Shown one piece after another: positions 1 through 64,000 of a DNA stretch of 64,000 nt (its first letter is position 1; every line of letters starts with the position of its first letter). This DNA is from Pyrinomonadaceae bacterium. GTDB lineage: Bacteria > Acidobacteriota > Blastocatellia > Pyrinomonadales > Pyrinomonadaceae. The DNA lies in NCBI GenBank assembly GCA_030841085.1, contig JAVEDP010000024.1, positions 124,001 to 188,000 of the forward strand. The letters are read 5' to 3'. The notes under the pieces were generated by a model, which had not been told where the DNA came from, made no database searches, and worked only from the letters and a program-made list of their open reading frames with translations. The position numbers were made by a program, and so were the translations under genes.

Positions 1-39
1 AATGCGACCGAAGCCATTGATGCCCACCTTTACCGCCAT
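1..39 (-). CDS. gap: glyceraldehyde-3-phosphate dehydrogenase, N-terminal 13 codons (partial)
   Basis: Read on the minus strand, the window edge opens with MAVKVGINGFGRI, the very conserved N-terminus of glyceraldehyde-3-phosphate dehydrogenase: the first beta strand plus the GxNGFGRI part of the NAD-binding Rossmann fold. A strong ribosome-binding site (AGGAGG) lies 9 bases before the ATG at 39, which fixes the start. The rest of the gene lies beyond the left edge, so the active-site Cys cannot be seen. The enzyme oxidises glyceraldehyde-3-phosphate to 1,3-bisphosphoglycerate in cytoplasmic glycolysis. It is transcribed away from the efflux gene to the right. The motif is short but almost diagnostic. 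Confidence 0.85.
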   Translation of the reverse strand, partial: MAVKVGINGFGRI

Positions 40-74
40 TTGCAAAACCCTCCTACGAATTTTCCTGCTAAAAC

Positions 75-127
75 GTGGCCCAGACTTTAGTCTGTGGGTT
101 TGTAGCATCGACTGAAGTCTGGGCCAC
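75..127. repeat. palindromic repeat in the gap/efflux intergenic region
   Basis: GTGGCCCAGACTTTAGTCTG on the left is answered by ACTGAAGTCTGGGCCAC on the right, giving an imperfect hairpin of about 53 bases. A related, longer element lies at 7990-8110. The 300-base gap between gap and the efflux gene holds this hairpin and the untranslated leaders of both genes. I see no further gene in it and no promoter I would defend. Confidence 0.7.
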
Positions 128-341
128 AAACTAAAACAACGACAGAAACATGCACTTGAGTAAAGAAGAAGCAAGATTATGCGTCGCAGCTTGGCAGTGT
201 CAAGCCAACGGTTCTTGCCATCTTTTTGAAACCCTTTCAACTAAATAGCGTAGTAAAGACTTGATCGCACGAGACTTGTTTGCTAACAGTGTGTTCAGTC
301 CCCGTTGATCCAATAAGCGTCATTTGAAGGAGTTTGGTGTA

Positions 342-2246
342 ATGTCGATTCTCGTTTCTCGCAATCATGTCAACAGGCTGCTGTGCTGCGCACTTTTTAT
401 TGCGGCCACAGCCGTAGCCGGCTGGGCGCAGGTGCCTTCAGCGAGTCCAACGCCAAATGCGGCCACGCCGCCGGGTCCGGAGACTCAAAATCCGACGGCT
501 CCGCCCGCTACGCAACAGCCGGCGCCGCAAACTCCTCCGGCCGTACCGCCCGTTGCGCCCGGTGTCCAGCCGGTCGCGCCGGGTGTGACGACTACGCCGC
601 AGCAACAATCGTTACCGCTACCGACTCCGGTGCCGGAAGGTTCGATCACAGAAGAGCCGCCCACACCTTTGTTTCCAACAATCGAACAAAGACCATTGCC
701 GCCGCTGCCGAATCTGACGCGCCTGGGCGTGACCAGCGACAACACGATTGCGTTATCGCTCAACGATGCCATCAAGCGGGCACTGCAAAACAACAACGAC
801 ATCGAGGTGGCGCGCGACGATGTTCGCTTTGCCGAAACTCAACTGCGTTCGCTCGAGGGAGTGTACGATCCAATCTTCAGCATCACGCCGCAATACGACA
901 AACGCATTACACCGCAAACGAGTATTTTCAGCGGCGCCACAAGCACCGGAACGACTTCGCAAACGGTCTATACGTTGAGCCCAACAATCAGCAAAGCTTT
1001 TAGCTACGGTGGCGGTCAGTACCAATTGAGTTTTGCCAATACCAAAACGATCACGAATGCGACGAGCAGCACTTTGAATCCAATTTATGCCTCGAATCTG
1101 GCGCTCTCATTTACTCAGCCGCTGTGGCGCAATCGCTCGGTCGATAGCAATCGCCATCAAATAAGGGTCCAGAAAAAGCGTCTGGAACAATCGGATGCGG
1201 ATTTTCGGCAGCGAACGATTGATGTGATTTCCCAGGTGCAAAGCGCGTATTGGGACCTTGCATTTGCCTTGCGCGATCAGCAAATCCAGTTGGCGAACTT
1301 AAATCTGACACGCGAAAATCTGCGAGTGGTTGAGGCGCAGATTTCTGTCGGCGTGGTGGCGCCACTTCAGCGGGCGGAAGTTTTGACCGAGATGGCCACG
1401 CGCGAATCGGCCCTCCTAACTGCGACGCAGACCGTTTCGACTGCGGAGAACACTCTGAAACAACTTTTACTAAAGGACTCAACCAGTCCTGAGTGGTCTG
1501 CGCAAGTCACTCCCACGGATACGCCGACCGTTGATCTCAATCCGGTTGACTTAAATGGCGCGATCACTGAAGCGCGCAAAAATCGTCCGGACCTACAGCG
1601 CTTGCGAATCCAGCGAGAGATCAACGATCTCGACGTTCAGTTTTTCAAGAACCAGACAAAGCCGCAGTTTGATCTGCAAGCAACATTGGCGACGACCGGA
1701 TTGGCAGGTGCACGTTGCGTTCCCGATCCTGCCATAGGAAAGACTTGTCCAACTGCGACGCCGCCTGCGGATCTCGTCGGTGGTTACGGACAGGATCTCA
1801 ACAACTTGTTTGGCTTTTCGACGCGTAACGTTAGTGTCGGTGTGGCCATTCAGATTCCGCTCAGGAACCAAACGGCAAAGGCGAATCTTGCCGGCGCCCG
1901 AATCCAGCGTGAACAACTTGAAGCGTCAATGAGATCTCAAGAGCAGGTAGCGGAAGTTGACGTGCGCAACTCCGCGCAGGCAGTTGAATCCGCGCGGCTC
2001 AGAGTTGTAACGGCCCGAACGGCCCGCGAAAACGCGGAGGTTCAACTCCAGGGCGAACAACGGCTCTATGCCGTTGGGCGGTCGACGACCTTCCTGTTAT
2101 TTCAGAGGGAGAACGCGTTGGCCAACGCACGCGATCAGGAGTTGCGGGCGGAGACGGATTACAACAAGGCGCGTTCGAGTTTGCAACGTGCAACATCAAC
2201 AACGTTGCGGGTCAACAACGTGGTTGTTGACGCCACGACGCCGTAG
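342..2246 (+). CDS. TolC-family outer membrane efflux protein
   Basis: An outer-membrane channel of the TolC/OEP type, which exports small molecules together with an inner-membrane pump and a periplasmic adaptor. After an N-terminal signal segment (residues ~10-30) comes a long Pro/Ala/Thr-rich stretch (~30-120), then two OEP repeats rich in amphipathic helices, for example around LSLNDAIKRALQNNNDIEVA and later RENLRVVEAQISVGVV. About 634 residues is long for TolC, and the extra length is mostly the proline-rich linker. I start at ATG 342, not the upstream in-frame TTG at 324, because GAAGGAG sits 9 bases before 342. No pump or adaptor gene is adjacent, so the substrate is unknown. A hairpin terminator follows. 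Confidence 0.85.
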   Translation: MSILVSRNHVNRLLCCALFIAATAVAGWAQVPSASPTPNAATPPGPETQNPTAPPATQQPAPQTPPAVPPVAPGVQPVAPGVTTTPQQQSLPLPTPVPEGSITEEPPTPLFPTIEQRPLPPLPNLTRLGVTSDNTIALSLNDAIKRALQNNNDIEVARDDVRFAETQLRSLEGVYDPIFSITPQYDKRITPQTSIFSGATSTGTTSQTVYTLSPTISKAFSYGGGQYQLSFANTKTITNATSSTLNPIYASNLALSFTQPLWRNRSVDSNRHQIRVQKKRLEQSDADFRQRTIDVISQVQSAYWDLAFALRDQQIQLANLNLTRENLRVVEAQISVGVVAPLQRAEVLTEMATRESALLTATQTVSTAENTLKQLLLKDSTSPEWSAQVTPTDTPTVDLNPVDLNGAITEARKNRPDLQRLRIQREINDLDVQFFKNQTKPQFDLQATLATTGLAGARCVPDPAIGKTCPTATPPADLVGGYGQDLNNLFGFSTRNVSVGVAIQIPLRNQTAKANLAGARIQREQLEASMRSQEQVAEVDVRNSAQAVESARLRVVTARTARENAEVQLQGEQRLYAVGRSTTFLLFQRENALANARDQELRAETDYNKARSSLQRATSTTLRVNNVVVDATTP

Positions 2247-2274
2247 GTTCAGATCACACTCTTAATTCCGATTT

Positions 2275-2309
2275 GCGATTGCTGGGTTAGTCCCGGCAAT
2301 CGCATTTTC
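2275..2309 (+). terminator. rho-independent terminator after the efflux gene
   Basis: GCGATTGCTGGG and CCCGGCAATCGC form a 12-bp stem (one G-T pair) with a TTAGT loop, followed by ATTTTCTT. It lies 29 bases after the efflux stop codon. Confidence 0.75.
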
Positions 2310-2360
2310 TTGGAATCATGGTTGAAGCAAGATTACGTACGGTTAGACTCGCGTCATGTC

Positions 2361-2565
2361 AGGTTCGGCTTTGCCGCCTGAGTTGACTTCGTCGGCGGTG
2401 GCTATGCCCCGCCGATAGCCGCCAGATCATTCCGGGGCTATGCCCCTCGTTCCTTCAGATTCTCGAGCCCAGATTGAATCAAGGGCGTAGCCCCCGAATT
2501 AAACAGGTCACTCTACGGCGGGGCATAGCCACCGCCTCACATCAGACGGCAGAGCCGTTGCGGGA
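2361..2565. repeat. large inverted repeat between the efflux gene and pilD
   Basis: GGCGGTGGCTATGCCCCGCC at about 2394 is matched by GGCGGGGCATAGCCACCGCC at about 2517, inside a larger palindrome whose outer arms carry GGCTTTGCCGCCTGA and TCAGACGGCAGAGCC-like sequence. It fills most of the 428-base gap. It is related in design to the element at 12079-12233. There is no coding potential and no transposase. Confidence 0.7.
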
Positions 2566-2674
2566 GAGTCGCTCTCCATATCCGCTCAAGGGCGCGCGGT
2601 TCTGTATCGAGCACTAACGCGCTGCTATTCTCCGTCGCCGCAAGGCTGTCGAATTAATATACAATGCTCGCGGT

Positions 2675-3568
2675 ATGCATCTCTCCCTAACAGCGATCTC
2701 TCCGGATCTCAGTCTAATTCCCCAACCATTCTTTTACATCGCAGTCGGAATCACAGGCGCCATCATTGGCAGCTTTCTGAACGTCGTTATTCACCGCGTG
2801 CCGCGCGAAGAGTCGATAGTTTTGCCCAGCTCGAAATGTCCTGAATGCGGTACCGCGATCGCGTTCTATGACAATGTGCCGGTGTTGAGTTATCTGATGC
2901 TGGGTGGCCGCTGCCGCAAGTGCAAGACTGGCATCTCCGCGCGCTATCCGGCGGTTGAAGCATTGACTGCGCTGCTTTTTATAGCGACGGCGTGGCACGA
3001 CGGATTTAGCGTCGCGCTGCCGTTCGATCTTGCGTTTGTGACCGCTGTCACAGCCCTGCTCTTCATCGATGCCGAGCACATGATCCTGCCGAACGCGATC
3101 ACGTATCCAGGAATGGTGTTCGCGCTGATTGCGCGCGTAGCTATTCCCTATCTCGCAGGCACGCCCCACTTTGACGATCTGCCGATGTTGCTTAACGGTG
3201 TGCTGGCGGGGATGCCGCTTTGGTCAGCGTCGCTGATCGGCGCATTCATTGGCGCCTTGATCGGCGGCGGCTCGTTGTGGCTGATGGGATGGACCTGGGA
3301 AAAACTGCGCGGCATCGAAGCGATGGGTCTCGGCGACGTAAAGATGATGTTTATGGTCGGCGCTTATCTTGGCTGGCGGCTGACGATATTAAATATATTT
3401 CTCGGTGTTTTGTCGGGCTCGCTAATCGGGATTGTGCTTATGGCCCGACAGGGCAAACGAAACATGCAGATGCTTTTGCCCTTTGGAGTGTTTCTGGGAA
3501 TTGGTGCTATCGCGACTTTGCTCATCGGCCGGCAAATTGTTGAATGGTATGCCGGACAGTTTAGGTGA
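2675..3568 (+). CDS. pilD: type IV prepilin peptidase / N-methyltransferase (A24)
   Basis: A bifunctional membrane aspartyl protease that cuts the leader of type IV pilins and pseudopilins and methylates the new N-terminus. The N-terminal domain has GSFLNVVIHRVP at residues ~32-43 and two zinc-type cysteine pairs (C55/C58 and C80/C83), as in bifunctional PilD/GspO. The two catalytic aspartates are in the conserved places: FIDAEHMILPNAITYPG and GLGDVKMMFMVGAYLG. About seven or eight membrane spans are visible and the 297-aa length is normal. No pilin genes are adjacent. It is followed by a repeat-rich spacer and a histidine kinase on the same strand. Confidence 0.93.
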   Translation: MHLSLTAISPDLSLIPQPFFYIAVGITGAIIGSFLNVVIHRVPREESIVLPSSKCPECGTAIAFYDNVPVLSYLMLGGRCRKCKTGISARYPAVEALTALLFIATAWHDGFSVALPFDLAFVTAVTALLFIDAEHMILPNAITYPGMVFALIARVAIPYLAGTPHFDDLPMLLNGVLAGMPLWSASLIGAFIGALIGGGSLWLMGWTWEKLRGIEAMGLGDVKMMFMVGAYLGWRLTILNIFLGVLSGSLIGIVLMARQGKRNMQMLLPFGVFLGIGAIATLLIGRQIVEWYAGQFR

Positions 3569-3733
3569 ATTTCGGATTGCGGATTTCGGATTGCGGATTT
3601 TCGCTAACAACAGTCGAATAACAATCCCACGCCTATTCGACGCAACTGATGATTACGATCAACTGATGCATACAGTCCAAACTTCGGCTTGCGGAAATTC
3701 GAAATCCGAAATTCGAAATCCGAAATTGTCGTG
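3569..3733. repeat. short ATTCGGATTGCGG / CGAAATCCGAAATT repeats
   Basis: Directly after pilD, TTTCGGATTGCGGAT is repeated in tandem. At 3697-3726 CGAAATCCGAAATT is repeated in the other orientation, so the whole spacer can fold back on itself. The right arm abuts and probably supplies the apparent upstream extension of the histidine kinase frame. Confidence 0.65.
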
Positions 3734-5215
3734 ATGCTTCACCGAACTCGTTACCAATTCGGATTGTCGTTGCTGGCCGGCTTTTTTTTGCTGGCAACGG
3801 TCTTTGCGATTCTTCTCTATGTCTTGATTCCAGAAACTCCGGCCACCCGCGGCCCACTCCTGCTCGCAGCTTATTTCGCCATCCTTCTGGGCTGCTTGCT
3901 CTGCATCATGTTTTTGTTGCGCCGGTTACTGCGACCTTACCGGCAGCTCGTGGGCGAAGCTGAGAAGGCCTCGCTTACCGCACCCGCCAACCGCTCGCTG
4001 GATGAAGGCGAGTTCGTTTTGGAGACTTTTCAATCGGTCGTCGCTCAACTGCAAAAGCAACGTGAAGTGCTTGAGGAGTTGCGCAACGAAGCCAGCAAGC
4101 GAGCCGTCTCGGCCGAACGCTTCAGCGAACGCATCGTCGCCAGCGTGCCATCGGCATTGATTGCATTCGATGGCAACGGTCGCTCGATCGTAATCAACGA
4201 GCCCGGTCGCGCGCTGTTGCAAGTTGACGGTAGCGCGCTGGGCCAAACAGCCGGCACGTTGCTGCAAAATCTGCCGCAACTGGCCCAGATGGTCCAACAG
4301 TGTCTCGAAACCGGAACTTTATTTCGTCGCGAAGAAATTGAGGTGGTAACCGGCGATCGTCTGCCGCGGCGTCTGGGCGCCACTATTGCTCCCATCAACA
4401 TTTCGCTTGAGCAGAACGAGCGCGGCGCGCTCTGCCTTTTGACCGATATCACCGAAGTCACGCAACTGCGCGAGCAGGTTGCGCTTAAGAAGAACTTGGA
4501 AAGCCTGGGTGAAATGTCGGCCGGCCTGGCTCATGAATTCAAGAACGCGATCGCAGCGCTTCAAGGCTATGTGCAGTTACTGCAGAACCTCGAGCTGGAC
4601 GAAAGGGGCGCAACCGTCGCGGCGTCGTTGCTGGGCGAAGTTAGAAATCTTTCCGAGATGGTGACGTCGTTTCTGAATTTCGCCCGGCCGCAGCCTTTGC
4701 AGTTGGATGAAGTAAACGTCAACGATCTACTTGCCGAATGCGCCGACGAACTCCGCCCATTGTTCGCACAGCTTCGCGTCGAGCTGGTTGTCAATGGAAC
4801 CGCCATTACCGGGACCCCGGGCGCCATCACCGGGACCGCCGGCGTCCCGCCCGCCGATGCGGCGGCGCTCATCCGCGCTGATGAACGAATGTTACGCCAG
4901 GCTCTACTCAATCTTATCCGCAACGCGGCCGAAGCAATTCCCGACAGCCACCCCGATCGCCGCGTCGAAGTTTCCACCGCAACAGAGCGCGACCAAGTCG
5001 GCAAATGGGCCGTGGTAGAAATAGCGGACACCGGCATCGGGATTCCCGCAACGGATCTGCACCGTATCTTCATTCCCTTCTTTACGACCAAGCCAACCGG
5101 CCACGGCGTTGGGCTCGCCCTCGCGCATCGCGTAATCACTCAGCACGGCGGAACACTCGCCGCTGCGAATGCAACTGACGGCGGCGCGATATTCACGCTG
5201 CGATTGCCTGCCTAA
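3734..5215 (+). CDS. membrane PAS sensor histidine kinase (NtrB-like), repeat-interrupted
   Basis: A two-component sensor kinase of about 493 aa. It has two N-terminal membrane helices (residues ~8-30 and ~40-62), a coiled linker, a PAS domain (~137-240), a HisKA domain with the phosphorylated His at 267 in GLAHEFKN, and an HATPase domain with N box NLIRNAAEAIP (~392), G1 ADTGIGIP and G2 GHGVGLAL. The layout resembles NtrB-type kinases that feed sigma-54 activators, but no response regulator is adjacent. The NtrC-type protein at 40225 is a possible partner by inference only. ATG 3734 is preferred because everything upstream in frame is repeat DNA. Residues ~357-378 are repeat-derived (see 4803-4866). 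Confidence 0.88.
   Translation: MLHRTRYQFGLSLLAGFFLLATVFAILLYVLIPETPATRGPLLLAAYFAILLGCLLCIMFLLRRLLRPYRQLVGEAEKASLTAPANRSLDEGEFVLETFQSVVAQLQKQREVLEELRNEASKRAVSAERFSERIVASVPSALIAFDGNGRSIVINEPGRALLQVDGSALGQTAGTLLQNLPQLAQMVQQCLETGTLFRREEIEVVTGDRLPRRLGATIAPINISLEQNERGALCLLTDITEVTQLREQVALKKNLESLGEMSAGLAHEFKNAIAALQGYVQLLQNLELDERGATVAASLLGEVRNLSEMVTSFLNFARPQPLQLDEVNVNDLLAECADELRPLFAQLRVELVVNGTAITGTPGAITGTAGVPPADAAALIRADERMLRQALLNLIRNAAEAIPDSHPDRRVEVSTATERDQVGKWAVVEIADTGIGIPATDLHRIFIPFFTTKPTGHGVGLALAHRVITQHGGTLAAANATDGGAIFTLRLPA
4803..4866. repeat. dispersed GGGACCGC..GCGTCCCGCCCGC repeat inside the kinase gene
   Basis: This stretch, read in frame as ITGTPGAITGTAGVPPADAA, closely matches the intergenic element at 35786-35850 and the family at 28671, 31790 and 32887-33098. 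It lies between HisKA and the N box of the kinase and keeps the frame open. Kinases of this type normally pass straight from the strand before it into the ADERMLRQALLNLIRNA helix. Confidence 0.75.
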
Positions 5216-5276
5216 TTCACAAAACGCGGGTCGGTGGCGTTCGTGCGATCGCGCGCTCCTGCATTCGTATTGTTAA

Positions 5277-6154
5277 TTATCGCGCCTGGGTCAGCGTGAG
5301 CACGGCTATTTCCGGGGGGACGCGAAATCTGACTGGAAAGACACTGGTGCCGATGCCGGTAGTAACGAACATGTGCTTGCCTTCTTCCTGAACATGTCCT
5401 GCCGCGTATCGCTGGCCAAACATTGAAGGGACAATCAGGCGTCCGAGAAACGGCAGATTTACCTGCCCGCCATGGGTGTGACCGGCAAGGGTCAGGAGGA
5501 AAGCCGGGGAAATCGGGGGAGGATATCCGGATTGTGAGTAAGCGCAATCGCCGGCTCGCCGGTCGGAACTCGTTTCGCAGTGCCGGAGATATCGTCCGAA
5601 AGACTCCACGCATCGGCAATCCCAACCAGCCAAAACGGCCGGCCATTTTTTTCCAGCCGCACCACGTCGTTGTCCATTACTCTGATGCCGTGTCCTTCCA
5701 GTGCCTGGCGAACTCGCCCCCGGTCGTACCACCAGTCGTGATTTCCCAGAACCGCATAGACGCCTAAAGGAGCTCGCAGTCGCTGGAGCGCTTCGGCGAT
5801 TACCTGCGGATCCATCGGGTGTGAATGCCAACTTTGCTTCACCATGAAATCGCCCAGCAGCACAATCACATCCGGCTTGGTTTCGTTCGTGCGGTCAACT
5901 ATCAGGCGCAGCTTATTGGCGTCAATGAAAGGCGAGCCCGCGTGGATATCTGAGACTGCCGCTATCCTCAATCCATCAAGGCTGGCGGGCCACGTCGCCA
6001 TAGCGATTGTCTCTTCGTGAACGACGAGGCGATTAGGCTCAATCACGAAAGCCCAAAGAGCGAGAAATAGAAACGGGCTGGCGACCAGGCCAGAAATGAT
6101 GAGGCGTCGTTTTCTATTCGTGGGGGTCACTTTGTTGCCGAAGGCGTAACGCAA
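5277..6154 (-). pseudogene. membrane-anchored calcineurin-like metallophosphoesterase, frameshifted
   Basis: One gene read in two frames. The first frame (from ATG 6154) has an N-terminal membrane anchor (residues ~17-38) and the metal-site motifs SDIHAG, LLGDFMV, GNHDWW and LTHNPD, then stops early after RFPRLSS. The missing last motif, LAGHTHGGQV, and a normal C-terminus continue in another frame down to the stop at 5277. The break fits one missing C in the run at 5515-5519: adding it gives a smooth NPDILPPISPAFLLTLAGHT. The family (YaeI-like) includes UDP-2,3-diacylglucosamine hydrolases and broad phosphodiesterases, so the substrate is unknown. It may be a real mutation or a homopolymer sequencing error. 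Confidence 0.8.
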
Positions 6155-6214
6155 ATCCGTTAGTTTGCGATCGCTGTGTTCATTAAAAAAGGAATCGGAG
6201 ACTAATAGTTTGCG

Positions 6215-7972
6215 CTACATCTCACGCGGAAAATATTCGCGCCAGCGGCGATCGACCAACGCCGAGATGTCATCACGCACAACCAACTCTTTCGGAAAGC
6301 CGGGCTTGGTGCGCGCGTCAATAACGATTGGACCTGTGTACGACAGTTGATGGCGCACGACTTCAGTCTCGGCGGCATAAATGTCACTCGCTGGTTCAAA
6401 GCGCGTCCAGGTGGACCACAGAAAATCAGAAGTCGAGCGCGCCACCTTTGCATCGTCGTGAAGAATGACTAAAGGCCAATCCCGTAACCAATCTTCTTTC
6501 GCAAGCCGCGCCGCCTGCTCCGCATCTTCGGCGTAAGACAACCCAGCGACCACCAGACAGCCCCCGCAAAATACTTCAGCCGCGGTTACACCGCGCGGCA
6601 ACTGGCCGCGAAATTCGCGCGGCAACTCGCGCTTCGCTTCACCCAAACCCAGCATCACCGCTTTACTGCCTTCGTTCACTTTGCCGCTGGTGTAGTCGAG
6701 CGTATCCATCGACACGTTTGAAAAGATGAACAAATCCGTCGCCGGGTTAAACCGCGCCAGCAAATGTTCCAGCAAGCGCGGGAAGTCGTGCAGATCCTGC
6801 GGCGTGTCGGTGAGCAGTAGAAACTTGGTTAACGAAAGCTGACCCTCGCCCAGAATTCGGAAAGCTGAAACAAGCGCTTCGCGACCGTAACGTTCGCGCA
6901 CGACCGCAGCACACAACGAATGAAACCCCGTCTCGCCGTAGGTCCACAGATCGCGAACGCCCGGCATCACCAACGGAAACAACGGCGACAACAAACTCTG
7001 CAGATAATCGCCGATGAAAAAATCTTCCTGGCGCGGCTTGCCAACTACCGTTGCCGGATAAATTGCATCGCGCCGATGAAAGACCGCGTCAACTTCAAAC
7101 ACCGGATAGTCATGTTGCAGCGAGTAGTAACCATAATGATCGCCGAATGGACCTTCAGCGCGTCTCAGGTGAGGTTGCGCTTTACCCACCAGCGCAAACT
7201 CGGCTGCGGCGGCTAAACGATGCGGGCCGAGCGGGTTTTGTGTCAGCTTCAACTTTTCACCCGCCAATAAAGAGGCGAGCACGAGCTCCGGAACATCTTC
7301 AGGCAGCGGCGCGATGGCCGCGAGGATCAACGCCGGTGGGCCGCCGAGAAATACCGTAACCGGCAGCGGCTGATTCAACTTTTCCGCTTCGTGGTAATGA
7401 AACCCGCCGCCCTTCTGAATCTGCCAATGCAAACCAGTGGACTTCGCGTCGTAAACCTGCAGGCGATATATGCCCAGATTGTGTTTCTTCGTCAGCGGAT
7501 TTTCGGTGTAAACAAGAGGCAAGGTGATGAATGGACCACCGTCTTCATCCCAGGTCGTCAACACCGGCAACTCGTTGAGTCGAGCCGGTTGATCCAGAAC
7601 CTGTTTGACAGGCGCGCGCTGCGTGTTCTTCGTTCCTAATCGCAGCAGTTCAAATGCCAGCGAGCGGTGCTGCCACAATTCGAAAGGGCGCGGCGGCAAC
7701 AACGATTCCGCAACGTGGGCCAACTCGCGCACCAGCTTTTCCGGTTTTGGACCAAAGGCAAGTTCAATGCGCCGCGCGGTGCCGAAAAGGTTCGTAACAA
7801 CCGGGTAGCGGCTTCCCTTCACGCGTTTGAATAAAAGCGCCGGTCCGCCACCCTCGATCACGCGACGGTGAATCTCCGCGACCTCGAGATAAGGGTCAAC
7901 TTCCGCTTCGATCGTTGTAATTTCGTTTTCGCGTGAGAGGAGGTCGAGAAATGTGCGGAGATCAGGATGCAT
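6215..7972 (-). CDS. UbiD-family (prenylated-FMN) decarboxylase
   Basis: A 585-aa member of the UbiD family: cytoplasmic enzymes that use prenylated FMN to add or remove carboxyl groups on aromatic or unsaturated acids, including the quinone-pathway intermediate 4-hydroxy-3-polyprenylbenzoate. Family features include the N-terminal LRTFLDLLSRENEI, the cofactor-region GIYRLQVYDAKSTGLHWQIQ and the central YGYYSLQHDYPVFEVDAVFHR. The length is larger than E. coli UbiD (~497) and closer to menaquinone-type (MqnP-like) homologues. The flavin prenyltransferase UbiX is not in the window. There is no clear ribosome-binding site before ATG 7972. The gene stands alone, with repeats upstream. The family call is firm; the substrate is not. 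Confidence 0.85.
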   Translation of the reverse strand: MHPDLRTFLDLLSRENEITTIEAEVDPYLEVAEIHRRVIEGGGPALLFKRVKGSRYPVVTNLFGTARRIELAFGPKPEKLVRELAHVAESLLPPRPFELWQHRSLAFELLRLGTKNTQRAPVKQVLDQPARLNELPVLTTWDEDGGPFITLPLVYTENPLTKKHNLGIYRLQVYDAKSTGLHWQIQKGGGFHYHEAEKLNQPLPVTVFLGGPPALILAAIAPLPEDVPELVLASLLAGEKLKLTQNPLGPHRLAAAAEFALVGKAQPHLRRAEGPFGDHYGYYSLQHDYPVFEVDAVFHRRDAIYPATVVGKPRQEDFFIGDYLQSLLSPLFPLVMPGVRDLWTYGETGFHSLCAAVVRERYGREALVSAFRILGEGQLSLTKFLLLTDTPQDLHDFPRLLEHLLARFNPATDLFIFSNVSMDTLDYTSGKVNEGSKAVMLGLGEAKRELPREFRGQLPRGVTAAEVFCGGCLVVAGLSYAEDAEQAARLAKEDWLRDWPLVILHDDAKVARSTSDFLWSTWTRFEPASDIYAAETEVVRHQLSYTGPIVIDARTKPGFPKELVVRDDISALVDRRWREYFPREM

Positions 7973-7989
7973 CTTGGGAGGAACTATAG

Positions 7990-8110
7990 TGGCATAGACT
8001 TTAGTCTGTGTCGCGTACCAACCCGCAGACTAAATCTGCACCACTGAGATTTGTGACAAGACTTCAGTTCTGTGTCATTCCACGAAGGCACAGACTAAAG
8101 TCTATGCCAC
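7990..8110. repeat. double hairpin repeat of the TTTAGTCTGTG family
   Basis: TGGCATAGACTTTAGTCTGTG at the left is mirrored by CACAGACTAAAGTCTATGCCA at the right. Two weaker inner arms (CGCAGACTAAATCTGC and GACTTCAGTTCTGTG) lie between them. It belongs to the same family as 75-127 and fills the gap between the UbiD gene and the M16 pair. Confidence 0.7.
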
Positions 8111-8113
8111 TAA

Positions 8114-9598
8114 TTATTTACTCGGCTGCTTTATTCGCAGCAATGCGGAGTTCAAATCCATTTCCGCCACCGGAATCACTTCCACATGGGGAAACTGTTT
8201 GCGCAGCGCCGGCAGAAATTCTTTGGCGTTCCCTACCACAATGATGCTGGCATTACTGGCGGCAAGATGACTGCCCGCAAACTTTTGCACATCGCTCGCA
8301 GTGATCCCCTGCACGTTTGTGATGTAACGGTTTATCTCGTCAAAACTGATTCCATAGAGCGCGAGGGACGATACCTGCGCAACGAGCCCAGCGGCAGTTT
8401 CCAGGTTGCGCGCAAAGTTTCCCACGACCACTGCCTTGCGCGGCGTTAGTTCCAGGTCGGGAACGGCAGCCGATGACAAGCGATCGATTTCGGACAACAG
8501 AAGTGCAGCGACTTCTGCGGCTGATTGATTTTTGGTTTGCGCTGAAGCCAGGAATGGCCCAACTTCGCGTCGCGTATCCAACGTGCTAGCCGCGCCGTAA
8601 CTTAGTCCGCGCTTGATCCTGATTTCCTGATTCAGGCGACCGGAGTATCCGCTCAACATCGAGTTGGCAACCAGGCCCTGGTAATAAGCGGGGTCCTTGC
8701 GCTGAATTCCGGTGCGGGCCAACAACACCGCAGCCTGGCCCGCGTCCGGTTTATCAATAACTACGACGCGCGGGCTCGCTGATGCAGGCAGCTTGCCGGC
8801 CGGCAACACCGGCATCGCAGTGCTCGGTTTGGCCCAGTCGCCAAAATACTGCTGCGCAAGTTTGAATGCGTTGGCTGCCTTCAGATCGCCACCCAAAACG
8901 AGAATGGCATTATCGGGACGATAAAAGCGGCCGTGATAAGTGACGATGTCCTGGCGATGGATGTTGGCAATCGACTGCGGCGTGCCGGCAAGCGGTTGGC
9001 CGTACGGCGCATCACCAAAGACGACACGCGCCGCAACGTAACGCGCAATAGAACCGGGCTGGCCCAGCTCCACCGTCAGGTCATCCAGCGTTTGTTGGCG
9101 CAGACGTTCGACCTCGTCTTCTTTGAAAGTCGGCCGCCGCACCACATCGGAAAGAATTTCGAGCGCCGGTCCAAGCTTTGACGACATTACATTCATGCCA
9201 ACGCGCGCAGAGTCCCAACGCGCTGAAGCATCAAGCGAGCCGCCCAGCGCTTCGATCGCTTCGGCGATCTGAGTCGCGCTTCGTTTTTCGGTGCCCTTAG
9301 TCAAAAGGCTGGCGGTCATGTTGCTGAGGCCGGCTAACTCCCGCGGATCAACTTCACCGCCGTTTTTGATCAGCAATTGAGCGGCAACCAACGGACTGCC
9401 TTTGCGCTCAACCACAATCACGCGCAGACCGTTCGCCAGCGTTTTCTCGACGGGTTTTGGAAACGTCGCCGAGCGTGGGACGGCCGGTGGTGGCGGCGTG
9501 GCCTGAGGAGCTTGCGCTTTACCCGCAAAAGCGCACGTTGCTGACACGGCACAACTAATAAAAAGTCGTGCAAAAAAACGTGATGGATTACTGCGCAT
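8114..9598 (-). CDS. M16 peptidase-like protein lacking the zinc site (partner subunit)
   Basis: A 494-aa secreted protein (signal peptide ending near CAFAGKAQA) with the two-domain M16/insulinase fold: KTLANGLRVIVVERKGSPLV, YHGRFYRPDNAILVLGGD and RIKRGLSYGAAS are typical. Where the active peptidase has HxxEH, this one reads GLSNMTASLLTKGT, so the zinc ligands are missing. In M16B heterodimers one subunit is catalytic and the other, like this one, only helps bind substrate. Its start codon overlaps the end of the upstream active homologue by 11 bases, so the two are surely co-translated and probably form a periplasmic pair. Confidence 0.88.
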   Translation of the reverse strand: MRSNPSRFFARLFISCAVSATCAFAGKAQAPQATPPPPAVPRSATFPKPVEKTLANGLRVIVVERKGSPLVAAQLLIKNGGEVDPRELAGLSNMTASLLTKGTEKRSATQIAEAIEALGGSLDASARWDSARVGMNVMSSKLGPALEILSDVVRRPTFKEDEVERLRQQTLDDLTVELGQPGSIARYVAARVVFGDAPYGQPLAGTPQSIANIHRQDIVTYHGRFYRPDNAILVLGGDLKAANAFKLAQQYFGDWAKPSTAMPVLPAGKLPASASPRVVVIDKPDAGQAAVLLARTGIQRKDPAYYQGLVANSMLSGYSGRLNQEIRIKRGLSYGAASTLDTRREVGPFLASAQTKNQSAAEVAALLLSEIDRLSSAAVPDLELTPRKAVVVGNFARNLETAAGLVAQVSSLALYGISFDEINRYITNVQGITASDVQKFAGSHLAASNASIIVVGNAKEFLPALRKQFPHVEVIPVAEMDLNSALLRIKQPSK

Positions 9599-11324
9599 TG
9601 TTCTTCACCTCTTTGTCAGCCTTGAAGTTGTACGTTATGACTCCCTTGACCTTGACTGGAGTTCCATTCTGTATGGTCGGAGCAAATCTCGCTTGCATGG
9701 CCGCCTTTTCCGCAACTTCTCGCAACAGCCGATGCCCACTCGTTGCTTTCGCCTTGATCACGTACCCCTTTTCGTCGACTAAGATCTCCACGTTCACAAC
9801 GCCTGCAAGTGGTTTGCCGTTTGCGTCCTTCGGAAGCCCCGAGGACGTTAAGCCAGTATCTTTAACTTCGGGTGGCAGTGAGCGTTTATCACTAGCTTCG
9901 AATACGGCCTGGGGTGCCTCTGCCGTTAATGACGAATCGGCAGTCGAGGGTTGAGCACTAGCACCTGTTGTTTGGTCAGCCTTAGGTAAGTAGTAAATGA
10001 CCAGCCGGTTCGCCGCCGTGAAATATTTCTTCATAACCCGCTGAACGTCGGCTGCGGTCACAGCCTGCAGTCGCGCCAAATCGGTATTGACTCGATTCGG
10101 ATCGCCGAGCAACACGGCCGCTTCGCCAAGCGCGAATGCTTTGCCATTGCTCGTCTCACGCTGTCGCAGTTCGTTCGTCACCAGTTGGTTCTTTGCCTTG
10201 TCGAGTTCAGCGGCAGTCACTGCGGCGTTCTGCATTTTCGCGATCTCAGCCAGTAATGCGCGCTCGCCTTCTTCAGGCTTCTTGCCACTCGCGAGCACCA
10301 CGTTGAAATAAAAGACGCTGGCATCTTCGCGCAGGTCAGGCGTCGCGTCGGCGCTTTGTGCCACTTGCTGATCGTAGATCAGCGATTGGTAGAGCCGCGA
10401 AGATTCACCTTGCGCCAGGATTGTGGCGGCTACGCGCAAGGCCGCCGAGTCGGGACTCTTTTGCGGTGGCGTCAGGTAAGTCAACGCTATTGCCGGCAAA
10501 GGCACATTCGCAGCGTAATGAGTTATGCGGCGCTCCGCAGTTCGTTCCGGTTCTTTGGTGTTAACACGCGGCAGCGCAATGCCGGGTTTGGCAATCGGCG
10601 TCAAATATTTGTCCACCCAGGCGTCGAGTTGTTTCGGATCGAAATCGCCGGCGACTACCAGCGTGGCATTGTCAGGACGATAGAAGGTCGAGTGAAATGC
10701 GCGCACGTTTTCCAGCGAGGCAGCATCGAGGTCTTCAATACTGCCGATCGTCGGTCGCTTGTAAGGATGCGCAATGAACGATTGTTGCTCGATCAGATAG
10801 TCGAGCATGCCATAAGGCGGCGCCAAATAACTTTGCCGGTACTCTTCCTCGACAACGCTGCGCTCGGATTTGAAGTTCGGCTCGTCAACGGTCAAACCTG
10901 AAAGACGATCAGCTTCGGCCCACAACAAGGTCTCGAGATAGTTCGAAGGCACAACTTCGTAGTAAACGGTGACGTCGGGATTCGTGAACGCGTTATTGTA
11001 GCCACCCACATCCTCGGTGAGCCGGTCCATCATTTCGGACTTCATATTCTTCGTCGCTTTGAACATAATGTGTTCGAAAAGATGCGCGAAACCGCTGCGG
11101 CCCGCTGGATCGTCTTTTGAGCCGACGTGATACCAAACCTGAATTGATACCGTGGGGCTGGAATGGTCCACGGCGCTCAAGACGCGCATTCCGTTTGCGA
11201 GGTTTCGATCCCGAAAGGCAATTTTCGGGAGGGATCCCTGCGCCCGCAACCCTTCCGAACCGGCAAGCCCGATCACAAAGATCGCGACGAGCATAAACGC
11301 ACGTACAAATTCTTGCTGCTTCAT
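9588..11324 (-). CDS. M16 zinc peptidase with C-terminal TonB-like domain
   Basis: A 578-aa secreted zinc peptidase. After the signal peptide comes the M16 domain with the inverted zinc motif HLFEH (in GFAHLFEHIMFKATKN) and the downstream glutamate in ERSVVEEEYRQSY. The second M16 half ends near residue 470. After a linker (~470-505) the last ~75 residues read as a TonB C-terminal domain: GVVNVEILVDEKGYVIKAKA, then AAMQARFAPTIQNGTPVKV and VKGVITYNF. Joining an M16 peptidase to a TonB domain is unusual. The protein lacks the cytoplasmic/transmembrane TonB part, so it probably does not energise transport. ATG 11324 is preferred over TTG 11327 because GGAG lies 9 bases upstream. Confidence 0.88.
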   Translation of the reverse strand: MKQQEFVRAFMLVAIFVIGLAGSEGLRAQGSLPKIAFRDRNLANGMRVLSAVDHSSPTVSIQVWYHVGSKDDPAGRSGFAHLFEHIMFKATKNMKSEMMDRLTEDVGGYNNAFTNPDVTVYYEVVPSNYLETLLWAEADRLSGLTVDEPNFKSERSVVEEEYRQSYLAPPYGMLDYLIEQQSFIAHPYKRPTIGSIEDLDAASLENVRAFHSTFYRPDNATLVVAGDFDPKQLDAWVDKYLTPIAKPGIALPRVNTKEPERTAERRITHYAANVPLPAIALTYLTPPQKSPDSAALRVAATILAQGESSRLYQSLIYDQQVAQSADATPDLREDASVFYFNVVLASGKKPEEGERALLAEIAKMQNAAVTAAELDKAKNQLVTNELRQRETSNGKAFALGEAAVLLGDPNRVNTDLARLQAVTAADVQRVMKKYFTAANRLVIYYLPKADQTTGASAQPSTADSSLTAEAPQAVFEASDKRSLPPEVKDTGLTSSGLPKDANGKPLAGVVNVEILVDEKGYVIKAKATSGHRLLREVAEKAAMQARFAPTIQNGTPVKVKGVITYNFKADKEVKNNAQ

Positions 11325-11450
11325 CAAGTTAGGCTCCAGAAATATGGACTCGGGGAATGCTTCGGGGATTCATTGATCAATCTATGGTCGCTGTTGCTAA
11401 ATACGCAGCGCATCGGGCGGGGGTTTCAATCCATGGGAGAGAAGCAAAAA

Positions 11451-11516
11451 CAGAGTACAAGCTTTAGCTTGATTCTTTCCAGCGCAAGAGCAACCTGAAG
11501 GTTGTACTCTGAACTT
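11451..11516. repeat. AGAGTACAAGCTTTAGCTTG palindrome (copy 1)
   Basis: CAGAGTACAAGCTTTAGCTTG and CAACCTGAAGGTTGTACTCTG form a ~66-base imperfect hairpin. Six related copies follow in the window (26220, 26321, 36816, 39124, 40095, 49259), all at gene ends or just inside them. Confidence 0.8.
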
Positions 11517-11534
11517 CTTCACGCTCAGCCAGTC

Positions 11535-11831
11535 TTAATCGAAATCGAGGGGGTTTCGGTATGGCTTGTCTTTGTCTTTCTCAGCGCGCTTCATCGCCTC
11601 CTGAAACTTTTCCTCAAGAATCCGATCGCGATCCTTCATCGAATTCAGTTCCTGGGCAAATATTTGTTCGCGCACCTGCTTCTGCTTGTCGAGTCCTTTG
11701 ACCATCTCGTCGAATGAAGCCAAGGGCTTGCTCTTCTCTTCGTGCGAAATCAACGCGCCGGTTTGCGAGTCAACGCCCAGCGTCGCTTCGCAGCAGGGAC
11801 AGATAACGGTGAAACGGGTCGAGTCGGCCAT
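11535..11831 (-). CDS. small CxxC protein with charged C-terminal helix, unknown
   Basis: About 98 aa. The N-terminal part, RFTVICPCCEATLGVDSQTG, carries one CxxC pair followed by a short beta-hairpin-like stretch, resembling half of a zinc ribbon. The C-terminal part (residues ~30-98) is a strongly charged, probably coiled-coil helix (KQKQVREQIFAQEL, then RILEEKFQEAMKRAEKDKDK). I do not recognise a named family. ATG 11831 gives a natural N-terminus; an in-frame TTG at 11849 is the alternative, and neither has a good ribosome-binding site. It follows the M16 pair on the same strand after a repeat. A role in metal or nucleic-acid binding would be guesswork. Confidence 0.6.
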   Translation of the reverse strand: MADSTRFTVICPCCEATLGVDSQTGALISHEEKSKPLASFDEMVKGLDKQKQVREQIFAQELNSMKDRDRILEEKFQEAMKRAEKDKDKPYRNPLDFD

Positions 11832-12078
11832 AACAAGTCCGGCAATCAAAAAACTTGATAAAGCAAGTATACCATGGCACGCGCGGACGAAGCCGTCCCG
11901 CCGATTCTCAAATTTCCGAAATCAAACGAAAAAGGGTGGAAAGTTGGCGGCAAAAACATACGCGCGCCCGGCGGATTCGTTCAGTTACAGTAAGGGATAG
12001 ACTTTTCTTTCGCCGTAGGCCGCGATGGACCAGTATGTATCGAAACGTATGTGGTCCAGCACTGAAACAATTACGTGG

Positions 12079-12233
12079 TGCGGCTTTGCCGCGTCCCGTG
12101 CGGAAAGGCTCTGCCTTTCCGGCACACCTCAGTATCGATGAGGCTATGCCTCCGTCGGAGGCATAGCCTCAATAAAAATAAGGTACCAACGGAAAGGCGG
12201 AGCCTTTCCGCACGGAATGCGGCAAAGCCGCCG
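12079..12233. repeat. nested palindromic repeat upstream of the FHA gene
   Basis: GCGGCTTTGCCGC and CGTGCGGAAAGGCTCTGCC on the left are mirrored by GGCGGAGCCTTTCCGCACG and GCGGCAAAGCCGC on the right, with an inner GAGGCTATGCCTCC/GGAGGCATAGCCTC pair. The 570-base gap between the small CxxC protein and the FHA gene holds this element and otherwise no gene that I can support. Confidence 0.7.
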
Positions 12234-12401
12234 AGTAGTGGTGCTAACGAGAAGGTTTCGCACGAGGTTAGTTACGCTAATACCTGAACGGCAGCATGCT
12301 CGCCAGACAGAATTTTCAACCGATTCAGTTGTTTTTAGGCTAATATTCCAGCCACTAGCACCGAATATCTAACTGACTATTATTCCAAGGAGCTTACTAA
12401 G

Positions 12402-13130
12402 ATGGATTCTGTTCCGACGATTTGGATCATTATTGGCGTTGTTTTACTGCTGCTGTTTTTTGTCGTCGTGATCGTCGGGGTCGGTTTGGCGATCTTTTTC
12501 GTTTCCCGTAAACGAAAAAAGGCCGCGCTCGCCGCGGCTTCGTCCAGCGCGCCAGCGTTTGATGTCGTTGCATCGCCGGCGCCGGAAATTGCGCCAGCCG
12601 ATGTGATGGCAGAGACACCGGCTCTTGAATCCGCGCCGGCTGCGTTTGACTCTGCATTACCTGCTTTTGACTCTGCGCCAGCCGAGTTCGAGCCAGTTGT
12701 AACTCCAGCTGAACCCAACGCGCTCGAAGCCAGTGCTGATCAGTCGGCCCCGGATTCCGGTGCGCTGGATTTCGATCCGTCACGCACCGTCGCGATCACG
12801 CGTGAGAAGACAGTCACAATCAGCTACGGAATTATTAAGTTCACGTCAGGTGTTTTAGCGGGACAGGAATTCGAGGTTAAGCCGGAAGGCGCGTACATCG
12901 GTCGCGAGCCGAGTCTGTCGCAGATCGTAGTGGCCGATCCGCGTATTTCCAAACGTCATCTCTGGATCGGAGTGCGCGACGGATTGGTGAAGATCGTCGA
13001 TCAGGAGTCTCGCAACGGCACGTTCATTAACGACCCCAGGTCCGATCGCGTAACCGAAGCATCGTTGAACTCCGGCGACACCGTGATTCTGGGAGAGTCA
13101 GACGTGGCCCGTTTTGAATACCAAATGTGA
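12402..13130 (+). CDS. membrane-anchored FHA-domain protein
   Basis: A 242-aa protein with one N-terminal membrane helix (residues ~6-31, followed by RKRKK, so the C-terminus is cytoplasmic), a low-complexity Ala/Pro/Ser/Glu linker with repeated PAFDSA-like units (~45-125), and a C-terminal FHA domain (~150-240). The FHA phosphothreonine-binding residues are present: YIGREPS, ISKRHLWI and SRNGTFIND. FHA domains bind phosphothreonine peptides, so this is a plausible reader for the Ser/Thr kinase (22176) and phosphatase (30242) elsewhere in the window; that link is inference. The start is firm: CCAAGGAG lies 9 bases upstream of ATG 12402. Confidence 0.88.
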   Translation: MDSVPTIWIIIGVVLLLLFFVVVIVGVGLAIFFVSRKRKKAALAAASSSAPAFDVVASPAPEIAPADVMAETPALESAPAAFDSALPAFDSAPAEFEPVVTPAEPNALEASADQSAPDSGALDFDPSRTVAITREKTVTISYGIIKFTSGVLAGQEFEVKPEGAYIGREPSLSQIVVADPRISKRHLWIGVRDGLVKIVDQESRNGTFINDPRSDRVTEASLNSGDTVILGESDVARFEYQM

Positions 13131-13165
13131 TTGGGCGCACAAAAGGATTGACAGGTTAATGAAAT

Positions 13166-13876
13166 TCACAACGCCCGGCACATCTCGGTCCATGGCGTTG
13201 CCAGCGCATGTTTCAGCGCGACGCTAATTTCCGAAAATTTCCAGCCCTTACGCTCCCAGATAGAACCATCGGCGTATTCCACCCGATTGATCAGCACCAG
13301 CTCGAGGAAGCGTTTGCCGGAGCCGCTGGCCAACGTGTTCACGCTGACCACGTCGCTTGGTCCAGACAAACTTGATGCCTGCAGATCTTTCTCTTTACCG
13401 GGTTTTATTCCGGCGCCACAAAGAAACTGGCGACGTGTTGGGCTCGACGGATTTGCCTGGTCGATAAATTGGTACTCCCAAAAAACAACATCAATCGTTT
13501 TCTTGCTGCCGTTTTGGATCTTCGCTTCGTATGAAAAGGTGTCCAGGGATTTAGGCGGCGGCGTGCGTGACTCTTGTACGATCTTTTCGATCGCGGCGCT
13601 GCGGCCGTCGATGGTGTCCTCGTTAGGATCGCGTTGTCCCACCGGCTGATTGACGCGAGCGTTTCGCTGATAGGTTTTATTGTCGGCAATCATTTCGCGA
13701 GCCGGCGTAACTCCTTCCGCTTCACCTTTGATTGTCTTCCGTATCCGAGACCATTTGAAACTAACCACCGCTATCACCGGGGTACCATTAGCGCTGACGG
13801 GTTCCTTGGGCGGCGTCGGATTTTGAGGCAGTGCCAGCAACAGCAGCAGTAAGGGCAGCAACAAAAGAGTTGGCAT
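13166..13876 (-). CDS. secreted protein of unknown function
   Basis: A 236-aa protein with a leucine-only signal segment (MPTLLLLPLLLLLLALP). The mature part looks like a beta-rich domain: FSYEAKIQNGSKKTIDVVFW and FLELVLINRVEYADGS resemble strands of an immunoglobulin-like fold, with one Cys (FLCGAG) and a second near the C-terminus (WTEMCRAL) that could form a disulfide. I recognise no catalytic motif and no family name. It stands alone, next to the left att-like repeat of the tRNA-Gly island but outside it. Confidence 0.6.
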   Translation of the reverse strand: MPTLLLLPLLLLLLALPQNPTPPKEPVSANGTPVIAVVSFKWSRIRKTIKGEAEGVTPAREMIADNKTYQRNARVNQPVGQRDPNEDTIDGRSAAIEKIVQESRTPPPKSLDTFSYEAKIQNGSKKTIDVVFWEYQFIDQANPSSPTRRQFLCGAGIKPGKEKDLQASSLSGPSDVVSVNTLASGSGKRFLELVLINRVEYADGSIWERKGWKFSEISVALKHALATPWTEMCRAL

Positions 13877-13937
13877 AACTTATCTCCAACACCCAATCAC
13901 GAAACGCTGAGTTTTCGCAGCCAATTTGGAGCAAATC

Positions 13938-13982
13938 TGGAGCGGGCGACGAGGATCGAACTCGCAACATCCAGCTTGGGAA
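13938..13982 (-). repeat. att-like direct repeat, left copy (truncated tRNA-Gly 3' half)
   Basis: Identical over 45 bases to 17796-17840. On the minus strand it reads from CCCAAGCTGG through the T arm to the acceptor stem CGCCCGCT. The 5' half of the tRNA is absent: after the anticodon-loop region the sequence diverges into AATCAAAACTTTCG, so it cannot make a tRNA. Confidence 0.85.
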
Positions 13983-14065
13983 TCAAAACTTTCGCTCCTT
14001 TATTTTCAATACTTACAAGACTGCTGAGAAAGTGTGTCAGCGCCACCACGGCTCGTAAGTTTTCC

Positions 14066-15247
14066 TTAATGACAATCCAATGGTGTTGTCACGCACTGAC
14101 TTTTGTCCAACAAACATTGGAATTGGCTTTTTAGCGCAAAGACAAAATCAGGTACTGTGTAATCCTTATCGGCGTTCCACCAGAAGCCGCCTCCCACGTA
14201 CAATGGGTCGTCCCACTTCATTCCGTAATACCTCTGCATCTGTGAGATTTTTGATTTTCTGCAAATGACTTTAGGCCCCCTTCCACTAGTACTCGTGTTT
14301 TCATCACAATACGTCTTCTGAATACTACAATAACAATTCTTATTGTCGGAACATTCTTTTGAATTCTCACCCTTGCCTGCCGAGTAGCCAATCTCGCCGA
14401 TTCCGATAAACTGGTTCTTAAAGACCTCTCGCAAAGGTTTAATCACCAAGGCGTCGATCTCATGTTCATCGAGAACCTTGTATCTGCATTTGTCTTCGTA
14501 ATAACTAATCAAAACGTAATCTATTTTATCGATTGTTGTCTGGCTAAAATGTTTAATCCACTCGCCCATCGCGTTGTGCTTCCACTCCCCACAATTCGGC
14601 TGATAAGTAACGGTTAAGACAAGCGGTTTTGAGTTGGGAACCAGATCAATAACAACATCTATTTTTTTGAGTGTTGTCTCGTATTCACCTGCGAAGAGTT
14701 CAAACTTCTTCGTATGGTCGTTATAACTCTCATCCGCCCATTCGCCGTTAACTTCATTTCCCACTTCCCATGCGTCGATATAGTCTTTGTTATCTTTGAA
14801 ATGATCAATAAAACACTTTGCCCGTTGATTGTAATTCATCACATCTTTCTTCTCGATGTCTTTGGGTATTAGTCTTTCACAATCAATCATCGGATCGTTG
14901 GCTCCCGCTAGTTTGTATTCTTTGAGAGCCTGTGAGTCGAAAAGCAAACCCATCAGATAGAATCTTCTAGTTCCATTTTTGGTGAGGCTGTGAAGAGTTC
15001 TTAATTTTCCTTCATAATCAGTTGGTAGCGTTTGCGGTTGAAAGACAATTCGGAGCGTTATGGGTACAGAAGTGTCAAACACCTGCTGAAACGCGTTTAC
15101 ATCTAGATCTGGCAGATTCTCGATCGTCAGACCATAGATACGTTGTGGCGGAGCGCCCTTCTTCGGTAATACTTGAGCAATGGCTGAAAGGCACAGAATG
15201 CCTGCCAAAAACATTATCAAACCACTCCCGACCAAGTATTTCTTCAT
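14066..15247 (-). CDS. secreted clan-A glycoside hydrolase-like protein (island cargo)
   Basis: A 393-aa protein with a signal peptide (MKKYLVGSGLIMFLAGILCL..AIAQ). The sequence pattern fits a TIM-barrel glycosidase of clan GH-A: DAWEVGNEVNGEW (~residues 155-167) is the beta-4 Asn-Glu acid/base motif, and FIGIGEIGYSAGKG would supply the beta-7 nucleophile Glu, with GGGFWWN at beta-8. A cysteine-rich insert lies near ECSDNKNCYCSIQKTYC, suggesting disulfides outside the cytoplasm. The exact GH family and substrate are not recognisable to me. ATG 15247 is chosen because it starts the signal peptide directly; an in-frame upstream start at 15280 would put a charged stretch before it. Confidence 0.65.
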   Translation of the reverse strand: MKKYLVGSGLIMFLAGILCLSAIAQVLPKKGAPPQRIYGLTIENLPDLDVNAFQQVFDTSVPITLRIVFQPQTLPTDYEGKLRTLHSLTKNGTRRFYLMGLLFDSQALKEYKLAGANDPMIDCERLIPKDIEKKDVMNYNQRAKCFIDHFKDNKDYIDAWEVGNEVNGEWADESYNDHTKKFELFAGEYETTLKKIDVVIDLVPNSKPLVLTVTYQPNCGEWKHNAMGEWIKHFSQTTIDKIDYVLISYYEDKCRYKVLDEHEIDALVIKPLREVFKNQFIGIGEIGYSAGKGENSKECSDNKNCYCSIQKTYCDENTSTSGRGPKVICRKSKISQMQRYYGMKWDDPLYVGGGFWWNADKDYTVPDFVFALKSQFQCLLDKSQCVTTPLDCH

Positions 15248-15597
15248 CTCAAATCTCACTTCGCGTCCACGAATACTCAAAGCTCAAAGGGATCGACTTA
15301 AGTACGGCTTCTAGCCGGACCGGTTTGGCGTTGCCGCATCTATCAGCCACACGCTCAGTTTATCTTACGTTGTTCCGGCGATTCATTTTGTCTACGCCAT
15401 CGTCCATCAGCGACACCAGTTCGCATAATCTGCCACTACCGGAGAATACCGGGAAGTAGTCTTCACTATTGCCTACCGCTGAAACCGCTGAAACATTTAA
15501 CTTGGGCGCGAGGTAATAAGGATAGCGACCATCGTATGTAAAGTTAGGAAGCCGCAACAAGAATTTCTTTTGTCAGTTTGTTTACTTACCAATCCAA
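15248..15597. other. 350-base gap inside the tRNA-Gly island
   Basis: A leader region for the glycosidase-like gene. It contains one minus-strand frame of 66 codons (15360-15560, starting MLRLPNFTYDGRYPYYL) without a ribosome-binding site or recognisable motif. I do not call it a gene. I see no terminator or repeat. Confidence 0.4.
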
Positions 15598-16413
15598 CTA
15601 ACCTAGCCACTGTTTAGCCTTATCCTTTGCCGATTCCGACGGAGGCTTGGTGTCCTGCAGCCCTGGGGCGATCTTTCGGTAGACGGCCCGAATGACGTTC
15701 TCATCGTATTTGCCACCTGCGCGGGCCACAGCGTCCTTTATTGAGAGACCTTCTCGAACTCGGCGCATAGCGAATACTTCAGTGTGAGCTTTAGGGATAG
15801 GATCTTGTTCGACCGGAATTCTCAATTGCACAGCGATTGGCCGCGGCACAAATTCGGCGGCGTGATCCTTGATGAGCTTGCTGATGTTACCGATAACGGT
15901 GGTATTGAGGTCATGATAGGTATCGCCCCGCAATGTTCCAAACTGTGAGATGCCGTCCAGAATCGCGCCCAGAGCCATCGGTCCTAGGCCTATTGTTTGG
16001 ACTTCATACGAGGCGGACGCCAAACCTAATTCCACCGCCGCCCCTAGAATTGCGAGATTTAATTTGACGCTTGTGTCCAATTGCCGCGCACGAAACAGAA
16101 TGCGCAACCCATAACCCCAGCGCGTCTGGCTGACAACGCTCTCGGGTTTGGAGACAGGCGCCGAATCAGCGGAAGCCATCGCGTCGAGCCAGAAACCGAA
16201 TTCGTTGCCTTGAACTGACGCGGCGAAGATACTGCCAACCCCTAATTTCCCGGCGACCGAAATAGAGAGAGTCTGGCTCGAAACTCTGACGTCTCCGATA
16301 GCCGTGCCCTCATCAAGTTGAATTGGCTGAGCGCGCAAAGTGCCACGCAGCGAAGCCAAGCTAACGAGATCACCGTCGTCTGTGATGAGTGAATTGATAG
16401 GGATCCAGTTCAT
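15598..16413 (-). CDS. island protein of unknown function, paralogue B
   Basis: A 271-aa protein clearly homologous to the next gene upstream (16424-17239). Shared blocks are the start MNWIPINS (versus MEWIPTSS), VRVSSQTLSISVAGKLGVG, NEFGFWLDAMA, WGYGLRILFRARQL, LGAAVELGLASASYEV and, near the C-terminus, EVFAMRRVREGLSIKDAVA. There is no signal peptide or clear membrane span. The first ~180 residues look alpha/beta with glycine-rich strands, and the last ~90 look helical. I recognise no family. The 10-base gap to its paralogue makes a two-gene operon. Function unknown; paired paralogues may form a heteromer (inference). Confidence 0.75.
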   Translation of the reverse strand: MNWIPINSLITDDGDLVSLASLRGTLRAQPIQLDEGTAIGDVRVSSQTLSISVAGKLGVGSIFAASVQGNEFGFWLDAMASADSAPVSKPESVVSQTRWGYGLRILFRARQLDTSVKLNLAILGAAVELGLASASYEVQTIGLGPMALGAILDGISQFGTLRGDTYHDLNTTVIGNISKLIKDHAAEFVPRPIAVQLRIPVEQDPIPKAHTEVFAMRRVREGLSIKDAVARAGGKYDENVIRAVYRKIAPGLQDTKPPSESAKDKAKQWLG

Positions 16414-16423
16414 AGTTTTGCAC

Positions 16424-17239
16424 CTATTCGTCAGCTAACCATTCACCGGCTGTTTTACTGTCGGCTTTTGTCGGCTTGGTAGTATCTGAAACATCGCCCA
16501 TCACATTTGCGAAGGCCAACCGTATGGCGATGGGATTCATGTCGCCGGCGGCTGCCAAAGCGTCAATCAGCCTTTTTCCGTCTTTGATTTGTCGCATGGC
16601 GAACAGTATGGCGTGGGACATCTGGAGCGAATCTTCGTCCAACGCACTGCGAAGGAGCGTGGCGACGCGCGTGGGCTGCAGGGATTTGAGGTTGGTCTTT
16701 ATATAAGCGACCAGGTTCTTCGTTATCGACGTATTGAGTTTGTAGAACGTATCGCTATTCAAGGCTGGCCCATATGCTCCGACCCCCTCAAGGATCATAG
16801 CCAGCGCCTCTGCGGCATGCGTGCCAAAGCCAATCGCGTCAATTTCGTAACTCGCTTCAGCAAAGCCTGCGTCAATTGCAGCGCCGAGCAGGCCGTAGTT
16901 CAAATTCGCCTTGGGGTTTAGCTTCCGTACGCGGAACATTACCCGCAATCCAAAGCCAAAACGGTTGGCAAGCACTAGCCCGTTGGCAGCGGGCGTTTCT
17001 TCGTATCGATCCGAGTACGCCATGGCATCCAGCCAGTAGCCAACCTCGTTAGCTGAGACAGCGCCGGTGAAGATAGCTCCAATATTTAGACTACCGGCAA
17101 GTGTTACCGAAATCTCTTGATTCGAAACCCGCGTATCCTGGACGGCCGCCGAAGCTAGGGTCTCTTTAAACGCGTTGTCCGTGTTTGCGAGCGGCGCGGC
17201 TGCAGACGATTCGGAGGACGAGGTAGGAATCCATTCCAT
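16424..17239 (-). CDS. island protein of unknown function, paralogue A
   Basis: A 271-aa protein with a very strong ribosome-binding site (AGAAGGAGGT, 8 bases before ATG 17239), so this is the well-expressed first gene of the pair. It has the same architecture as its neighbour: TRVSNQEISVTLAGSLNIG, NEVGYWLDAMAYSD, FGFGLRVMFRVRKLNPKANL, LGAAIDAGFAEASYEIDAIG and a helical C-terminus with AILFAMRQIKDGKRLIDALA. There is no signal peptide, catalytic signature or DNA-binding motif that I can identify. Equal lengths and conservation along the whole chain point to gene duplication with both copies kept under selection. Confidence 0.8.
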   Translation of the reverse strand: MEWIPTSSSESSAAAPLANTDNAFKETLASAAVQDTRVSNQEISVTLAGSLNIGAIFTGAVSANEVGYWLDAMAYSDRYEETPAANGLVLANRFGFGLRVMFRVRKLNPKANLNYGLLGAAIDAGFAEASYEIDAIGFGTHAAEALAMILEGVGAYGPALNSDTFYKLNTSITKNLVAYIKTNLKSLQPTRVATLLRSALDEDSLQMSHAILFAMRQIKDGKRLIDALAAAGDMNPIAIRLAFANVMGDVSDTTKPTKADSKTAGEWLADE

Positions 17240-17540
17240 CGTAAGCGACCTCCTTCTAGACCAAGAGCGAGATGATTCTTTTCTTATGCTATCACAAGTA
17301 TTTACGGATCAGATAAGTCAACCTTCGCTCTTTACCTCGCCAATCCGTTTCGGCCGTCGGCTGGGGCTGTGTGTTTTCTTCCAAGGCTGAAGTGTGAGGT
17401 AATTGGTGACAACGCTTTATGTTGAATTGAAGACAAAACGGGTGGCGGATTGAAACTTCTCTGTAATGCCTCTACTCTTCACAGGCCGCCTTTGAACTGA
17501 AGATGAGAGGAAGAGGCGAAGACCATCGAAGGAGGGCACT
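17240..17540. other. divergent intergenic region of the island
   Basis: Roughly 300 bases between the paralogue operon (minus) and the 60-aa ORF (plus). It should hold both promoters. I see no convincing dyad, repeat or additional gene. A ~90-codon minus-strand frame here is the shadow of the 60-aa ORF and has no ribosome-binding site. Confidence 0.4.
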
Positions 17541-17723
17541 ATGTCGAAATATTCGTCACGCGTAGGGAAAGGAGAGGCTGACGCTGGAGGGATGCTGCTA
17601 GAGACCCTAAGCACTTCCGGTTCGCCGGGCCCGGTCCCAACGATCATCGTCGAAGGTCGCAAGATCATTGGCGTTAGAGGTAAAGACACGATTGACTCTC
17701 ACATTAAGGCGTCACCGTTTTGA
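17541..17723 (+). CDS. 60-aa protein of unknown function (island)
   Basis: A short ORF with an excellent ribosome-binding site (GAAGGAGG, 8 bases before ATG 17541), which is the main reason to believe it. The N-terminal half is small and polar (SKYSSRVGKGEADAGGMLLE). The C-terminal half, VPTIIVEGRKIIGVRG, resembles the last strands of a thioredoxin/DsbA-like fold (cis-Pro then a beta hairpin), but no CxxC is present, so this is at most a fragment. It lies just inside the island, next to the tRNA-Gly end, on the strand opposite the other cargo. Confidence 0.55.
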   Translation: MSKYSSRVGKGEADAGGMLLETLSTSGSPGPVPTIIVEGRKIIGVRGKDTIDSHIKASPF

Positions 17724-17795
17724 AATCGACTTGCGGGACGGGTCGTGTTTTCGACTCGCTAAACGATCAGACTTTGCGATTTTACTGAGGAAATT

Positions 17796-17840
17796 TGGAG
17801 CGGGCGACGAGGATCGAACTCGCAACATCCAGCTTGGGAA
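17796..17840 (-). repeat. att-like direct repeat, right copy (within tRNA-Gly)
   Basis: The other half of the 45-bp direct repeat. It is the 3' portion of the functional tRNA-Gly gene plus three bases after it. In integrating elements the intact tRNA marks the attachment side closest to the tRNA 5' end, as here. Confidence 0.85.
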
Positions 17841-17870
17841 GCTGGCGCTCTACCATTGAGCTACGCCCGC
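17799..17870 (-). tRNA. tRNA-Gly (anticodon CCC)
   Basis: Folds as a complete cloverleaf on the minus strand: acceptor GCGGGCG/CGCCCGC, D arm GCTC-AATGGTA-GAGC, anticodon arm CCAGC-TTCCCAA-GCTGG with CCC at positions 34-36, a five-base variable loop, T arm GCGAG-TTCGATC-CTCGT, and a discriminator T as in bacterial glycine tRNAs. CCA is not encoded. It is the insertion site of the island to its left. Confidence 0.95.
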
Positions 17871-18167
17871 TTGTGAGCTTCTTTTCAACTAGGAGTGATA
17901 ACCACCCCTTCCGGCGAAAGATTAGTGAACGCTCAGGCCGGTGTCAACGACCACACCGACCAGAGCAGATTTTCCGTTTACTATTTTCCATTTGTCATTC
18001 GCGGATTCAGATTGGAAGTGCAAAGATTCTTATTTGGTGGGTTCAACTGAAGTACAAGGGTGGAATTGGCTTTCGCTCCAGTTGGAGCGAGATGTTTATA
18101 GCTAAGTTAAATGGTAAATGGTAAATCTTGACGGACACGCCAGCACGCGACAGTGCCTCCGTCTTCG

Positions 18168-18701
18168 CTATTTCAAGTAGTCTTCAACTAAATCGTTCCA
18201 GCGGCCTTGCGACTTTAGAATGATTTCGATGACTTCCCGCACCGCGCCGCGGCCGCCTTTCGCCTGCGTGACATAATGTGCCGCAGCACGTGTCTCGGCG
18301 ACTGCATCAGCAACGGCAACCGCGAATTCCGACCGACGCATTAAGGGAATATCGCTCAAGTCGTCGCCAACAAAGGCAACCTCATCTTCCTCGACTCCGG
18401 CTGAACGCAAAACTTCCTCGAACGCGGCTATCTTTTGTTCGTTGCCCTGGCGCAGAAACTCAATTCCTAATTCCTGGGCACGCCGGGCCAATGCGGTTGA
18501 AGTTCGGCCGGTAATAACGCCGGCGCGCAGCCCGGCACGGCGCAGCAGTTCAAGCCCCAGACCATCCTTTGTATTGAACGCCTTGTGCTCGTCGCCGTCT
18601 TGCAGCAGCCAAAGCCGCCCGTCGGTAAGCACACCGTCGCAATCCAGTAGGAGGAGTTTGATGTGTGATGCGCGGCGCTCGATTGTGGCTAGATCAACCA
18701 T
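18168..18701 (-). CDS. kdsC: 3-deoxy-D-manno-octulosonate 8-phosphate phosphatase
   Basis: A HAD-superfamily phosphatase (177 aa, the normal KdsC size) that removes the phosphate from KDO-8-phosphate in lipopolysaccharide core synthesis. HAD motif I is LLLLDCDGVLTDGRLW, motif II falls in GVITGRTSTA and motif IV is AFVGDDLSDIPLM. The lack of a cap domain and the G-x-GG region near KGGRGAVREV are typical for KdsC, which works as a tetramer in the cytoplasm. kdsA is 2.6 kb upstream and kdsB 7.6 kb upstream on the same strand, so the pathway is clustered but not in one operon. Confidence 0.92.
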   Translation of the reverse strand: MVDLATIERRASHIKLLLLDCDGVLTDGRLWLLQDGDEHKAFNTKDGLGLELLRRAGLRAGVITGRTSTALARRAQELGIEFLRQGNEQKIAAFEEVLRSAGVEEDEVAFVGDDLSDIPLMRRSEFAVAVADAVAETRAAAHYVTQAKGGRGAVREVIEIILKSQGRWNDLVEDYLK

Positions 18702-18738
18702 TTTAAGTTGTGTTACCGAAACTGATCAGATTAGGACG

Positions 18739-18926
18739 ATTTTCCATTTACCATTTCCCATTTTTCATTTTCCATTTCTGAAATTCCCTGCCGGTCCATT
18801 CGTTTCACATTCGGTTTTCGGATGTCCCGACCAAGCTCGGCCAAAATCCTTTTTCCACTCGGCCGTTTTCTTAAGTAGACTCAAATGGCAAATGAGAAAT
18901 GGAAAATGGTAAATGGTAAATGGTTA
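18739..18926. repeat. CCATTTACCATTTCCCATTT inverted repeat between kdsC and the M1-like gene
   Basis: TTTTCCATTTACCATTTCCC plus further CATTTTCCATTT units at 18740-18778 are mirrored by AATGAGAAATGGAAAATGG and AATGGTAAATGG units at 18888-18924. This forms an A/T-rich stem of simple repeats. The same motif appears weakly at 17980-18000 and 18103-18125 around the tRNA flank. Confidence 0.6.
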
Positions 18927-18974
18927 ATTCTTCAACGCCCCTGAAAAACAAACGGACAGACAGGAATGTCTGTC

Positions 18975-21269
18975 CTACCTCACCTCAAACAAATCAATCC
19001 CAACAAGTTTCCAGCTCCCATTGTTGCGCGACAGAATGTAGAGCGCCGTACCTGATTGTTCTTTCCCCAACTCCTTGGTCTCGAGGCTAACATCAGCGGC
19101 AAACAAATCCGCATCCCATTGTTCCGTGCGCAAAATTTTGGTGCGCCAGAATTCAGGTTGAGTACCCACCACGCCACTAATAAATCTGACCAATTCGCCT
19201 GACACTACGCGCGGTTCCAACTCCACTTTCTTGCCGCTGGCAATCGCCTGGTCCAACTGTCCGATGAAATTTCGGATGGCGGGGTCGATCTGTATCAGGT
19301 TTCCCGCCGTCTCAGCTCTGATGCGTCCGCTGCGCGCCGCCAGCGACGAAGCGTATTCCGCGTCCGCCCGCACCGCATCATTGAAACGAGCAGCTGCTTC
19401 CGCCGCCTGGCCTTTCTTCAAACTTATTTCGCCGAGGCCGATGTTGGCCCAGGCAATCGCCGCGGGCGTCGGCAGCGACAGTGCGAGCAGAGAACGGAAT
19501 AACTTTTCCGCTTCATCTACGCGGTTCTGCCCCAGCAGAGCTCGGCCCAGGACGACACTTGCCTCCTGAACTTGTGGTGTGTCTACGAGAATCGCCCGGG
19601 CGGTGGCCTCGGCTTTGACAAAATCCTGAGTGCCTAACAGGCGCGTCGCTTCAGCCAAAGCGTCACGAAGGTCCGGCGCGCGCGGCATCGTGTCATTTGA
19701 ATAATCCAGTTGCGGGTAGAGTTTTTCCGGGTCGATCTCAACGCGTGTAATGCGCGCCGAAGTCTTGAACACCGCTTCACCGAAGTTTCGCGCCGGCACG
19801 GTGACGTCGACAGAAATTTGTTCGCCTGCGGCAGTAGTAGCTCGGGCTGTCGTAAGAACGTCAATGCTTCCGAGGTTGCGCAACGCCGACACTGATTCAT
19901 TGCCTCGCTGCTGCGGCAAACCAATCAACAAATCTACGTCAGTTGCTTGATCCAGCAGGTGGTCCAACAACGTTTTCATGGCGTCGCCGCCACGTTGGTT
20001 TAGTGCATTTCGAACGGCTGCCAATGTCAGCCCATTAATCTTGCTCGACGCAAGCATTTCCCGAATGATGCCGATAAAGACGTCGTGGCCCACCCGCCGT
20101 TCAATCAGCCGCCAGACCATCGCGCCCTTGTTGGGCACGGTGCTGAAATAGGTTGGATCGAGTGCTGTTACTTTTGAGAGTGGCGCTTCTCGCAACACGA
20201 CGGCGCTGTAAGCCAACCGCTCATGTATGCGTTCCGCGTCAGCGGCGCTGCGTCCAAATTGTTTTTCGACGAATTGGGTCGCCAGAAAACGGACCAGACC
20301 TTCGCGCAACACTGCGCCGCCTTCCGCGCGGACCGGCGTCTGCGCCCCGATCCAAAGACGCGCCATAGCTTCAGAAATCAATAGAGCTGTCGTCGAATCA
20401 ACCTGCGAGCGGCGGAAAGCCCCGGGTTCCAACAGCACGGTACCGCTATCGTCAAAACCTGCACCGCGCCGCACCGAGACCAGCCGGATGGGCGTTTCTG
20501 TCGCCGCGCCCAGCAAAGCAGCGTAAAAGGCACGCGCGCTGCCGGCCAACGCGATTAGTGTTTCCGCATGTTTCCTATCGTCGACCGGTGAGCCACGCGT
20601 TACAAAGGCCGAGATATTTTTGTTGTCTCCGCTTCCATCTACTTTTTCCCAATCGCCTTGTAGAAAGAACGGCTGCCCATTGAGCGCGTTTTCATAAACC
20701 ACTGCTCCGGCGACATCGCTTTTTTGAACACCTGAACTGATCACGCCGGTGCCGTTGACAACCACCCGCACCGGCGCAGTGTCGGCGCCCTTAGCGGTGT
20801 ACGGCGTGCTCGGCGCGGGATACCAGGACGACATCGGCAGAAATTGAGACCCCGTTGAAGAGATTGCAGCCAGGCCGGTGTTGCTCTCGACGGGCAAGGT
20901 GTAACTGATATTCAAGACGAGCGCTGCGTCTGGTGCAACTGTCGCAGGCAACGTCACGGTGACTCTTTGCAGGTTGCCGTAACTCTCGTTGACGTTTCGG
21001 AAGTTAGCGTTAGCGCCGCCGACGGTCACACTTTTGATCGACGCCTTTGCATTAATCCGAAAAGTAAATGACGAACCCGTACCGCGGCCAACATTGGTCG
21101 CATTCAGCACCGCCGTTGCCGCCAGCACGCGTTGCGCAAGCTGCGGGTTTGCGGTGATATCAAACCTGGTTATCTGCCAGGCCGCTCTTGCTTCTTCCTG
21201 CGCGGCAGCGGCGGAAGAAAACACCAACAGGAAAGCGATTGTTAGAAAGTATGCGACAGTTCTCTGCAT
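18975..21269 (-). CDS. secreted M1 aminopeptidase-like protein without zinc ligands, with TPR region
   Basis: A 764-aa protein with a signal peptide (to SSAAAAQ). Residues ~25-190 resemble the N-terminal beta domain of M1 peptidases (VTVTLPATVAPDAALVLNIS; FLPMSSWYPAPST). Residues ~210-430 are the peptidase-like domain, but where M1 enzymes have HExxH-x18-E this protein reads LLISEAMARLWIG, then LREGLVRFLATQF. The histidines are gone while the flanking WIG and EG landmarks remain, so it is probably not a zinc peptidase. Residues ~530-650 are TPR-like helices (VVLGRALLGQNRVDEAEKLF). The C-terminus is a small beta domain. It sits between kdsC and kdsA on the same strand; its role is unknown. Confidence 0.72.
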   Translation of the reverse strand: MQRTVAYFLTIAFLLVFSSAAAAQEEARAAWQITRFDITANPQLAQRVLAATAVLNATNVGRGTGSSFTFRINAKASIKSVTVGGANANFRNVNESYGNLQRVTVTLPATVAPDAALVLNISYTLPVESNTGLAAISSTGSQFLPMSSWYPAPSTPYTAKGADTAPVRVVVNGTGVISSGVQKSDVAGAVVYENALNGQPFFLQGDWEKVDGSGDNKNISAFVTRGSPVDDRKHAETLIALAGSARAFYAALLGAATETPIRLVSVRRGAGFDDSGTVLLEPGAFRRSQVDSTTALLISEAMARLWIGAQTPVRAEGGAVLREGLVRFLATQFVEKQFGRSAADAERIHERLAYSAVVLREAPLSKVTALDPTYFSTVPNKGAMVWRLIERRVGHDVFIGIIREMLASSKINGLTLAAVRNALNQRGGDAMKTLLDHLLDQATDVDLLIGLPQQRGNESVSALRNLGSIDVLTTARATTAAGEQISVDVTVPARNFGEAVFKTSARITRVEIDPEKLYPQLDYSNDTMPRAPDLRDALAEATRLLGTQDFVKAEATARAILVDTPQVQEASVVLGRALLGQNRVDEAEKLFRSLLALSLPTPAAIAWANIGLGEISLKKGQAAEAAARFNDAVRADAEYASSLAARSGRIRAETAGNLIQIDPAIRNFIGQLDQAIASGKKVELEPRVVSGELVRFISGVVGTQPEFWRTKILRTEQWDADLFAADVSLETKELGKEQSGTALYILSRNNGSWKLVGIDLFEVR

Positions 21270-21326
21270 AGGAAAGATGTGGTTAAAGTGATCCTCGGGT
21301 TCTGGCGGTGTTGAAACGTACGATCC

Positions 21327-22160
21327 TCAGTTTCGCACAAGCTGGTGAATGTCGCGCAAGACGAACAGTAACGACTCCATCCGCTCGAGCGGCAACGCGT
21401 TTGGTCCATCCGAAGGCGCCCGCTCGGGACACTCGTGCACTTCCATGAAAACTGCATCGACGCCACAAGCAACGCCGGCGCGTGCGAGCGGTTCGATGTA
21501 TTCGGATTGCCCGCCCGTTGCATGTCCCAAACCGCCTGGAAGTTGCAGCGAGTGGGTGACATCGAAAACCACCGGCACGCCAAATTCTCGCATGATGGGA
21601 AACGACCGCATGTCTACCACCAGGTTATTGTAGCCAAAACTGACGCCGCGCTCAGTCAGCATCAATTTTTCACAACCAACGGCGCGCGCCTTATCGACAA
21701 TGTTCCGCGCATCATGCGGCGCAAGAAATTGTCCCTTCTTGATATTCACGGCACGACCTGAACGCGCTGCTGCCAGAACGAGATCCGTTTGCCGCGAAAG
21801 AAAAGCCGGAATCTGAAGCACGTCAGCCACCTCCGCAACCGGCGCCACCTGCGACACCTCGTGAATATCGGTCAGCACCGGAACGCCGAACTCTTTCTTA
21901 ACTTCCTGGAGCACCTCGAGGCCGGCGTCCATTCCCAGTCCACGAAAACTTTTGACTGATGAACGATTCGCTTTATCGAACGAAGACTTGTAAACGAAAT
22001 CCAATCCGGCCTTTTGCGCACGTACCGAACATTCGCGCGCCATCATCAGGGCGTGTTCTCGCGATTCGATCACACATGGACCAGCAATGATCGTCAGTCG
22101 TCCATCACCAAAGGTTGTGTTACCGACCTGGAAAGGTTTTACGTGATTGTCTTCAGCCAT
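21327..22160 (-). CDS. kdsA: KDO-8-phosphate synthase (metal-dependent type)
   Basis: A 277-aa TIM-barrel enzyme that condenses phosphoenolpyruvate with arabinose-5-phosphate to KDO-8-phosphate, the first committed step of KDO synthesis. It has IAGPCVIES near residue 27, and the Cys there marks the metal-dependent class (the E. coli-type enzyme has Asn). Other signatures are [44 protein letters not shown] and [12 protein letters not shown]. It starts 15 bases after the Ser/Thr kinase stop, so the two are likely cotranscribed. The ribosome-binding site is weak. Confidence 0.95.
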
Positions 22161-22175
22161 ACGGGGCGAATCTGC

Positions 22176-23690
22176 CTAGAATGGGTTCTTAAATATCTTC
22201 TTGAATCTTTTGAGAACGGAACTGCCTTTCGGCCGATTGGTGTTTTCGTTCGCAGGCTTTCGGTTTTCGCGCCTCGTCGAAGGTGACGGCGAAGGCACGG
22301 GCGATGTTGACGGTTCCGGCGTGGGACTAACGCTGGGACTCGGCGCCGCAGCCGCTTCCGGAACGGAACTGTTGGATCTGATGGCGACCAGCGCCAAAGC
22401 CAGCGCAAGCACGATTGCAATCGCTGCTGCAATCAACAGGAACTTCTTCGCCGATCGATTATTAAATGAAACTGACAGGCGCGAAAAAGATTGATTGTTC
22501 GACGGGGCCGCTTCGTCTCTAACCGCGGCTGGTAACCCGGCGGCCGCCATCACGGAGGGACTGACAATAGTAACTTCGGATGCATCGGTGCTTGCCGCAC
22601 GACTCTCTCGCAGCTTGGAAATATCTATAACCAGCCGTCCCGATGGCGACTCGGTGCCGACGCTGCGTAACGCTTCAATGTTTGGCGAACTGGCGATAGC
22701 GGCATGTTCCAGTCCCAGCCGTTCTGCGGTTGCAAATAATTCCTGGCGAAACTCCGCTGCGTTCGCGGGACGTGCCCCCGGTCGCTTTTCGAGCGCATGC
22801 AAGACGACGACTTCCAAAGCCGGCGGAATCGACGAGACAAATTCACGCGGACTCCGCGGCAACTCCGAAGTGTGCTTCATCGCAATCGCCAACGGTGTGG
22901 AACCGCTAAAGGGCACCGCGCCGGTTAGCATTTCATAAAGAATTACGCCCAGGCTGTAGACATCCGCCGCCGGCGTCAGTTCAGCGCCATCACATTGTTC
23001 GGGCGACATGTAACGCGGCGTGCCGATCATCGCGCCGACCTGAGTCAACGATTTGATGTCATCCTCTTCAAGTGATTCCGCGGCCAGTTTGGCAATTCCG
23101 AAATCAAGGACTTTAACCACGGACGGCACTTCGGCTCGTTGCACGATAAAAATATTAGCGGGTTTGAGATCGCGATGAATGATGCCGGCTTCGTGAGCCG
23201 CGGCCACGGCTGCCGCGACTTGCAGCATTATCGAGACCGACCGCGCCGCGTCTAAAGGAGCTTCTTTCGCAAGGATGTCGCGCAAGGTACGTCCCTCGAG
23301 CAACTCCATCACGATGTAGACATAGCCATCCTGCGTTTGGCCAAAGTCTGTGACGGTGACCGCGTTGGTGTGTTGCAGCCTGCCTGCGGCACGCGCTTCT
23401 CGTTGAAAGCGTGTGCGCGCAGCTTCGTCTTCAACAAAACGCGGGTTCAAAACTTTTATAGCGACGGGTCGATCGATTAGCAAATGGCGTGCGCGATAAA
23501 CCGTGCCCATGCCGCCGATTCCCAGTTGCGCTTCCAGACGGTATTTGGCGTCGAGTGTGTGACCGAGCAATGGATCGGTGGGAAGCGACGAGCCAGCATT
23601 GGTCGCGTCGGCTTGAAGTGGCGACTGGTCCTCGGGACAGAATTCAAAGTCCGGGGAGTAGCGCCGTCCGCATGTGGGGCATTGAAGCAT
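22176..23690 (-). CDS. transmembrane Ser/Thr protein kinase (PknB-like)
   Basis: A 504-aa Hanks-type kinase. It begins with a short zinc-ribbon-like segment (MLQCPTCGRRY..FCPED). The kinase domain spans ~55-320, with the glycine loop LGIGGMGTVYRAR, VAIKVL, catalytic HRDLKPANIF, DFGIAKL and GTPRYMSPEQ. One membrane helix follows (KKFLLIAAAIAIVLALALA), then a Pro/Ser-rich and basic outer tail, with no PASTA repeats. ATG 23690 is chosen because it starts the zinc-ribbon; 14 codons upstream are open but uncharacteristic. It phosphorylates Ser/Thr on partner proteins; the PP2C (30242) and FHA (12402) proteins could belong to the same circuit. It is just upstream of kdsA. Confidence 0.93.
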   Translation of the reverse strand: MLQCPTCGRRYSPDFEFCPEDQSPLQADATNAGSSLPTDPLLGHTLDAKYRLEAQLGIGGMGTVYRARHLLIDRPVAIKVLNPRFVEDEAARTRFQREARAAGRLQHTNAVTVTDFGQTQDGYVYIVMELLEGRTLRDILAKEAPLDAARSVSIMLQVAAAVAAAHEAGIIHRDLKPANIFIVQRAEVPSVVKVLDFGIAKLAAESLEEDDIKSLTQVGAMIGTPRYMSPEQCDGAELTPAADVYSLGVILYEMLTGAVPFSGSTPLAIAMKHTSELPRSPREFVSSIPPALEVVVLHALEKRPGARPANAAEFRQELFATAERLGLEHAAIASSPNIEALRSVGTESPSGRLVIDISKLRESRAASTDASEVTIVSPSVMAAAGLPAAVRDEAAPSNNQSFSRLSVSFNNRSAKKFLLIAAAIAIVLALALALVAIRSNSSVPEAAAAPSPSVSPTPEPSTSPVPSPSPSTRRENRKPANENTNRPKGSSVLKRFKKIFKNPF

Positions 23691-23897
23691 ATGAACTCGA
23701 TCGTGGGGAGAAGCGGGGGGATTATCTCGCAAAACAAGATGAGATGCACTCAGAGCGCCAGTTTATCGACATGCACGTGAGAATTTATGCCAAAACTAAT
23801 AGTGTTTGATTACATTACCGAATGCTTGCCTCTTTAATTGATTTGCGATTACTTGTGAAGCTCTTGCGCGCACAAAAAGGGCGGACAAGTCAGCGGG

Positions 23898-24061
23898 TTT
23901 GGACTGCGGCGGCTTGACGCCGCTTTGTAGCGCGGCGGCTTGACGCCGCTAGACTGTAAGGAATCAGTCGATTGTCTTCTTTGACGAAGTCGCTATGGTA
24001 ACCAAATAGCGGCGTCAAGCCGCCGCGCTGCAAAAGCGGCGTCGAGCCGCCGCAGTCCAAA
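23898..24061. repeat. GCGGCGTCAAGCCGCCGC inverted repeat between pyrG and the kinase
   Basis: GACTGCGGCGGCTTGACGCC and, 25 bases on, CGCGGCGGCTTGACGCCGCT are answered by AGCGGCGTCAAGCCGCCGCG and GGCGTCGAGCCGCCGCAGTC. The result is a long hairpin with two repeated stem units per arm and a ~60-base loop. It lies immediately after the pyrG stop codon and may end its transcript. Confidence 0.75.
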
Positions 24062-24071
24062 TAAATCCCGC

Positions 24072-25901
<1,830 letters not shown>

Positions 25902-26210
25902 CTACTGCTCCTGCCTACTGACTCCGCCTTCTTCTTCCTCGTCCCCCGTATCCGGTCCATCACCCTTAGCCTGTTTCGCGTCAAAGCGACCTTCCCTAAC
26001 ATCCTGTTGCGCTATGACGGCTTTTGCCGTTGCCGGATCCAGGATTTTTTGCAGACCTACGAAGCCGGCACTTAACAGACTCGGCGCCTCCGCCGCGCGC
26101 TTTTCGAATTCCTCAGTCGTTACCTCGTACGGCCGGCTCAACCAAATCAGGAACGCAATGGCGCCCACGACAATCGAACCAATTACCGCCACCCCGATCC
26201 AATCATTCAT
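25902..26210 (-). CDS. small single-span membrane protein, unknown
   Basis: About 102 aa with one membrane helix at the N-terminus (IGVAVIGSIVVGAIAFLIWL), then a cytoplasmic or periplasmic part with YEVTTEEFEKRAAEAPSLLS and a strongly acidic C-terminus (DGPDTGDEEEEGG). No family recognised. ATG 26210 is preferred because the in-frame TTG at 26228 lies in a repeat. The last residues (VSRQEQ) are encoded by a short CCTACTGCTCCTGCCTACTG repeat. It sits between kdsB and pyrG on the same strand. Confidence 0.6.
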   Translation of the reverse strand: MNDWIGVAVIGSIVVGAIAFLIWLSRPYEVTTEEFEKRAAEAPSLLSAGFVGLQKILDPATAKAVIAQQDVREGRFDAKQAKGDGPDTGDEEEEGGVSRQEQ

Positions 26211-26219
26211 AAATTTCAA

Positions 26220-26287
26220 GAAGTTCAAAGTACAACTTTAGGTCGCCGCATTCCACGGATAGCAAGCTGAAGCTTGGACTCTAAACT
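26220..26287. repeat. AGTTCAAAGTACAAC..GGACTCTAAACT palindrome (copy 2)
   Basis: A member of the ~70-base family. AAGTTCAAAGTACAACTTTAG and AAGCTGAAGCTTGGACTCTA form the two arms. It lies just before the start of the small membrane protein. Confidence 0.75.
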
Positions 26288-26320
26288 GCCGGCCTCTTCC
26301 TCAAACTGCCCATCATTTAA

Positions 26321-26390
26321 GAAGTTCAGAGTCCAACCTTTAGGTTGCTTTCTTGCCTGGCAGCAAGCTGAAGCTTGGACTCTGAACTTC
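26321..26390. repeat. AGTTCAGAGTCCAAC..GGACTCTGAACTTC palindrome (copy 3)
   Basis: GAAGTTCAGAGTCCAACCTT and AAGCTTGGACTCTGAACTTC form near-perfect arms. The kdsB stop codon lies at its left edge, so the last ~20 codons of kdsB are encoded by this element. Confidence 0.8.
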
Positions 26391-27207
26391 TAGCCTCTTC
26401 TTCAACAATAGAACGCACGCGTTCCAGATCTGACGCGGTATCCACGCCAATCGATCGCGACGATGCTTCGATGGCTTTGATTTCGACCCCGTGGGCCAAT
26501 GCTCGCAATTGTTCCAGCGACTCAAGCCGTTCCAACTCCGCCTGCGGCCAATTGGTGAACTCAAGCAACACATCGCGGCGATAAACGTAAAGGCCGGTAT
26601 GCTTGCGGAAAGTTGCCAACAGCGCCGGCTCGTTCTGCAGCGCGTTCGCCAACGTGCCATGTTTGCGCGCGGCGTCGCGCGGATAAGGCACGGGCGATCG
26701 GGAAAAATAGATCGCGCGTCCCCGATCATCGATCACGATCTTTACAACGTCCGGATTCAACACGTCAGCAGCGGATCCCATCGATTCCCAGGTCGTGACG
26801 ATACCTGCCTGCGGATCATTTTCCAGCTCACGCACAGCGTCTTCAATCGTCCGCGCCGAAATCAATGGTTCATCGCCTTGAACGTTCACTACGATCTCGA
26901 CATCAGCCAAAGTAGCAGCGACTTCGGCAACGCGATCGGTTCCGCTCGTGTGGTCGCGGCGCGTCATGACGGCTTCATAACCGGCTGAATTGACCGCGTT
27001 GAAAATGCGTTGGTCATCGGTCGCGACGATTGCTCGGTCAACGTTGCCGGCGGCAAGCGCGCGCTCGACAACCAAACAAATCATCGGTTTGCCGGCAATC
27101 TCAAGCAGGGCTTTCCCGGGCAGACGCGTAGACTCGTAACGAGCGGGGATTATTGCGACTACTCTTGTTTTGTTGTTGTTTTGAGGATTTGGACCCGTGT
27201 GATTCAC
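26326..27207 (-). CDS. kdsB: CMP-KDO synthetase (3-deoxy-manno-octulosonate cytidylyltransferase)
   Basis: Activates KDO with CTP for transfer to lipid A. The nucleotidyltransferase core starts VVAIIPARYESTRLPGKALL; MTRRDHTSGTDRVAEVA, VNVQGDEPLI and SIGVDTASDLERV are family signatures. The open frame extends to 27396, but that upstream part is repeat DNA. GTG 27207 (VNHTGPNPQ..) is the best available start, giving 293 aa against the usual ~245-260. The excess is an N-terminal linker and a C-terminal tail (SKLQLAARQESNLKVGL) read from a palindromic repeat. No good ribosome-binding site is visible. Confidence 0.9.
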   Translation of the reverse strand: MNHTGPNPQNNNKTRVVAIIPARYESTRLPGKALLEIAGKPMICLVVERALAAGNVDRAIVATDDQRIFNAVNSAGYEAVMTRRDHTSGTDRVAEVAATLADVEIVVNVQGDEPLISARTIEDAVRELENDPQAGIVTTWESMGSAADVLNPDVVKIVIDDRGRAIYFSRSPVPYPRDAARKHGTLANALQNEPALLATFRKHTGLYVYRRDVLLEFTNWPQAELERLESLEQLRALAHGVEIKAIEASSRSIGVDTASDLERVRSIVEEEARSSESKLQLAARQESNLKVGL

Positions 27208-27286
27208 GGGGTAACAGATTAGCGTGGGCACCTCAGCAATGTCAACGTAATGAAGTGGTGGGTACGCTTCGTCATCATCTTGTTTT

Positions 27287-27474
27287 AGGTCCGAAGGACC
27301 AGCAGTTAGTAGCCGGTCCGGCGCTTCGCGGAGGGCGGGGAGCTGTACCTCTCGATAGCCCAGAGGCCCGAAGGGCCGATACAAATCGTGTCGCACCTAC
27401 GGCGCTTAGAAACAACATTCGCATCTACCCCCGCCCTCACGGACGGGGCTACTAACTGACGGTCCTTCGGACCT
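27287..27474. repeat. 188-bp MITE-like element (copy 1 of GGTCCGAAGGACC family)
   Basis: Inverted ends AGGTCCGAAGGACC and GGTCCTTCGGACCT, each followed by GTAGCC-type sequence, bound a body with GGGCGGGGAGCTG, AGGCCCGAAGGGCCGATAC and AATCGTGTCGCACC. A second copy at 57533-57710 has the same ends and the same internal blocks. There is no reading frame of its own. Confidence 0.85.
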
Positions 27475-27499
27475 AGGAATCAAACAGTAAATATTCAAC

Positions 27500-28567
27500 C
27501 TAGCGCGACGCGGTCGCCACATAACTTTCGCGCGCGCGCACGATCAGGTTCTGTAACCGAGTGCGCACCTTGATGTCGCGTGTCTCGCCTGCTTGCGCGG
27601 CGCTCTTTGGGTAGTAACCCAAACTGTACTGGCGCCCGAGTTCTTCAGTTATTGCATTGAAGGCCGCTGGAACATCTGACAAATTATCGGCGCTATAAAG
27701 CCGGCCACCAGTTTTGTCGGCCAGCGAGCGCAAATAATTCGACCCGACCGCGTACTCTTTTGTCATCTTCTCCTGCATATGTGAACGCACTTTAGGATTT
27801 ACGATGCGACTGAGACGAGCAGGTAGCTCAGGCAGTGTGTTGTATTGCACCGTGTAGATAACGGTATTCGACTCTTCCGCATCCCTCAGGTTGTGTTTGA
27901 GCGAGCCGCGTTTGCTGCCGCCATCAACACCGTCAGTTAACAATACAATCGCCTTGCGGCCCTTAACGCCGGCTAGCTTCTGATTGAGCGCTACATCGAC
28001 GGCATCGTATAGAACCGTACCGTCATTCACAGCATCGAGTCGCAACCGCTTACTGCGCAACTCAGTCAAACTCACCGCTTCAGTCAATACATTTATCTTG
28101 CCGTCGAAAGAAATAATCAAAAGCCGATCATTCGGGCGCAGGCGCTTGATGAAAGCATTGGCCGCAGCGCGTATCGCTTGCAACCGTGACTGGGTCGAGC
28201 CGCTAACATCCAACAGCAACGCAACCGTGAATGGTTGTTCGACATTAGCAAAATATGACAGCTCTTGTTCGACTCCATTTTCGAAAATGCGAAAGTCTTC
28301 CTTGCGCAAATTGGCAATGTAGCGGCCACTGCGGTCCATCACTTCCGCCGGCACGGTGATCACACTGGTGCTGACGCGCACCACATCGTTCTCGTCAACT
28401 TCCGGTTCATCCGGCGTGGCGGCATTTTGTTCCGGGCCGGCGACGCGCAGGGGTTGATTGGCCGGTCGCAGCGTAGGAGCAACGGGAACTGAGGACTGTG
28501 CGCGTAAAGCAGACGCACCAACGAAAAGATGCAAGAGAATAAGTAGAACCGGGGCGAATCGGGTCAT
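27500..28567 (-). CDS. secreted VWA-domain protein (acidobacterial type)
   Basis: A 355-aa protein with a signal peptide (to SALRAQ), a small beta domain (VSTSVITVPAEVMDRSGRYI) and a von Willebrand A domain whose metal-ion site begins LLLDVSGSTQSRL (DxSxS), with VLLTDGVDGGS further on. The C-terminus LGRQYSLGYYPKSAAQAGET is typical of the VWFA-related family abundant in Acidobacteria. VWA domains bind proteins through a divalent metal; the partner is unknown. ATG 28567 has AAAGGA 8 bases upstream. A relative lies at 34388-35698. Confidence 0.88.
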   Translation of the reverse strand: MTRFAPVLLILLHLFVGASALRAQSSVPVAPTLRPANQPLRVAGPEQNAATPDEPEVDENDVVRVSTSVITVPAEVMDRSGRYIANLRKEDFRIFENGVEQELSYFANVEQPFTVALLLDVSGSTQSRLQAIRAAANAFIKRLRPNDRLLIISFDGKINVLTEAVSLTELRSKRLRLDAVNDGTVLYDAVDVALNQKLAGVKGRKAIVLLTDGVDGGSKRGSLKHNLRDAEESNTVIYTVQYNTLPELPARLSRIVNPKVRSHMQEKMTKEYAVGSNYLRSLADKTGGRLYSADNLSDVPAAFNAITEELGRQYSLGYYPKSAAQAGETRDIKVRTRLQNLIVRARESYVATASR

Positions 28568-28670
28568 CAGTGATTCCTTTAGTTTTGTCGCAGCCGCTCG
28601 TGAACAACGAGGTTCAAGCGAAAGCTTTCCTAAAGAAAACCACTAAAGCGACTGCATTTCCCGGCTTTAG

Positions 28671-28836
28671 TAAAGCAAACTGTTAGTTTGTCTATTACTG
28701 GGACCGCGGGCGTCTCGCCCGCAACGAGCGCGTAAGCGCGAGTAACGCGCGTCTCAATCTACCTTGTAAGGGATCACGGCGGGCGAGTCGCCAGCGGTCC
28801 CAGGTCAACCGCCGCAAACTAACAGTTTGCTTTACC
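28671..28836. repeat. GGGACCGC..GCGTCTCGCCCGC palindromic element with AAACTGTTAGTTTG ends
   Basis: The outer arms AAAGCAAACTGTTAGTTTG and CAAACTAACAGTTTGCTTT enclose the inner arms CTGGGACCGCGGGCGTCTCG and CGGGCGAGTCGCCAGCGGTCC. The 409-base gap before the trans-sulfuration gene contains this element and no gene. Confidence 0.8.
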
Positions 28837-28976
28837 ATGCATGCTAATTGACACCTCAAGACACGCGGGCTAACATGCCTCGCTCCATCAACAACCACTC
28901 CGAACGGCTACGGAATCGCCCAATTAACTCAGCGCATTTTACTATTCGCGGTTTACGATTTACGATTCATTGATAT

Positions 28977-30122
28977 ATGGGTTTCGCAACTACAGCTATA
29001 CACAGCGGTCAGGAACCGGACCAGGCTACCGGCTCAGTCACAGTTCCGATTTATCAAACTTCAACTTACGCGCAGGAAGGCCTTGGTAAGAACAAGGGTT
29101 ACGAATACGCTCGCACCCAAAATCCGACACGCAGCGCGCTGGAACAAAACATTGCGGCGCTGGAGGGCGGACGTTTTGGATTTGCCTTTGCCTCGGGCAT
29201 GGCGGCAATCGATGCCACGTTGAGATTGATAAAGGCCGGCGAGCACGTCGTCGTTTCCGATAACACCTATGGCGGCACGTTTCGCCTGTTCACGCGGGTG
29301 CTGGCAAACTACAACGTTGAATTTGATTTCGTTGATACTTCGGAAGCGCTCAACGTCGAAGCGGCGATACGGCCCAACACCAAAATGGTTTTCATTGAGA
29401 CGCCGACAAATCCGGTAATGATCGTTACGGACCTGAAGGAAGTTTCCGAGATTGCGCATCGCGCCGGCGCGCGCGTTGTTTGCGATAACACCTTCATGTC
29501 GCCTTACCTGCAACGGCCGCTTGAGTTCGGCGTCGACATTGTGGTCCATTCGACCACCAAGTATTTGAATGGACATTCGGACGGCATCGGCGGCGCGGTA
29601 GTGTTGAATGACGAAACCGATGCGGAATGGATCGGGTTCATTCAAAACAGCGCCGGCGCAATTCTTTCGCCGCTTGATTCCTGGCTGGTAATGCGCGGCA
29701 CCAAGACGCTGGCGTTGCGCATGGAGCAGCACGACAAATCTGGCCGCGCGGTCGCCGCTTTTCTCGAGGAACATCCCAAGGTAAGAAAAGTTTATTACCC
29801 TGGTTCTGCTTCCCATCCGCAACATGCGCTTGCGAAGCGCCAGCAAAAGGGCTTTGGCGGCATGGTGGCGTTTGACGTGGGTTCGCTTGCCGCGGCGCGG
29901 ACAGTACTCGAAGCAGTAAAGTTGTGCACACTCGCGGAAAGCCTCGGCGGCGTCGAGACTTTAATATCGCATCCGGCTACGATGACTCATGCGTCTGTTG
30001 ACGTGGGCAAGCGCGACCGGCTGGGCATCACGGACGGCCTGGTTAGAGTTTCAGTGGGGTTGGAAGATACCGATGATATAATCGCCGACCTCGATCAAGC
30101 TCTAAACGCTGTCTCAGGCTGA
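28977..30122 (+). CDS. cystathionine gamma-synthase/lyase family PLP enzyme
   Basis: A 381-aa member of the Cys/Met-metabolism PLP family. It opens GFATTAIHSGQEPDQATGSV, has the substrate/PLP region YEYARTQNPTR, ASGMAAI, and the PLP lysine in HSTTKYLNGHSDGIGG, and ends SVGLEDTDDIIADLDQAL. Members make or break the C-S bond of cystathionine. Sequence alone does not separate the gamma-synthase (metB), gamma-lyase and beta-lyase roles; close similarity to MetB/CGL types is my judgement. No riboswitch is apparent upstream. There is no clear ribosome-binding site, and the ATG at 28977 begins the conserved N-terminus directly. Confidence 0.9.
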   Translation: MGFATTAIHSGQEPDQATGSVTVPIYQTSTYAQEGLGKNKGYEYARTQNPTRSALEQNIAALEGGRFGFAFASGMAAIDATLRLIKAGEHVVVSDNTYGGTFRLFTRVLANYNVEFDFVDTSEALNVEAAIRPNTKMVFIETPTNPVMIVTDLKEVSEIAHRAGARVVCDNTFMSPYLQRPLEFGVDIVVHSTTKYLNGHSDGIGGAVVLNDETDAEWIGFIQNSAGAILSPLDSWLVMRGTKTLALRMEQHDKSGRAVAAFLEEHPKVRKVYYPGSASHPQHALAKRQQKGFGGMVAFDVGSLAAARTVLEAVKLCTLAESLGGVETLISHPATMTHASVDVGKRDRLGITDGLVRVSVGLEDTDDIIADLDQALNAVSG

Positions 30123-30241
30123 AGTGGCTTGCATTGGTTCTTGTAATGCAAAAGAATGCAGCGGCGCACAACGGAAGTGACAGTTAAACTTCGATAGAGG
30201 TAGAATCTCAGTAGACTTTTCCGAATCGCCTTCACTTGCCT

Positions 30242-31165
30242 ATGAAAGTTGAGTTGCACGCAAAATCAGATGTGGGCCGCGTCCGCCGCGGTAACGAGGA
30301 CAATTTTCTCGTGCTCGAACTTTCGCGGGAAACGACATGGACTGGGTCTGACGGTAACGCCGCGCCGGAAGAGCTAGCGCAATTTGAGCTCGGTGAAAAA
30401 GGCCTGGTGCTGGTCGTTTCGGACGGCATGGGCGGGGCGCTGGCCGGTGATGTTGCCAGCCGCATGGCCGTCGATTCGGTGCGCGACATGATCATGGGCG
30501 GCAATTCTGAAGACGGCTGCGACCCGGACGCGCCGCTGGTTGAATGCCTGAAGCATGCAACCGTCTACGCCAACCACGCCATACACAATCGCAGCCAGGA
30601 AGATTCGCGTTGCGCGGGCATGGGCGCGACCTTCACCGGCGCCGCAGTCCACAAAGATTTTCTCGACCTGGTCCAGGTAGGCGACAGCCGCGGCTATATC
30701 ATTCGCAAAGATCATATCCGGTTGGCGACCAAAGATCAGTCCCTGGTCCAACAGCTCGTCGACGTGGGCCAGATAAGCGAAGCCGAAGCTGAAACGCACA
30801 TGTTTCGGAACGTTATTCTGCAGGCGCTGGGCGCCCAGGGCGACGTGACGCCGGTGACCGGCAGGATACGTTTGCGGCGCGGCGATATGTTGCTGCTGTG
30901 TAGCGATGGCTTGTCAGGAAAACTGCGGTCGGAAGATATTCAGAACATCGTATCGAGTAATGAAGATCTTTCCACGGCCTGTGATGAGTTGATTGCAGAA
31001 GCGAACAACCGCGGCGGCGAGGACAACATTACGGTGATTCTGGCGCGCTTCAGCGGCGATGAATTAGAAGAACCCGACAACGACCGCATTACCATCGAGC
31101 TCCCACCGCTCGAAGAAGATATGACCCTCGACGATAGTTACGAACACGACACCGAACCGCGCTAG
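30242..31165 (+). CDS. PP2C-type Ser/Thr phosphatase (Stp/PrpC-like)
   Basis: A 307-aa metal-dependent phosphatase that reverses Hanks-kinase phosphorylation. All PP2C metal motifs are visible: VRRGNEDNFLVLE, VVSDGMGGALAGDVAS, VQVGDSRGY, LLCSDGLSGKL and RGGEDNITVILARF. A ~50-residue acidic C-terminal tail (EEPDNDRITIELPPLEEDM) is extra. ATG 30242 is chosen over the in-frame TTG at 30236. It is probably the partner of the kinase at 22176, though the two genes are 6.5 kb apart. Confidence 0.93.
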   Translation: MKVELHAKSDVGRVRRGNEDNFLVLELSRETTWTGSDGNAAPEELAQFELGEKGLVLVVSDGMGGALAGDVASRMAVDSVRDMIMGGNSEDGCDPDAPLVECLKHATVYANHAIHNRSQEDSRCAGMGATFTGAAVHKDFLDLVQVGDSRGYIIRKDHIRLATKDQSLVQQLVDVGQISEAEAETHMFRNVILQALGAQGDVTPVTGRIRLRRGDMLLLCSDGLSGKLRSEDIQNIVSSNEDLSTACDELIAEANNRGGEDNITVILARFSGDELEEPDNDRITIELPPLEEDMTLDDSYEHDTEPR

Positions 31166-31173
31166 TCTTTGGC

Positions 31174-31285
31174 CGCAGATTAACGCGGATAAAGACGGAT
31201 CTGAATAAACAACTTATTCCGCCCGCATTTGTCGCACTGATTTTTTTTGGCTTGATCCGCGCTTATCTGCGTTCATCCGCGGCTG
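31174..31285. repeat. CCGCAGATTAACGCGGAT inverted repeat
   Basis: GCCGCAGATTAACGCGGATAA is mirrored by TCCGCGCTTATCTGCGTTCATCCGCGG. Related single arms occur at about 25840, 40045 and 40175. The right arm encodes the last residues (SAADERR) of the NfeD protein. Confidence 0.65.
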
Positions 31286-31778
31286 ACTTCTCCGGCAATT
31301 CCTGCGCGCGCCAATCAACACCTTCGTCAATGCGCCGAACGTAGATCGAGGAACCTTCGATTCTTTCGACGCGTACTCGCTCGCCTGCTTCGAGCGCCGT
31401 TTCCCCTTCCGCTGGGTATGCCGTCCACGTCGATCCGAAGACTTTAACCGCGCCTTCCTGCATGGCGCCGCGGCTTGACGAAACTACGGTGCCGATCTTT
31501 CCCGGCAGCGAGTCAACGCCGCTGCGCAGGGAGTCGCCGGTGTGTTCGCGCGAAAAGTAGTTGAGAAAAATTGTGCGTGAGGCAAGCGTCAAACCAACCG
31601 ACACAACCGCAAAGATGATGAACTGCAAACCCAGGTTATGAATGCCGACGATGCCGGCAAACGCGGCCGCCAAGGCACCGATGCCGAACCAAAGCAGCAC
31701 AAAACCCGAGGTGAACACTTCCGCCACGATCAGGACGGCACCGAGTATGCACCACAAAATCCAAACGAGATTGTCCAT
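31263..31778 (-). CDS. NfeD-family membrane protein
   Basis: A 171-aa protein with about three or four membrane helices (residues ~4-80: WILWCILGAVLIVAEVF, LLWFGIGALAAAFAGIVGI and FIIFAVVSVGLTLASR), followed by a soluble OB-fold NfeD domain (~95-160, LPGKIGTVVSSSRGAMQEGAVK..GERVRVERIEGSSIYV). NfeD proteins work with stomatin/prohibitin-like or ClpP-class partners at the membrane; none is adjacent here. The C-terminus runs into repeat DNA. Confidence 0.85.
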   Translation of the reverse strand: MDNLVWILWCILGAVLIVAEVFTSGFVLLWFGIGALAAAFAGIVGIHNLGLQFIIFAVVSVGLTLASRTIFLNYFSREHTGDSLRSGVDSLPGKIGTVVSSSRGAMQEGAVKVFGSTWTAYPAEGETALEAGERVRVERIEGSSIYVRRIDEGVDWRAQELPEKSAADERR

Positions 31779-31789
31779 AATTATTTGTT

Positions 31790-31950
31790 AAGCAAACGTT
31801 TTACTGGGATCGCGGGCGTCCCGCCCGCAATGAGCGCGCAGCGCGAACGATCTTTGGCAACTCGTCTTCTCCAACGTCGGAGCGTCTGGCGACGCTTGGC
31901 GGGCGAGACGCCCGCGGTCCCAGTGAAAGCAAACTAACAGTTTGCTTTAC
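31790..31950. repeat. GGGATCGCGGGCGTCCCGCC palindromic element (second copy)
   Basis: The arms are ACTGGGATCGCGGGCGTCCC and GACGCCCGCGGTCCCAGT, with an inner TCGGAGCGTC segment and outer TTAAGCAAAC/GTTTGCTTTA ends. It separates nfeD from proline dehydrogenase. Confidence 0.8.
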
Positions 31951-31952
31951 GC

Positions 31953-32873
31953 TCAACCCTTGAGCATGTTCTTCAAAACGAACCAAATATTCGCCGGTCG
32001 TTCCGCGAGCCGTCGCATGAAGTAAGGATACCAGTGTTTGCCGTACGGCACGTAGACTCTCATGTTATATCCGTCCTGCGCCAGTTGCCGCTGCAAATCG
32101 CGACGGATGCCATAAAGCATTTGAAACTCAAAAGCTTCTTTGCCGATTCCCTGCTTCTGCGCAAAAGCAATGGTGGCGTCAATCATGTGCGGATCGTGCG
32201 TCGCGATTCCGTGGTAGATACCGCTCGAAAGCAATAGCTGCATGACCCGGACGTAGTTTTCGTCTGTATCTTTCTTGTTAGGAAACGCAACTTCCGGCGG
32301 CTCGTTGTAAGCGCCTTTGCAGATGCGGATGCGCGCCGGTAACTTTACCAACTCCTGTGCATCCTGATAAGTGCGACGCAGGTATGACTGCAATACGATC
32401 CCGACGTCATTCAACCCAAACTCCGCGCGCAAGCGTTTGAAAATGTCGATCGTCGCCTGCGTAAAATCCGAGCCTTCCATGTCAACGCGCACAAAGTTGC
32501 CCCGCCGTGCAGCATCTTCAACAATCGCACGCGCGTTTTTGTAGGCGAGTTCCGGATCAAGTGCCAGGCCGAACTGCGATAGTTTGATAGAGACGTTCGA
32601 GTCGATACCCGTCTCGTCAATTTGCGCCAGGATGCGCAGATACTCGTTTACTTCAGCTTCAGCTTCGGCAGGATTCGCGACCGACTCGTTCAAATGATCG
32701 AACGATGCGGAACAGTGCTCGGCATTCAATTCGCGGATGGCGGCGACTGCTTCAGCGATGTTTTCGCCGGCAACAAAACGCGTCGTCAGTCTTTTGAAGG
32801 GACGGAAATGGGCGGCGAACTCCTTCAGCCCCTCTTGTCTGGATAAATAAATTAGTGCGCTTCTGGTAAGCAT
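31953..32873 (-). CDS. proline dehydrogenase (monofunctional)
   Basis: A 306-aa FAD enzyme with a TIM barrel that oxidises proline to pyrroline-5-carboxylate and passes electrons to quinones. It has SIKLSQFGLALD, FVRVDMEGSDFTQAT, GIVLQSYLRRT, RICKGAYNEPPEVAFP and the C-terminal YVPYGKHWYPYFMRRLAERP. The size matches monofunctional PRODH. ATG 32873 is preferred; the upstream in-frame codons to 32945 (ELFALRAPCGRDARDPSC) are repeat-encoded. No P5C dehydrogenase is near. Confidence 0.92.
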   Translation of the reverse strand: MLTRSALIYLSRQEGLKEFAAHFRPFKRLTTRFVAGENIAEAVAAIRELNAEHCSASFDHLNESVANPAEAEAEVNEYLRILAQIDETGIDSNVSIKLSQFGLALDPELAYKNARAIVEDAARRGNFVRVDMEGSDFTQATIDIFKRLRAEFGLNDVGIVLQSYLRRTYQDAQELVKLPARIRICKGAYNEPPEVAFPNKKDTDENYVRVMQLLLSSGIYHGIATHDPHMIDATIAFAQKQGIGKEAFEFQMLYGIRRDLQRQLAQDGYNMRVYVPYGKHWYPYFMRRLAERPANIWFVLKNMLKG

Positions 32874-32886
32874 GTGTGCAGTGTAA

Positions 32887-33098
32887 CAACTGGGATCGCG
32901 AGCGTCCCGCCCGCAAGGAGCGCGCAGCGCGAACAACTCGACCACTCAAGACTGTCCGCTAACGAGTGTAACAACTGGGATCGTGACCGTCCCCCCGCAA
33001 TGAGCGCGCAGCGCGAACGATCTTTCGATAATAGTCTTCTCCAACGTCGGAGCGTCGGGCGACGCTTTGCGGGCGGGACGCCCGCGGTCCCAGTAAAA
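32887..33098. repeat. one and a half copies of the GGGATCGC..GTCCCGCCCGC element
   Basis: A half element (32887-32944, ACTGGGATCGCGAGCGTCCC..GCGCAGCGCGAAC) is followed by a full palindrome (32974-33098) ending GGGCGGGACGCCCGCGGTCC. This fills the ~320-base gap between proline dehydrogenase and the next gene. Tandem copies suggest the element inserted twice or was duplicated. Confidence 0.75.
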
Positions 33099-33192
33099 CG
33101 CCGTTTTAGATGCTGTGGTATCCTTGGCCCGCATTTCGGCATACCATCCAAGCGAATCTACGGACCACTGCTTTAAAGGAAAATAAAAACGC

Positions 33193-33522
33193 ATGCGATT
33201 GAAGCTGGTATTTGTTTCCTCGCTGCTGGCCGCTGTTGTGGGGGCGGGCGGCGCCATCGCGATCATACTGTTTACTTTTTCGTCTCTATCGCCGTTGCTG
33301 AAACCTGGCGCTGTCGTATTTTCTACGTTCCTCTTGCCCCTGGTCGCTACGTTGGTCGCGGCGACTTTCGTTTATCGCCATACCGCGCGGCGGCGAAGAC
33401 TTCAGGCCGCGCTCACCACCATCATTTCCCTGTTGCTGATTTTGGCTGCCTTTGTGCTGGCCTCGATCGTGACCTCGCGCTCGCGTCCACCGCAACCACA
33501 ACCTGTCCTGCATGCAACGTAA
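33193..33522 (+). CDS. small membrane protein, unknown
   Basis: A 109-aa protein with three probable membrane helices (residues ~4-29, ~37-60 and ~72-94) and a basic loop (RHTARRRRLQA), which places that loop in the cytoplasm. The C-terminus is proline-rich (RSRPPQPQPVLHAT). No family recognised. The ribosome-binding site is weak (AAAGGA, rather far upstream). The coding pattern and clean membrane topology favour a real gene. Confidence 0.55.
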   Translation: MRLKLVFVSSLLAAVVGAGGAIAIILFTFSSLSPLLKPGAVVFSTFLLPLVATLVAATFVYRHTARRRRLQAALTTIISLLLILAAFVLASIVTSRSRPPQPQPVLHAT

Positions 33523-33525
33523 TAG

Positions 33526-33626
33526 TAAGTGGTCAGTGGTCAGTGGTCAGTGGTCAGTCGCTCGGAACGCAGTAGTCGCCAGGCCCATTCTCCGAACTAC
33601 TGACTACTGACCACTGACTACCGACT
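33526..33626. repeat. GTGGTCA tandem repeat and its inverted copy
   Basis: AGTGGTCAGTGGTCAGTGG (four heptamers) at 33529-33558 is mirrored by TACTGACTACTGACCACTGA at 33600-33618. This is a hairpin of simple repeats between convergent genes; the HD-protein stop lies at its right end. Confidence 0.7.
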
Positions 33627-34202
33627 GCTGGCTAGACGCTTCAATCCAATCTGTTCCTGCACTGGCCGCAACGCGTCTATCACAAACCGAATGTGCTCGT
33701 CGAGATCTACGCCCAATTCCTCGACACCCTGCCGAATGTCATCTCTGTTAACCGAGCGCGCGAACGCTTTGTCCTTTAACTTTTTCTTTACCGAAGAAAC
33801 CTCAAGATCGTCGAGACTCTTTGTCGGTCGCACCAGGGCGCAAGCTACCAAAAACCCGCACAGTTCGTCGGTGGCAAACAAGGCACGCGCCATCGCGGTA
33901 TCGCGCGGCACGTTGGTGTAAGTCGCATGGCCCATGATGGCGCGAATGAAGCGTTCGGAATAACCGCGCCCGCACAATATGTTTGCGCCGGTGAACGGAT
34001 GCTGATCGGCAGTGGGAAACATTTCGTAATCAAAATCGTGTAGCAGTCCCACTAATCCCCACTCATCCTCGTCATCGCCGGCGTCGCCGTATCGCTTAAC
34101 GGCGGCACGCATCGCGGCCTCCACCGCCAGCGCATGTTTCCGCAGGCCGTCGCCTTGTGTGTATTCGCAAAGCAATTTCCAGGCGTCGTTTCGATCAGGC
34201 AT
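33618..34202 (-). CDS. HD-domain hydrolase
   Basis: A 194-aa predicted metal-dependent phosphohydrolase. The HD-type ligands are His in LRKHALAVEAAM, the HD pair in GLLHDFDYEMFPTADQHPF, and a later His in RAIMGHATYTN. The family acts on nucleotides or other phosphoesters; this subgroup (often annotated HDIG-domain or hydrolase) has no defined substrate. ATG 34202 begins MPDRNDAWKLL; the 38 open codons upstream are encoded by a repeat (GACAGACTGGAAAGTCTG) and are excluded. Confidence 0.78.
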   Translation of the reverse strand: MPDRNDAWKLLCEYTQGDGLRKHALAVEAAMRAAVKRYGDAGDDEDEWGLVGLLHDFDYEMFPTADQHPFTGANILCGRGYSERFIRAIMGHATYTNVPRDTAMARALFATDELCGFLVACALVRPTKSLDDLEVSSVKKKLKDKAFARSVNRDDIRQGVEELGVDLDEHIRFVIDALRPVQEQIGLKRLASSR

Positions 34203-34292
34203 TTTGGTAGGACAGGCATTCCTGCCTGTCTTCTTGCTGGGACAGACTGGAAAGTCTGTCGTACTGGACAGACTGCAAAGTCTGCCGTAATT
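34203..34292. repeat. GGACAGGCATTCCTGCCTGTC palindromes
   Basis: TAGGACAGGCATTCCTGCCT is followed by GGGACAGACTGGAAAGTCTG and GGACAGACTGCAAAGTCTG, three related small hairpins in a row. A single unit (GACAGACAGGAATGTCTGTC) lies at about 18955, just after the M1-like gene. Confidence 0.65.
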
Positions 34293-34387
34293 GTTCAGGG
34301 TGAGCAAAACTAGCACGACTGAATAATGGCAAACAAGAAGGCGTGGCTAAATAACTAAGGCGAAATCGGGCGAGGCTGTGCGCCGAA

Positions 34388-35698
34388 TCAGTTGCCGCTG
34401 GGCGCGCGATACCCGGGCCGGGCACGAATAACCACCGACTTGTGACTGCTGGTCACATCGATATTTCGATACTCACCATCGTGCGTCTTTTTGGTTGGGT
34501 AATATCCGATCACGTATTGGGTTTGCAGTTCGGCTGCGACTTTCGCGAAGGCGTCCGGCAACGTTGAAAGATCGTCCACCCTTAGCAGCGTGCCGCCGGA
34601 TTTGTCAGCTAAGTCATTGAGGTATTTGTCGGCCACCAGATACATTCGATCGAGCATTTCGCTAATCGGATCGCCGCCGTGCCGGCCTCGTCTTTCAGTT
34701 TCTTCCTTAGGCTTGCGCGGCGTGCCTGGCGTCTTGACGCGATCGGCAGAAATTTCTCCGGGCCTCGGGGTGCCGTTGACTCTTCTGCGAATCTCTGCGG
34801 GAGATGGCAGGCCAAGTATGCCGGTATCCCGTGGCTGCCCTGGTGCTGGAGCCTCACGCGGATCGTCGCTGGGAAAGGTGGGTCCGGTGCCCCCGTCCTT
34901 GCGAATGACATCGCTGGTCGGAAGCTCAGGACTGATCTCGTCGCTTGCCTTTCGCGCGATGCGCTCTGTTTCAGCACGAGTGTTGTAACGTATGGGATAA
35001 ACGACGACGCTTTCTTCCTCGAGCCAGCGCAGAGTGCTGTAGTCGGATGCCGTATCGCTGTGCCAGTCAACGCCATCGCTAAAGAGCACTATCGCCTTGC
35101 GGCCCTCCAGCTTGCGCAATGACGACAACGCGAGCTCGACAGCATCGTAGAGCTTGGTGCCTTCGCCTGCTGCGGCACTGGAGATCGCAGCTTTCAACGT
35201 CGCCCGGTCATTTGAAAAGCCACTCAGTTCACGCACCTTACTATCGAATGAGATAACTTTTACGCGGTCAGCCGTATCCAGCTTTTCAACGAAAGCAACT
35301 GCCGCAGCCTGCATCAATGCGAGTTTGGCTTTGGTACTGGCGCTGGTGTCGAGCAGCAACACAACGTTGACGGGCAGACGCGTGGTTGCGAACAAAGCGA
35401 GCTGCTGCGTTACACCATCTTCCGTTACGGCGAACTCGTCCTGAGTTAGACCGGAAACATTTCTTCCGTCAGCAGCGGTAGCCGTGACGGGAACCATCAC
35501 GAGGTTGGTATCGATCTTAACTGTCTCAATCTGTTCACGCTCGACCGGCGGCGATGTCGGCATGGGCTGCTGCTTCGGTAGAGGCTTTTGGTTTTTCGGT
35601 GGGACGCGCTTCGTTTGAGCAGGCACGAAAGACGCTGTCACTAAACAGACAAAGAGAAGCAGGATAATTCGCAATGGAAAATGTCGTTTGAACTGCAT
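34388..35698 (-). CDS. secreted VWA-domain protein (acidobacterial type), second copy
   Basis: A 436-aa protein with a signal peptide (LRIILLLFVCLVTASFVPAQ), a Pro/Lys linker, a small beta domain and a VWA domain with the metal site LLLDTSASTKAKL and IVLFSDGVDWHSD. A long insert (~235-345, rich in Pro/Arg/Glu, with RPGEISADRVKTPGTPRKPK) is absent from the relative at 27500. The end is ELQTQYVIGYYPTKKTHDGE. ATG 35698 begins the signal peptide; the 73 upstream codons (..LIAGGTLAVPVIALGDG) are repeat-encoded and excluded. Confidence 0.86.
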   Translation of the reverse strand: MQFKRHFPLRIILLLFVCLVTASFVPAQTKRVPPKNQKPLPKQQPMPTSPPVEREQIETVKIDTNLVMVPVTATAADGRNVSGLTQDEFAVTEDGVTQQLALFATTRLPVNVVLLLDTSASTKAKLALMQAAAVAFVEKLDTADRVKVISFDSKVRELSGFSNDRATLKAAISSAAAGEGTKLYDAVELALSSLRKLEGRKAIVLFSDGVDWHSDTASDYSTLRWLEEESVVVYPIRYNTRAETERIARKASDEISPELPTSDVIRKDGGTGPTFPSDDPREAPAPGQPRDTGILGLPSPAEIRRRVNGTPRPGEISADRVKTPGTPRKPKEETERRGRHGGDPISEMLDRMYLVADKYLNDLADKSGGTLLRVDDLSTLPDAFAKVAAELQTQYVIGYYPTKKTHDGEYRNIDVTSSHKSVVIRARPGYRAPSGN

Positions 35699-35785
35699 TA
35701 AGGTTGTCCGCGGATGATGCGCGCCAAAGTTGTCCTTAGGATGTGTGCTGCAAGAGTAACGGTTGCCATCGCCGAGGGCAATTAC

Positions 35786-35850
35786 AGGGACCGCCAGCGT
35801 GCCGCCCGCAATGAGCGCGGCTGAAGCCGCGGTGCTAATGAGATCGCTTC
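35786..35850. repeat. single arm of the GGGACCGCCAGCGTGCCGCC element
   Basis: TTACAGGGACCGCCAGCGTG followed by CCGCCCGCAATGAGCGCGG. This is the closest intergenic relative of the piece found inside the histidine kinase gene at 4803-4866. It lies in the short region between the VWA gene and the ccsA/hemX-like gene. Confidence 0.7.
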
Positions 35851-35988
35851 GCGTCCCGTCCGCGCTATCACTAAAAGTAAAGATCACATCAGCTTCCCGT
35901 AATTTCAAACCGACCAACTATCGGATAACCACGCTGCTTGCTGCTGTCTCGTTCATCAACTAGAATTGCGCCTGCTCGCCCATTAGCA

Positions 35989-36807
35989 ATGAGATCCCTT
36001 TTACTGGCCGTCCTGGCTGCTTATGTTGTTGCCGCGATTCATGCTGTGCTCGCGTTTATTAACAAGCGCCGCGCGCTGCAACGCGTTTCGGAAGTGGCCC
36101 TGGCCATGGGGTTCTTATTGCACACTGGAGCGTTGGCTGCGGATTGGATAATTGACGGGCACTACCCGCTTTTTTATCTTCGCGAAACGCTTTCCTTTCT
36201 TGCGTGGACGCTCGTCGCCAGCTACTTGCTGATCCTTTATCGCTATCGCGCGCGACCGCTGGGAACGTTCATTCTGCCGCTGGTTTCGGTTTTGGTTTTT
36301 ATTGCCGCCGTCGCCCATTCGCCAACTGCAGGACCGACAAATCCCATCGCGGTTCGAGACACCTGGCTCTTTCCAGTCCACACGACGTTGTTATTTTTCG
36401 CATATGCGGCGTTCTTTGTCGTGTTCATAGCCAGCGTCATGTACCTTTTGCAGGAACGGGAACTAAAAGTAAAAACCTTCGGCGCAATTTTTCATCGCCT
36501 GCCTTCGCTGACTACTGTTAACGAAATCGCCACCAGCTCGGCGGCCATCGGGCTCACACTTTTGACGGTCGGCATCGCGACCGGAATGATTTGGGCATCG
36601 TCGCGCGACGGCCGGCTATGGCACAATGATCCGAAAGAGATCTTTGCGGCACTAACCTGGTTGCTTTACGTTTCGCTGATCGTTTATCGCTCGTCGGCAG
36701 GCTGGCGCGGACGAAGAGCGGCATGGATGGGTGTAGCGGGATTCGCGCTGGTCCTTTGCACTTTCTTTGGCGCCAGAATGATGGGTGGCTACCACGTTTT
36801 TGGTTAA
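35989..36807 (+). CDS. CcsA/HemX-like cytochrome c assembly membrane protein
   Basis: A 272-aa membrane protein with about eight helices. The family carries haem-handling histidines in loops and is annotated as cytochrome c biogenesis protein CcsA/ResC or HemX. WHNDPKEIFAALTWLLYVSL near the C-terminus is the WxxDPKExxxxxxW-like family signature, and ATGMIWASSRDG precedes it. Standing directly before hemA, as hemX does in Bacillus, supports a HemX-like role in stabilising glutamyl-tRNA reductase or in haem delivery. ATG 35989 begins the first helix; the 17 upstream codons are unconvincing. Confidence 0.85.
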   Translation: MRSLLLAVLAAYVVAAIHAVLAFINKRRALQRVSEVALAMGFLLHTGALAADWIIDGHYPLFYLRETLSFLAWTLVASYLLILYRYRARPLGTFILPLVSVLVFIAAVAHSPTAGPTNPIAVRDTWLFPVHTTLLFFAYAAFFVVFIASVMYLLQERELKVKTFGAIFHRLPSLTTVNEIATSSAAIGLTLLTVGIATGMIWASSRDGRLWHNDPKEIFAALTWLLYVSLIVYRSSAGWRGRRAAWMGVAGFALVLCTFFGARMMGGYHVFG

Positions 36808-36815
36808 TAGAGCGT

Positions 36816-36885
36816 AGTTCAGAGTCCAAGCTTTAGCTTGTCTGTCGCTCCAAAGATGCAAACTAAAGTTTGTACTCTAAACTTC
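36816..36885. repeat. AGTTCAGAGTCCAAGC..GTACTCTAAACTTC palindrome (copy 4)
   Basis: Fills the gap between the ccsA/hemX-like gene and hemA. The arms are TAGTTCAGAGTCCAAGCTTT and AAAGTTTGTACTCTAAACTT. Confidence 0.75.
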
Positions 36886-36909
36886 TTGCCCTTAATGACG
36901 CATAAATAA

Positions 36910-38178
36910 ATGTCAATCGTCTTAGTCGGAGTTAATCACAAGTCAACGCCGCTCGCAGTTCGCGAGCTTTTGGCGCTGTCGGATGATGCCTGCGCCACCG
37001 GACTGCGCTCGCTGGTTGACGGCGAGATTGTGAGAGAGGGCCTGATCGTTTCGACCTGCAATCGCGTGGAAGTATTGACGGAAACAGCAGCCGGGCGACT
37101 GAATGAGAGTACCGAACGCATCATTGAGTTTTTGACGCGAGCTAATGACCTGCCGCGCTCGCAGTTTGAGAAGGAACTTTACCAACACACCGACGATCAG
37201 GCCGTGCGCCATCTTTTCCGCGTGGCGTCATCGCTCGATTCAATGGTCGTCGGTGAGCCGCAGGTCCTGGGCCAGGTGCGACGCGCTTATTCGATTGCGC
37301 TTGAAGCGGGCACCACCGGCAGAATCCTGAACCGCCTGGTCCATCACGCCTTTCGCGTAGCCAAGCGCGTACGCACGGAAACCGGAATCGCGGCGAATGC
37401 GGTTTCCATCAGTTACATGGCAGTGGAACTAGGCAAAAAGATTTTCGATTCTTTCGCCGGGCGAACCGCGCTTTTGATTGGCGCCGGCGAGATGGCGGAA
37501 CTTGCCGCTCGTCACCTGATCAACGCCGGCGTTTCCAATGTTCTGCTGGCGAACCGATCGGAAGAACCCGCTCGCGCACTGGCAACTGAGCTGGGTGGTA
37601 CGCCGGTCCCTTTTAACCGCCTGACCGAACACTTGTCGCGAGCCGACATCGTTATCTGTTCGACTGCGGCGGACGACTACATCGTCACCGAGCGGATGAT
37701 GCGGGCTGCATCTGCGACGAGACGCAACCGGCCGGTCTTTTTTATCGACATCAGCGTGCCGCGAAACATCGATCCGGCAGTTGGCAAAATCCCCAACGTC
37801 TTTGTTTTTGACATTGACGATCTCGAATCGGTAGTTTCGTCAAACATTCGTGAACGGGAACGCGAAGCACAACGGGCTGAGTTGATTGTCGAATCTGAGA
37901 TAATGCAGTTCCAACAGGCCCTGCGCGCGCTGGAGAGCGGCCCGGCCATCGGGGCTTTGAAACAAATGTTTCAGGACATTGCGCGGCATGAGCTGAAGCG
38001 GCAACGAAACCGACTTGGACCACTTAGTCCCGAACAGGAAGCGAGCATTGAAGCCTTGTTGTTATCCACGGTGAACAAGCTTTCCCATCCCATGTTGAGC
38101 CAGATGCGCCATTCGTCTGATGCCAGCGACGCTGAAATCATTGAGGCCTGGCGCGACATATTCGACCTCGAAGACTAA
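36910..38178 (+). CDS. hemA: glutamyl-tRNA reductase
   Basis: First enzyme of C5 tetrapyrrole synthesis: reduces glutamyl-tRNA(Glu) to glutamate-1-semialdehyde with NADPH. It is 422 aa with LVGVNHKSTPLAVRELL at the N-terminus, the catalytic Cys in VSTCNRVEVLTE (~50), GEPQVLGQVRRAY, the NADPH-binding ALLIGAGEMAELAARHL, and a C-terminal dimerisation helix. It is followed by hemC after only 13 bases, so they are cotranscribed. The partner hemL is not in the window. Confidence 0.97.
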   Translation: MSIVLVGVNHKSTPLAVRELLALSDDACATGLRSLVDGEIVREGLIVSTCNRVEVLTETAAGRLNESTERIIEFLTRANDLPRSQFEKELYQHTDDQAVRHLFRVASSLDSMVVGEPQVLGQVRRAYSIALEAGTTGRILNRLVHHAFRVAKRVRTETGIAANAVSISYMAVELGKKIFDSFAGRTALLIGAGEMAELAARHLINAGVSNVLLANRSEEPARALATELGGTPVPFNRLTEHLSRADIVICSTAADDYIVTERMMRAASATRRNRPVFFIDISVPRNIDPAVGKIPNVFVFDIDDLESVVSSNIREREREAQRAELIVESEIMQFQQALRALESGPAIGALKQMFQDIARHELKRQRNRLGPLSPEQEASIEALLLSTVNKLSHPMLSQMRHSSDASDAEIIEAWRDIFDLED

Positions 38179-38191
38179 TTCCCTTCACCAG

Positions 38192-39124
38192 ATGAAACAG
38201 CTCCTCGTTATTGGTTCGCGCGGATCAAAGCTCGCGCTCACGCAGGCGCACTTCGTGCAAAGCGAGCTGCAGCGAATTCACCCTTTGATCGAAACCCGGA
38301 TAGAGATTATTAAGACCTCAGGTGACGTGAATGCCGAGCCGCTGGCGGTGATTGGCGGCAAAGGTGTGTTCACAAAAGAACTCGAAGAGGCTCTGTTGGA
38401 TCGCCGCATTGATCTGGCGGTCCATTCGTTGAAAGACCTGCCGACAATTCTTCCGGAAGGTTTCACCATTGCTGCAATTTGCAAACGCGAAGACCCGCGC
38501 GACGCTTTGGTGTTGGGGCGAACCAGCAGTGGCGCAAACGCTTCTATTGCCGGATTGCCAAAGAAAGCAACTGTGGGCACGTCCAGCCCGCGTCGTTTGG
38601 CCCAACTAAAACACTTGCGCAACGATCTGGTTTTTGCAGACCTACGCGGGAATGTCGACACGCGCCTGCGCAAACTTGACGACGGTCAGTACGATGTTCT
38701 GGTGCTTGCTTGCGCTGGGCTGCGAAGGCTCGGTCTTGAAAACCGCATCAGCGCCGCGATTCCAACTGAGCAAATGCTGCCATCACCCGGACAGGGCGCG
38801 CTCGCCATAGAAATACGATCGCAGGACCAGGAAATAACTGAGGCGCTCGGCAAGTTGGACCACAAGTTTACGAGGCTGGCTTGCACTGCCGAACGCGCTT
38901 TCCTGCGCAGCCTTGGCGGCGGGTGCCAACTGCCGATTGCCGCTTACGCCTCTGTCCGCGACAAAATTATTAAGCTAGACGGACTGGTGGCCGACACGCA
39001 GGGTAAGAAAATCATTAGAGATCGGATCTCAGGTTCCATCGACAACGCGGAACAGCTTGGTAGTGACCTTGCCGAAAATTTATTGGCGAATGGAGCCCGC
39101 GAGTTGCTTGCGCAAGAATTATGA
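38192..39124 (+). CDS. hemC: porphobilinogen deaminase (hydroxymethylbilane synthase)
   Basis: Joins four porphobilinogens into hydroxymethylbilane. It is 310 aa from ATG 38192 (MKQLLVIGSRGSKLALTQA), the normal size; the in-frame upstream ATG at 38120 lies inside hemA and is rejected. Visible motifs are VHSLKDLPTILPEGF, GTSSPRRLAQL, LRGNVDTRLRKLDDG, and the dipyrromethane-cofactor cysteine in RSLGGGCQLPIAAY. It sits in the hemA-hemC-hemD run. The stop codon touches a palindromic repeat. Confidence 0.97.
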   Translation: MKQLLVIGSRGSKLALTQAHFVQSELQRIHPLIETRIEIIKTSGDVNAEPLAVIGGKGVFTKELEEALLDRRIDLAVHSLKDLPTILPEGFTIAAICKREDPRDALVLGRTSSGANASIAGLPKKATVGTSSPRRLAQLKHLRNDLVFADLRGNVDTRLRKLDDGQYDVLVLACAGLRRLGLENRISAAIPTEQMLPSPGQGALAIEIRSQDQEITEALGKLDHKFTRLACTAERAFLRSLGGGCQLPIAAYASVRDKIIKLDGLVADTQGKKIIRDRISGSIDNAEQLGSDLAENLLANGARELLAQEL

Positions 39125-39195
39125 AGTTCAGAGTACAAGCGTTAGCTTGCGTGTTTGGTTGGCAAAAGAGCAACCTAAAGGTTGTACTCTGAACT
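39124..39195. repeat. AGTTCAGAGTACAAGC..GTACTCTGAACT palindrome (copy 5)
   Basis: Lies between hemC and hemD. The arms are AAGTTCAGAGTACAAGCGTT and CAACCTAAAGGTTGTACTCTG. Its right arm supplies the spurious upstream ATG (MYSELQ..) of the hemD frame. Confidence 0.75.
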
Positions 39196-39217
39196 GCAGT
39201 TCTGTAGCCGGCATGCC

Positions 39218-40039
39218 GTGAATATCACGCCACCCAAACCCAAAACTCAATCGCTCCAGGGTCGCACCGTCGTAATTACGCGCGCGCTTGCTCAGGCTGA
39301 CGAGTTTGCGCAGGAGCTCGAGCGATATGGCGCCCAGGTGATCGCCTGTCCAACAATCGAAATCAAAGGGCTTGACGACTATCAGCGTTTGGACGAAGCC
39401 ATCAATCATCTCTATGGCTATGACTGGTTGATACTAACCAGCGTCAACGCGGTGAATTATTTTTTTAAGCGACTAACCGCGCTGGGCCGGGACGCCGCTA
39501 GTCTTGATGAGTTGAAAGTTTGCGTTATCGGCGAAGCGACGGCAGAGCGGTTGCGCGATCTGAACGTTCATGTGGACGTCATTCCCAATGACTTCAAAGC
39601 GGAAGGTGTATTTTCCGCGCTCGAGCGGTTCATAGGCGGGACCGACGCCTTCACTGGTCTAAACATATTGCTGCCGCGCGCGTCGGTTGCCCGCGACTAT
39701 CTGCGCAAAGCGCTCGAAGCAGCAGGCGCGCGCGTCGATATTGTTCCGGTGTATCGCACTGCGCTGCCGGACAATTTGGATCGCGGGCGTGTCGCGGCAA
39801 TGCTTTCGGGCAGCGCTGACTGCGTCGCCTTTACGAGCGCATCGACGGTGAAGAATCTTGCACAGCTTTTCGATACGTTGGATCTGAGCCCGGTGCTTTC
39901 CGGAATCACGATCGCTTGTCTGGGAGACATCACGTCGCAAGCTGCCGCGGAATTTGGACTGAAAGTCGACATTCAACCGGAGCAGACGACAGTCCCAGCT
40001 CTCGCGCGCGCTATCGCTGACTACTTCGAGCAAGCTTAA
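39218..40039 (+). CDS. hemD: uroporphyrinogen-III synthase
   Basis: Cyclises hydroxymethylbilane to uroporphyrinogen III. It is a 273-aa two-lobed protein with little strict conservation; recognisable parts are LQGRTVVITRALAQADEFA, YDWLILTSVNAVNYFF, VCVIGEATAERL, LLPRASVARDYLRKALEAAG, and DCVAFTSASTVKNLAQLF with IACLGDITSQAAAEFGL. GTG 39218 is chosen as the start; the in-frame ATG at 39182 lies inside a repeat. Position after hemC supports the call. Confidence 0.93.
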   Translation: MNITPPKPKTQSLQGRTVVITRALAQADEFAQELERYGAQVIACPTIEIKGLDDYQRLDEAINHLYGYDWLILTSVNAVNYFFKRLTALGRDAASLDELKVCVIGEATAERLRDLNVHVDVIPNDFKAEGVFSALERFIGGTDAFTGLNILLPRASVARDYLRKALEAAGARVDIVPVYRTALPDNLDRGRVAAMLSGSADCVAFTSASTVKNLAQLFDTLDLSPVLSGITIACLGDITSQAAAEFGLKVDIQPEQTTVPALARAIADYFEQA

Positions 40040-40094
40040 TCCGCAGATTACGCCGATTACACAGATTCAAAATGATTGAGCGGAACGGTCAAGC

Positions 40095-40162
40095 AGTTCA
40101 GAGTCCAACCTTCAGGTTGCTCTTGCGCGGGTAAGAAGCAAGCTAAAGCTTGGACTCTGACT
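40095..40162. repeat. AGTTCAGAGTCCAACC..GCTTGGACTCTGAC palindrome (copy 6)
   Basis: Downstream of hemD. Flanked by half-arms of the CCGCAGATTACGCCGATTAC repeat on each side, so two repeat families are nested here. Confidence 0.75.
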
Positions 40163-40224
40163 TCCGCTGAGTATTCCCATCTGCGTAATCTGCGGATAAG
40201 TTCTTCATGCTAAACTGACTGCCG

Positions 40225-41613
40225 ATGTCACTCTCGTCCCGACGCATACTCATTCTTGACCAGAACGAAGCAACCGGTCAGGCGCTGCAACAACTGATCG
40301 CCTCCTGGGGCTATGACGTGCAATTCGAAAACGTTCTCGCGCCGAGTCTGGAATCAATTCTCAAAGCCGATCCAACTGTGGTCATCGACAGCAATTCTCT
40401 CGCAGCAGACGACCGTCTAAGTGTCTTGCGCGATTTGAAGACGCAGCAATCTGGAGTGCCTGTAATCTTGCTTGCTGAATCCGGCTCAATCGATAATGCC
40501 AAGCACGCCGTAAAGGAAGAGTTCGCCTATCACTATTTCGAGCAGCCGGTGGATGCGGACGAGCTTCGCGTCGTGCTGGAACGGGCGGTGGAATTAACCG
40601 AGGCGCGGCGTGAAAACGAAGTGCTCCGGCGCGAACTTCAGGATCGCGGTGCATTTGGCGAGCTTATCGGCAGCTCGCCGGCAATGCGCGAAATCTATTC
40701 GTTAGTTGAACAAATCGCGCCTTCGTCAGCTTCCGTTTTGATTACCGGTGAATCAGGCACTGGAAAAGAATTGGTCGCGCGCACCATTCATCAAATGAGC
40801 CCGCGCAAAGACAGACCGTTCGTGGGAATTAACTGCTCGGCGATTCCCGAAAGCTTGATGGAGTCGGAACTATTTGGGCATGAGAAAGGCGCATTCACTG
40901 GTGCGGCCTCGCGACGTCCGGGATGTTTCGAGCTGGCCGAGGGCGGCACGCTGCTGTTGGACGAAATTTCCGAAATGCCGGCGATGTTGCAGGCCAAACT
41001 GCTGCGCGTAATTGAAGAACGCTCGGTGCGGCGTTTGGGAAGTCAAAAAGAGATCGATATTGACGTGCGAATTCTTGCCGCGACCAACCAGGATCCGCAG
41101 GAAGCAATCGCGAAGGGGACCTTGCGCGAAGACTTGCTTTACCGCCTCAACGTGTTTCGCATTCAAATACCCGCGCTCAAGGAAAGAAAAGAAGACCTGC
41201 CGCTGCTGGCACAATACCTGGTAACGAAACTGGCCGAGAAACATTCGCGGCCGGCGCGCTTCCTTCATCCTGCTGCGATTGAGGCTTTGCAATTTCACGC
41301 CTGGCCGGGCAACGTGCGCGAGCTAAGAAATGTAATCGAGCGCGCTGTGATTATATGCTCCGGCGAGGAGATCGAGCGCCATCACTTCGCGCCCTATCCA
41401 ATCGATCAACGCGAGCGTTCGCGAAACGAAGACACGATCACGTTTCCGGTCGGCACGCCAATCGAAGAAGTCGAACGGCAAATGATCATCCGCACGCTAA
41501 AGAAAACCAAGAACAATAAAACACGCGCGGCCGAACTGCTGGGAATTAGTTTGAAGACTATTCACAACAAGCTCAACCTCTATAGCGAACGCGGGCAGCT
41601 CGATGCCGAGTGA
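40225..41613 (+). CDS. NtrC-family sigma-54 activator with atypical receiver domain
   Basis: A 462-aa bacterial enhancer-binding protein. The receiver domain (residues ~5-125) keeps Asp12 and Asp55 but has Ala84 where Thr/Ser is expected (PVILLAESGS) and Gln107 where the invariant Lys should be (FEQPVD). The AAA+ domain (~145-385) is complete: Walker A GESGTGKE, GAFTGA loop ELFGHEKGAFTGAASRRP, Walker B GGTLLLDEISEMP, and sensor/arginine-finger region FYR-type EDLLYRLNVFRI. The C-terminus is a Fis-type HTH (RAAELLGISLKTIHNKL). It activates RNA polymerase with sigma-54 (rpoN at 61871). There is no adjacent kinase. Confidence 0.95.
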   Translation: MSLSSRRILILDQNEATGQALQQLIASWGYDVQFENVLAPSLESILKADPTVVIDSNSLAADDRLSVLRDLKTQQSGVPVILLAESGSIDNAKHAVKEEFAYHYFEQPVDADELRVVLERAVELTEARRENEVLRRELQDRGAFGELIGSSPAMREIYSLVEQIAPSSASVLITGESGTGKELVARTIHQMSPRKDRPFVGINCSAIPESLMESELFGHEKGAFTGAASRRPGCFELAEGGTLLLDEISEMPAMLQAKLLRVIEERSVRRLGSQKEIDIDVRILAATNQDPQEAIAKGTLREDLLYRLNVFRIQIPALKERKEDLPLLAQYLVTKLAEKHSRPARFLHPAAIEALQFHAWPGNVRELRNVIERAVIICSGEEIERHHFAPYPIDQRERSRNEDTITFPVGTPIEEVERQMIIRTLKKTKNNKTRAAELLGISLKTIHNKLNLYSERGQLDAE

Positions 41614-41780
41614 CGAGGCGCGTAAAGAATTTGAATCTCGCCCTACAAACACTCCCGCGCCGTTGCGTCAATTCAAATTATTGACGGCGTCCTGACCTTC
41701 GCGGGCAAGTTCCGACGCTCCGCACAAGCATGAAAGAAATGCTATCGAGACGTCGGCTGTGGTTGTTATGCTGCGCCGAT

Positions 41781-41810
41781 AAGGGGAAGTCGCTAATGCC
41801 ACTTCCCCTT
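41781..41810. terminator. strong hairpin between convergent genes
   Basis: AAGGGGAAGT and ACTTCCCCTT make a perfect 10-bp stem with a 10-base loop, between the sigma-54 activator (plus) and the peroxidase remnant (minus). A short AT-rich tail on each side lets it serve either transcript. Confidence 0.7.
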
Positions 41811-41850
41811 ATTCATCCCGGACCGATGGTTTTCTAGTCTCTGGAGCTTA

Positions 41851-43397
41851 CTACGAAATCTTCACCCCGGCGAAACGCAGCAGATCCGTCATGAAGAACT
41901 TTCCGTCTTGCGGCGCTCCGAACTGGCCTTGCTTTGGCTGCCAGGTGGGCTCGGCACTCAGGAACGATGACGGGTCACCATCAAGCAGGCCGATGAGCAC
42001 CTCCGCCACAATGCGGCCGCCGACCGGTCCAAGCTTCTTACCATTGCAACGCACCTCCGCTTCTTTAAGTATATAGAACCAGAGCGGCGTATTGTCGTTG
42101 AAGGCCGCGGCGAGATTGCGCGGTGGGTCACCGGGCTGGTCCCCAGGCGCGTTGGTAGGCAGCGCCACCTCCGCCGGCGTAAGGATGACGTTGCCCTGCG
42201 TCATGCCCATCGCTCTTGCGACTGCCTGACCAGAGGGCAAGCCCAGGGCTTTGCCTCGTAGGAGATTGCGTTTCGCCAGGGACTTAAACATGTCAGTGAT
42301 GAAAGGCAGCGAACCGAGACCAACGGCGATCTTCGCATCAATCCTGCGTGAGAGCTGTGGCCTTTGGCCAACGCCAGAGAAATCAAAGAAGCGCGCCCAT
42401 TGAATTTCCAAGCCGGCCCGGCGTTCCTGAAAACCGCGAAGGTCTTCGCCCTCGTCGCCGAAGATGTCGACATCGTTAGGGTCTTTGTCGCCGGATTGAG
42501 CTCATAATCGGTGCGTATCATGCTATGGCCGAAGCGATAGGCCGCGACTGCAAACTCGACCGGGATGAACGGTTGATTCTTGAAGTGATAGAACTTCAGA
42601 TCCACGTTCAAGGCTCCCTGTATATCCCTGGTGCCTCCGCCGAGGGGGACTTTATATTTATCAAGTTTGACGATGTCGTTGACCACATCGTCGCCGCCAA
42701 GAATCTTCCGCAGGAAGTCGTGTAAGACAACCCACTGGTAGTGCCAGCGTACAATCCTGCGCGCCTCATCAAAACGATTGGGCATATTGGCCGGCAGGCC
42801 GTCTAGGACTTTGTTGTGAAACCTGATGAACGCCAGGTGCAGCTGAGAAACAATCGCATTCTCATCGTTACGGGGATCGCCGGTAAGAGCCCGCCGGGGG
42901 TCTGCAGCATTTCGCGGCAGGTCATCCTCGCCCGCTGCATTTTTGCCGACAAGCAGATGCATGCCATCAGCATCGTAGAGGAAAGGGTTGTTATCAGGGC
43001 CATCCGCATAGACCGAATCCAGGTCGTAGCGCGGCGTGCGGAAATTGCGCAGTGCATCCGGGTCATTGTCGCGCTGGAGTTTCGAATTGGGATCGAAGGT
43101 GATGTCATGGTCAATAAACTGACCGAGGTAGGTGAAGCCCGCCGGAATATCCGGGTTGTCCAGAGTAGGATCGTCGGCCTGGGGCTGCGTCTCGATCATC
43201 GTTCCGCCCAGTGAAAGAAGATCCGCATCCTCTGGAGCAAAAGGCGCAAGGTTGCGAAACATCCGCCCAAAACGTCCTTCGTAGAGAGTGGAGCGCGGGA
43301 CATCTTCGAGGCCGCGTGTCGGCTGCACACCATGGAACCGTTGTGGTGGGCTGGGACTGCTGTGGGGCGGTTGATTAGAGAGGGTCATGTTCGGCAT
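41851..43397 (-). pseudogene. animal-type haem peroxidase, frameshifted
   Basis: One gene in two frames, ~515 codons in total. The first frame (ATG 43397, with AAGGAGA upstream) carries the peroxidase-family distal motif GQFIDHDITFDP, FIRFHNKVLDGL, and the proximal-His region AVAAYRFGHSMIRTDYELN. It then runs off into nonsense. The correct continuation (DVDIFGDEGEDLRGF, then LEIQWARFFDF and SRRIDAKIA) is in another frame and ends at 41851. The break is at 42490-42495 and fits one missing base. The family oxidises substrates with hydrogen peroxide. Both halves still look well conserved, so the mutation is recent or a sequencing error. Confidence 0.85.
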
Positions 43398-43818
43398 GTC
43401 AATGTCTCCTTTTGATAGATGTTTTCTGAGGTAGAAAACAGGGTTGGAGTTGAAAAGATGACGTAACTATTAGCTCCGATACCTCCAAATTCTGCGGTTG
43501 GCGTCGCCCATACCAGGCCTGTCCGGGCGCTAAGCCAAGCTATCCGGAGCGCTGACATGACTTGCAGGACGAACTCACCCTAAGACTCAGGAGCGAGGTG
43601 GCGAAAAGGAAATCCCAAAGCTCGGAGGCTAACAAAAGCCAGCCTTAAGGTAGGTGGTAAGACCTGAGGTAAGGCGTGGGGAACATATTCTTATGAACCC
43701 AGGATGTCAAGCCCAATTGGTGCAGTAGTGGCCTAACGCTGATGCGCTTCAGCGGCCGGACAACAACTGCCCATTCATTATGGCGCGGCAAGTAGGCAAC
43801 CTGCGGGAACACCCCCGC
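43398..43818. other. 420-base intergenic region, no gene seen
   Basis: Lies upstream of the peroxidase and downstream of the TonB-dependent receptor. I checked it for a cobalamin or other riboswitch and for a terminator and found nothing I would defend. It is purine-rich on the plus strand around 43600-43690. Confidence 0.4.
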
Positions 43819-46380
43819 CTAGAAGTCGAATTCGAACTTGCCGCGCACGGACGTGTGGAGGCTGTTGAAAAACTGGCCGAGCCGCGGGCTGGTGATGTTA
43901 TTTTGCACTTCACTGGGGTTGAAGTGGTTAGTGGTGTTAAGCACTGCCGCGCCGATTCGCATTCGTCGTCCTCCAATCCTCGGTACGAACGTTGGTATGG
44001 AGAAGCCTTTCGTAACTTGCATGGCAAGCGACAGAAAGGTTGGGAAGCGTCCCGCCTGGTTGCGCGCGCCGACAAAATCCAAGTACTCATTAACAAAGGA
44101 GAACGGGAAGCCCGATCGAATCTCGAGCACGGGCGCGATGTTGATATCGTAGCGCATCCGCAACTGGCCATAGGCGAGGAATCGGTGCGGCGCGTCAAAG
44201 GGCTGTGGTCCATACTCGTTCGGCCGTACTACGAACGCTGGAAAATCGCCGAGAAAGTTATCAATAGAATTGAGATCCCCGCGAGCTTTGGACCACACGT
44301 AAGCAACGTTCAACGTACCGATGCGCGGGCTATCATAGATGGCCAGAACTTGTAACTCGCGGTAGCGCGAACGGCCGAGGTTACTGAGCACCAGGGCGCG
44401 CTGGCCTAAGCCGCCGGATGCGGCAAGCCGATCGACGATGAAATCGTCTGTCGTTGCGCGTTGCAGATAGCCAATACGTCCCGTCACCCTACTCGCGATT
44501 GGGAAATCGATCTGCAGGCTCGCCCGGACGCTGCGTGGATTGCGCAACCGTGCTGCGACTATGTTGGCGAAACGCCGCGGGCCCTCGGTTACCGAGATGC
44601 CGTCTGTGCCAAACGTAGTAACGGTGCGCTCGGGAAGCTGGCTGAAGTAGCCGACGCTAAGCGGAGTGCGATCGTAGAACAGACCAAATCCGCCGCGAAT
44701 GACCGTGGCGTGATTCTTGAGCGGCAGGTACAAAAACGAAAGGCGCGGCGAGATGGCGTTCTGCCGGGCCAGCCAGTCACGGTCGAAGCGCAGGCCGGCG
44801 TCGACCGTAAGCTTCTTATTGACGACCCACCGATCCTGCGCGAAAGCAGTGAATTCGCCGAGACTGCTTGTAACGTTCGCCGTTGCGCCGAACTCTATGC
44901 GCCGGGCAAGGGTTCGGTCTTCCCGTCTGATCAGGATCGAGTTTTCGTGGAACACACCCGTCACGCGCGAGTAATCAATTTCGCCGCCGAGCTTCAGGGA
45001 GTGCTGACCATGAAATTCAAGCCCGTGCGAGTAGTAAACCTCCCGCCACTGAAACCTTTGCGACTGCCTGCGGATGTCGGCGAAGTAATTACCGGCGTTG
45101 CCTTCCGGCAACAACTCAAGCGGTCGCGTACCCTGGCCGAAGACGTCAAGGTCAAACGTCTTGTAGCTAAATGTGGAAGAGAGAAACGCAGCGTCCTTGA
45201 AGATTGCCTGCTCCGAGATCGAGAAGAGCATCCCTCGCTGCTTCGTATTCGGTGTCGTCGGCTGCGGATTGAAAGTATTGAGTCCGGCGAAGCCCACCTT
45301 CTGCGGGAAAAATGCCGCGACGAATTTGGCGTTGTTGGTCTTGTTGAGGTTGAGATCGAACTGCGTGAACGAGCTGAAGTTTTCAGAAGTGGACTCGTCT
45401 CCCGGGGCTTTAAGGCTCGGCACGCGAGTGCGCGTGAAACGGTACTCAAGGGACTGTAGGAAGAAAAGACGATCGCGGGCGACCGGACCGCTGAAGGTGA
45501 CGCGGGGACGAAATGAATCGATCGCGCCGGTGAATGTGTTGCGAAAAGTTGGAAAGATGCGCGCGGCCGTGACTTTGAATTTGTTGCCGCCGCCTTTGGT
45601 TTCGAGATCGGTAGCGCCGCCGGTAAGCCGGCCAAACACCGCCGAGTACGGGTTCTCTTCGGTTCTTACGTTTGCCGCCGCTTCGAGCGGGATGTCGAAG
45701 GCCAGGTTGCCAGTAACGGGATCCGTGATGTCCACACCGTTGACTGTGTAGGCGTTCTGACCTGCGCGGGCCCCTTTCTGGTGGTCCACTCCGTCCAGTC
45801 CGCGCACCACACCGGGATTCAGCAACGGCGCGCTCTGATAGTTCTCTGCCGGCAGCGGCACATCCGTCAGTGTTTTGGCGCGGACAGTATTGCTGGTGGT
45901 TGTTTCGGCCGTGCTGAGCAGTCCCTCTTCCTCACGAATGGTAACCGTTTCGGAAATCGTAGCTTTCATCACGATTTCAACAGTCAGCCCTACACCCGGA
46001 GCCAGACTGATTTCACGCTTCACGGTGGCCAATCCATCAGCTTCAACCGTCAGCACAAACGTCGCCGCCGGCAGATCGGCGAAAATAAAATTGCCCACAT
46101 CGTCGCTGACTACTTTGAACAATTGGTCCGGCAGGTCAGGATTGACAAGCGTAAGCCGCGCCCCTACAAGTAAACCCGGAGCCGCATCTGTGGCTTCAGT
46201 AGTGACCTTGACAGTACCCTTGATGCGGCCCGTCAAGTGTTGGGCCATTGCGCAGGGAGGCAGGACCAGCAGACTGAATATCGCGGCGCACAGCAGGCTC
46301 GAGTAGAACGATTTGCAATCACGCGAAAGTGTCGAGCGAGTCGAAGAAATCGAGGGGCGACTTGTCAGTTTTCGGTTCAT
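43819..46380 (-). CDS. Oar-like TonB-dependent receptor with carboxypeptidase-regulatory domain
   Basis: An 853-aa outer-membrane protein. After the signal segment (~residues 25-47) there is a carboxypeptidase-regulatory-like beta sandwich (~50-140, GRIKGTVKVTTEATDAAPG, then FIFADLPAATFVLTVEADG). A plug-like domain follows (~150-250, TLTDVPLPAENYQSAPLLNP; YTVNGVDITDPVTGN) and then a long beta barrel ending in aromatic FEFDF. This architecture is typical of the expanded receptor family in Acidobacteria and of Oar proteins, and imports or binds large substrates that are not predictable. It is smaller than many relatives (~1000 aa). The start is supported by GAGG just upstream of ATG 46380. Confidence 0.88.
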   Translation of the reverse strand: MNRKLTSRPSISSTRSTLSRDCKSFYSSLLCAAIFSLLVLPPCAMAQHLTGRIKGTVKVTTEATDAAPGLLVGARLTLVNPDLPDQLFKVVSDDVGNFIFADLPAATFVLTVEADGLATVKREISLAPGVGLTVEIVMKATISETVTIREEEGLLSTAETTTSNTVRAKTLTDVPLPAENYQSAPLLNPGVVRGLDGVDHQKGARAGQNAYTVNGVDITDPVTGNLAFDIPLEAAANVRTEENPYSAVFGRLTGGATDLETKGGGNKFKVTAARIFPTFRNTFTGAIDSFRPRVTFSGPVARDRLFFLQSLEYRFTRTRVPSLKAPGDESTSENFSSFTQFDLNLNKTNNAKFVAAFFPQKVGFAGLNTFNPQPTTPNTKQRGMLFSISEQAIFKDAAFLSSTFSYKTFDLDVFGQGTRPLELLPEGNAGNYFADIRRQSQRFQWREVYYSHGLEFHGQHSLKLGGEIDYSRVTGVFHENSILIRREDRTLARRIEFGATANVTSSLGEFTAFAQDRWVVNKKLTVDAGLRFDRDWLARQNAISPRLSFLYLPLKNHATVIRGGFGLFYDRTPLSVGYFSQLPERTVTTFGTDGISVTEGPRRFANIVAARLRNPRSVRASLQIDFPIASRVTGRIGYLQRATTDDFIVDRLAASGGLGQRALVLSNLGRSRYRELQVLAIYDSPRIGTLNVAYVWSKARGDLNSIDNFLGDFPAFVVRPNEYGPQPFDAPHRFLAYGQLRMRYDINIAPVLEIRSGFPFSFVNEYLDFVGARNQAGRFPTFLSLAMQVTKGFSIPTFVPRIGGRRMRIGAAVLNTTNHFNPSEVQNNITSPRLGQFFNSLHTSVRGKFEFDF

Positions 46381-46593
46381 TCCAACCTCTTCGAACTGAA
46401 AGGGGGTCTAACGGCGAGGTGTAACGGGGGGTGCTATCGTATCTTCTTTCAGGGCTGGACTTCAACGATTAGCTGGGACAAAGGACGGACACCGGCGCGG
46501 ACGTGTTCTGGTGCAGCGCGGAGCGATCTAATTAGCACCGTGGCTTTAGCCCAGTGACTAGGGTTCGCAACACCCTCCTCGAACCTCCAGGCC

Positions 46594-46811
46594 TCAGCGC
46601 CAAAGGCGCGAAATGTAATAGCCCAGGGCAACGCCCTGGGTGGGGTCACTGAATTTTGGAAGCGCTGAAAGCGCGAAATAGAAAGTGTCGAATCACAAAG
46701 CCTAGTTCGCCTGCTGCAACATCATTTCGCGCCTTCAGCGCTCAGAAGCTTTAAACGGTTGCACCCTGGGCCGATGGCCCAGGCTATTACATTTCGCGCC
46801 TTTGGCGCTGA
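46594..46811. repeat. 218-base element with 35-base inverted ends, beside the DUF4062 gene
   Basis: CTCAGCGCCAAAGGCGCG then AAATGTAATAGCCCAGGGC at the left is the near-exact reverse complement of 46777-46811. An inner pair (AGCGCTGAAAGCGCG and CGCGCCTTCAGCGCT) gives a nested hairpin. The 531-base gap between the receptor and the DUF4062 gene contains this and no gene I can support. Confidence 0.8.
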
Positions 46812-46911
46812 GAGCCGCGGCGCGCTCTTGTCATTGCATTATCGCTGGTAACTCCTCAGGTTCGCCCTTGAGAAAAGCCTGGTACTACGCTGCGCTTCAT
46901 CGATCCGCGCT

Positions 46912-48204
46912 TCATGTTTGGTGGTTCTCTATCCAATTAGCTATCTCATCAATAGATACCGCTTCCTTTTCTATCTTTTCTGCTTCAATCGCGAATGGCG
47001 TGGAAGGATAAAGGCGTACTTTCTCAAGTTTCTCGTAATCACCATCAAGTGCTTTGATTAAAGCGACTGACAGATTCACAATGCTTAGTTCACAATCGGC
47101 AACTGCTAGAGGTGTTAGCAAATCATTATTATTTACGGAAATGTTTTCTTCACGCTTCATATATGGTCTGAATTTCTCTAACAGAGTATCTACTCGGGAG
47201 TTCAATATTCGGCTTAGACTCCTCAGTCGATCCGTATTTTCTCTCAATTGAACAAGCGAGTTATTAACCACGCCGCTCTTATACACGTTTAAGCTGCGGT
47301 CATATTCCAAAAACTCCCCTGAGGTAAGAGCTTGGTCAACAAACTGTGTAGAGAGTTTTTCACCGCTCCCGGCAACTACAAAGTACATCACCAGCCATTT
47401 TAAATATCTCCCGGGCATAATGCTGGAAGAATCTAAATTCCCGCTAATAGAACGCCTTGCAGCCGAAGCATAAAAGTCGGCGTTCGCATGAACTTCGCCT
47501 TTATAATGCATCGTGAGATGAGTTAGATTTGCAAGTAACTCTCGTCTTAGATTTTCCATTAAAGCTATTTTCGTTAGGCTTTCTGAAATATTAAACTCAG
47601 TGCGAAGAGTTTCTACTATGTCTTGAAAATATGTGAACGTATTGATCCAGTTACCAATAGGGCGCTCTCCTTTTCCCTGGATGGCACGTGCCATCTCATC
47701 CCCTCTACTGATCTCGTTCAAGAAATCAAAAGCTGTCTCTGCCTCATTTACAAATTTGCTAGGATGATTGGCGATTGCATCTACGTCAGAAGGGCTGAGC
47801 TCAGCTTGCGAACAATAATCTTTTGCGAGGAAATCTCGTAGCGCTATCCTATCTTCTTTTATGTTCCATAGATCAGAACGGACGAAGCTTAGTAGTTTTA
47901 GTTTACCTGCTTTCAAAAGGCTATACGCTGTGCGGTACTCCATACGTGTAATACTTATGTTTTCAGAAGCGTCATAAAAGCCGCCTGCCCTAGCACCTAC
48001 TAAGAGAATGAAATAATCCGCTCGCTCCACAGCTTTAAGGCATGCATCATATGAATTCTTATTGAGAGGCTTCGCAAAATCATTGTGCTCTGAAAGCATC
48101 ACTTCATAGCCCAGTTGTTCTAACCAATATTTTAATGCTGAGCGAAGATCGCGGAAGTCATAAACAGTAGAAGAAATGAAAATCTTGGGTTTAGATATTG
48201 ACAT
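46912..48204 (-). CDS. stand-alone DUF4062 protein, possibly defence-related
   Basis: A 430-aa protein. Residues ~5-130 match the DUF4062 pattern: KIFISSTVYDFRDLRSALK, LGYEVMLSEHND, SYDACLKAVERADYFILLVG and RAGGFYD, ending near ITRMEYRTAYSL. DUF4062 resembles TIR-like alpha/beta domains and usually sits at the N-terminus of NTPase-type immune or signalling proteins; here no NTPase follows. The rest (~190-430) is helical, with no motif I know. The codons are visibly A/T-richer than in the neighbours, and a palindromic element lies just downstream, which suggests horizontal gain. The defence role is inference from the domain's usual company. Confidence 0.75.
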   Translation of the reverse strand: MSISKPKIFISSTVYDFRDLRSALKYWLEQLGYEVMLSEHNDFAKPLNKNSYDACLKAVERADYFILLVGARAGGFYDASENISITRMEYRTAYSLLKAGKLKLLSFVRSDLWNIKEDRIALRDFLAKDYCSQAELSPSDVDAIANHPSKFVNEAETAFDFLNEISRGDEMARAIQGKGERPIGNWINTFTYFQDIVETLRTEFNISESLTKIALMENLRRELLANLTHLTMHYKGEVHANADFYASAARRSISGNLDSSSIMPGRYLKWLVMYFVVAGSGEKLSTQFVDQALTSGEFLEYDRSLNVYKSGVVNNSLVQLRENTDRLRSLSRILNSRVDTLLEKFRPYMKREENISVNNNDLLTPLAVADCELSIVNLSVALIKALDGDYEKLEKVRLYPSTPFAIEAEKIEKEAVSIDEIANWIENHQT

Positions 48205-48343
48205 AGCTAAATCTTAGTCGAAGTGGGTGTGAGCGTCTAACTGCTCGTAATATTGCGGATCTGCGGCGAAAGTACGAATTTGGCAGGAGTATCTAGGGTG
48301 TTGCTTGCACCCAAAACGCGGCGGGTGATATTCATCATCGATA

Positions 48344-49279
48344 ATGTCAGTCTTGCTTTTCTTTATTGACGGCCTTGGCATAGGTGCGCGCGGCCCACAA
48401 AATCCTTTCGATGGGCTGGCTGATGCAGAGCCGTTGGCACTATTCCCAGATGAGGGGACCACGACAATACACGACGGTATGGTGGTGCCTACGGACGCGA
48501 CCCTGGGAATTGAAGGACGGCCGCAGAGCGCTTCCGGCCAGACCACGATTCTCACCGGAATAAACGTTCCGCAATTGCTTGGCTATCACAAACAGGGATT
48601 TCCGAACGCGGCGATGCTGGAAATACTGCGCGAGCATTCGATCTTTCTGCAATTGAAGGGCGCCGGGGTTGGTCCAATTACTTTTGCAAACACATATACG
48701 CAGCGGTTTTTTGACGAGCGGCCGCGCTGGGTGTCGGCCACCACGGCGGCGATGGAAGCGGCGGCAGTGCCCTTTCGTCAGCTTGCTGACCTAAAGGCAG
48801 GGGGCGCGGTCTATCACGACTTTACCAATCAGTTGTTGATCGAACGCGGTGAAGATGTTGAATTGCGCAGCGCCGAACAAGCCGCCGACGTGCTCGCTTC
48901 ACTCGTCGCGGAAAACAGATTTACGCTCTACGAATATTTCATTACCGACAAGATCGGCCACAAACAGGATTTGCAGCTAGCGAGAACTACTTTGCAAAAC
49001 CTGGCGCGGCTTATTCGGGAGTTGCTAGTTCGCGTTGATTTGAATAGCACTTCCGTTATACTCACCAGCGATCACGGCAACATCGAAGATCTTTCGTCGC
49101 GCAATCACACGCTGAACCAGGTTCCCACAATCGTTTGGGGACGTGACCGAAATCGTATTGCAAGTCGGATCAGAACACTTGCAGACATCACTCCGGCAAT
49201 AGTTGATACCCTAACGGGAACGCCATTGCTAAAGAGTACTGATGCAGTTGCAGCCGGAAGTTCAGAGTCCAGCCTTTAG
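48344..49279 (+). CDS. alkaline-phosphatase-superfamily metalloenzyme (phosphomutase-like)
   Basis: A 311-aa protein of the metalloenzyme/iPGM superfamily. The first metal ligand is in LLFFIDGLGIGARG, the nucleophile Ser/Thr region in SASGQTTILTGINVP, and the second metal site in ILTSDHGNIEDLSSRNHT (D-H-G-N). The cap region is short. Relatives include cofactor-independent phosphoglycerate mutase and phosphopentomutase, but at 311 aa it is shorter than iPGM (~510). The reaction is therefore unknown. The stop lies in a palindromic repeat, which encodes the last few codons. Confidence 0.82.
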   Translation: MSVLLFFIDGLGIGARGPQNPFDGLADAEPLALFPDEGTTTIHDGMVVPTDATLGIEGRPQSASGQTTILTGINVPQLLGYHKQGFPNAAMLEILREHSIFLQLKGAGVGPITFANTYTQRFFDERPRWVSATTAAMEAAAVPFRQLADLKAGGAVYHDFTNQLLIERGEDVELRSAEQAADVLASLVAENRFTLYEYFITDKIGHKQDLQLARTTLQNLARLIRELLVRVDLNSTSVILTSDHGNIEDLSSRNHTLNQVPTIVWGRDRNRIASRIRTLADITPAIVDTLTGTPLLKSTDAVAAGSSESSL

Positions 49280-49327
49280 GCTGCTCTTACGTGGGTAAGA
49301 GGCAAGCTAAAGCTTGGACTCTAAACT
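49259..49327. repeat. AGTTCAGAGTCCAGCC..GGACTCTAAACTAC palindrome (copy 7)
   Basis: The arms are AGTTCAGAGTCCAGCCTTTA and TAAAGCTTGGACTCTAAACT, between the metalloenzyme and the transporter. It overlaps the 3' end of the metalloenzyme gene. Confidence 0.78.
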
Positions 49328-49347
49328 ACATCGTGCCAGCCTGAGAC

Positions 49348-50751
49348 ATGACCGCCACAAACCATCCCGCCAAATCCGAAGGTCCTGCTAACCTCGAAAA
49401 GAACAATCCGCGTGAAGTTTTCGGTTGGAAGATATACGACTGGGCCAACTCTGCTTTTTCCACCACCATCGCAGCCGCACTCTTCGGTCCTTATCTGACT
49501 GAAATAACGCAGCAGGTTGTCGGAGAGAATGGAATCGTCGTCAATCTCGGTCCGGTTGGCGCTATTACTTCAAAATCTTTTTTCCCCACCTGCGTTTCCG
49601 TTGCCGTCTTCCTGCAAATATTTCTGTTGCCGACGCTGGGCGCGGTTGCCGACTACTCAAATCTGAAAAAGAAAATGATGGCGCTGTTCTGCTATATCGG
49701 CGTCGTCGCTACTTGTTTGATGTTCTTTGTTTCCGGCAGGCTTTATTTGCTGGGTGGCCTTTTGTTTATTGTCGCTAATCTTAGCTTTGGCGCGACGATA
49801 GTTTTCTACAATGGCTTTCTCAATGACCTCACAACTGAAGATCAGCGTGACAAAGTGTCAAGCCGCGGCTTTGCTTATGGCTATCTCGGCGGCGGACTGC
49901 TGCTGGCGCTTAATTTTCTTCTCGTAAAGAGCGCGCCGCGGCTGGGCCTCGATACCGGCATGGCTGTGCGGCTCTCGTTGTTATCGGCCGGCGTGTGGTG
50001 GGGGGCTTTTGCGCTGATCACATTTGCAACTCTGAAAACGCGCACGACAGAAAAAGCTTTGCCGCCGGGAAAGACTTATTTGACGGTTGGTTTCTCAGAA
50101 CTAGGCCGGACCTTCCGCGAGTTGGCGCGTCTGCGACATACACTCAGGTACCTCATCGGATACTTATTCTTTAATGACGGCATTCAAACAGTAATCAGTA
50201 TGGCGTCGGTTTTTCTGGCACAGGAACTGTTCGTGGCGCGCGGCCTAAAGACGGACCAATCCTTTCTACTGCTGATTTTTCTGATGGTGCAGTTTGTTGC
50301 CATCTTTGGCGCGCTCCTGTTCGAGCGAATTGCTTATCTGATCGGGACAAAGAGTGCGATTCTGATTTCGCTGGTGCTGTGGGCGGGTGTCGTCATTTAC
50401 GGATATGGTTTTCTGCACACGACTTCTGAAGCCTGGGTCATGGCCATATTCCTAGCCATCGTTTTGGGCGGCTCACAAGCGCTTTCACGATCGCTGTTTT
50501 CGCGAATGATTCCGGCGGGGCGAGAGGCTTCGTTTTTCGGCATTTATGAGGTTTCCGAACGCGGCACATCGTGGCTTGGCCCACTTACTTTCGGCGCAGT
50601 GGTGGCGGCTACAGGTTCTTATCGGCAAGCGCTGCTGTCTCTAATAATTTTTTTCATCGCCGGCATCATCATTCTCTACCTTACCGATACGAAGAAGGCC
50701 ATTCACGAAGCGGGGAATTTGTTGCCCGAAGAAGCGGCGGGCCTCAAGTAA
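49348..50751 (+). CDS. UMF1-family major-facilitator transporter
   Basis: A 467-aa membrane protein with about twelve helices. The N-terminal FGWKIYDWANSAFSTTIAA is the signature of the UMF1 (Atg22-like) branch of the major facilitator superfamily, and FYNGFLNDLTTEDQRDKVSSRGFAYGYLGGG and LGGSQALSRSLFSRMIP are also typical. Substrates of bacterial UMF1 proteins are unknown (the yeast relative exports amino acids from vacuoles). It is in the same direction as the metalloenzyme gene, with a repeat between them. Confidence 0.9.
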   Translation: MTATNHPAKSEGPANLEKNNPREVFGWKIYDWANSAFSTTIAAALFGPYLTEITQQVVGENGIVVNLGPVGAITSKSFFPTCVSVAVFLQIFLLPTLGAVADYSNLKKKMMALFCYIGVVATCLMFFVSGRLYLLGGLLFIVANLSFGATIVFYNGFLNDLTTEDQRDKVSSRGFAYGYLGGGLLLALNFLLVKSAPRLGLDTGMAVRLSLLSAGVWWGAFALITFATLKTRTTEKALPPGKTYLTVGFSELGRTFRELARLRHTLRYLIGYLFFNDGIQTVISMASVFLAQELFVARGLKTDQSFLLLIFLMVQFVAIFGALLFERIAYLIGTKSAILISLVLWAGVVIYGYGFLHTTSEAWVMAIFLAIVLGGSQALSRSLFSRMIPAGREASFFGIYEVSERGTSWLGPLTFGAVVAATGSYRQALLSLIIFFIAGIIILYLTDTKKAIHEAGNLLPEEAAGLK

Positions 50752-50786
50752 ACTATCTGAAAAATCTCAGGTCGAGGATCGCCTTC

Positions 50787-51098
50787 TTATCCTGCTAACT
50801 TCTTTTCACGCCGATCGGATTTTTTCTCCAGGCACTCGCGCGAACAATATATTGAGCGGCCGGCGCCCGTTCCAATGGCGCGTTCGGCCGGCACCCACGT
50901 TCCGCACGCGACACAGCGCACTAACTTGCTGTCAGTTATACCGCCCGCGCGGCTCCGAGAATTCGACGTGGACTCGGGGTCGGTAATGTTGCGCGCGACT
51001 GTGAATATTTTTTGCAGGGCCACCAGGTAAGGACGAATGCGCGCATAGAGCAACAAGAGCAGCAGCGCGAAAAGGCAAGCGATGACGAGATACTTCAA
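50787..51098 (-). CDS. small membrane protein with zinc-finger-like C-terminus (PP0621-like)
   Basis: A 103-aa protein with one N-terminal helix (MKYLVIACLFALLLLLLYA) and a C-terminal treble-clef-like knuckle: RCVACGTWVPAERAI, then IYCSRECLEKK, giving CxxC and CxxxC. This fits the PP0621 family of small proteins, whose function is unknown. It is encoded 21 bases after the ribbon-helix-helix gene, so probably in the same transcript. Confidence 0.75.
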   Translation of the reverse strand: MKYLVIACLFALLLLLLYARIRPYLVALQKIFTVARNITDPESTSNSRSRAGGITDSKLVRCVACGTWVPAERAIGTGAGRSIYCSRECLEKKSDRREKKLAG

Positions 51099-51119
51099 GA
51101 GAGTTACCGAATGGTTTGC

Positions 51120-51398
51120 TTAGCTGCGATCTTCGCCAGGTTTACTGCCGCGCGAGTATTCAATGTCGACGTTGCGACGACGCGGTGCGGGATCAGTTGT
51201 GCGACGGCGCGGTGTCGACTCGCGATTGCGCCGATCCACGCTGCCAGTCGGTAGTCCTTTACCATGCACGGCTTCCTCAAGAATGCGCGTGATCTCCTGC
51301 GAGAGAGTTCTATGTTCGGCCGCCGCCCGCCGCCGTAAGGATTCCTTCAAATGATTGGGCACGTACGCGCCAATGAAAACTCCTTTACGATTCGCCAT
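51120..51398 (-). CDS. ribbon-helix-helix (Arc-like) DNA-binding protein
   Basis: A 92-aa protein whose first ~45 residues form a ribbon-helix-helix: strand GVFIGAYVPNHLKESLRRRA, then TLSQEITRILEEAV. This fold is found in antitoxins (FitA/Arc-like) and small repressors. The C-terminal ~45 residues are arginine-rich and disordered (RRNRESTPRRRTTDPAPRRR), as in DNA- or toxin-binding tails. No PIN or other toxin follows; the next gene is the PP0621-like protein. Confidence 0.78.
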   Translation of the reverse strand: MANRKGVFIGAYVPNHLKESLRRRAAAEHRTLSQEITRILEEAVHGKGLPTGSVDRRNRESTPRRRTTDPAPRRRNVDIEYSRGSKPGEDRS

Positions 51399-51584
51399 CT
51401 ATTCAGGGCCTCTCTTTCGAAAATTGGTGAAGCGCTGGGAATGCTTAGCGCCAAGCGAAGTGGAACAGGTCTATAAGCCGAATTCTGTGCTCCGATTTGC
51501 ACCGGAGTGGCGATCATTCATCTAGTCCAAATGTTGCCAGTTGGATCAAGCGATCTACCCGGAGGTCGTACCAGCCCTTTTTTT

Positions 51585-51613
51585 AAGATCTCAGATTTGA
51601 GATCTCAAATTTT
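51585..51613. repeat. palindromic insertion in rnpB (P15-P17 side)
   Basis: TAAGATCTCAGATTTGAGAT and the following CTCAAATTTTA make a hairpin inside the region that in E. coli RNase P holds the P16/P17 loop, between the GGGAGGCGTC and ACGACCTCCGGG strands. Confidence 0.75.
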
Positions 51614-51761
51614 AGAACTGTTTCGGGCGGGCAGCCCTGTTGACGCCTCCCTATTTGATCTTGCACCGCGAGGAGTTTGCCTGGCCGCGTCTGTCACCAA
51701 ACGCGCCGGTGCGCTCTTACTTTAAGCCCCGGGGGGCCGCACCGTTTCACCCATCACCTGC

Positions 51762-51796
51762 TTTGAGATCTCAAATCTCAGATCTGAAATCTCAAA
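51762..51796. repeat. palindromic insertion in rnpB (before the GGTGAAACGG block)
   Basis: TTTGAGATCTCAAATCTCAG followed by ATCTGAAATCTCAAA, a 35-base near-palindrome. It sits between AAACCAGCCGCGG and GCAGGTGATGGGTGAAAC, the place of a variable stem-loop in other species. Confidence 0.78.
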
Positions 51797-51839
51797 CCGC
51801 GGCTGGTTTGCTTTCTGTTGCACTTGTCGTCGTCCGATT

Positions 51840-51938
51840 AATCTCAGATTACAACTTTCAAATCCGCCTTGACCACGCCGGCCGTAACGGAATTTTCCGT
51901 TTTCGTGTCCAGCGATTTGAAATCTGTAATCTGAGATT
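51840..51938. repeat. 25-bp helix extension in rnpB (P7-P10 side)
   Basis: The arms 51840-51864 and 51914-51938 are reverse complements at 23 of 25 positions. They enclose the short helices of the specificity domain (GGAAAATTCC and neighbours). The two arms differ from simple tandem copies in a way that keeps pairing, so the insertion extends a helix instead of breaking it. Confidence 0.78.
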
Positions 51939-52171
51939 TATCCGACGCCCCGCCGTTAGCGGGCTCGCTGCCCTTTGGTGTTCGGACTTTCCTCTCCTGA
52001 CTTTCTCTCAAGCTGGATCTAAGACTAAATAAGTCTGAAATCTAATGATTTGAGATTTGAATCAGCAGCGACCGCCCGACCTGTTCACTTGCTCGGCTTC
52101 TTGAGTATATCAAAGCTGTGTTGAACAGGTACAGCGTGGTTGGCAGACAGTTAAATCATGCTAGACGAAGA

Positions 52172-52852
52172 CTAACCAAAATACTTAAAGCCGACGCGCA
52201 AGCCATTCAGCCAATACGGAGAAATGGTCAAAGCGAGCGTCAGAGATACGGCCGAATGAGACAGCGCGAGGGCATACAGGTTCGGCGCCCGCTGATAAAC
52301 AAAGCCCCAGGTGATTCCCGCCCCGAGTGTCAGGAGTGCGAGCAGCGGGCTGGGCAGATGAAGAATACTGAAAGCGATTGCTATCAGGGCGATGCCTTTG
52401 GCTCCAGCACCCAAAGCCATTTGCGCTCTGCGGTTAATGAATCCGTTCAAGACGTACTGTTGCAAGAGTGCCCACACCGGAAGCGCAACGAAACGCCAGC
52501 GCCATGGCGCGCCGAAATCACCATGGCTCGTGAGCCATCCGAAGGTAACGATCAAGATCACAGCCAACGCGGTCGGTATAAAAAGTAAACGGCAGGAGGC
52601 AACAAAATTGTCCACGCGCAGGCCGATGTCGCGCAAACCTTCACCACGCTCCCAATGCGAATACAACATCAATGCAAATGCCAATCCGATGGGTATGGCC
52701 ATTATTAACTTGTTGCGGCCAATGAATACGAACACCGCCCACTCAGCGATTAAGCAGGACGTAACCACTGAAGCAATCTCCCAAAGGGGCAGCCATCGCT
52801 CCACGCCCGCCGGCAGTTGTTCGCGCGAAGTTTTAACGACGCCAGCCCTCAT
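52172..52852 (-). CDS. CPBP-family (CAAX protease-like) membrane protein
   Basis: About 226 aa with roughly seven membrane helices. The C-terminal half shows the CPBP intramembrane protease pattern: ALLQQYVLNGFINRRAQMAL where active members have EExxxR, FSILHLPSPLLALLTLGAG (first His motif) and NLYALALSHSAVSLTLAL (second His). The Glu-Glu pair is replaced by Gln-Gln, so peptidase activity is doubtful. ATG 52852 gives a 20-base overlap with the upstream gene; the longer start at 52885 would overlap by 53. Confidence 0.78.
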   Translation of the reverse strand: MRAGVVKTSREQLPAGVERWLPLWEIASVVTSCLIAEWAVFVFIGRNKLIMAIPIGLAFALMLYSHWERGEGLRDIGLRVDNFVASCRLLFIPTALAVILIVTFGWLTSHGDFGAPWRWRFVALPVWALLQQYVLNGFINRRAQMALGAGAKGIALIAIAFSILHLPSPLLALLTLGAGITWGFVYQRAPNLYALALSHSAVSLTLALTISPYWLNGLRVGFKYFG

Positions 52853-53315
52853 CGATTCTTCCAGGCGGCTTTCGAAAGATGCCATCGGTACCTACGATAA
52901 ATGGAATTGGTGTTCCCACCTGTTGTAATGATTTCTTTGTTGCTTGCCGGCTGGTCCGTAATGCGTAAACGCGCGCTTCATGCTCTCCGGCCGACAGCGA
53001 ATTAATCTCAAAGGCGTAACCATGCCATTCGTCCAAAGCCCAGAGCGCGGAAGGAACATCGGGACGCGAACCGTTGGCTACCTGGGTGGCGAAAAATTTT
53101 CCGTCGACAAACAGTTGGACTTCAACTCGTTCCCAGGGAGAACCGCTGTTGACTGCCCAGCCCGCAACACCGTGGTCGGTTACTTCGCCCCAGCCATGAA
53201 AAGATGGCGGCAGCACCATGAGAAACCCGATGATCGCCAACGAACCAACCAGAAGAGTTTCCAGGATAGCCTTTCCGATTAAGGCGTTAACGAGGTTTGT
53301 CGAGGGCAGCTTCAT
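52833..53315 (-). CDS. membrane-anchored protein of unknown function
   Basis: A 160-aa protein with one N-terminal helix (LETLLVGSLAIIGFLMVLPP), then an outside domain with beta-sandwich character (GVAGWAVNSGSPWERVEVQL; SLSAGEHEARVYAL). The pattern GWAxNxxxPW..VxxxVDG resembles Ig-like modules that occur in surface glycan-handling proteins. It overlaps the CPBP gene and is in operon with it. I know no name for it. Confidence 0.65.
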   Translation of the reverse strand: MKLPSTNLVNALIGKAILETLLVGSLAIIGFLMVLPPSFHGWGEVTDHGVAGWAVNSGSPWERVEVQLFVDGKFFATQVANGSRPDVPSALWALDEWHGYAFEINSLSAGEHEARVYALRTSRQATKKSLQQVGTPIPFIVGTDGIFRKPPGRIDEGWRR

Positions 53316-53377
53316 TGGTTGACGTTAATTATAGACGGACTTACAAGAAACCGGCGCTTGATACGAACATGGACACG

Positions 53378-53415
53378 AAAAAAGGGCAACTCCGAAAAGC
53401 ACTTCGGGGCTGCCC
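53378..53415 (-). terminator. terminator after the SLBB export gene
   Basis: On the minus strand GGGCAGCCCCGAAGTG, a short loop, CTTTTCGGAGTTGCCC, then TTTTTTCG. It is 29 bases after the SLBB gene stop at 53444 and clearly belongs to that transcript. Confidence 0.82.
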
Positions 53416-53443
53416 TACATTTTTCGCATTCCTGAGAAATGAT

Positions 53444-54610
53444 TTACTTCGCGGTTGAAAGTTCTATGCGATCGTCTTTTTGCAAAAGTGGATCGGCCAC
53501 CTTGCCATCGAGAATTTTTCGCAAATTGAATTCTTCATTGACTAAACGACCGTCGCTTCCCTGTCGAGAAACTCGAACCCGCCCGGCGGCGCCGTTCGTC
53601 GCCCCACCGGCTGCAAGGATCGCCTGTGTCAAAGTCAGGCCCGAATGATATGCCTTCTGTCCCGGCAGTTTTACTTCACCGGCCACAAAAAAGAATTCGG
53701 TTACGGCCGCAGGTCCTAAAACTTTTATGATGTCGCCCGGCAGAACCAACGTCGCGGACAAGTTCGGATCGTTGAGGTCGATCGATATTGTTCCGGTAGC
53801 GCGAGTGACAGTCGCACGAGCGGCGTCCGGCAGAGCCAACGATTCGGCAAGCAGCGCGTAAAGAGGAACTGCTTCCCGGCGCAAGGTCTTATTGCCTGGA
53901 GCTGCCACGAAGCCGCTGACCGTTACAGTGTGGCTGGCGTAGTCGCGAACGTTTACCACAACCGCAGGATCTTCAAAAAGTTTTATTTTCGTTCGCAGCG
54001 TCGCCGCAATTTCCGACGCCGTCATGCCGGTCACCTGCAGTGGACTGCCAGCCAGCGGGTATTCCAACATACCGCCACTGAGTACAGTAAACAGCGTCGA
54101 TTCCTGACTGGGATTGTTGTTGAGTTGAATATCAAGCACGTCACCCACGCCAACTCGATAGATTTGGCTCGGTATGGGCGCCAGCGTTGCATTAGTGCGA
54201 ACGTTGGCATTTACGTTTGCGTTGGGCGCTGCGACGTTTTTGTTGACGGCAGTTTTTGGTTCACCCGGAACAGCGGTTGAACTGGTCACGCTGCGTACCC
54301 GAGTGTTATCGACGGTCATGATTTCAGCAGGCAAAGACTCCAGGCGCGCACGGTTTTTGAAATTCGCTTTGGCGTGGGCTTGAAGACTTTGAGCGTTACC
54401 ACGCTGGCTGTTAGGGGCCGGACTCTTCTGAGTTTGATTCAGCACTCGTGCGCGGGTGGCCTTGGCAGCGTCTGGCGGGGTTTCAGATTTAGCCGCCACC
54501 GACCTTGAAACAGGCGAGTTCACCGCAGAGATTGCCGGGTTCACTTGCGCCGCGGTGGTAACCGCGAACGCGACACTCAGTACTATCGCTGCAAGGATTG
54601 AGTTTTTCAT
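53444..54610 (-). CDS. polysaccharide export protein, Wza-like with SLBB domains
   Basis: A 388-aa secreted protein. It has a signal peptide (MKNSILAAIVLSVAFAVTTA), an Ala/Asn/Lys-rich linker (~25-150), a poly-export domain starting YRVGVGDVLDIQLNNNPSQE (~152), and two SLBB domains (VTVSGFVAAPGNKTLRREAV and FFVAGEVKLPGQKAYHSGLT). Proteins of this kind form the outer-membrane exit for capsule or exopolysaccharide. No Wzc-type kinase or glycosyltransferase is adjacent. GGGAGG lies just before ATG 54610. It follows the PTS genes in the same direction. Confidence 0.88.
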   Translation of the reverse strand: MKNSILAAIVLSVAFAVTTAAQVNPAISAVNSPVSRSVAAKSETPPDAAKATRARVLNQTQKSPAPNSQRGNAQSLQAHAKANFKNRARLESLPAEIMTVDNTRVRSVTSSTAVPGEPKTAVNKNVAAPNANVNANVRTNATLAPIPSQIYRVGVGDVLDIQLNNNPSQESTLFTVLSGGMLEYPLAGSPLQVTGMTASEIAATLRTKIKLFEDPAVVVNVRDYASHTVTVSGFVAAPGNKTLRREAVPLYALLAESLALPDAARATVTRATGTISIDLNDPNLSATLVLPGDIIKVLGPAAVTEFFFVAGEVKLPGQKAYHSGLTLTQAILAAGGATNGAAGRVRVSRQGSDGRLVNEEFNLRKILDGKVADPLLQKDDRIELSTAK

Positions 54611-54771
54611 ATTCCTCCCGAATTTGCTCGAAGCATCGATTTTTGGCGGACTTGGGGCACCGCGCTCGCCGAAACCATGTTCCGTTAAGAGTAAACAGCG
54701 AAAAGACGCAATTTCTCTGATTCTGAAGGCAATATTGCTGACAATTTGGCTGGGACTTCAGAGCGGCAGGT

Positions 54772-56556
54772 TTATTGGCTGGGACGGGGTTTTGGTAGGC
54801 TCGAGGCTGGAAATAACTGTGGCCAGCAGCTCCCCAACCGCGAATGCACGAGATATTCTACCTCATCCGCACTTTCACAAGCCAAACATTCTTCGACGAT
54901 GGAGCGCGCTGAGGCAGAGTCGATAGCCGCAAGCGTACGGCGCACACGCGGCATGGCCGAGGGTGTCATACTGAGATCGGTAGCGCCCAATCCAATCAGC
55001 AATACGGCATAGGCTGGCGTTGACGCCATCTCGCCGCAAACAATTGCGGGGATGCCTGCGTGCTGTGCGGCGTTGAGGCTGCGACTAATTCCCTCAAGAA
55101 CCGCCGGGTGCAGCGTGCGAAACCAGTCGGCCACTTCGTCGTTGCCGCGATCGACCGCAAGCGTGTACTGGACGAGATCATTGGTTCCGAGTTCGAAGAA
55201 GTCTACGCACGCCGCAATTTTTTCCGCCATCATCACGGCCGCCGGCACTTCAATCATGGCGCCGATAGGAACGTCGCCGTATGGTTGTCCGTCGTTCTTG
55301 AGCTTGTCGATCTCTTCAGCGATCATCGCTTTCACACGCCTGACCTCGCTCACATCGGTAACCATGGGCAGAACGATTTTCAATTTCCCGGTTGCGCCCG
55401 CCAATAAGATGGCGCGCAACTGCCGCCTCATGACGCTGTCGTTGCGCAATCCAAAACGAATTGCGCGCAGACCCAACGCCGGATTCTTTTCAGGTTCGCG
55501 AAAATGTGAACGCGTGTTCTCGCCGCCCAAATCAAACAACCGAATGATTGCGCCCGCTTCACCAGCCAACCGCGCCACGGCTTCGTAGGCGATCCGCTGT
55601 TCCTCTTCCGAGACTGTCAGCCCGTTGCGCGCCAGCAGAAACTCCGAACGATAGAGTCCGATTCCGCAGGCGCCGTATTTTTCAACAGTATCGAATTCGG
55701 CCGGCAGTTCAACGTTGGCGCGGAGCCTAATCTCAACACCGTCTTGCGTACAGAACGCGCCGCGCTCTGCCACGGGCACAGCCTTGCGACGAGCTGAAGT
55801 TTGCCCGGTCTGCTTTTGATATTCGGCCAGAGTTTGCGTTGAAGGGTGGAGAATTACTTCGCTGCGGTTGGAATCGACAATGATCCGATCGCCGGTTTTG
55901 GTGCGGCGATAAAAATCCCTTAGTCCCACGACGGCCGGCAGTCCAATGCCGCGCGCAAGAATCGCCGTGTGCGAAGTCCAGCCGCCGCTGTCGGTGGCCA
56001 ATGCCTGCGCGTGTTCGAGGTCCAATTCAGCTAACGCCGAAGGCAACAGGTCCCGCGAAACTATAACGGCATCTTCGGCGAGCCGGAGATCCTCCGGTCG
56101 CGCACCGCTAAGTGCGGTCAAGAGTCGCTGCATCACGTCTTCAATGTCTGACCCGCGTTCGCGCAGGTAGTCGTCCTTAATTTCGGAATACAGAGTAGTA
56201 AGGCGATCGCCAATGACCTTGATGGCCCACTCGGCATTGACGCGTTCAGCGGTTATGTATTCCGCGATGTCTCCAAGTAACTTTTCGTCCTCGAGCAGCA
56301 GCACGTGCGCGTCGAGAATATAGGCGTGGTCCTTACCCAGTCGTCCCCCGGCCTGATCGCGAAGTGTCCGGAGTCGCTCGCTTGCAATTAGCGCGGCTTG
56401 GCGAAACCGTTGTCTCTCGTTTTCCAGGTCGTTTTCGTTCACGCTCCAACGGGAGACTTGCGACGCGCCATCGACCATGCGCAGCACCTGGCCAATGACA
56501 ATACCTTCCGAAACGCCAAGCCCTTTGCAACGAATCTCCGGCGCTTGCTGTTTCAT
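54772..56556 (-). CDS. ptsI: PTS Enzyme I (phosphoenolpyruvate-protein phosphotransferase)
   Basis: Takes phosphate from phosphoenolpyruvate and passes it to HPr. It is 594 aa. The N-terminal domain holds the phosphorylated His in GGWTSHTAILARGIGLPAVV. The C-terminal PEP barrel has GIGLYRSEFLLARNG, GGENTRSHFREPEKNPALG-like binding residues, VEVPAAV and the Cys loop VCGEMASTPAYAVLLIGLG. The start is ATG 56556, in a TGATG stop-start overlap with ptsH. No sugar permease is in the window, so the system is probably regulatory. Confidence 0.95.
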   Translation of the reverse strand: MKQQAPEIRCKGLGVSEGIVIGQVLRMVDGASQVSRWSVNENDLENERQRFRQAALIASERLRTLRDQAGGRLGKDHAYILDAHVLLLEDEKLLGDIAEYITAERVNAEWAIKVIGDRLTTLYSEIKDDYLRERGSDIEDVMQRLLTALSGARPEDLRLAEDAVIVSRDLLPSALAELDLEHAQALATDSGGWTSHTAILARGIGLPAVVGLRDFYRRTKTGDRIIVDSNRSEVILHPSTQTLAEYQKQTGQTSARRKAVPVAERGAFCTQDGVEIRLRANVELPAEFDTVEKYGACGIGLYRSEFLLARNGLTVSEEEQRIAYEAVARLAGEAGAIIRLFDLGGENTRSHFREPEKNPALGLRAIRFGLRNDSVMRRQLRAILLAGATGKLKIVLPMVTDVSEVRRVKAMIAEEIDKLKNDGQPYGDVPIGAMIEVPAAVMMAEKIAACVDFFELGTNDLVQYTLAVDRGNDEVADWFRTLHPAVLEGISRSLNAAQHAGIPAIVCGEMASTPAYAVLLIGLGATDLSMTPSAMPRVRRTLAAIDSASARSIVEECLACESADEVEYLVHSRLGSCWPQLFPASSLPKPRPSQ

Positions 56557-56840
56557 CACGCCTCTACTTCTCGTTCGCCAAAACTTTCGGCAAACAACTT
56601 TTCGATCGCCAGCATGGCGGCCTGTTCATCAACTCCGTCAACGCTTGCTTCCAATTCCGTGCCGGCGGTGGCGGCCAACATGAGCACGCTTAAGATTGAC
56701 TTCGCATCAGCATTTGGGCCGCCCTCGAGGCGCCGCAAGATAATCTTGCTGCGAAAGGTGGCGGTCAGACGCACCAGTTTTGCGGCCGCGCGCGCATGTA
56801 AACCCAGTCGCGCTTTCACCAAAAGTTTGCGCTCTATCAT
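56556..56840 (-). CDS. ptsH: phosphocarrier protein HPr
   Basis: A 94-aa phosphocarrier. The phosphorylated His is in KARLGLHARAAAKLVRL (residue 15) and the Ser46-type site is in ADAKSILSVLML, so control by an HPr kinase is possible, although none is seen here. It starts at ATG 56840; the much longer open frame upstream overlaps the EIIA gene and is rejected. It lies 16 bases after EIIA and overlaps ptsI by one base. Confidence 0.95.
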   Translation of the reverse strand: MIERKLLVKARLGLHARAAAKLVRLTATFRSKIILRRLEGGPNADAKSILSVLMLAATAGTELEASVDGVDEQAAMLAIEKLFAESFGEREVEA

Positions 56841-56856
56841 TGCTCGATTTCTGACA

Positions 56857-57312
56857 TCAGGCTTTTGCGGGAGGTGCAAGCAGATCGCCGGCCAGGTAAA
56901 TTCCCTGCCGCCCAAGTTCGGAAACACGCCGCGCTGTCTCAATAAGCGAACCACTGCTTTCGTGACTGGCGAGTTTGATAACCATGGGCAGGTTAACTCC
57001 AGTAACAACTTCAAACTTCCCATCTTCCAGGAACATGGAAGCGATGTTCGTTGGTGTCCCGCCAAACATATCGGTGAGTAACAAGACCCCCACGCCTTGT
57101 GAAACGCGAGTGATTGCGCGCTGCACTTCATCCCGCGCCGCATCTACGTCGTCGTGCCAGCCGATGGAAACGGCCGTGATGAAAGATATGGGCCCAACGA
57201 TCATCTCAGCGGCAGCCAGTAACTCCCCGGCCAGATGGCCGTGGGTAACAATCACGCCTGCCACGCGTCGGGTCTCTTCCGTTTTTTCTGGTTGCTCGGT
57301 TTTGCTGCTCAT
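56857..57312 (-). CDS. PTS EIIA component, mannose family
   Basis: A 151-aa EIIA(Man)-like protein. VAGVIVTHGHLAGELLAAAE carries the phosphorylated His, VSIGWHDDVDAA follows, and GVLLLTDMFGGTPTNIAS is the conserved second half. With HPr and Enzyme I directly downstream and no IIB/IIC/IID, it most likely acts as a regulatory end point of a phosphorelay, as in other bacteria that have an incomplete mannose-type PTS next to rapZ/hprK-type genes. Confidence 0.92.
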   Translation of the reverse strand: MSSKTEQPEKTEETRRVAGVIVTHGHLAGELLAAAEMIVGPISFITAVSIGWHDDVDAARDEVQRAITRVSQGVGVLLLTDMFGGTPTNIASMFLEDGKFEVVTGVNLPMVIKLASHESSGSLIETARRVSELGRQGIYLAGDLLAPPAKA

Positions 57313-57498
57313 TTACGTTTCCTAATCGCCTCTAAAGTTTAAGGTCTACCGACCAATGGGAATCTCCAACCGAAAGGTTGAATTAACTCTGCGCGAAAAG
57401 TCGGTCCGCCTCAAAAAACTTTCCGTACAACCTCGCATTCTGCCCGGAAAAGTCAGTTTACCCAATAAAACATAATCGAGCTAGAAAGGACTCAGTAG

Positions 57499-57735
57499 GG
57501 TACTGGTTCAGTTTCGCTCATTATCCTGTATTAGGTCCGAAGGACCAGCAGTCAGTAGCCCCGTCCGTGAGGGCGGGGAGCTGAACTCTCGATAACTAAA
57601 AGGCCCGAAGGGCCGATACAAATCGTGTCGCACCTTCGGCGCTTAGAAAAAACCGCCGCATTTACCCCGCCCTCCCGGACGGGGCTACTGACTGTCAGTC
57701 CTTCGGACCTGAGAATCAAAGTGAACCAGTACCCT
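57499..57735. repeat. MITE-like element (copy 2 of GGTCCGAAGGACC family) with extra outer arms
   Basis: The core 57533-57710 matches 27287-27474 in ends and internal blocks. Outside it, GGGTACTGGTTCA at 57499 and TGAACCAGTACCC at 57721 form an additional inverted pair not seen around copy 1. The gap 57313-57923 otherwise contains no gene. Confidence 0.82.
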
Positions 57736-57923
57736 CTATAGAAGATATGAAAACCAGTACCGTGGATACAAGAATTCTTGCATATTTCTGCGACTAGTCC
57801 TCTCGTTCCAATTCTTGCCGAATAATTTGTATCGGACTATAACTTGGTTAACTTAGGCGGACTGCTGAATGTATCCGCCCTGCGTGGTTGCTGGGGTGAG
57901 GACAGTGACCACGCTCAGAACGG

Positions 57924-57993
57924 GTTGCCGCTCTAAGAGACGGCAACGCTTTTCTCTCTAGACACACTCCGCCTCAACTGCCAGGCGGCAGTT
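57924..57993 (-). other. conserved RNA hairpin pair after peptide gene 2
   Basis: Two hairpins in the 3' region of the peptide gene at 58026: AACTGCCGCCTGGCAGTT (57976-57993) and GTTGCCG-TCTCTTAGAG-CGGCAAC (57924-57947). The same order and spacing recur after the other peptide gene (58217-58287). No long T run follows, so a simple terminator is not certain. Confidence 0.65.
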
Positions 57994-58025
57994 TTCCCTT
58001 CGCTCAACTAGCCCAGAATTACTCT

Positions 58026-58193
58026 TTAGCCAACTACGATACTAATGATCGTGAGTATCACGGTCGTCGTCACCGAGCTTGACTGCGTCCCGGTCGGTGC
58101 GGGAGCGGGAGCGCCACACGTATCAATATCTCCGGCCAATGCGTAGCCGGATAGAACGCACGTCAAGGCGAGTATCGTTAGAAATCGCTTCAT
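58026..58193 (-). CDS. 55-aa secreted peptide (peptide 2 of tandem pair)
   Basis: A small gene with a good ribosome-binding site (TAGGAGA, 8 bases before ATG 58193). The peptide has a basic start and hydrophobic signal (MKRFLTILALTCVLSGYALA, likely cut after ALA), one Cys in GDIDTCG, an Ala/Pro linker, and a C-terminal segment SSSVTTTVILTIISIVVG that could insert in a membrane. It is a duplicate of the 53-aa peptide at 58319: the signal, TCG motif and tail are almost identical. Unknown family. Divergent from a TPR/HTH regulator, suggesting it is a regulated export product. Confidence 0.8.
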   Translation of the reverse strand: MKRFLTILALTCVLSGYALAGDIDTCGAPAPAPTGTQSSSVTTTVILTIISIVVG

Positions 58194-58216
58194 GATTTGG
58201 TCTCCTATTTTTGAAA

Positions 58217-58287
58217 GTTGCCGCTCTAAGAGACGGCAGCGCCGTTCTCATTTAGACACACTTCCACTCAACTGCCAGGAAGCAGTT
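58217..58287 (-). other. conserved RNA hairpin pair after peptide gene 1
   Basis: The second copy of the hairpin pair: AACTGCTTCCTGGCAGTT (58270-58287) and CTGCCG-TCTCTTAGAG-CGGCA within 58217-58240. It is offset from copy 1 by about 293 bases, matching the tandem duplication of the peptide genes (ATG offset 287). Confidence 0.65.
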
Positions 58288-58318
58288 TTCTCTTCGCTCA
58301 ACTAATCGAAATTAGTGG

Positions 58319-58480
58319 CTAGCCAACTACGAGACTAATGATCGTGAGTATCACGGTCGTTGTCACCGAGCTTGATTGCGTGGGTGCAGGCGCGGCATCC
58401 CCGCACGTGTGAATATCTCCGGCGAACGCTGAGCCGGACAGAACGCACGTCAAGGCGAGTGCTATCAAGTATCGTTTCAT
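58319..58480 (-). CDS. 53-aa secreted peptide (peptide 1 of tandem pair)
   Basis: Starts at ATG 58480 with AGGAG 9 bases upstream; the longer open frame to 58609 is rejected because it has no such site and starts inside the promoter region. The peptide is MKRYLIALALTCVLSGSAFA (signal) then GDIHTCGDAAPAPTQ and SSSVTTTVILTIISLVVG. The mature product would be ~33 residues with one Cys. It differs from peptide 2 at scattered positions and by a two-residue deletion, with signal and tail kept. It is transcribed divergently from the regulator at 58624, 143 bases away. Confidence 0.82.
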   Translation of the reverse strand: MKRYLIALALTCVLSGSAFAGDIHTCGDAAPAPTQSSSVTTTVILTIISLVVG

Positions 58481-58554
58481 AGTTGTTTCTCCTATTTTTC
58501 GAGAGTCGAAAGACGATGCAAAAACTTCTACATCTTTGTGAATAGGACTACCTC

Positions 58555-58568
58555 GCAAGTGATCTTGC
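58555..58568. promoter_or_regulatory. candidate operator between peptide and regulator genes
   Basis: GCAAG-TGAT-CTTGC is a dyad with perfect 5-bp arms (7 bp with one mismatch: TCGCAAG/CTTGCAA) in the 143-base divergent region. It is the only clear dyad there and could bind the Fis-type regulator. No sigma-54 GG-N10-GC promoter is visible; -10/-35 sites are not assigned. Confidence 0.4.
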
Positions 58569-58623
58569 AAGGGCTGGGTTGTGAGATTAATATCCGAGCC
58601 GTTCCGCACGATTTCTTACACTC

Positions 58624-60132
58624 ATGTTGAAAGGCTTATCTCCCATGCAGATAACCTCACGAAAGATCAGCACCTCGCACCTAACAGCCAACGATGCAGC
58701 TTTGTACCGATGTCAGAAGGGCTTGGAGCTAAGAGACAAAGGCGACTTTGAGGGCGCTCAAGAAGTGATGCGGCCTTTGTGGAAAGGGATCGGCGAACGG
58801 CCGGACACAAGCGGCCTACACCCTTCCGTCGCCGCTGAGGTCCTGCTATGCGTCGGAATCTTGACCGGCTGGATCGGCAGTCGAAATGAAATTAAAGAAG
58901 CGGACGGCTGGGCCAGGGATTTGATCACCGGGAGCATTACTCTCTTTGAATCAATCGGCGATTTAAAGAAGATTGCCGAAGCGCGGACGGAGCTTGGTTA
59001 TTGCTATTGGCGCGAAGGTTCTTTTGATGAAGCACGCATCGTGTTCACTGAGGCGCTCAGGAAATTGACTACCGAAGGAAAGACCAGGGCGAATGCCTTG
59101 CTTGGGTTATCGGTAGTTGAGTGTTCATCTTCACGCTACGCTGAGGCTCTGAGAATCCTCACTGATAATGCGGCTCTGTTTAAGAGACTCACTCACCCCA
59201 CGTTGAAAGGGTTCTATCACAATACGCTGGCGATAACCCTGCGAGCGCAGGTGACGCCCGAAAACCAAGGCGAACAACTGAAGCAGGTTCTCGGCGAATA
59301 CGAGCACGCTGATCACGAATTCAAACTGGCGCGCAACACCATCTTTCGCGCAATGGTAAAGAACAATATCGGCAACGTCCTGCGGCAACTGTCGCGTTTC
59401 AGGGAAGCGCACGAATATCTCGATCATGCTCGACGCTTGGCAGTGAATCTTAGAGATAGAGTCCGAACCGCACAGGTCGATCAAACACGAGCGGAAGTTA
59501 TGATCGCCCAACGAAGATACGCAGAAGCAGATAGGGTTGCGCGAGGCGCAGCCAGAAGTTTTGAGAAGGCTGGTCGCCAGTGTCTTTTGGTTGAGGCGCT
59601 GATAAATCGGGGGATCGCCTTGTCCCGACTGGGCAAAACGGAACCAGCACAATACAACTTGCAGCGAGCTATTGAAGTAGCGCAACAAGTCGGCGCATTG
59701 AGTCTAGCGGGCATAGCGGCATTGACCCTCATTGAAGAACTAGGCGATCTCCCGCCTCGGACTCTGGCTGTCGCTTGTGAACGGGCAAATGAATGGCTTG
59801 CGGATTCGCAGAGTCCAGACTTACTGCGGAGAATGAATGCGGCTGCAATTAAAGTTTTGGCAAGGGTGCAGGCGGGACTTATAACCGAAGATGTTGAGGG
59901 CGATCTAACTAACAGGCCTCTGGACTTTAATCAGGAATTATTGAGATATGAAAAGGCACTGATCAAACGGGCGCTCGGTCAGGTTAACGGAAGTCTCACT
60001 CGCGCCGCTGCAAATCTAAGCATGAGTTATCAAAAGCTCGCCTATATCTTAGAAACCAGGCACAGCGACTTACTGAAAGAACGGACTCCGATCCGCCGTC
60101 GTGGGCGCAAGGACGAAGAAAACAATTCTTGA
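58624..60132 (+). CDS. TPR regulator with C-terminal Fis-type helix-turn-helix
   Basis: A 502-aa protein built of TPR-like helix pairs over residues ~25-420 (LELRDKGDFEGAQEVM; ARTELGYCYWREGSFDEARI; NNIGNVLRQLSRFREAHEYL; RGIALSRLGKTEPAQYNLQR). The last ~70 residues are a Fis-type HTH: YEKALIKRALGQVNGSLTRA then AANLSMSYQKLAYIL and a basic tail (RRRGRK). There is no receiver, AAA or signal domain. TPR-plus-HTH regulators in Firmicutes (RNPP family) bind exported peptides. This one faces two small secreted-peptide genes, so a peptide-sensing role is a reasonable inference. Its 3' end is 15 bases from convergent rapZ. Confidence 0.85.
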   Translation: MLKGLSPMQITSRKISTSHLTANDAALYRCQKGLELRDKGDFEGAQEVMRPLWKGIGERPDTSGLHPSVAAEVLLCVGILTGWIGSRNEIKEADGWARDLITGSITLFESIGDLKKIAEARTELGYCYWREGSFDEARIVFTEALRKLTTEGKTRANALLGLSVVECSSSRYAEALRILTDNAALFKRLTHPTLKGFYHNTLAITLRAQVTPENQGEQLKQVLGEYEHADHEFKLARNTIFRAMVKNNIGNVLRQLSRFREAHEYLDHARRLAVNLRDRVRTAQVDQTRAEVMIAQRRYAEADRVARGAARSFEKAGRQCLLVEALINRGIALSRLGKTEPAQYNLQRAIEVAQQVGALSLAGIAALTLIEELGDLPPRTLAVACERANEWLADSQSPDLLRRMNAAAIKVLARVQAGLITEDVEGDLTNRPLDFNQELLRYEKALIKRALGQVNGSLTRAAANLSMSYQKLAYILETRHSDLLKERTPIRRRGRKDEENNS

Positions 60133-60147
60133 TTCGTTGGGCCTCAT

Positions 60148-61068
60148 CTAGCGTTGCCGGTTTTTTTTCACATCGCGATGGACCACCCGAGCATCAAAGC
60201 CCGATTGCCGCAGTCGACGGCCCAATGCGTTTGCGATCATCACTGAACGGTGCCGCCCGCCGGTGCAGCCGATGCCAACTGTTACATAGGCTTTGCCTTC
60301 GCGCTTGTAAAGCGGCAGCAAATAATCCAGCAGATCGGTGAACCGGCGCAAAGTCTCTTCAACTTCCGGCTGCGCGTTCAAATACTCTACGACCCGTTTG
60401 TCGTGACCCGAGAGCGGTTTCAGCTCGGGAACAAAATGAGGATTTGCCAGGTGCCGCACATCAAACAACAATTCCAAATCGCCGGGATTGCCGAACTTGT
60501 GGCCAAAGCTGAGAACTTCAACCCGCATCGACCCCGCTTTTCGATCCAAACTAAAGCGATCGAGCAGATGCTTGCGCAGCGTGTGAACCGTGTGCTCGGA
60601 AGTGTCGATGATTTGGTCGGCTTCGGCGCGAATTCGCGCCATGGCGGTGCGCTCGTTGCGAATCGCCTGCAGCAATCCCTGCCCTTTGTCGGCTGGGTGC
60701 GGCCGGCGTGTCTCGCTAAAACGATGTTGCAGCGCCTCGTCCGAGGCTTCGAGGAACAAGACATACACGCCCAGTCCGGCAGCGCGCAGCGCTTTCAATT
60801 GTTTTTCAAAGGCGCCTAAAAAGGTTCCCTCACGAATGTCAATGACTAAAGCCGCACGTTCAATTACTTTTTCATCGCTGTGCGGAGTCATCAGCCGCGA
60901 AAAAGTCGATAGCATTGTGATCGGCAGATTGTCGACACAGAAATAGCCGAGATCTTCGAATGCATTTGTCGCCGACGACATTCCGGAACCGCTCAGTCCC
61001 GTGATGATGACCACGTCAGGAGCGTTATCGGTTGTTTTCGGAGCGGTCTTCTTAGTTTGTTTCTTCAT
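60148..61068 (-). CDS. rapZ: RapZ-family RNase adaptor / nucleotide-binding protein
   Basis: A 306-aa protein of the RapZ/YvcJ family. In E. coli RapZ guides RNase E to the small RNA GlmZ and senses glucosamine-6-phosphate; in others it binds nucleotides. VVIITGLSGSGMSSATNAFE (residues ~18-37) is the Walker A region, but the invariant Lys is Met here. FCVDNLPITML, VIDIREGTFLG, FLEASDEALQHRFSETRRPH, SFGHKFGNP and the C-terminal VTVGIGCTGGRHRSVMIA are all present. It sits in the hpf-rpoN neighbourhood, as in many Proteobacteria. Confidence 0.92.
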   Translation of the reverse strand: MKKQTKKTAPKTTDNAPDVVIITGLSGSGMSSATNAFEDLGYFCVDNLPITMLSTFSRLMTPHSDEKVIERAALVIDIREGTFLGAFEKQLKALRAAGLGVYVLFLEASDEALQHRFSETRRPHPADKGQGLLQAIRNERTAMARIRAEADQIIDTSEHTVHTLRKHLLDRFSLDRKAGSMRVEVLSFGHKFGNPGDLELLFDVRHLANPHFVPELKPLSGHDKRVVEYLNAQPEVEETLRRFTDLLDYLLPLYKREGKAYVTVGIGCTGGRHRSVMIANALGRRLRQSGFDARVVHRDVKKNRQR

Positions 61069-61104
61069 TGATGAACCACGCAGGCCGCAGTGGTCCCAGT
61101 TTAC

Positions 61105-61200
61105 TACAGGAGCAGACGGCAGAAGGCAGGAGCAGACCGCGGAAGCGGATTACATGGCTTTTTTCCTGCCGACCGCTTCCTGCCGACTGCTCCTGCTGTT
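61105..61200. repeat. GCAGACGGCAGAAGGCAGGAG inverted repeat
   Basis: GGAGCAGACGGCAGAAGGCA and GGAGCAGACCGCGGAAGC on the left are mirrored by GACCGCTTCCTGCCGACTGC on the right. It lies between hpf and rapZ. A related arm at about 25890 gives the C-terminus of the small membrane protein there. Confidence 0.6.
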
Positions 61201-61212
61201 TGGAAGTGTCAA

Positions 61213-61746
61213 TCAGGGCTCGATCAAGCCAAAGTTTCCGTCTTTGCGTTTATAAAGCACGCCAATCCGATCGGTATCGGCGTCGCGAAAGACAACGAAT
61301 TGATCCGTCTGCGAGGTGAGAGTCAGCGTTGCCTCTTCAGCAGTCATCGGCTTAATCGAATAACGGCGGGCGGCGATAATGCGCGGCGGCCGGGGACTGG
61401 CTTCCAACAATCCATCGGGAGTCGGCGCGACCGTGGCGGTACGTCGTGCGCCCTGCTTGCGATCGATGGTCTTCTCCTTGAGCTTGAGCGCCTGCTTTTC
61501 AATCTTGGCGATGGCCCGAGTCAGCGCCATGTAAAGATCGGCGTTGATGTCCTTGGCAGTCAACGTATGATCGCGCCAGTGGACAATCAGCTCGCCTATC
61601 TGGCGGTTCTTTTCCACTTCGATGATGACGTGCGTCCAGGCTGTGGTGCCGTTAAAAATATGGTCCATCTTTTTGAAGTGATCTTCGACGTGCTTGCGAA
61701 TGGCCGGCGAAACTTCGACGTGGCGCCCAGTGTACTCAAACCTCAT
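61213..61746 (-). CDS. hpf: ribosome hibernation-promoting factor, long form
   Basis: A 177-aa protein: the N-terminal HPF/YfiA domain (MRFEYTGRHVEVSPAIRKHV; ELIVHWRDHTLTAKDINADL; YMALTRAIAKIEKQALKLKE) binds the decoding centre, and the C-terminal domain (~125-177, RRYSIKPMTAEEATLTLTSQ..FVVFRDADTDRIGVLYKRKD) pairs two 70S ribosomes into inactive 100S dimers. The C-terminal domain marks the long form. It lies directly downstream of rpoN, the usual order. Confidence 0.95.
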   Translation of the reverse strand: MRFEYTGRHVEVSPAIRKHVEDHFKKMDHIFNGTTAWTHVIIEVEKNRQIGELIVHWRDHTLTAKDINADLYMALTRAIAKIEKQALKLKEKTIDRKQGARRTATVAPTPDGLLEASPRPPRIIAARRYSIKPMTAEEATLTLTSQTDQFVVFRDADTDRIGVLYKRKDGNFGLIEP

Positions 61747-61870
61747 AATCGCGATTCCCTTCTTAGGCCTCTGGATATGGTAATGCTTGCCAAACTCGAA
61801 CCTGTTCGGCTGCTAATGCTTTTAAGTCAGGGGGCGAAACCTTGTGCGAACGTGCAGTGCGTTGCGGCGC

Positions 61871-63478
61871 TTAGACTACGGCGCGTCGCTCGCGCGATCC
61901 GGGAATGCTCATTTGATCGCGGTATTTTGCAACTGTTCGGCGCGACAACTTAATGCCGTCTTTAGCCAAAATCTTTACGACTTGATCGTCCGTGATCGGG
62001 CTGTGCGAATCTTCTTCCTCGATAAGCTTCTTGATCTTCAACTTAATAATGCGCGTAGAAATTTCTTCGCCGTCTTCGTTCATCATGCCTTCGGTGAAAA
62101 AGCGGCGCAGCTCAATCACACCCTGCGGCGTGTGCGCATATTTTCGATTGACGACGCGCGAGACTGTGGAAAGATGCATTCCGATGTCCTCGGCAATGTC
62201 CTTCAACATCATCGGCTTGATGTATTGCACACCCTTGTCCAAAAAATCCCGTTGCCGGTGCACGATCGACTCGACCACTTTATAAATCGTCTGGCGCCGG
62301 TGCTCGATGTTCCGCAACAAGTCAACGGCGGAACGCATCTTCTCGCGAATGAAACTCTTCGTTTCATTGCTGACGTCGGTCTGTCCCAGCATCTGTTGGT
62401 ACTGCTGGCTCACGCGCAGACGCGGACTGCCATCGTCGGCGAAATAGATGATGTACTGGTCGTCGTTCTCGTCCAACTTTTCGATGTAAATTTCCGGCGC
62501 GATAAGCACCGGCTCTTCAGACGAATAACGGCGGCCGGGATACGGATCGAGCGTGCGAATGAATTGCAGTTCCGCAAGCAGCGTGTCCACATCGACGCCG
62601 ATTTGTTTAGCCAGGTGCGGCAGCTTGTGCTGTTGCAGCTCAGACAGGTGTTCACTAATCAATCGTGCGGCGAGCCGATCGCTTTCACCACGCACTTCGA
62701 GCTGGACCAGTAAACATTCCTTGACGTCGCGTGCGCCGCAACCGACCGGATCGAGATGAAGTAGAGCTTGACGCGCTTTTTCCACCAGCTCTTCGGACCA
62801 GCCGCCCATCGCCGCAATCTCTTCGTTGGTCGCATTCAGCCGCCCATCAGCATCGAGGTTTCCAATCACGCTGACGGCCGCATCGCAGACGTCTTCGTCG
62901 ATCGGGCTCATGTGGAGCTGCCATTCCAGATGATCGGCAAGCGATGGAGCGCGAGTTAGAAACTGTTCAAATGTAGGCGCGTCTTCTTTGTATTCAATTT
63001 CCTGAGTCTTGTAACCGGGGTCGAGGTAGTCCTGAAACTCCCGGCCAAAGTCAATCTCTTCAAAAGCATCGCGAGACGGGTCATCTGCATTCCCATCATC
63101 GCCCATCAGTTCTTCACTCGGCTCCGCACCCGCAGATTCCGCCGCTTCACTTTCAACTTCTCCGGCAAGCTGTGATAGAGGCCCGGTATCGCTTGAACCG
63201 TTGGACGACGGACTCCCGAGTTCAGGCTCAACGGCCTCGACCGATTGTTCCGGTACGGCGCCGGGATCTGCACCCGTCAAGTGGTCCAGAATCTTTTCCG
63301 CCAGCTCCTGTGCTTCTTCCTGACTTGCTACTTCTTCCAGCACCGGATTCTCGAGCAACTGCGCCTGAATCAAATCAGTCAGCTCGATTGTGGTCATCTG
63401 CAACATCTCGATGCGTTGTCGCAACTGCGGCGTCAGCACGAGTCGTTGAGAGAGGCTGGTAGTTAATTTAAGAGACAT
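61871..63478 (-). CDS. rpoN: RNA polymerase sigma-54 factor
   Basis: A 535-aa sigma-54. The activator-interacting region I opens LSQRLVLTPQLRQRIEMLQM; a long acidic region II (~90-150, many Glu/Asp/Ser) follows; then the core-binding domain and HTH, ending in the RpoN box KLSRRTVAKYRDQMSIP. It recognises -24/-12 promoters and needs an AAA+ activator such as that at 40225. It is followed by hpf and rapZ and preceded by lptB, the same order as in Proteobacteria. Confidence 0.97.
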   Translation of the reverse strand: MSLKLTTSLSQRLVLTPQLRQRIEMLQMTTIELTDLIQAQLLENPVLEEVASQEEAQELAEKILDHLTGADPGAVPEQSVEAVEPELGSPSSNGSSDTGPLSQLAGEVESEAAESAGAEPSEELMGDDGNADDPSRDAFEEIDFGREFQDYLDPGYKTQEIEYKEDAPTFEQFLTRAPSLADHLEWQLHMSPIDEDVCDAAVSVIGNLDADGRLNATNEEIAAMGGWSEELVEKARQALLHLDPVGCGARDVKECLLVQLEVRGESDRLAARLISEHLSELQQHKLPHLAKQIGVDVDTLLAELQFIRTLDPYPGRRYSSEEPVLIAPEIYIEKLDENDDQYIIYFADDGSPRLRVSQQYQQMLGQTDVSNETKSFIREKMRSAVDLLRNIEHRRQTIYKVVESIVHRQRDFLDKGVQYIKPMMLKDIAEDIGMHLSTVSRVVNRKYAHTPQGVIELRRFFTEGMMNEDGEEISTRIIKLKIKKLIEEEDSHSPITDDQVVKILAKDGIKLSRRTVAKYRDQMSIPGSRERRAVV

Positions 63479-63574
63479 TTCTCAGTTAAATCAGCGTTCT
63501 GTCTGATTGTTTTTTACGATTGAAAAGCGCAGGGAGATTATACTCGATTAGATGCGATTTGCGCCCAACTGAGT

Positions 63575-64000
63575 TTACATGCGGAATTTTTCGCCGAGAT
63601 AAAGCCGTCGCACTTCTGCGTCTTCCGTCAACTGTCGGGGAATACCGGATCGGAAAATTCGCCCGTCAGCCATAATGTAGGCCCGGTCGGTGACGCCCAG
63701 AGTTTCTCGTACATTATGGTCCGTGATCAGAATGCCGATGCTACGATTGCGTAAATAAAGTATGACATTTTGAATGTCATCAACGGCCTTGGGATCGATA
63801 CCGGCGAAAGGTTCGTCAAGCAGGATGTATTGCGGTTCGGTGGCCAGGGCCCGCGCGATTTCGGTTCGTCTTCTTTCGCCGCCCGAAAGCGCATCGCCGC
63901 GCGTGTTGCGAACGTGGGCGATTCCGAATTCTTCCAACAACTCTTCCAGGCGCGTCAGCCGCTCACGTCGTCTTAGGCCCATCGTCTCGAGCACTGCCAA
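63575..64000 (-). CDS. lptB: LPS export ABC ATPase, C-terminal part (window edge)
   Basis: The last 141 residues of an ABC ATPase. The signature [16 protein letters not shown], Walker [14 protein letters not shown] and H-loop [14 protein letters not shown] are present; the Walker A half lies past the right edge. [20 protein letters not shown] and the C-terminal [11 protein letters not shown] are typical of LptB, which powers lipopolysaccharide transport with LptFG. The position just upstream of rpoN is the conserved lptB place. Confidence 0.93.

What the first reader, a model, noticed from the sequence alone, without database searches (positions are those of the whole stretch)
13938..17870. 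3.9-kb integrase-less island at tRNA-Gly(CCC) with 45-bp att-like repeats
The 3' half of tRNA-Gly is duplicated exactly (13938-13982 and 17796-17840) around four ORFs. Such a footprint normally needs a tyrosine recombinase, yet none is encoded between the repeats. It is therefore a satellite mobilised in trans, a cassette left after loss of the integrase, or a new kind of small cargo island.
Basis: partly seen in the sequence, partly recalled or inferred. Interest (0 to 1): 0.72.

Follow-up and report, generated by a model that had tools for sequence, protein, structure and literature searches.

The report
Integrase-deleted genomic island beside tRNA-Gly
A short stretch of foreign DNA sits beside a tRNA gene in a soil-type bacterium; it arrived with the help of a DNA-inserting enzyme whose gene has since been lost except for a 20-residue scar, so it is a decayed member of a known kind of mobile island.

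Summary
A 45-bp exact copy (54 bp at 96%) of the 3' half of tRNA-Gly(CCC) lies 3.86 kb away, and no integrase gene lies between. The insertion is real: congeners G004 and G001 have an uninterrupted site with one tRNA-Gly and the same neighbours, and the cargo was found in no congener. The 50 bp inside the far repeat is a conserved element end shared by unrelated islands in this and another genus (leave-window-out profile: 43.7 bits; next best in the window 0.8). Those islands also carry paired GGGAC repeats at fixed distances on both sides, as expected of integrase arm sites. In congener G005 a 432-aa tyrosine integrase starts 68 bp from the same tRNA. The window's small ORF 17541-17723 holds a ~20-residue scar of that integrase type (89% identity over 19 aa). 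One arm site remains on the tRNA side and none on the far side. The best reading is an integrase-deleted island of the CIME ("cis-mobilizable element") type, probably now immobile. A related 1.57-kb island in G118 keeps both arm pairs without an integrase, so mobilisation in trans remains possible for the family.

The parts
13166..13876 (-). host gene to the left of the island (236-aa protein with a signal-like N terminus), next to tRNA-Gly in the empty sites
   Evidence: 80% identical in G004, 50% in G001, 46% in G118, next to the tRNA or island in each
13938..13982 (+). far copy of the 3' half of tRNA-Gly(CCC): attachment core left at the host/island boundary
   Evidence: exact 45-bp repeat; single copy in empty-site congeners
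13983..14032 (+). conserved element end (P'-arm-like), shared with islands of other genomes carrying other cargo
   Evidence: leave-window-out profile 43.7 bits against 0.8 for the next best place in 64 kb; alignment
14066..15280 (-). cargo: 404-aa protein with an N-terminal signal-like segment; extracellular enzyme by inspection (glycoside-hydrolase-like motifs WEVGNE and GIGEIG), not confirmed
   Evidence: ORF; no Pfam hit above cut-off; 1 weak relative in 118 other family genomes
15598..16413 (-). cargo: 271-aa protein of unknown function, paralogue of the next
16424..17239 (-). cargo: 271-aa protein of unknown function
   Evidence: absent from 15 congeners; one weak relative in 395 other phylum genomes
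17541..17723 (+). 60-aa ORF holding the integrase scar; likely a pseudogene fragment
17652..17711 (+). integrase scar: EGRKIIGVRGKDTIDSHIK, 89% over 19 aa and 77% over 60 nt to the G005 integrase
   Evidence: tblastn E 9e-5 in the window; blastn 4e-9 in a pairwise test; best match outside the genome is the G005 tRNA-Gly integrase, followed among weak hits by other integrases
17731..17741 (+). remaining arm-type site TTGCGGGACGG, 63 bp from the core
   Evidence: same distance in G118, G112 and G116; absent at empty sites
17780..17791 (+). TTTTACTGAGGA, island end next to the core; shared with the integrase-bearing element of G005
17796..17870 (-). intact tRNA-Gly(CCC); its 3' half (17796-17840) is the near copy of the core
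   Evidence: ARAGORN
18168..18701 (-). host gene to the right (KdsC-like HAD phosphatase), syntenic beside tRNA-Gly across the family

Best explanation
This is a remnant of an integrative element that entered the anticodon-loop half of tRNA-Gly(CCC) through a tyrosine integrase of the G005 type. Integration rebuilt an intact tRNA and left the displaced 3' half at the far end. Later the integrase was deleted except for about 20 codons, and most arm sites were lost, leaving cargo between two att cores. It now works as a fixed cargo island; it could move only if a new element with the same specificity entered beside it and recombined the outer cores (cis-mobilisation). Shown: insertion, shared ends, integrase scar, related integrase at the same site. 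Inferred: order of the losses and present immobility.
For: Exact core duplication around an intact tRNA. Empty sites with collinear flanks in G004 and G001. 271-aa cargo absent from 15 congeners, 404-aa cargo absent from them too, and 48.9% GC against 54-55% in the flanks. Conserved end at 13983-14032. Arm-type repeats at fixed distances in relatives, one retained here, none at empty sites. Integrase starting 68 bp from the same tRNA in G005. GGGAC repeats directly upstream of a related integrase's start codon beside another half-tRNA in G074. Integrase scar. No cognate integrase in this 98.9%-complete genome: five PF00589 hits, best similarity to the G005 integrase E 9e-10.
Against: The scar is only about 20 residues. 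It reads towards the tRNA, whereas the G005 integrase reads away from it, so the parent element was arranged differently or was rearranged. The far core is still 100% identical to the tRNA half, so the insertion is recent relative to the ~19% flank divergence from G004, which leaves less time for decay. Loss of the P'-side sites is judged by sequence only.
Confidence: 0.8

Rival explanations
1. A non-autonomous satellite that keeps just enough att sequence to be inserted and excised by an integrase supplied in trans by other elements.
For: A 1.57-kb island at the same locus in G118 keeps paired arm sites on both sides and has no integrase or integrase scar. That genome's PF00589 hits are two Xer-like proteins and two weak ones. 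G112 has a 16.8-kb island with both arm pairs and no PF00589 match between its cores.
Against: The window copy has one of two P-side sites and no P'-side site, carries an integrase scar, and its genome has no cognate integrase.
Confidence: 0.13
2. Part of a larger tandem array: the 3.9-kb piece was formed by recombination between cores of neighbouring elements, which removed the integrase-bearing one.
For: Tandem cores exist in G112 (one with both arms), G116 and G005.
Against: Clean recombination between cores would leave intact P and P' arms and no integrase scar; here the arms are incomplete and a scar is present.
Confidence: 0.05
3. Old tRNA duplication unrelated to the cargo.
For: None found.
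Against: The flanking 50 bp is a conserved element end, and G004 and G001 have a single copy with collinear flanks.
Confidence: 0.01

Closest known systems
CIME (cis-mobilizable element), as defined for ICESt1-related islands and summarised in PMC5704250
   Same: Cargo between two att cores, integrase lost by deletion, no transfer genes recognised; tandem neighbours occur in relatives.
   Different: No adjacent autonomous element in this genome; arm sites partly lost, so att function is doubtful; the parent's transfer mode (ICE, IME or phage satellite) is unknown.
Dehalococcoides ssrA genomic islands without integration module (PMC3146451)
   Same: Site-specific islands between repeats of an RNA gene's 3' end, often tandem; 15 of them lack the recombinase module and were read as possible cis-mobilizable elements.
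   Different: Those use a serine recombinase (CcrB-like) at ssrA; here the recombinase is a tyrosine integrase at tRNA-Gly(CCC).
Tycheposons of Prochlorococcus (from memory and an index hit only)
   Same: Small cargo elements flanked by tRNA fragments and moved by tyrosine recombinases.
   Different: No sequence comparison was made here; the lineage differs.

Membership tests
CIME (cis-mobilizable element) | Flanked by attL and attR of an integrative element | tested here: met
   45-bp cores plus conserved element ends
CIME (cis-mobilizable element) | No integrase or transfer genes | tested here: met
   No intact integrase; no Pfam family above cut-off in the island ORFs
CIME (cis-mobilizable element) | Derived from an integrase-bearing element by deletion | tested here: met
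   ~20-residue integrase scar; related integrase at the same tRNA in G005; the scar is short, so this is strong but not absolute
CIME (cis-mobilizable element) | att sites still functional | tested here: inconclusive
   Cores intact; only one of about four arm-type sites remains; function not testable here
CIME (cis-mobilizable element) | Mobilised after accretion with an autonomous element | not testable with these tools
   No adjacent element in this genome; tandem arrays seen in G112, G116 and G005
Autonomous tRNA-targeting integrative element (IME/ICE/prophage) | Encodes its own integrase | tested here: not met
   Only a scar remains

The most novel reading that the evidence does not exclude
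tRNA-Gly(CCC) in this acidobacterial family is a hot spot for a family of integrase-less mini-elements that keep both att arm pairs and are moved in trans by visiting integrases, a tyrosine-integrase counterpart of non-autonomous transposons. The window island is a worn member and the 1.57-kb island of G118 an intact one.
Probability: 0.15. Interest if true: 0.5.

Novelty: new member of a known kind. Interest (0 to 1): 0.3.

Why it matters
It explains an integrase-less island by showing the enzyme's scar and the matching attachment architecture in relatives, and it identifies a tRNA-Gly(CCC) integration hot spot in a little-studied phylum. The att-complete but integrase-less islands in relatives give a concrete test of whether such elements move in trans.

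Tried and rejected
Structure predictions of the 271-aa pair and the 404-aa protein gave mean pLDDT 43 and 36 and were not used. Pfam, PADLOC and PDB sequence searches named no cargo family. A scan of named genomes with the 271-aa pair and a plasmid search found nothing. A survey of named genomes through the left host gene gave only the two empty sites, because in the other relatives no tRNA-Gly lies in the fetched stretch beside that gene. The family-wide GGGAC pattern search is noisy in several genomes (many matches, or matches in the control), so only this genus, genus g29 and the integrase-adjacent cases in G058 and G074 were read from it. The repeats in G083 and G076 extend into or differ at the crossover end and lack the conserved arm; they were set aside as other events. 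An own-genome helper integrase was looked for and not found. Large serine recombinases were not searched for.

Full report
What is there. The repeat pair is as described. tRNA-Gly(CCC) lies at 17796-17870 on the minus strand and its 3' 45 nt recur exactly at 13938-13982; the match is 54 bp at 96% with flanks. The boundary falls in the anticodon loop. The window lies in a 4.69-Mb, 43-contig assembly that is 98.9% complete. Named relatives of the locus are Blastocatellia/Pyrinomonadaceae (Acidobacteriota) metagenome assemblies.

It is an insertion. In congener G004 the window's flanks are collinear on both sides at about 81% identity around a single tRNA-Gly, with the 3.86 kb missing; G001 shows the same. 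The 271-aa cargo family is found in none of 15 congeners. The 404-aa protein has one weak relative in 118 other family genomes, and the 271-aa family has one weak relative in 395 other phylum genomes. GC is 48.9% against 54-55% in the flanks.

It has the ends of an integrase element. Half-tRNA copies occur in congeners G005, G006, G007, G011 and G012 and in another genus (G112, G116, G118), followed by a conserved arm. A profile of that arm built without the window gives the window's 13983-14032 a score of 43.7 bits; the next best place on either strand of 64 kb scores 0.8, and the empty sites score -37 to -40 (the columns came from an alignment that included the window, which favours it slightly). 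In relatives, paired direct repeats (consensus TTGCGGGACGTTT) lie at about -63 and -74 on the tRNA side and at about +87 to +118 on the far side. They are absent at the empty sites; background is 0.3 per kb. In G074 four GGGGGACAT repeats stand directly upstream of the start codon of a related integrase beside another half-tRNA, tRNA-Asn-like by inspection. This is the layout of tyrosine-integrase attP sites (core with arm-type sites; established knowledge of lambda-type systems); calling them P and P' is by analogy.

The integrase. In G005 a 432-aa tyrosine integrase (PF00589, E 3.8e-25, with a SAM-like domain) starts 68 bp from the same tRNA-Gly, with an HTH_17 protein next to it. The window's 60-aa ORF contains EGRKIIGVRGKDTIDSHIK, 89% identical to residues 115-133 of that protein. 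Nucleotide identity is 77% over 60 bp. Searched across 119 genomes, its best match outside the genome is that same integrase (E 2.4e-4), and several of the weak hits below it are also integrases. The scar lies between the cargo and the remaining arm site. It reads towards the tRNA, unlike G005; arms at the 3' end of an integrase are seen in G058, so the orientation need not mean an inversion. No cognate integrase is present elsewhere in the genome.

Mechanism. The best reading is site-specific integration into tRNA-Gly by a G005-type integrase, rebuilding the tRNA, followed by deletion of the integrase and erosion of arm sites. The far core has no difference from the tRNA half although flanks differ ~19% from G004, so the event is fairly recent. 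With one arm site left and no integrase, the island is probably immobile unless a related element lands beside it.

Comparison with the known. [quoted passage not shown] Integrase-less ssrA islands of Dehalococcoides were read the same way (PMC3146451). I found no description of such islands in Acidobacteriota in the searches made, which covered open-access papers only.

What stays open. G118 carries at the same locus, beside the same left host gene, a 1.57-kb island with both arm pairs and no integrase or scar. G112 carries tandem cores, one with arms on both sides, around a 16.8-kb piece and a 66-kb piece without PF00589 matches. These keep the trans-mobilised reading alive for the family, though less so for the window copy.

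Limits. Cargo function is not established.

Noticed in passing
L064 (~9051), L065 (~5293), L033 (~4117): Other far ends with GGGAC arm pairs (and in L064 and L065 also the TTTCAACAATTACAAA arm) but a half of a different tRNA (Val-GAC-like by inspection): the att-arm family seems to target more than one tRNA.
   Followed up: partly
L028:8204-10725: In G005 a 2.4-kb piece with MerR, heavy-metal-associated and CopZ zinc-binding proteins lies between two half-tRNA-Gly cores without an integrase.
   Followed up: partly
L121 (G074), around 1350-1532: Half of a tRNA-Asn-like gene followed by four GGGGGACAT repeats directly before an integrase start codon.
   Followed up: partly
window 17969-18002, 18736-18777, 18883-18924: Interspersed ATTTTCCATTTACCATTT-type repeats forming inverted pairs; similar short matches occur at many places in this genome and in G004.
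   Followed up: no
window 12080-12231: A 42-nt inverted repeat (93% complementary, 68 nt apart) near the FHA-domain gene.
   Followed up: no
G000:C22:118417-118881 (5.1 kb left of the window): A 431-aa tyrosine recombinase on the same contig, only weakly similar to the G005 integrase; its target is unknown.
   Followed up: partly

Follow-up and report, generated by a model that had tools for sequence, protein, structure and literature searches.

Genes for small secreted peptides are paired with divergently oriented genes for TPR/Fis-HTH regulators in Pyrinomonadaceae, and this pairing is real and general within the family. The pairs look like a variant, seemingly undescribed, of the principle of a secreted peptide with a cytoplasmic TPR regulator; no papers on such a system in Acidobacteria were found in the open-access literature, most subscription papers being outside this scope. 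The pair from which the analysis starts lies in a stretch of 64,000 nucleotides from a Pyrinomonadaceae bacterium, referred to as the window. Coordinates given without a locus name are positions in the window.

The window contains two peptide genes on the minus strand. P1 (58026-58193) encodes a precursor of 55 aa, in which the signal peptide MKRFLTILALTCVLSGYALA (58134-58193) is followed, after the predicted cut, by GDIDTCGAPAPAPTGTQSSSVTTTVILTIISIVVG, consisting of the core GDIDTCG (58113-58133), a linker, and a hydrophobic C-terminal tail (58029-58070). P2 (58319-58480) encodes 53 aa, is 83% identical to P1, and has the same parts: signal peptide MKRYLIALALTCVLSGSAFA (58421-58480), then GDIHTCGDAAPAPTQSSSVTTTVILTIISLVVG with the core GDIHTCG (58400-58420), a linker, and a hydrophobic C-terminal tail (58322-58363). 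Both are ORFs recognized by the family HMM and have the layout common to 141 peptides. The initial annotation had described two near-identical genes for secreted mini-peptides with these tails, divergent from a regulator, and both the features and their coordinates are confirmed. A repeat search places each gene with its 3' flank in a 293-bp unit on the minus strand (57924-58216 for P1, 58217-58509 for P2); as read from the sequence, the two genes originated by tandem duplication of a unit of about 293 bp. The regulator nearest to that of the window (72-74% identical; G014:C16, L029) is paired with a precursor that has two GDIPTCG cores, and since P1 and P2 have one core each, the duplicated genes may be equivalent to this two-core precursor.

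The regulator gene is on the plus strand. The initial annotation had given it 502 aa, which is its longest ORF (58624-60132), and a gap of 143 bp to the peptide genes. An ORF with TPRs and a C-terminal Fis-type HTH stands, but translation probably begins at the conserved Met8 (58645), which follows the family leader AAAGG-N11-ATG (AAAGG and start codon, 58630-58647). The protein is then 495 aa long (58645-60132) and the gap to P2 is 164 bp. Pfam searches, alignments, the AlphaFold model and the conserved leader all contribute to this assignment, with the TPR superhelix at about 58687-59892 and the Fis-type HTH at about 59926-60081. The TPRs match TPR_12 (E 1.6e-17) and TPR_MalT (E 2.8e-4), and the match to HTH_8 (Fis) is weak (E 0.015) and consistently placed C-terminal to the TPRs, at residues 443-474. 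The same Pfam search found no AAA+ domain in the regulator of the window. About two thirds of the loci (e.g. L082, L154, L207) have the leader AGAAAGG-N5-CCTCAC-ATGAA before the regulator start, and its CCTCAC, directly 5' of the ATG, is conserved beyond the need of an ordinary leader. A strong motif upstream of the peptides, CCTCACATGA, was rejected as an operator, being the regulator's own start-codon leader.

The peptide and regulator genes lie within DNA of approximate extent 57323-60141 that is absent from the closest relative, as defined by blastn against locus L302 of G011. It separates the EIIA-man gene, which ends at 57312, from rapZ (60148-61068). These two genes are 2.8 kb apart in the window; they are less than 200 bp apart in the relatives of the same genus in which both are readable, and most of the families checked elsewhere in the class have the same close spacing. 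G011, with a RapZ 96% identical to that of the window, has an empty site here. The empty site in the relatives with both flanks readable indicates that the cassette was gained here recently and as a unit, in line with the earlier proposal of a module gained within a conserved rapZ/PTS neighborhood. No clear terminal repeats were seen at the junctions. Left of the peptide genes, the inserted DNA also contains two matches to the Acido-Lenti-1 RNA (RF01687), inverted relative to each other, at 57533-57578 (minus strand, 36.7 bits) and 57665-57710 (plus strand, 26.6 bits); the gathering threshold is 37.

Pairs of this kind recur throughout the family. A peptide search with P2, covering 39 relatives, found about a dozen more copies in the genome of the window and others in the genus, and all peptide loci examined from that genome and from G014 have a paralogous regulator next to them. 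The regulator profile applied to the window's own genome returns 8 intact regulators, which are exactly the 8 peptide loci; none of the degenerate regulator fragments has a peptide. One locus has three tandem peptide genes (G000:C17, L023). For the pairing count, regulators were gathered by the regulator profile alone and their upstream regions were then taken. One source was a set of named contigs from MAGs of Pyrinomonadaceae and other Acidobacteriota and from the cultured Pyrinomonas methylaliphatogenes K22; the other was 162 genomes of the class, searched at E<1e-60, of which 45 were regulator-positive, all of them Pyrinomonadaceae. Distinct regulators with 400 nt or more of upstream sequence number 133, and 123 of them have a divergent upstream peptide. 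This rules out that P1 and P2 are chance short ORFs, and it bears out the expectation of repeated co-occurrence in other Acidobacteriota. The expected variation in peptide copy number was also found, with 1-3 genes per locus and 1-6 cores per peptide. In the set of regulators outside the training of the peptide HMM, 85 of 93 have a divergent peptide, and no same-strand placement was seen among the regulators examined. As a control, 639 segments were scanned and gave 14 matches. Most of these are either additional peptide genes belonging to the loci themselves or Pro-rich proteins without relation to the family; the Pro-rich matches come from loci chosen for weak peptide matches.

The regulators without a divergent peptide include a broken gene (L107) and intact ones such as L093. 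At L034/L113 the regulator has a convergent peptide, whose own regulator may be off the contig. Degenerate or truncated regulators without a peptide occur in the genome of the window and in UBA6041 (L235, G000:C12:284600-288500, and L059). The reverse search, with the peptide profile in 60 genomes of the family, gave motif-bearing matches with an adjoining regulator and several false Pro-rich matches; it reached distant regulators of 23-30% identity (L273, L274, L278, L283). One orphan peptide of the family (L271, G055:C9; GDIASPG...GDISSPG) has no regulator in the 4.5 kb examined. All pairs found are from Acidobacteriota of the family Pyrinomonadaceae, and the 162 genomes of the class, searched at E<1e-60, and 247 of the phylum, searched at E<1e-30, yielded no relatives outside it.

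The 141 distinct peptides share a common plan: a signal peptide, as a rule with A as its last residue, then a core, a linker, and a hydrophobic C-terminal stretch. The core has 6-8 residues, follows the consensus G-[DEN]-[IM]-x-[TSN]-[PG], and lies exactly at the predicted mature N-terminus. The linker is of low complexity (Pro/Ala/Ser/Thr), and beyond it there are often extra copies of the core, up to six in all. The extremes are GNITSR[TA] five times (L224), AGTITGS six times (L225), GTISTT[KR] five times (L227), GDIGVG four times (L091), and GEMGTG three times in P. methylaliphatogenes (L099). Compared with shuffles of the same peptide, 57 of the 141 are self-repeating at p<0.005; a significant second core is absent in 60. 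The C-terminal stretch has a mean Kyte-Doolittle value of +1.6, against -0.6 in the middle of the peptide. Its moment is 0.33 as a helix and 0.17 as a strand, it contains 0.2 K/R per tail of 14 residues, and the last residue of the peptide is F in 54 and L in 29 of the 141.

Cores from one precursor resemble one another far more closely than do cores from different precursors in a genus (unconditioned permutation p from 2e-4 to 8e-4 in all five groups). At 357 core positions identical in amino acid, 50% of the codons are identical, where 35% would be expected if they were independent. Half of the shared codons thus differ synonymously, and this divergence rules out recent slippage as the source of the repeats; the copies are old, their amino acid identity probably kept by selection. 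Such matching would be expected of a peptide that one specific partner reads, and alone it is no proof of signaling. The multi-core design, which goes beyond the initial annotation, argues more strongly for a specific ligand than any other feature. Within a genus, paralogs can have similar cores, so that a strict one-to-one specificity is not evident.

The regulators have diversified around a common TPR region. Most fall into one of three architectures: TPR-Fis of about 500 aa, as in the window; TPR-Fis-REC of about 630-660 aa; and TPR-AAA+-Fis of about 760 aa. The REC and AAA+ variants likewise go beyond the initial annotation. Four of nine TPR-AAA+-Fis relatives checked (L040, L090, L091, L099) have GSFTDA instead of GAFTGA, a sequence difference which suggests AAA+ regulators that no longer contact sigma-54; in the others of the nine, a simple motif search gave no match to GAFTGA. 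Upstream of the peptides no clear -24/-12 enrichment indicative of sigma-54 promoters was found (mean z 0.42), and together with GSFTDA this makes sigma-54 activation unlikely as a common mechanism. Directly 3' of two intact regulators are truncated second copies of the TPR region without an HTH (L026:6466-7158, L031:6220-6891). Two distant regulators from other genera (L274:2605-4338, L283:587-2287) have about 150 extra aa C-terminal to the Fis HTH, with no Pfam match, and the peptides at these loci have different tail ends, FLKALFG and FLNEIFG.

The AlphaFold model of the window's regulator (pLDDT 90.2) is a TPR superhelix. Its closest bacterial structures are Rap with competence factor (Z 28.2) and phage Rap with pheromone (27.5), and further bacterial matches are NprR (26.8) and MalT domain III (23.2); the top match overall is the eukaryotic LGN (28.5). 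Since TPR superhelices and such scores are common, the likeness of the fold to Rap and NprR is weak evidence. Invariant or nearly invariant polar residues of the TPR A helices include H199, N247, N248, R289 and E371. The A helices line the groove of TPR proteins.

An operator-like palindrome, TCGCAAGTGATCTTGCAA, lies at 58553-58570, 90 bp upstream of the P2 start. Its consensus, TTGCAAG-N4-CTTGCAA, occurs with up to 2 mismatches in 27 of 140 regions between pairs (0 of 140 shuffled regions) and with up to 3 mismatches in 49 of the 140 (1 shuffled), and only about one locus in three shows it clearly. In the whole genome there are only 6 sites with up to 1 mismatch, 3 of them between peptide-regulator pairs, including that of the window. 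Autoregulation by the divergent regulator would be the natural reading of this candidate operator. A genome-wide regulon was rejected, as the 34 sites with up to 2 mismatches compare with 29 for a reversed-pattern control and are background. Perfect or near-perfect inverted repeats are also seen 50-100 bp upstream of the peptide start at L135, L155, L164, L188, L179, L204 and other loci. They differ in sequence between paralogs and could be lineage-specific operators or leader hairpins.

These features give about an even chance that each pair is a self-contained, autoregulatory peptide-receptor cassette with the core as its ligand, working like RNPP quorum sensing without being RNPP. As its sequence predicts, the precursor would leave through Sec and lose its signal peptide to signal peptidase I. 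The mature peptide would begin with the core, often repeated, and would probably be held at the membrane by its hydrophobic C-terminal helix. Proteolysis would free short core peptides, and an oligopeptide importer could take these back into the cytoplasm; three SBP_bac_5 binding proteins are present in the genome. The core would then bind in the concave groove formed by the divergent regulator's TPR superhelix, and the bound regulator would change the binding of its C-terminal Fis-type HTH to the shared intergenic palindrome. From the position of this site, the peptide would control its own synthesis.

Alternatively, the peptide could be a secreted effector, with a surface, adhesive or antimicrobial role, and the TPR regulator a dedicated transcription factor for another signal. 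The repetitive, low-complexity sequence, its Pro-rich linkers, and a C-terminal helix that is hydrophobic and moderately amphipathic would suit surface or membrane-active peptides; repeated motifs are common in structural proteins as well, and regulators with REC or AAA+ domains hint at other inputs. However, cores that match within precursors and differ between them are difficult to account for unless some partner reads them, and the near absence of K/R from the tails is unlike cationic antimicrobial peptides. RiPP and bacteriocin clusters contain a modification, immunity or transporter gene, whereas no such gene is common to the loci here; apart from syntenic orthologs, no family of neighboring genes is common across loci. 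An effector is considered unlikely.

A slightly less likely possibility is that the pairs do signal, with the hydrophobic C-terminal tail as the ligand, as in SHP/Rgg and PapR/PlcR, and with the cores as spacers or processing signals. The mature peptides of RRNPP systems are usually within the last 4-10 residues (PMC10075063). Across all pairs, regulator divergence correlates more strongly with the tail (Spearman 0.52) than with the core (0.19), so that the tail may be the recognized part, and the tails form lineage classes (VILTIIS.., ALSALLAALGLL, LLQSVLSLF). The correlation of the tail comes mostly from deep distances; for close regulator pairs the core does better (0.31 against 0.16), and it is the cores that are matched and multiplied, whereas the tails are single. 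Quite improbable is an export-status or envelope sensor, in which the regulator would bind the tail of unexported precursor in the cytoplasm, so that export would read Sec or envelope capacity and not a message between cells: the cytoplasmic receptor, a precursor made in the same cell, the close tracking of regulator divergence by the tail over all pairs, and the lack of any need for import or passage of the outer membrane would fit it, but it leaves both the matched multi-copy cores at the predicted mature N-terminus and the several paralogous pairs per genome unexplained.

For the cassette with the core as ligand, the RNPP or RRNPPA systems (Rap-Phr, NprR-NprX, PlcR-PapR, Rgg-SHP, AimR) are the natural comparison. 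They too place the gene of an exported propeptide next to that of a cytoplasmic TPR regulator, with numerous paralogous pairs in a genome and several mature-peptide copies in a propeptide, and their receptors have a TPR superhelix, which the model here matches in Rap and NprR at Z 24-28. RRNPPA propeptides contain up to six copies of the pheromone (PMC9765709). The HTH of RNPP regulators, in contrast, is N-terminal to the TPRs and of Xre type, or absent as in Rap, whereas that described here is C-terminal and of Fis type, and RNPP hosts are Bacillota, or their plasmids and phages, whereas the host here is a diderm acidobacterium. The REC and AAA+ variants and the position of the presumed core at the mature N-terminus are further differences. 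The comparison with RNPP drawn in the initial annotation thus holds as an analogy, in the TPR fold like that of Rap and NprR and the multi-copy precursors, and fails as membership, because two defining features, the position and type of the HTH and the host, differ. RRNPP_detector has been run on sequences from Firmicutes and viruses, and it drops any protein whose TPRs are N-terminal (PMC10075063), a scope that would explain the absence of earlier reports on these pairs. The Alo systems of Paenibacillus, RRNPP-like and from a Gram-positive genus, are also large families of TPR receptors with secreted propeptides, with more than 25 pairs per genome in some species; they are likened to the pairs here by description only (PMC7425212).

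Other known systems share single features. Sigma-54 enhancer-binding proteins of the NtrC type resemble relatives such as L040 and L099, in which a sigma-54 AAA+ domain separates the TPRs from the Fis HTH; the enhancer-binding proteins' AAA+ domain carries GAFTGA, whereas the window's regulator has no AAA+ domain. Regulators of the MalT and SARP type likewise join a TPR sensor region to an HTH. The nucleotide-binding or DNA-binding domains found in MalT and in SARP/AfsR-type regulators differ in kind, and the window's regulator scores only 38 bits with the NCBIfam model AfsR (cut-off 1430) and 32 bits with HaaT (NF041717; cut-off 1125). The yeast alpha-factor precursor has a signal peptide and tandem copies of one short pheromone. 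Its likeness to the peptides here is in layout only, as the yeast system is eukaryotic, with dibasic processing and a GPCR as receptor.

Taken as a family, the pairs may equally well be or not be an undescribed, lineage-wide set of peptide pheromones in a diderm phylum, with multi-copy precursors, cytoplasmic TPR/Fis regulators of their own, and at least 8 pairs per genome through duplication and transposition. Peptide signaling read by TPR proteins is known from Gram-positive bacteria, and quorum signals in other well-studied phyla are typically small molecules made by enzymes (PMC10075063). If the proposal is true, it would extend TPR-read peptide signaling to bacteria with two membranes, would provide about 140 natural peptide-regulator pairs for studies of specificity, and would offer candidate cell-cell signals for the abundant and little-studied Acidobacteriota of soil. 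The cultured member P. methylaliphatogenes K22 (L099) makes the system directly testable.
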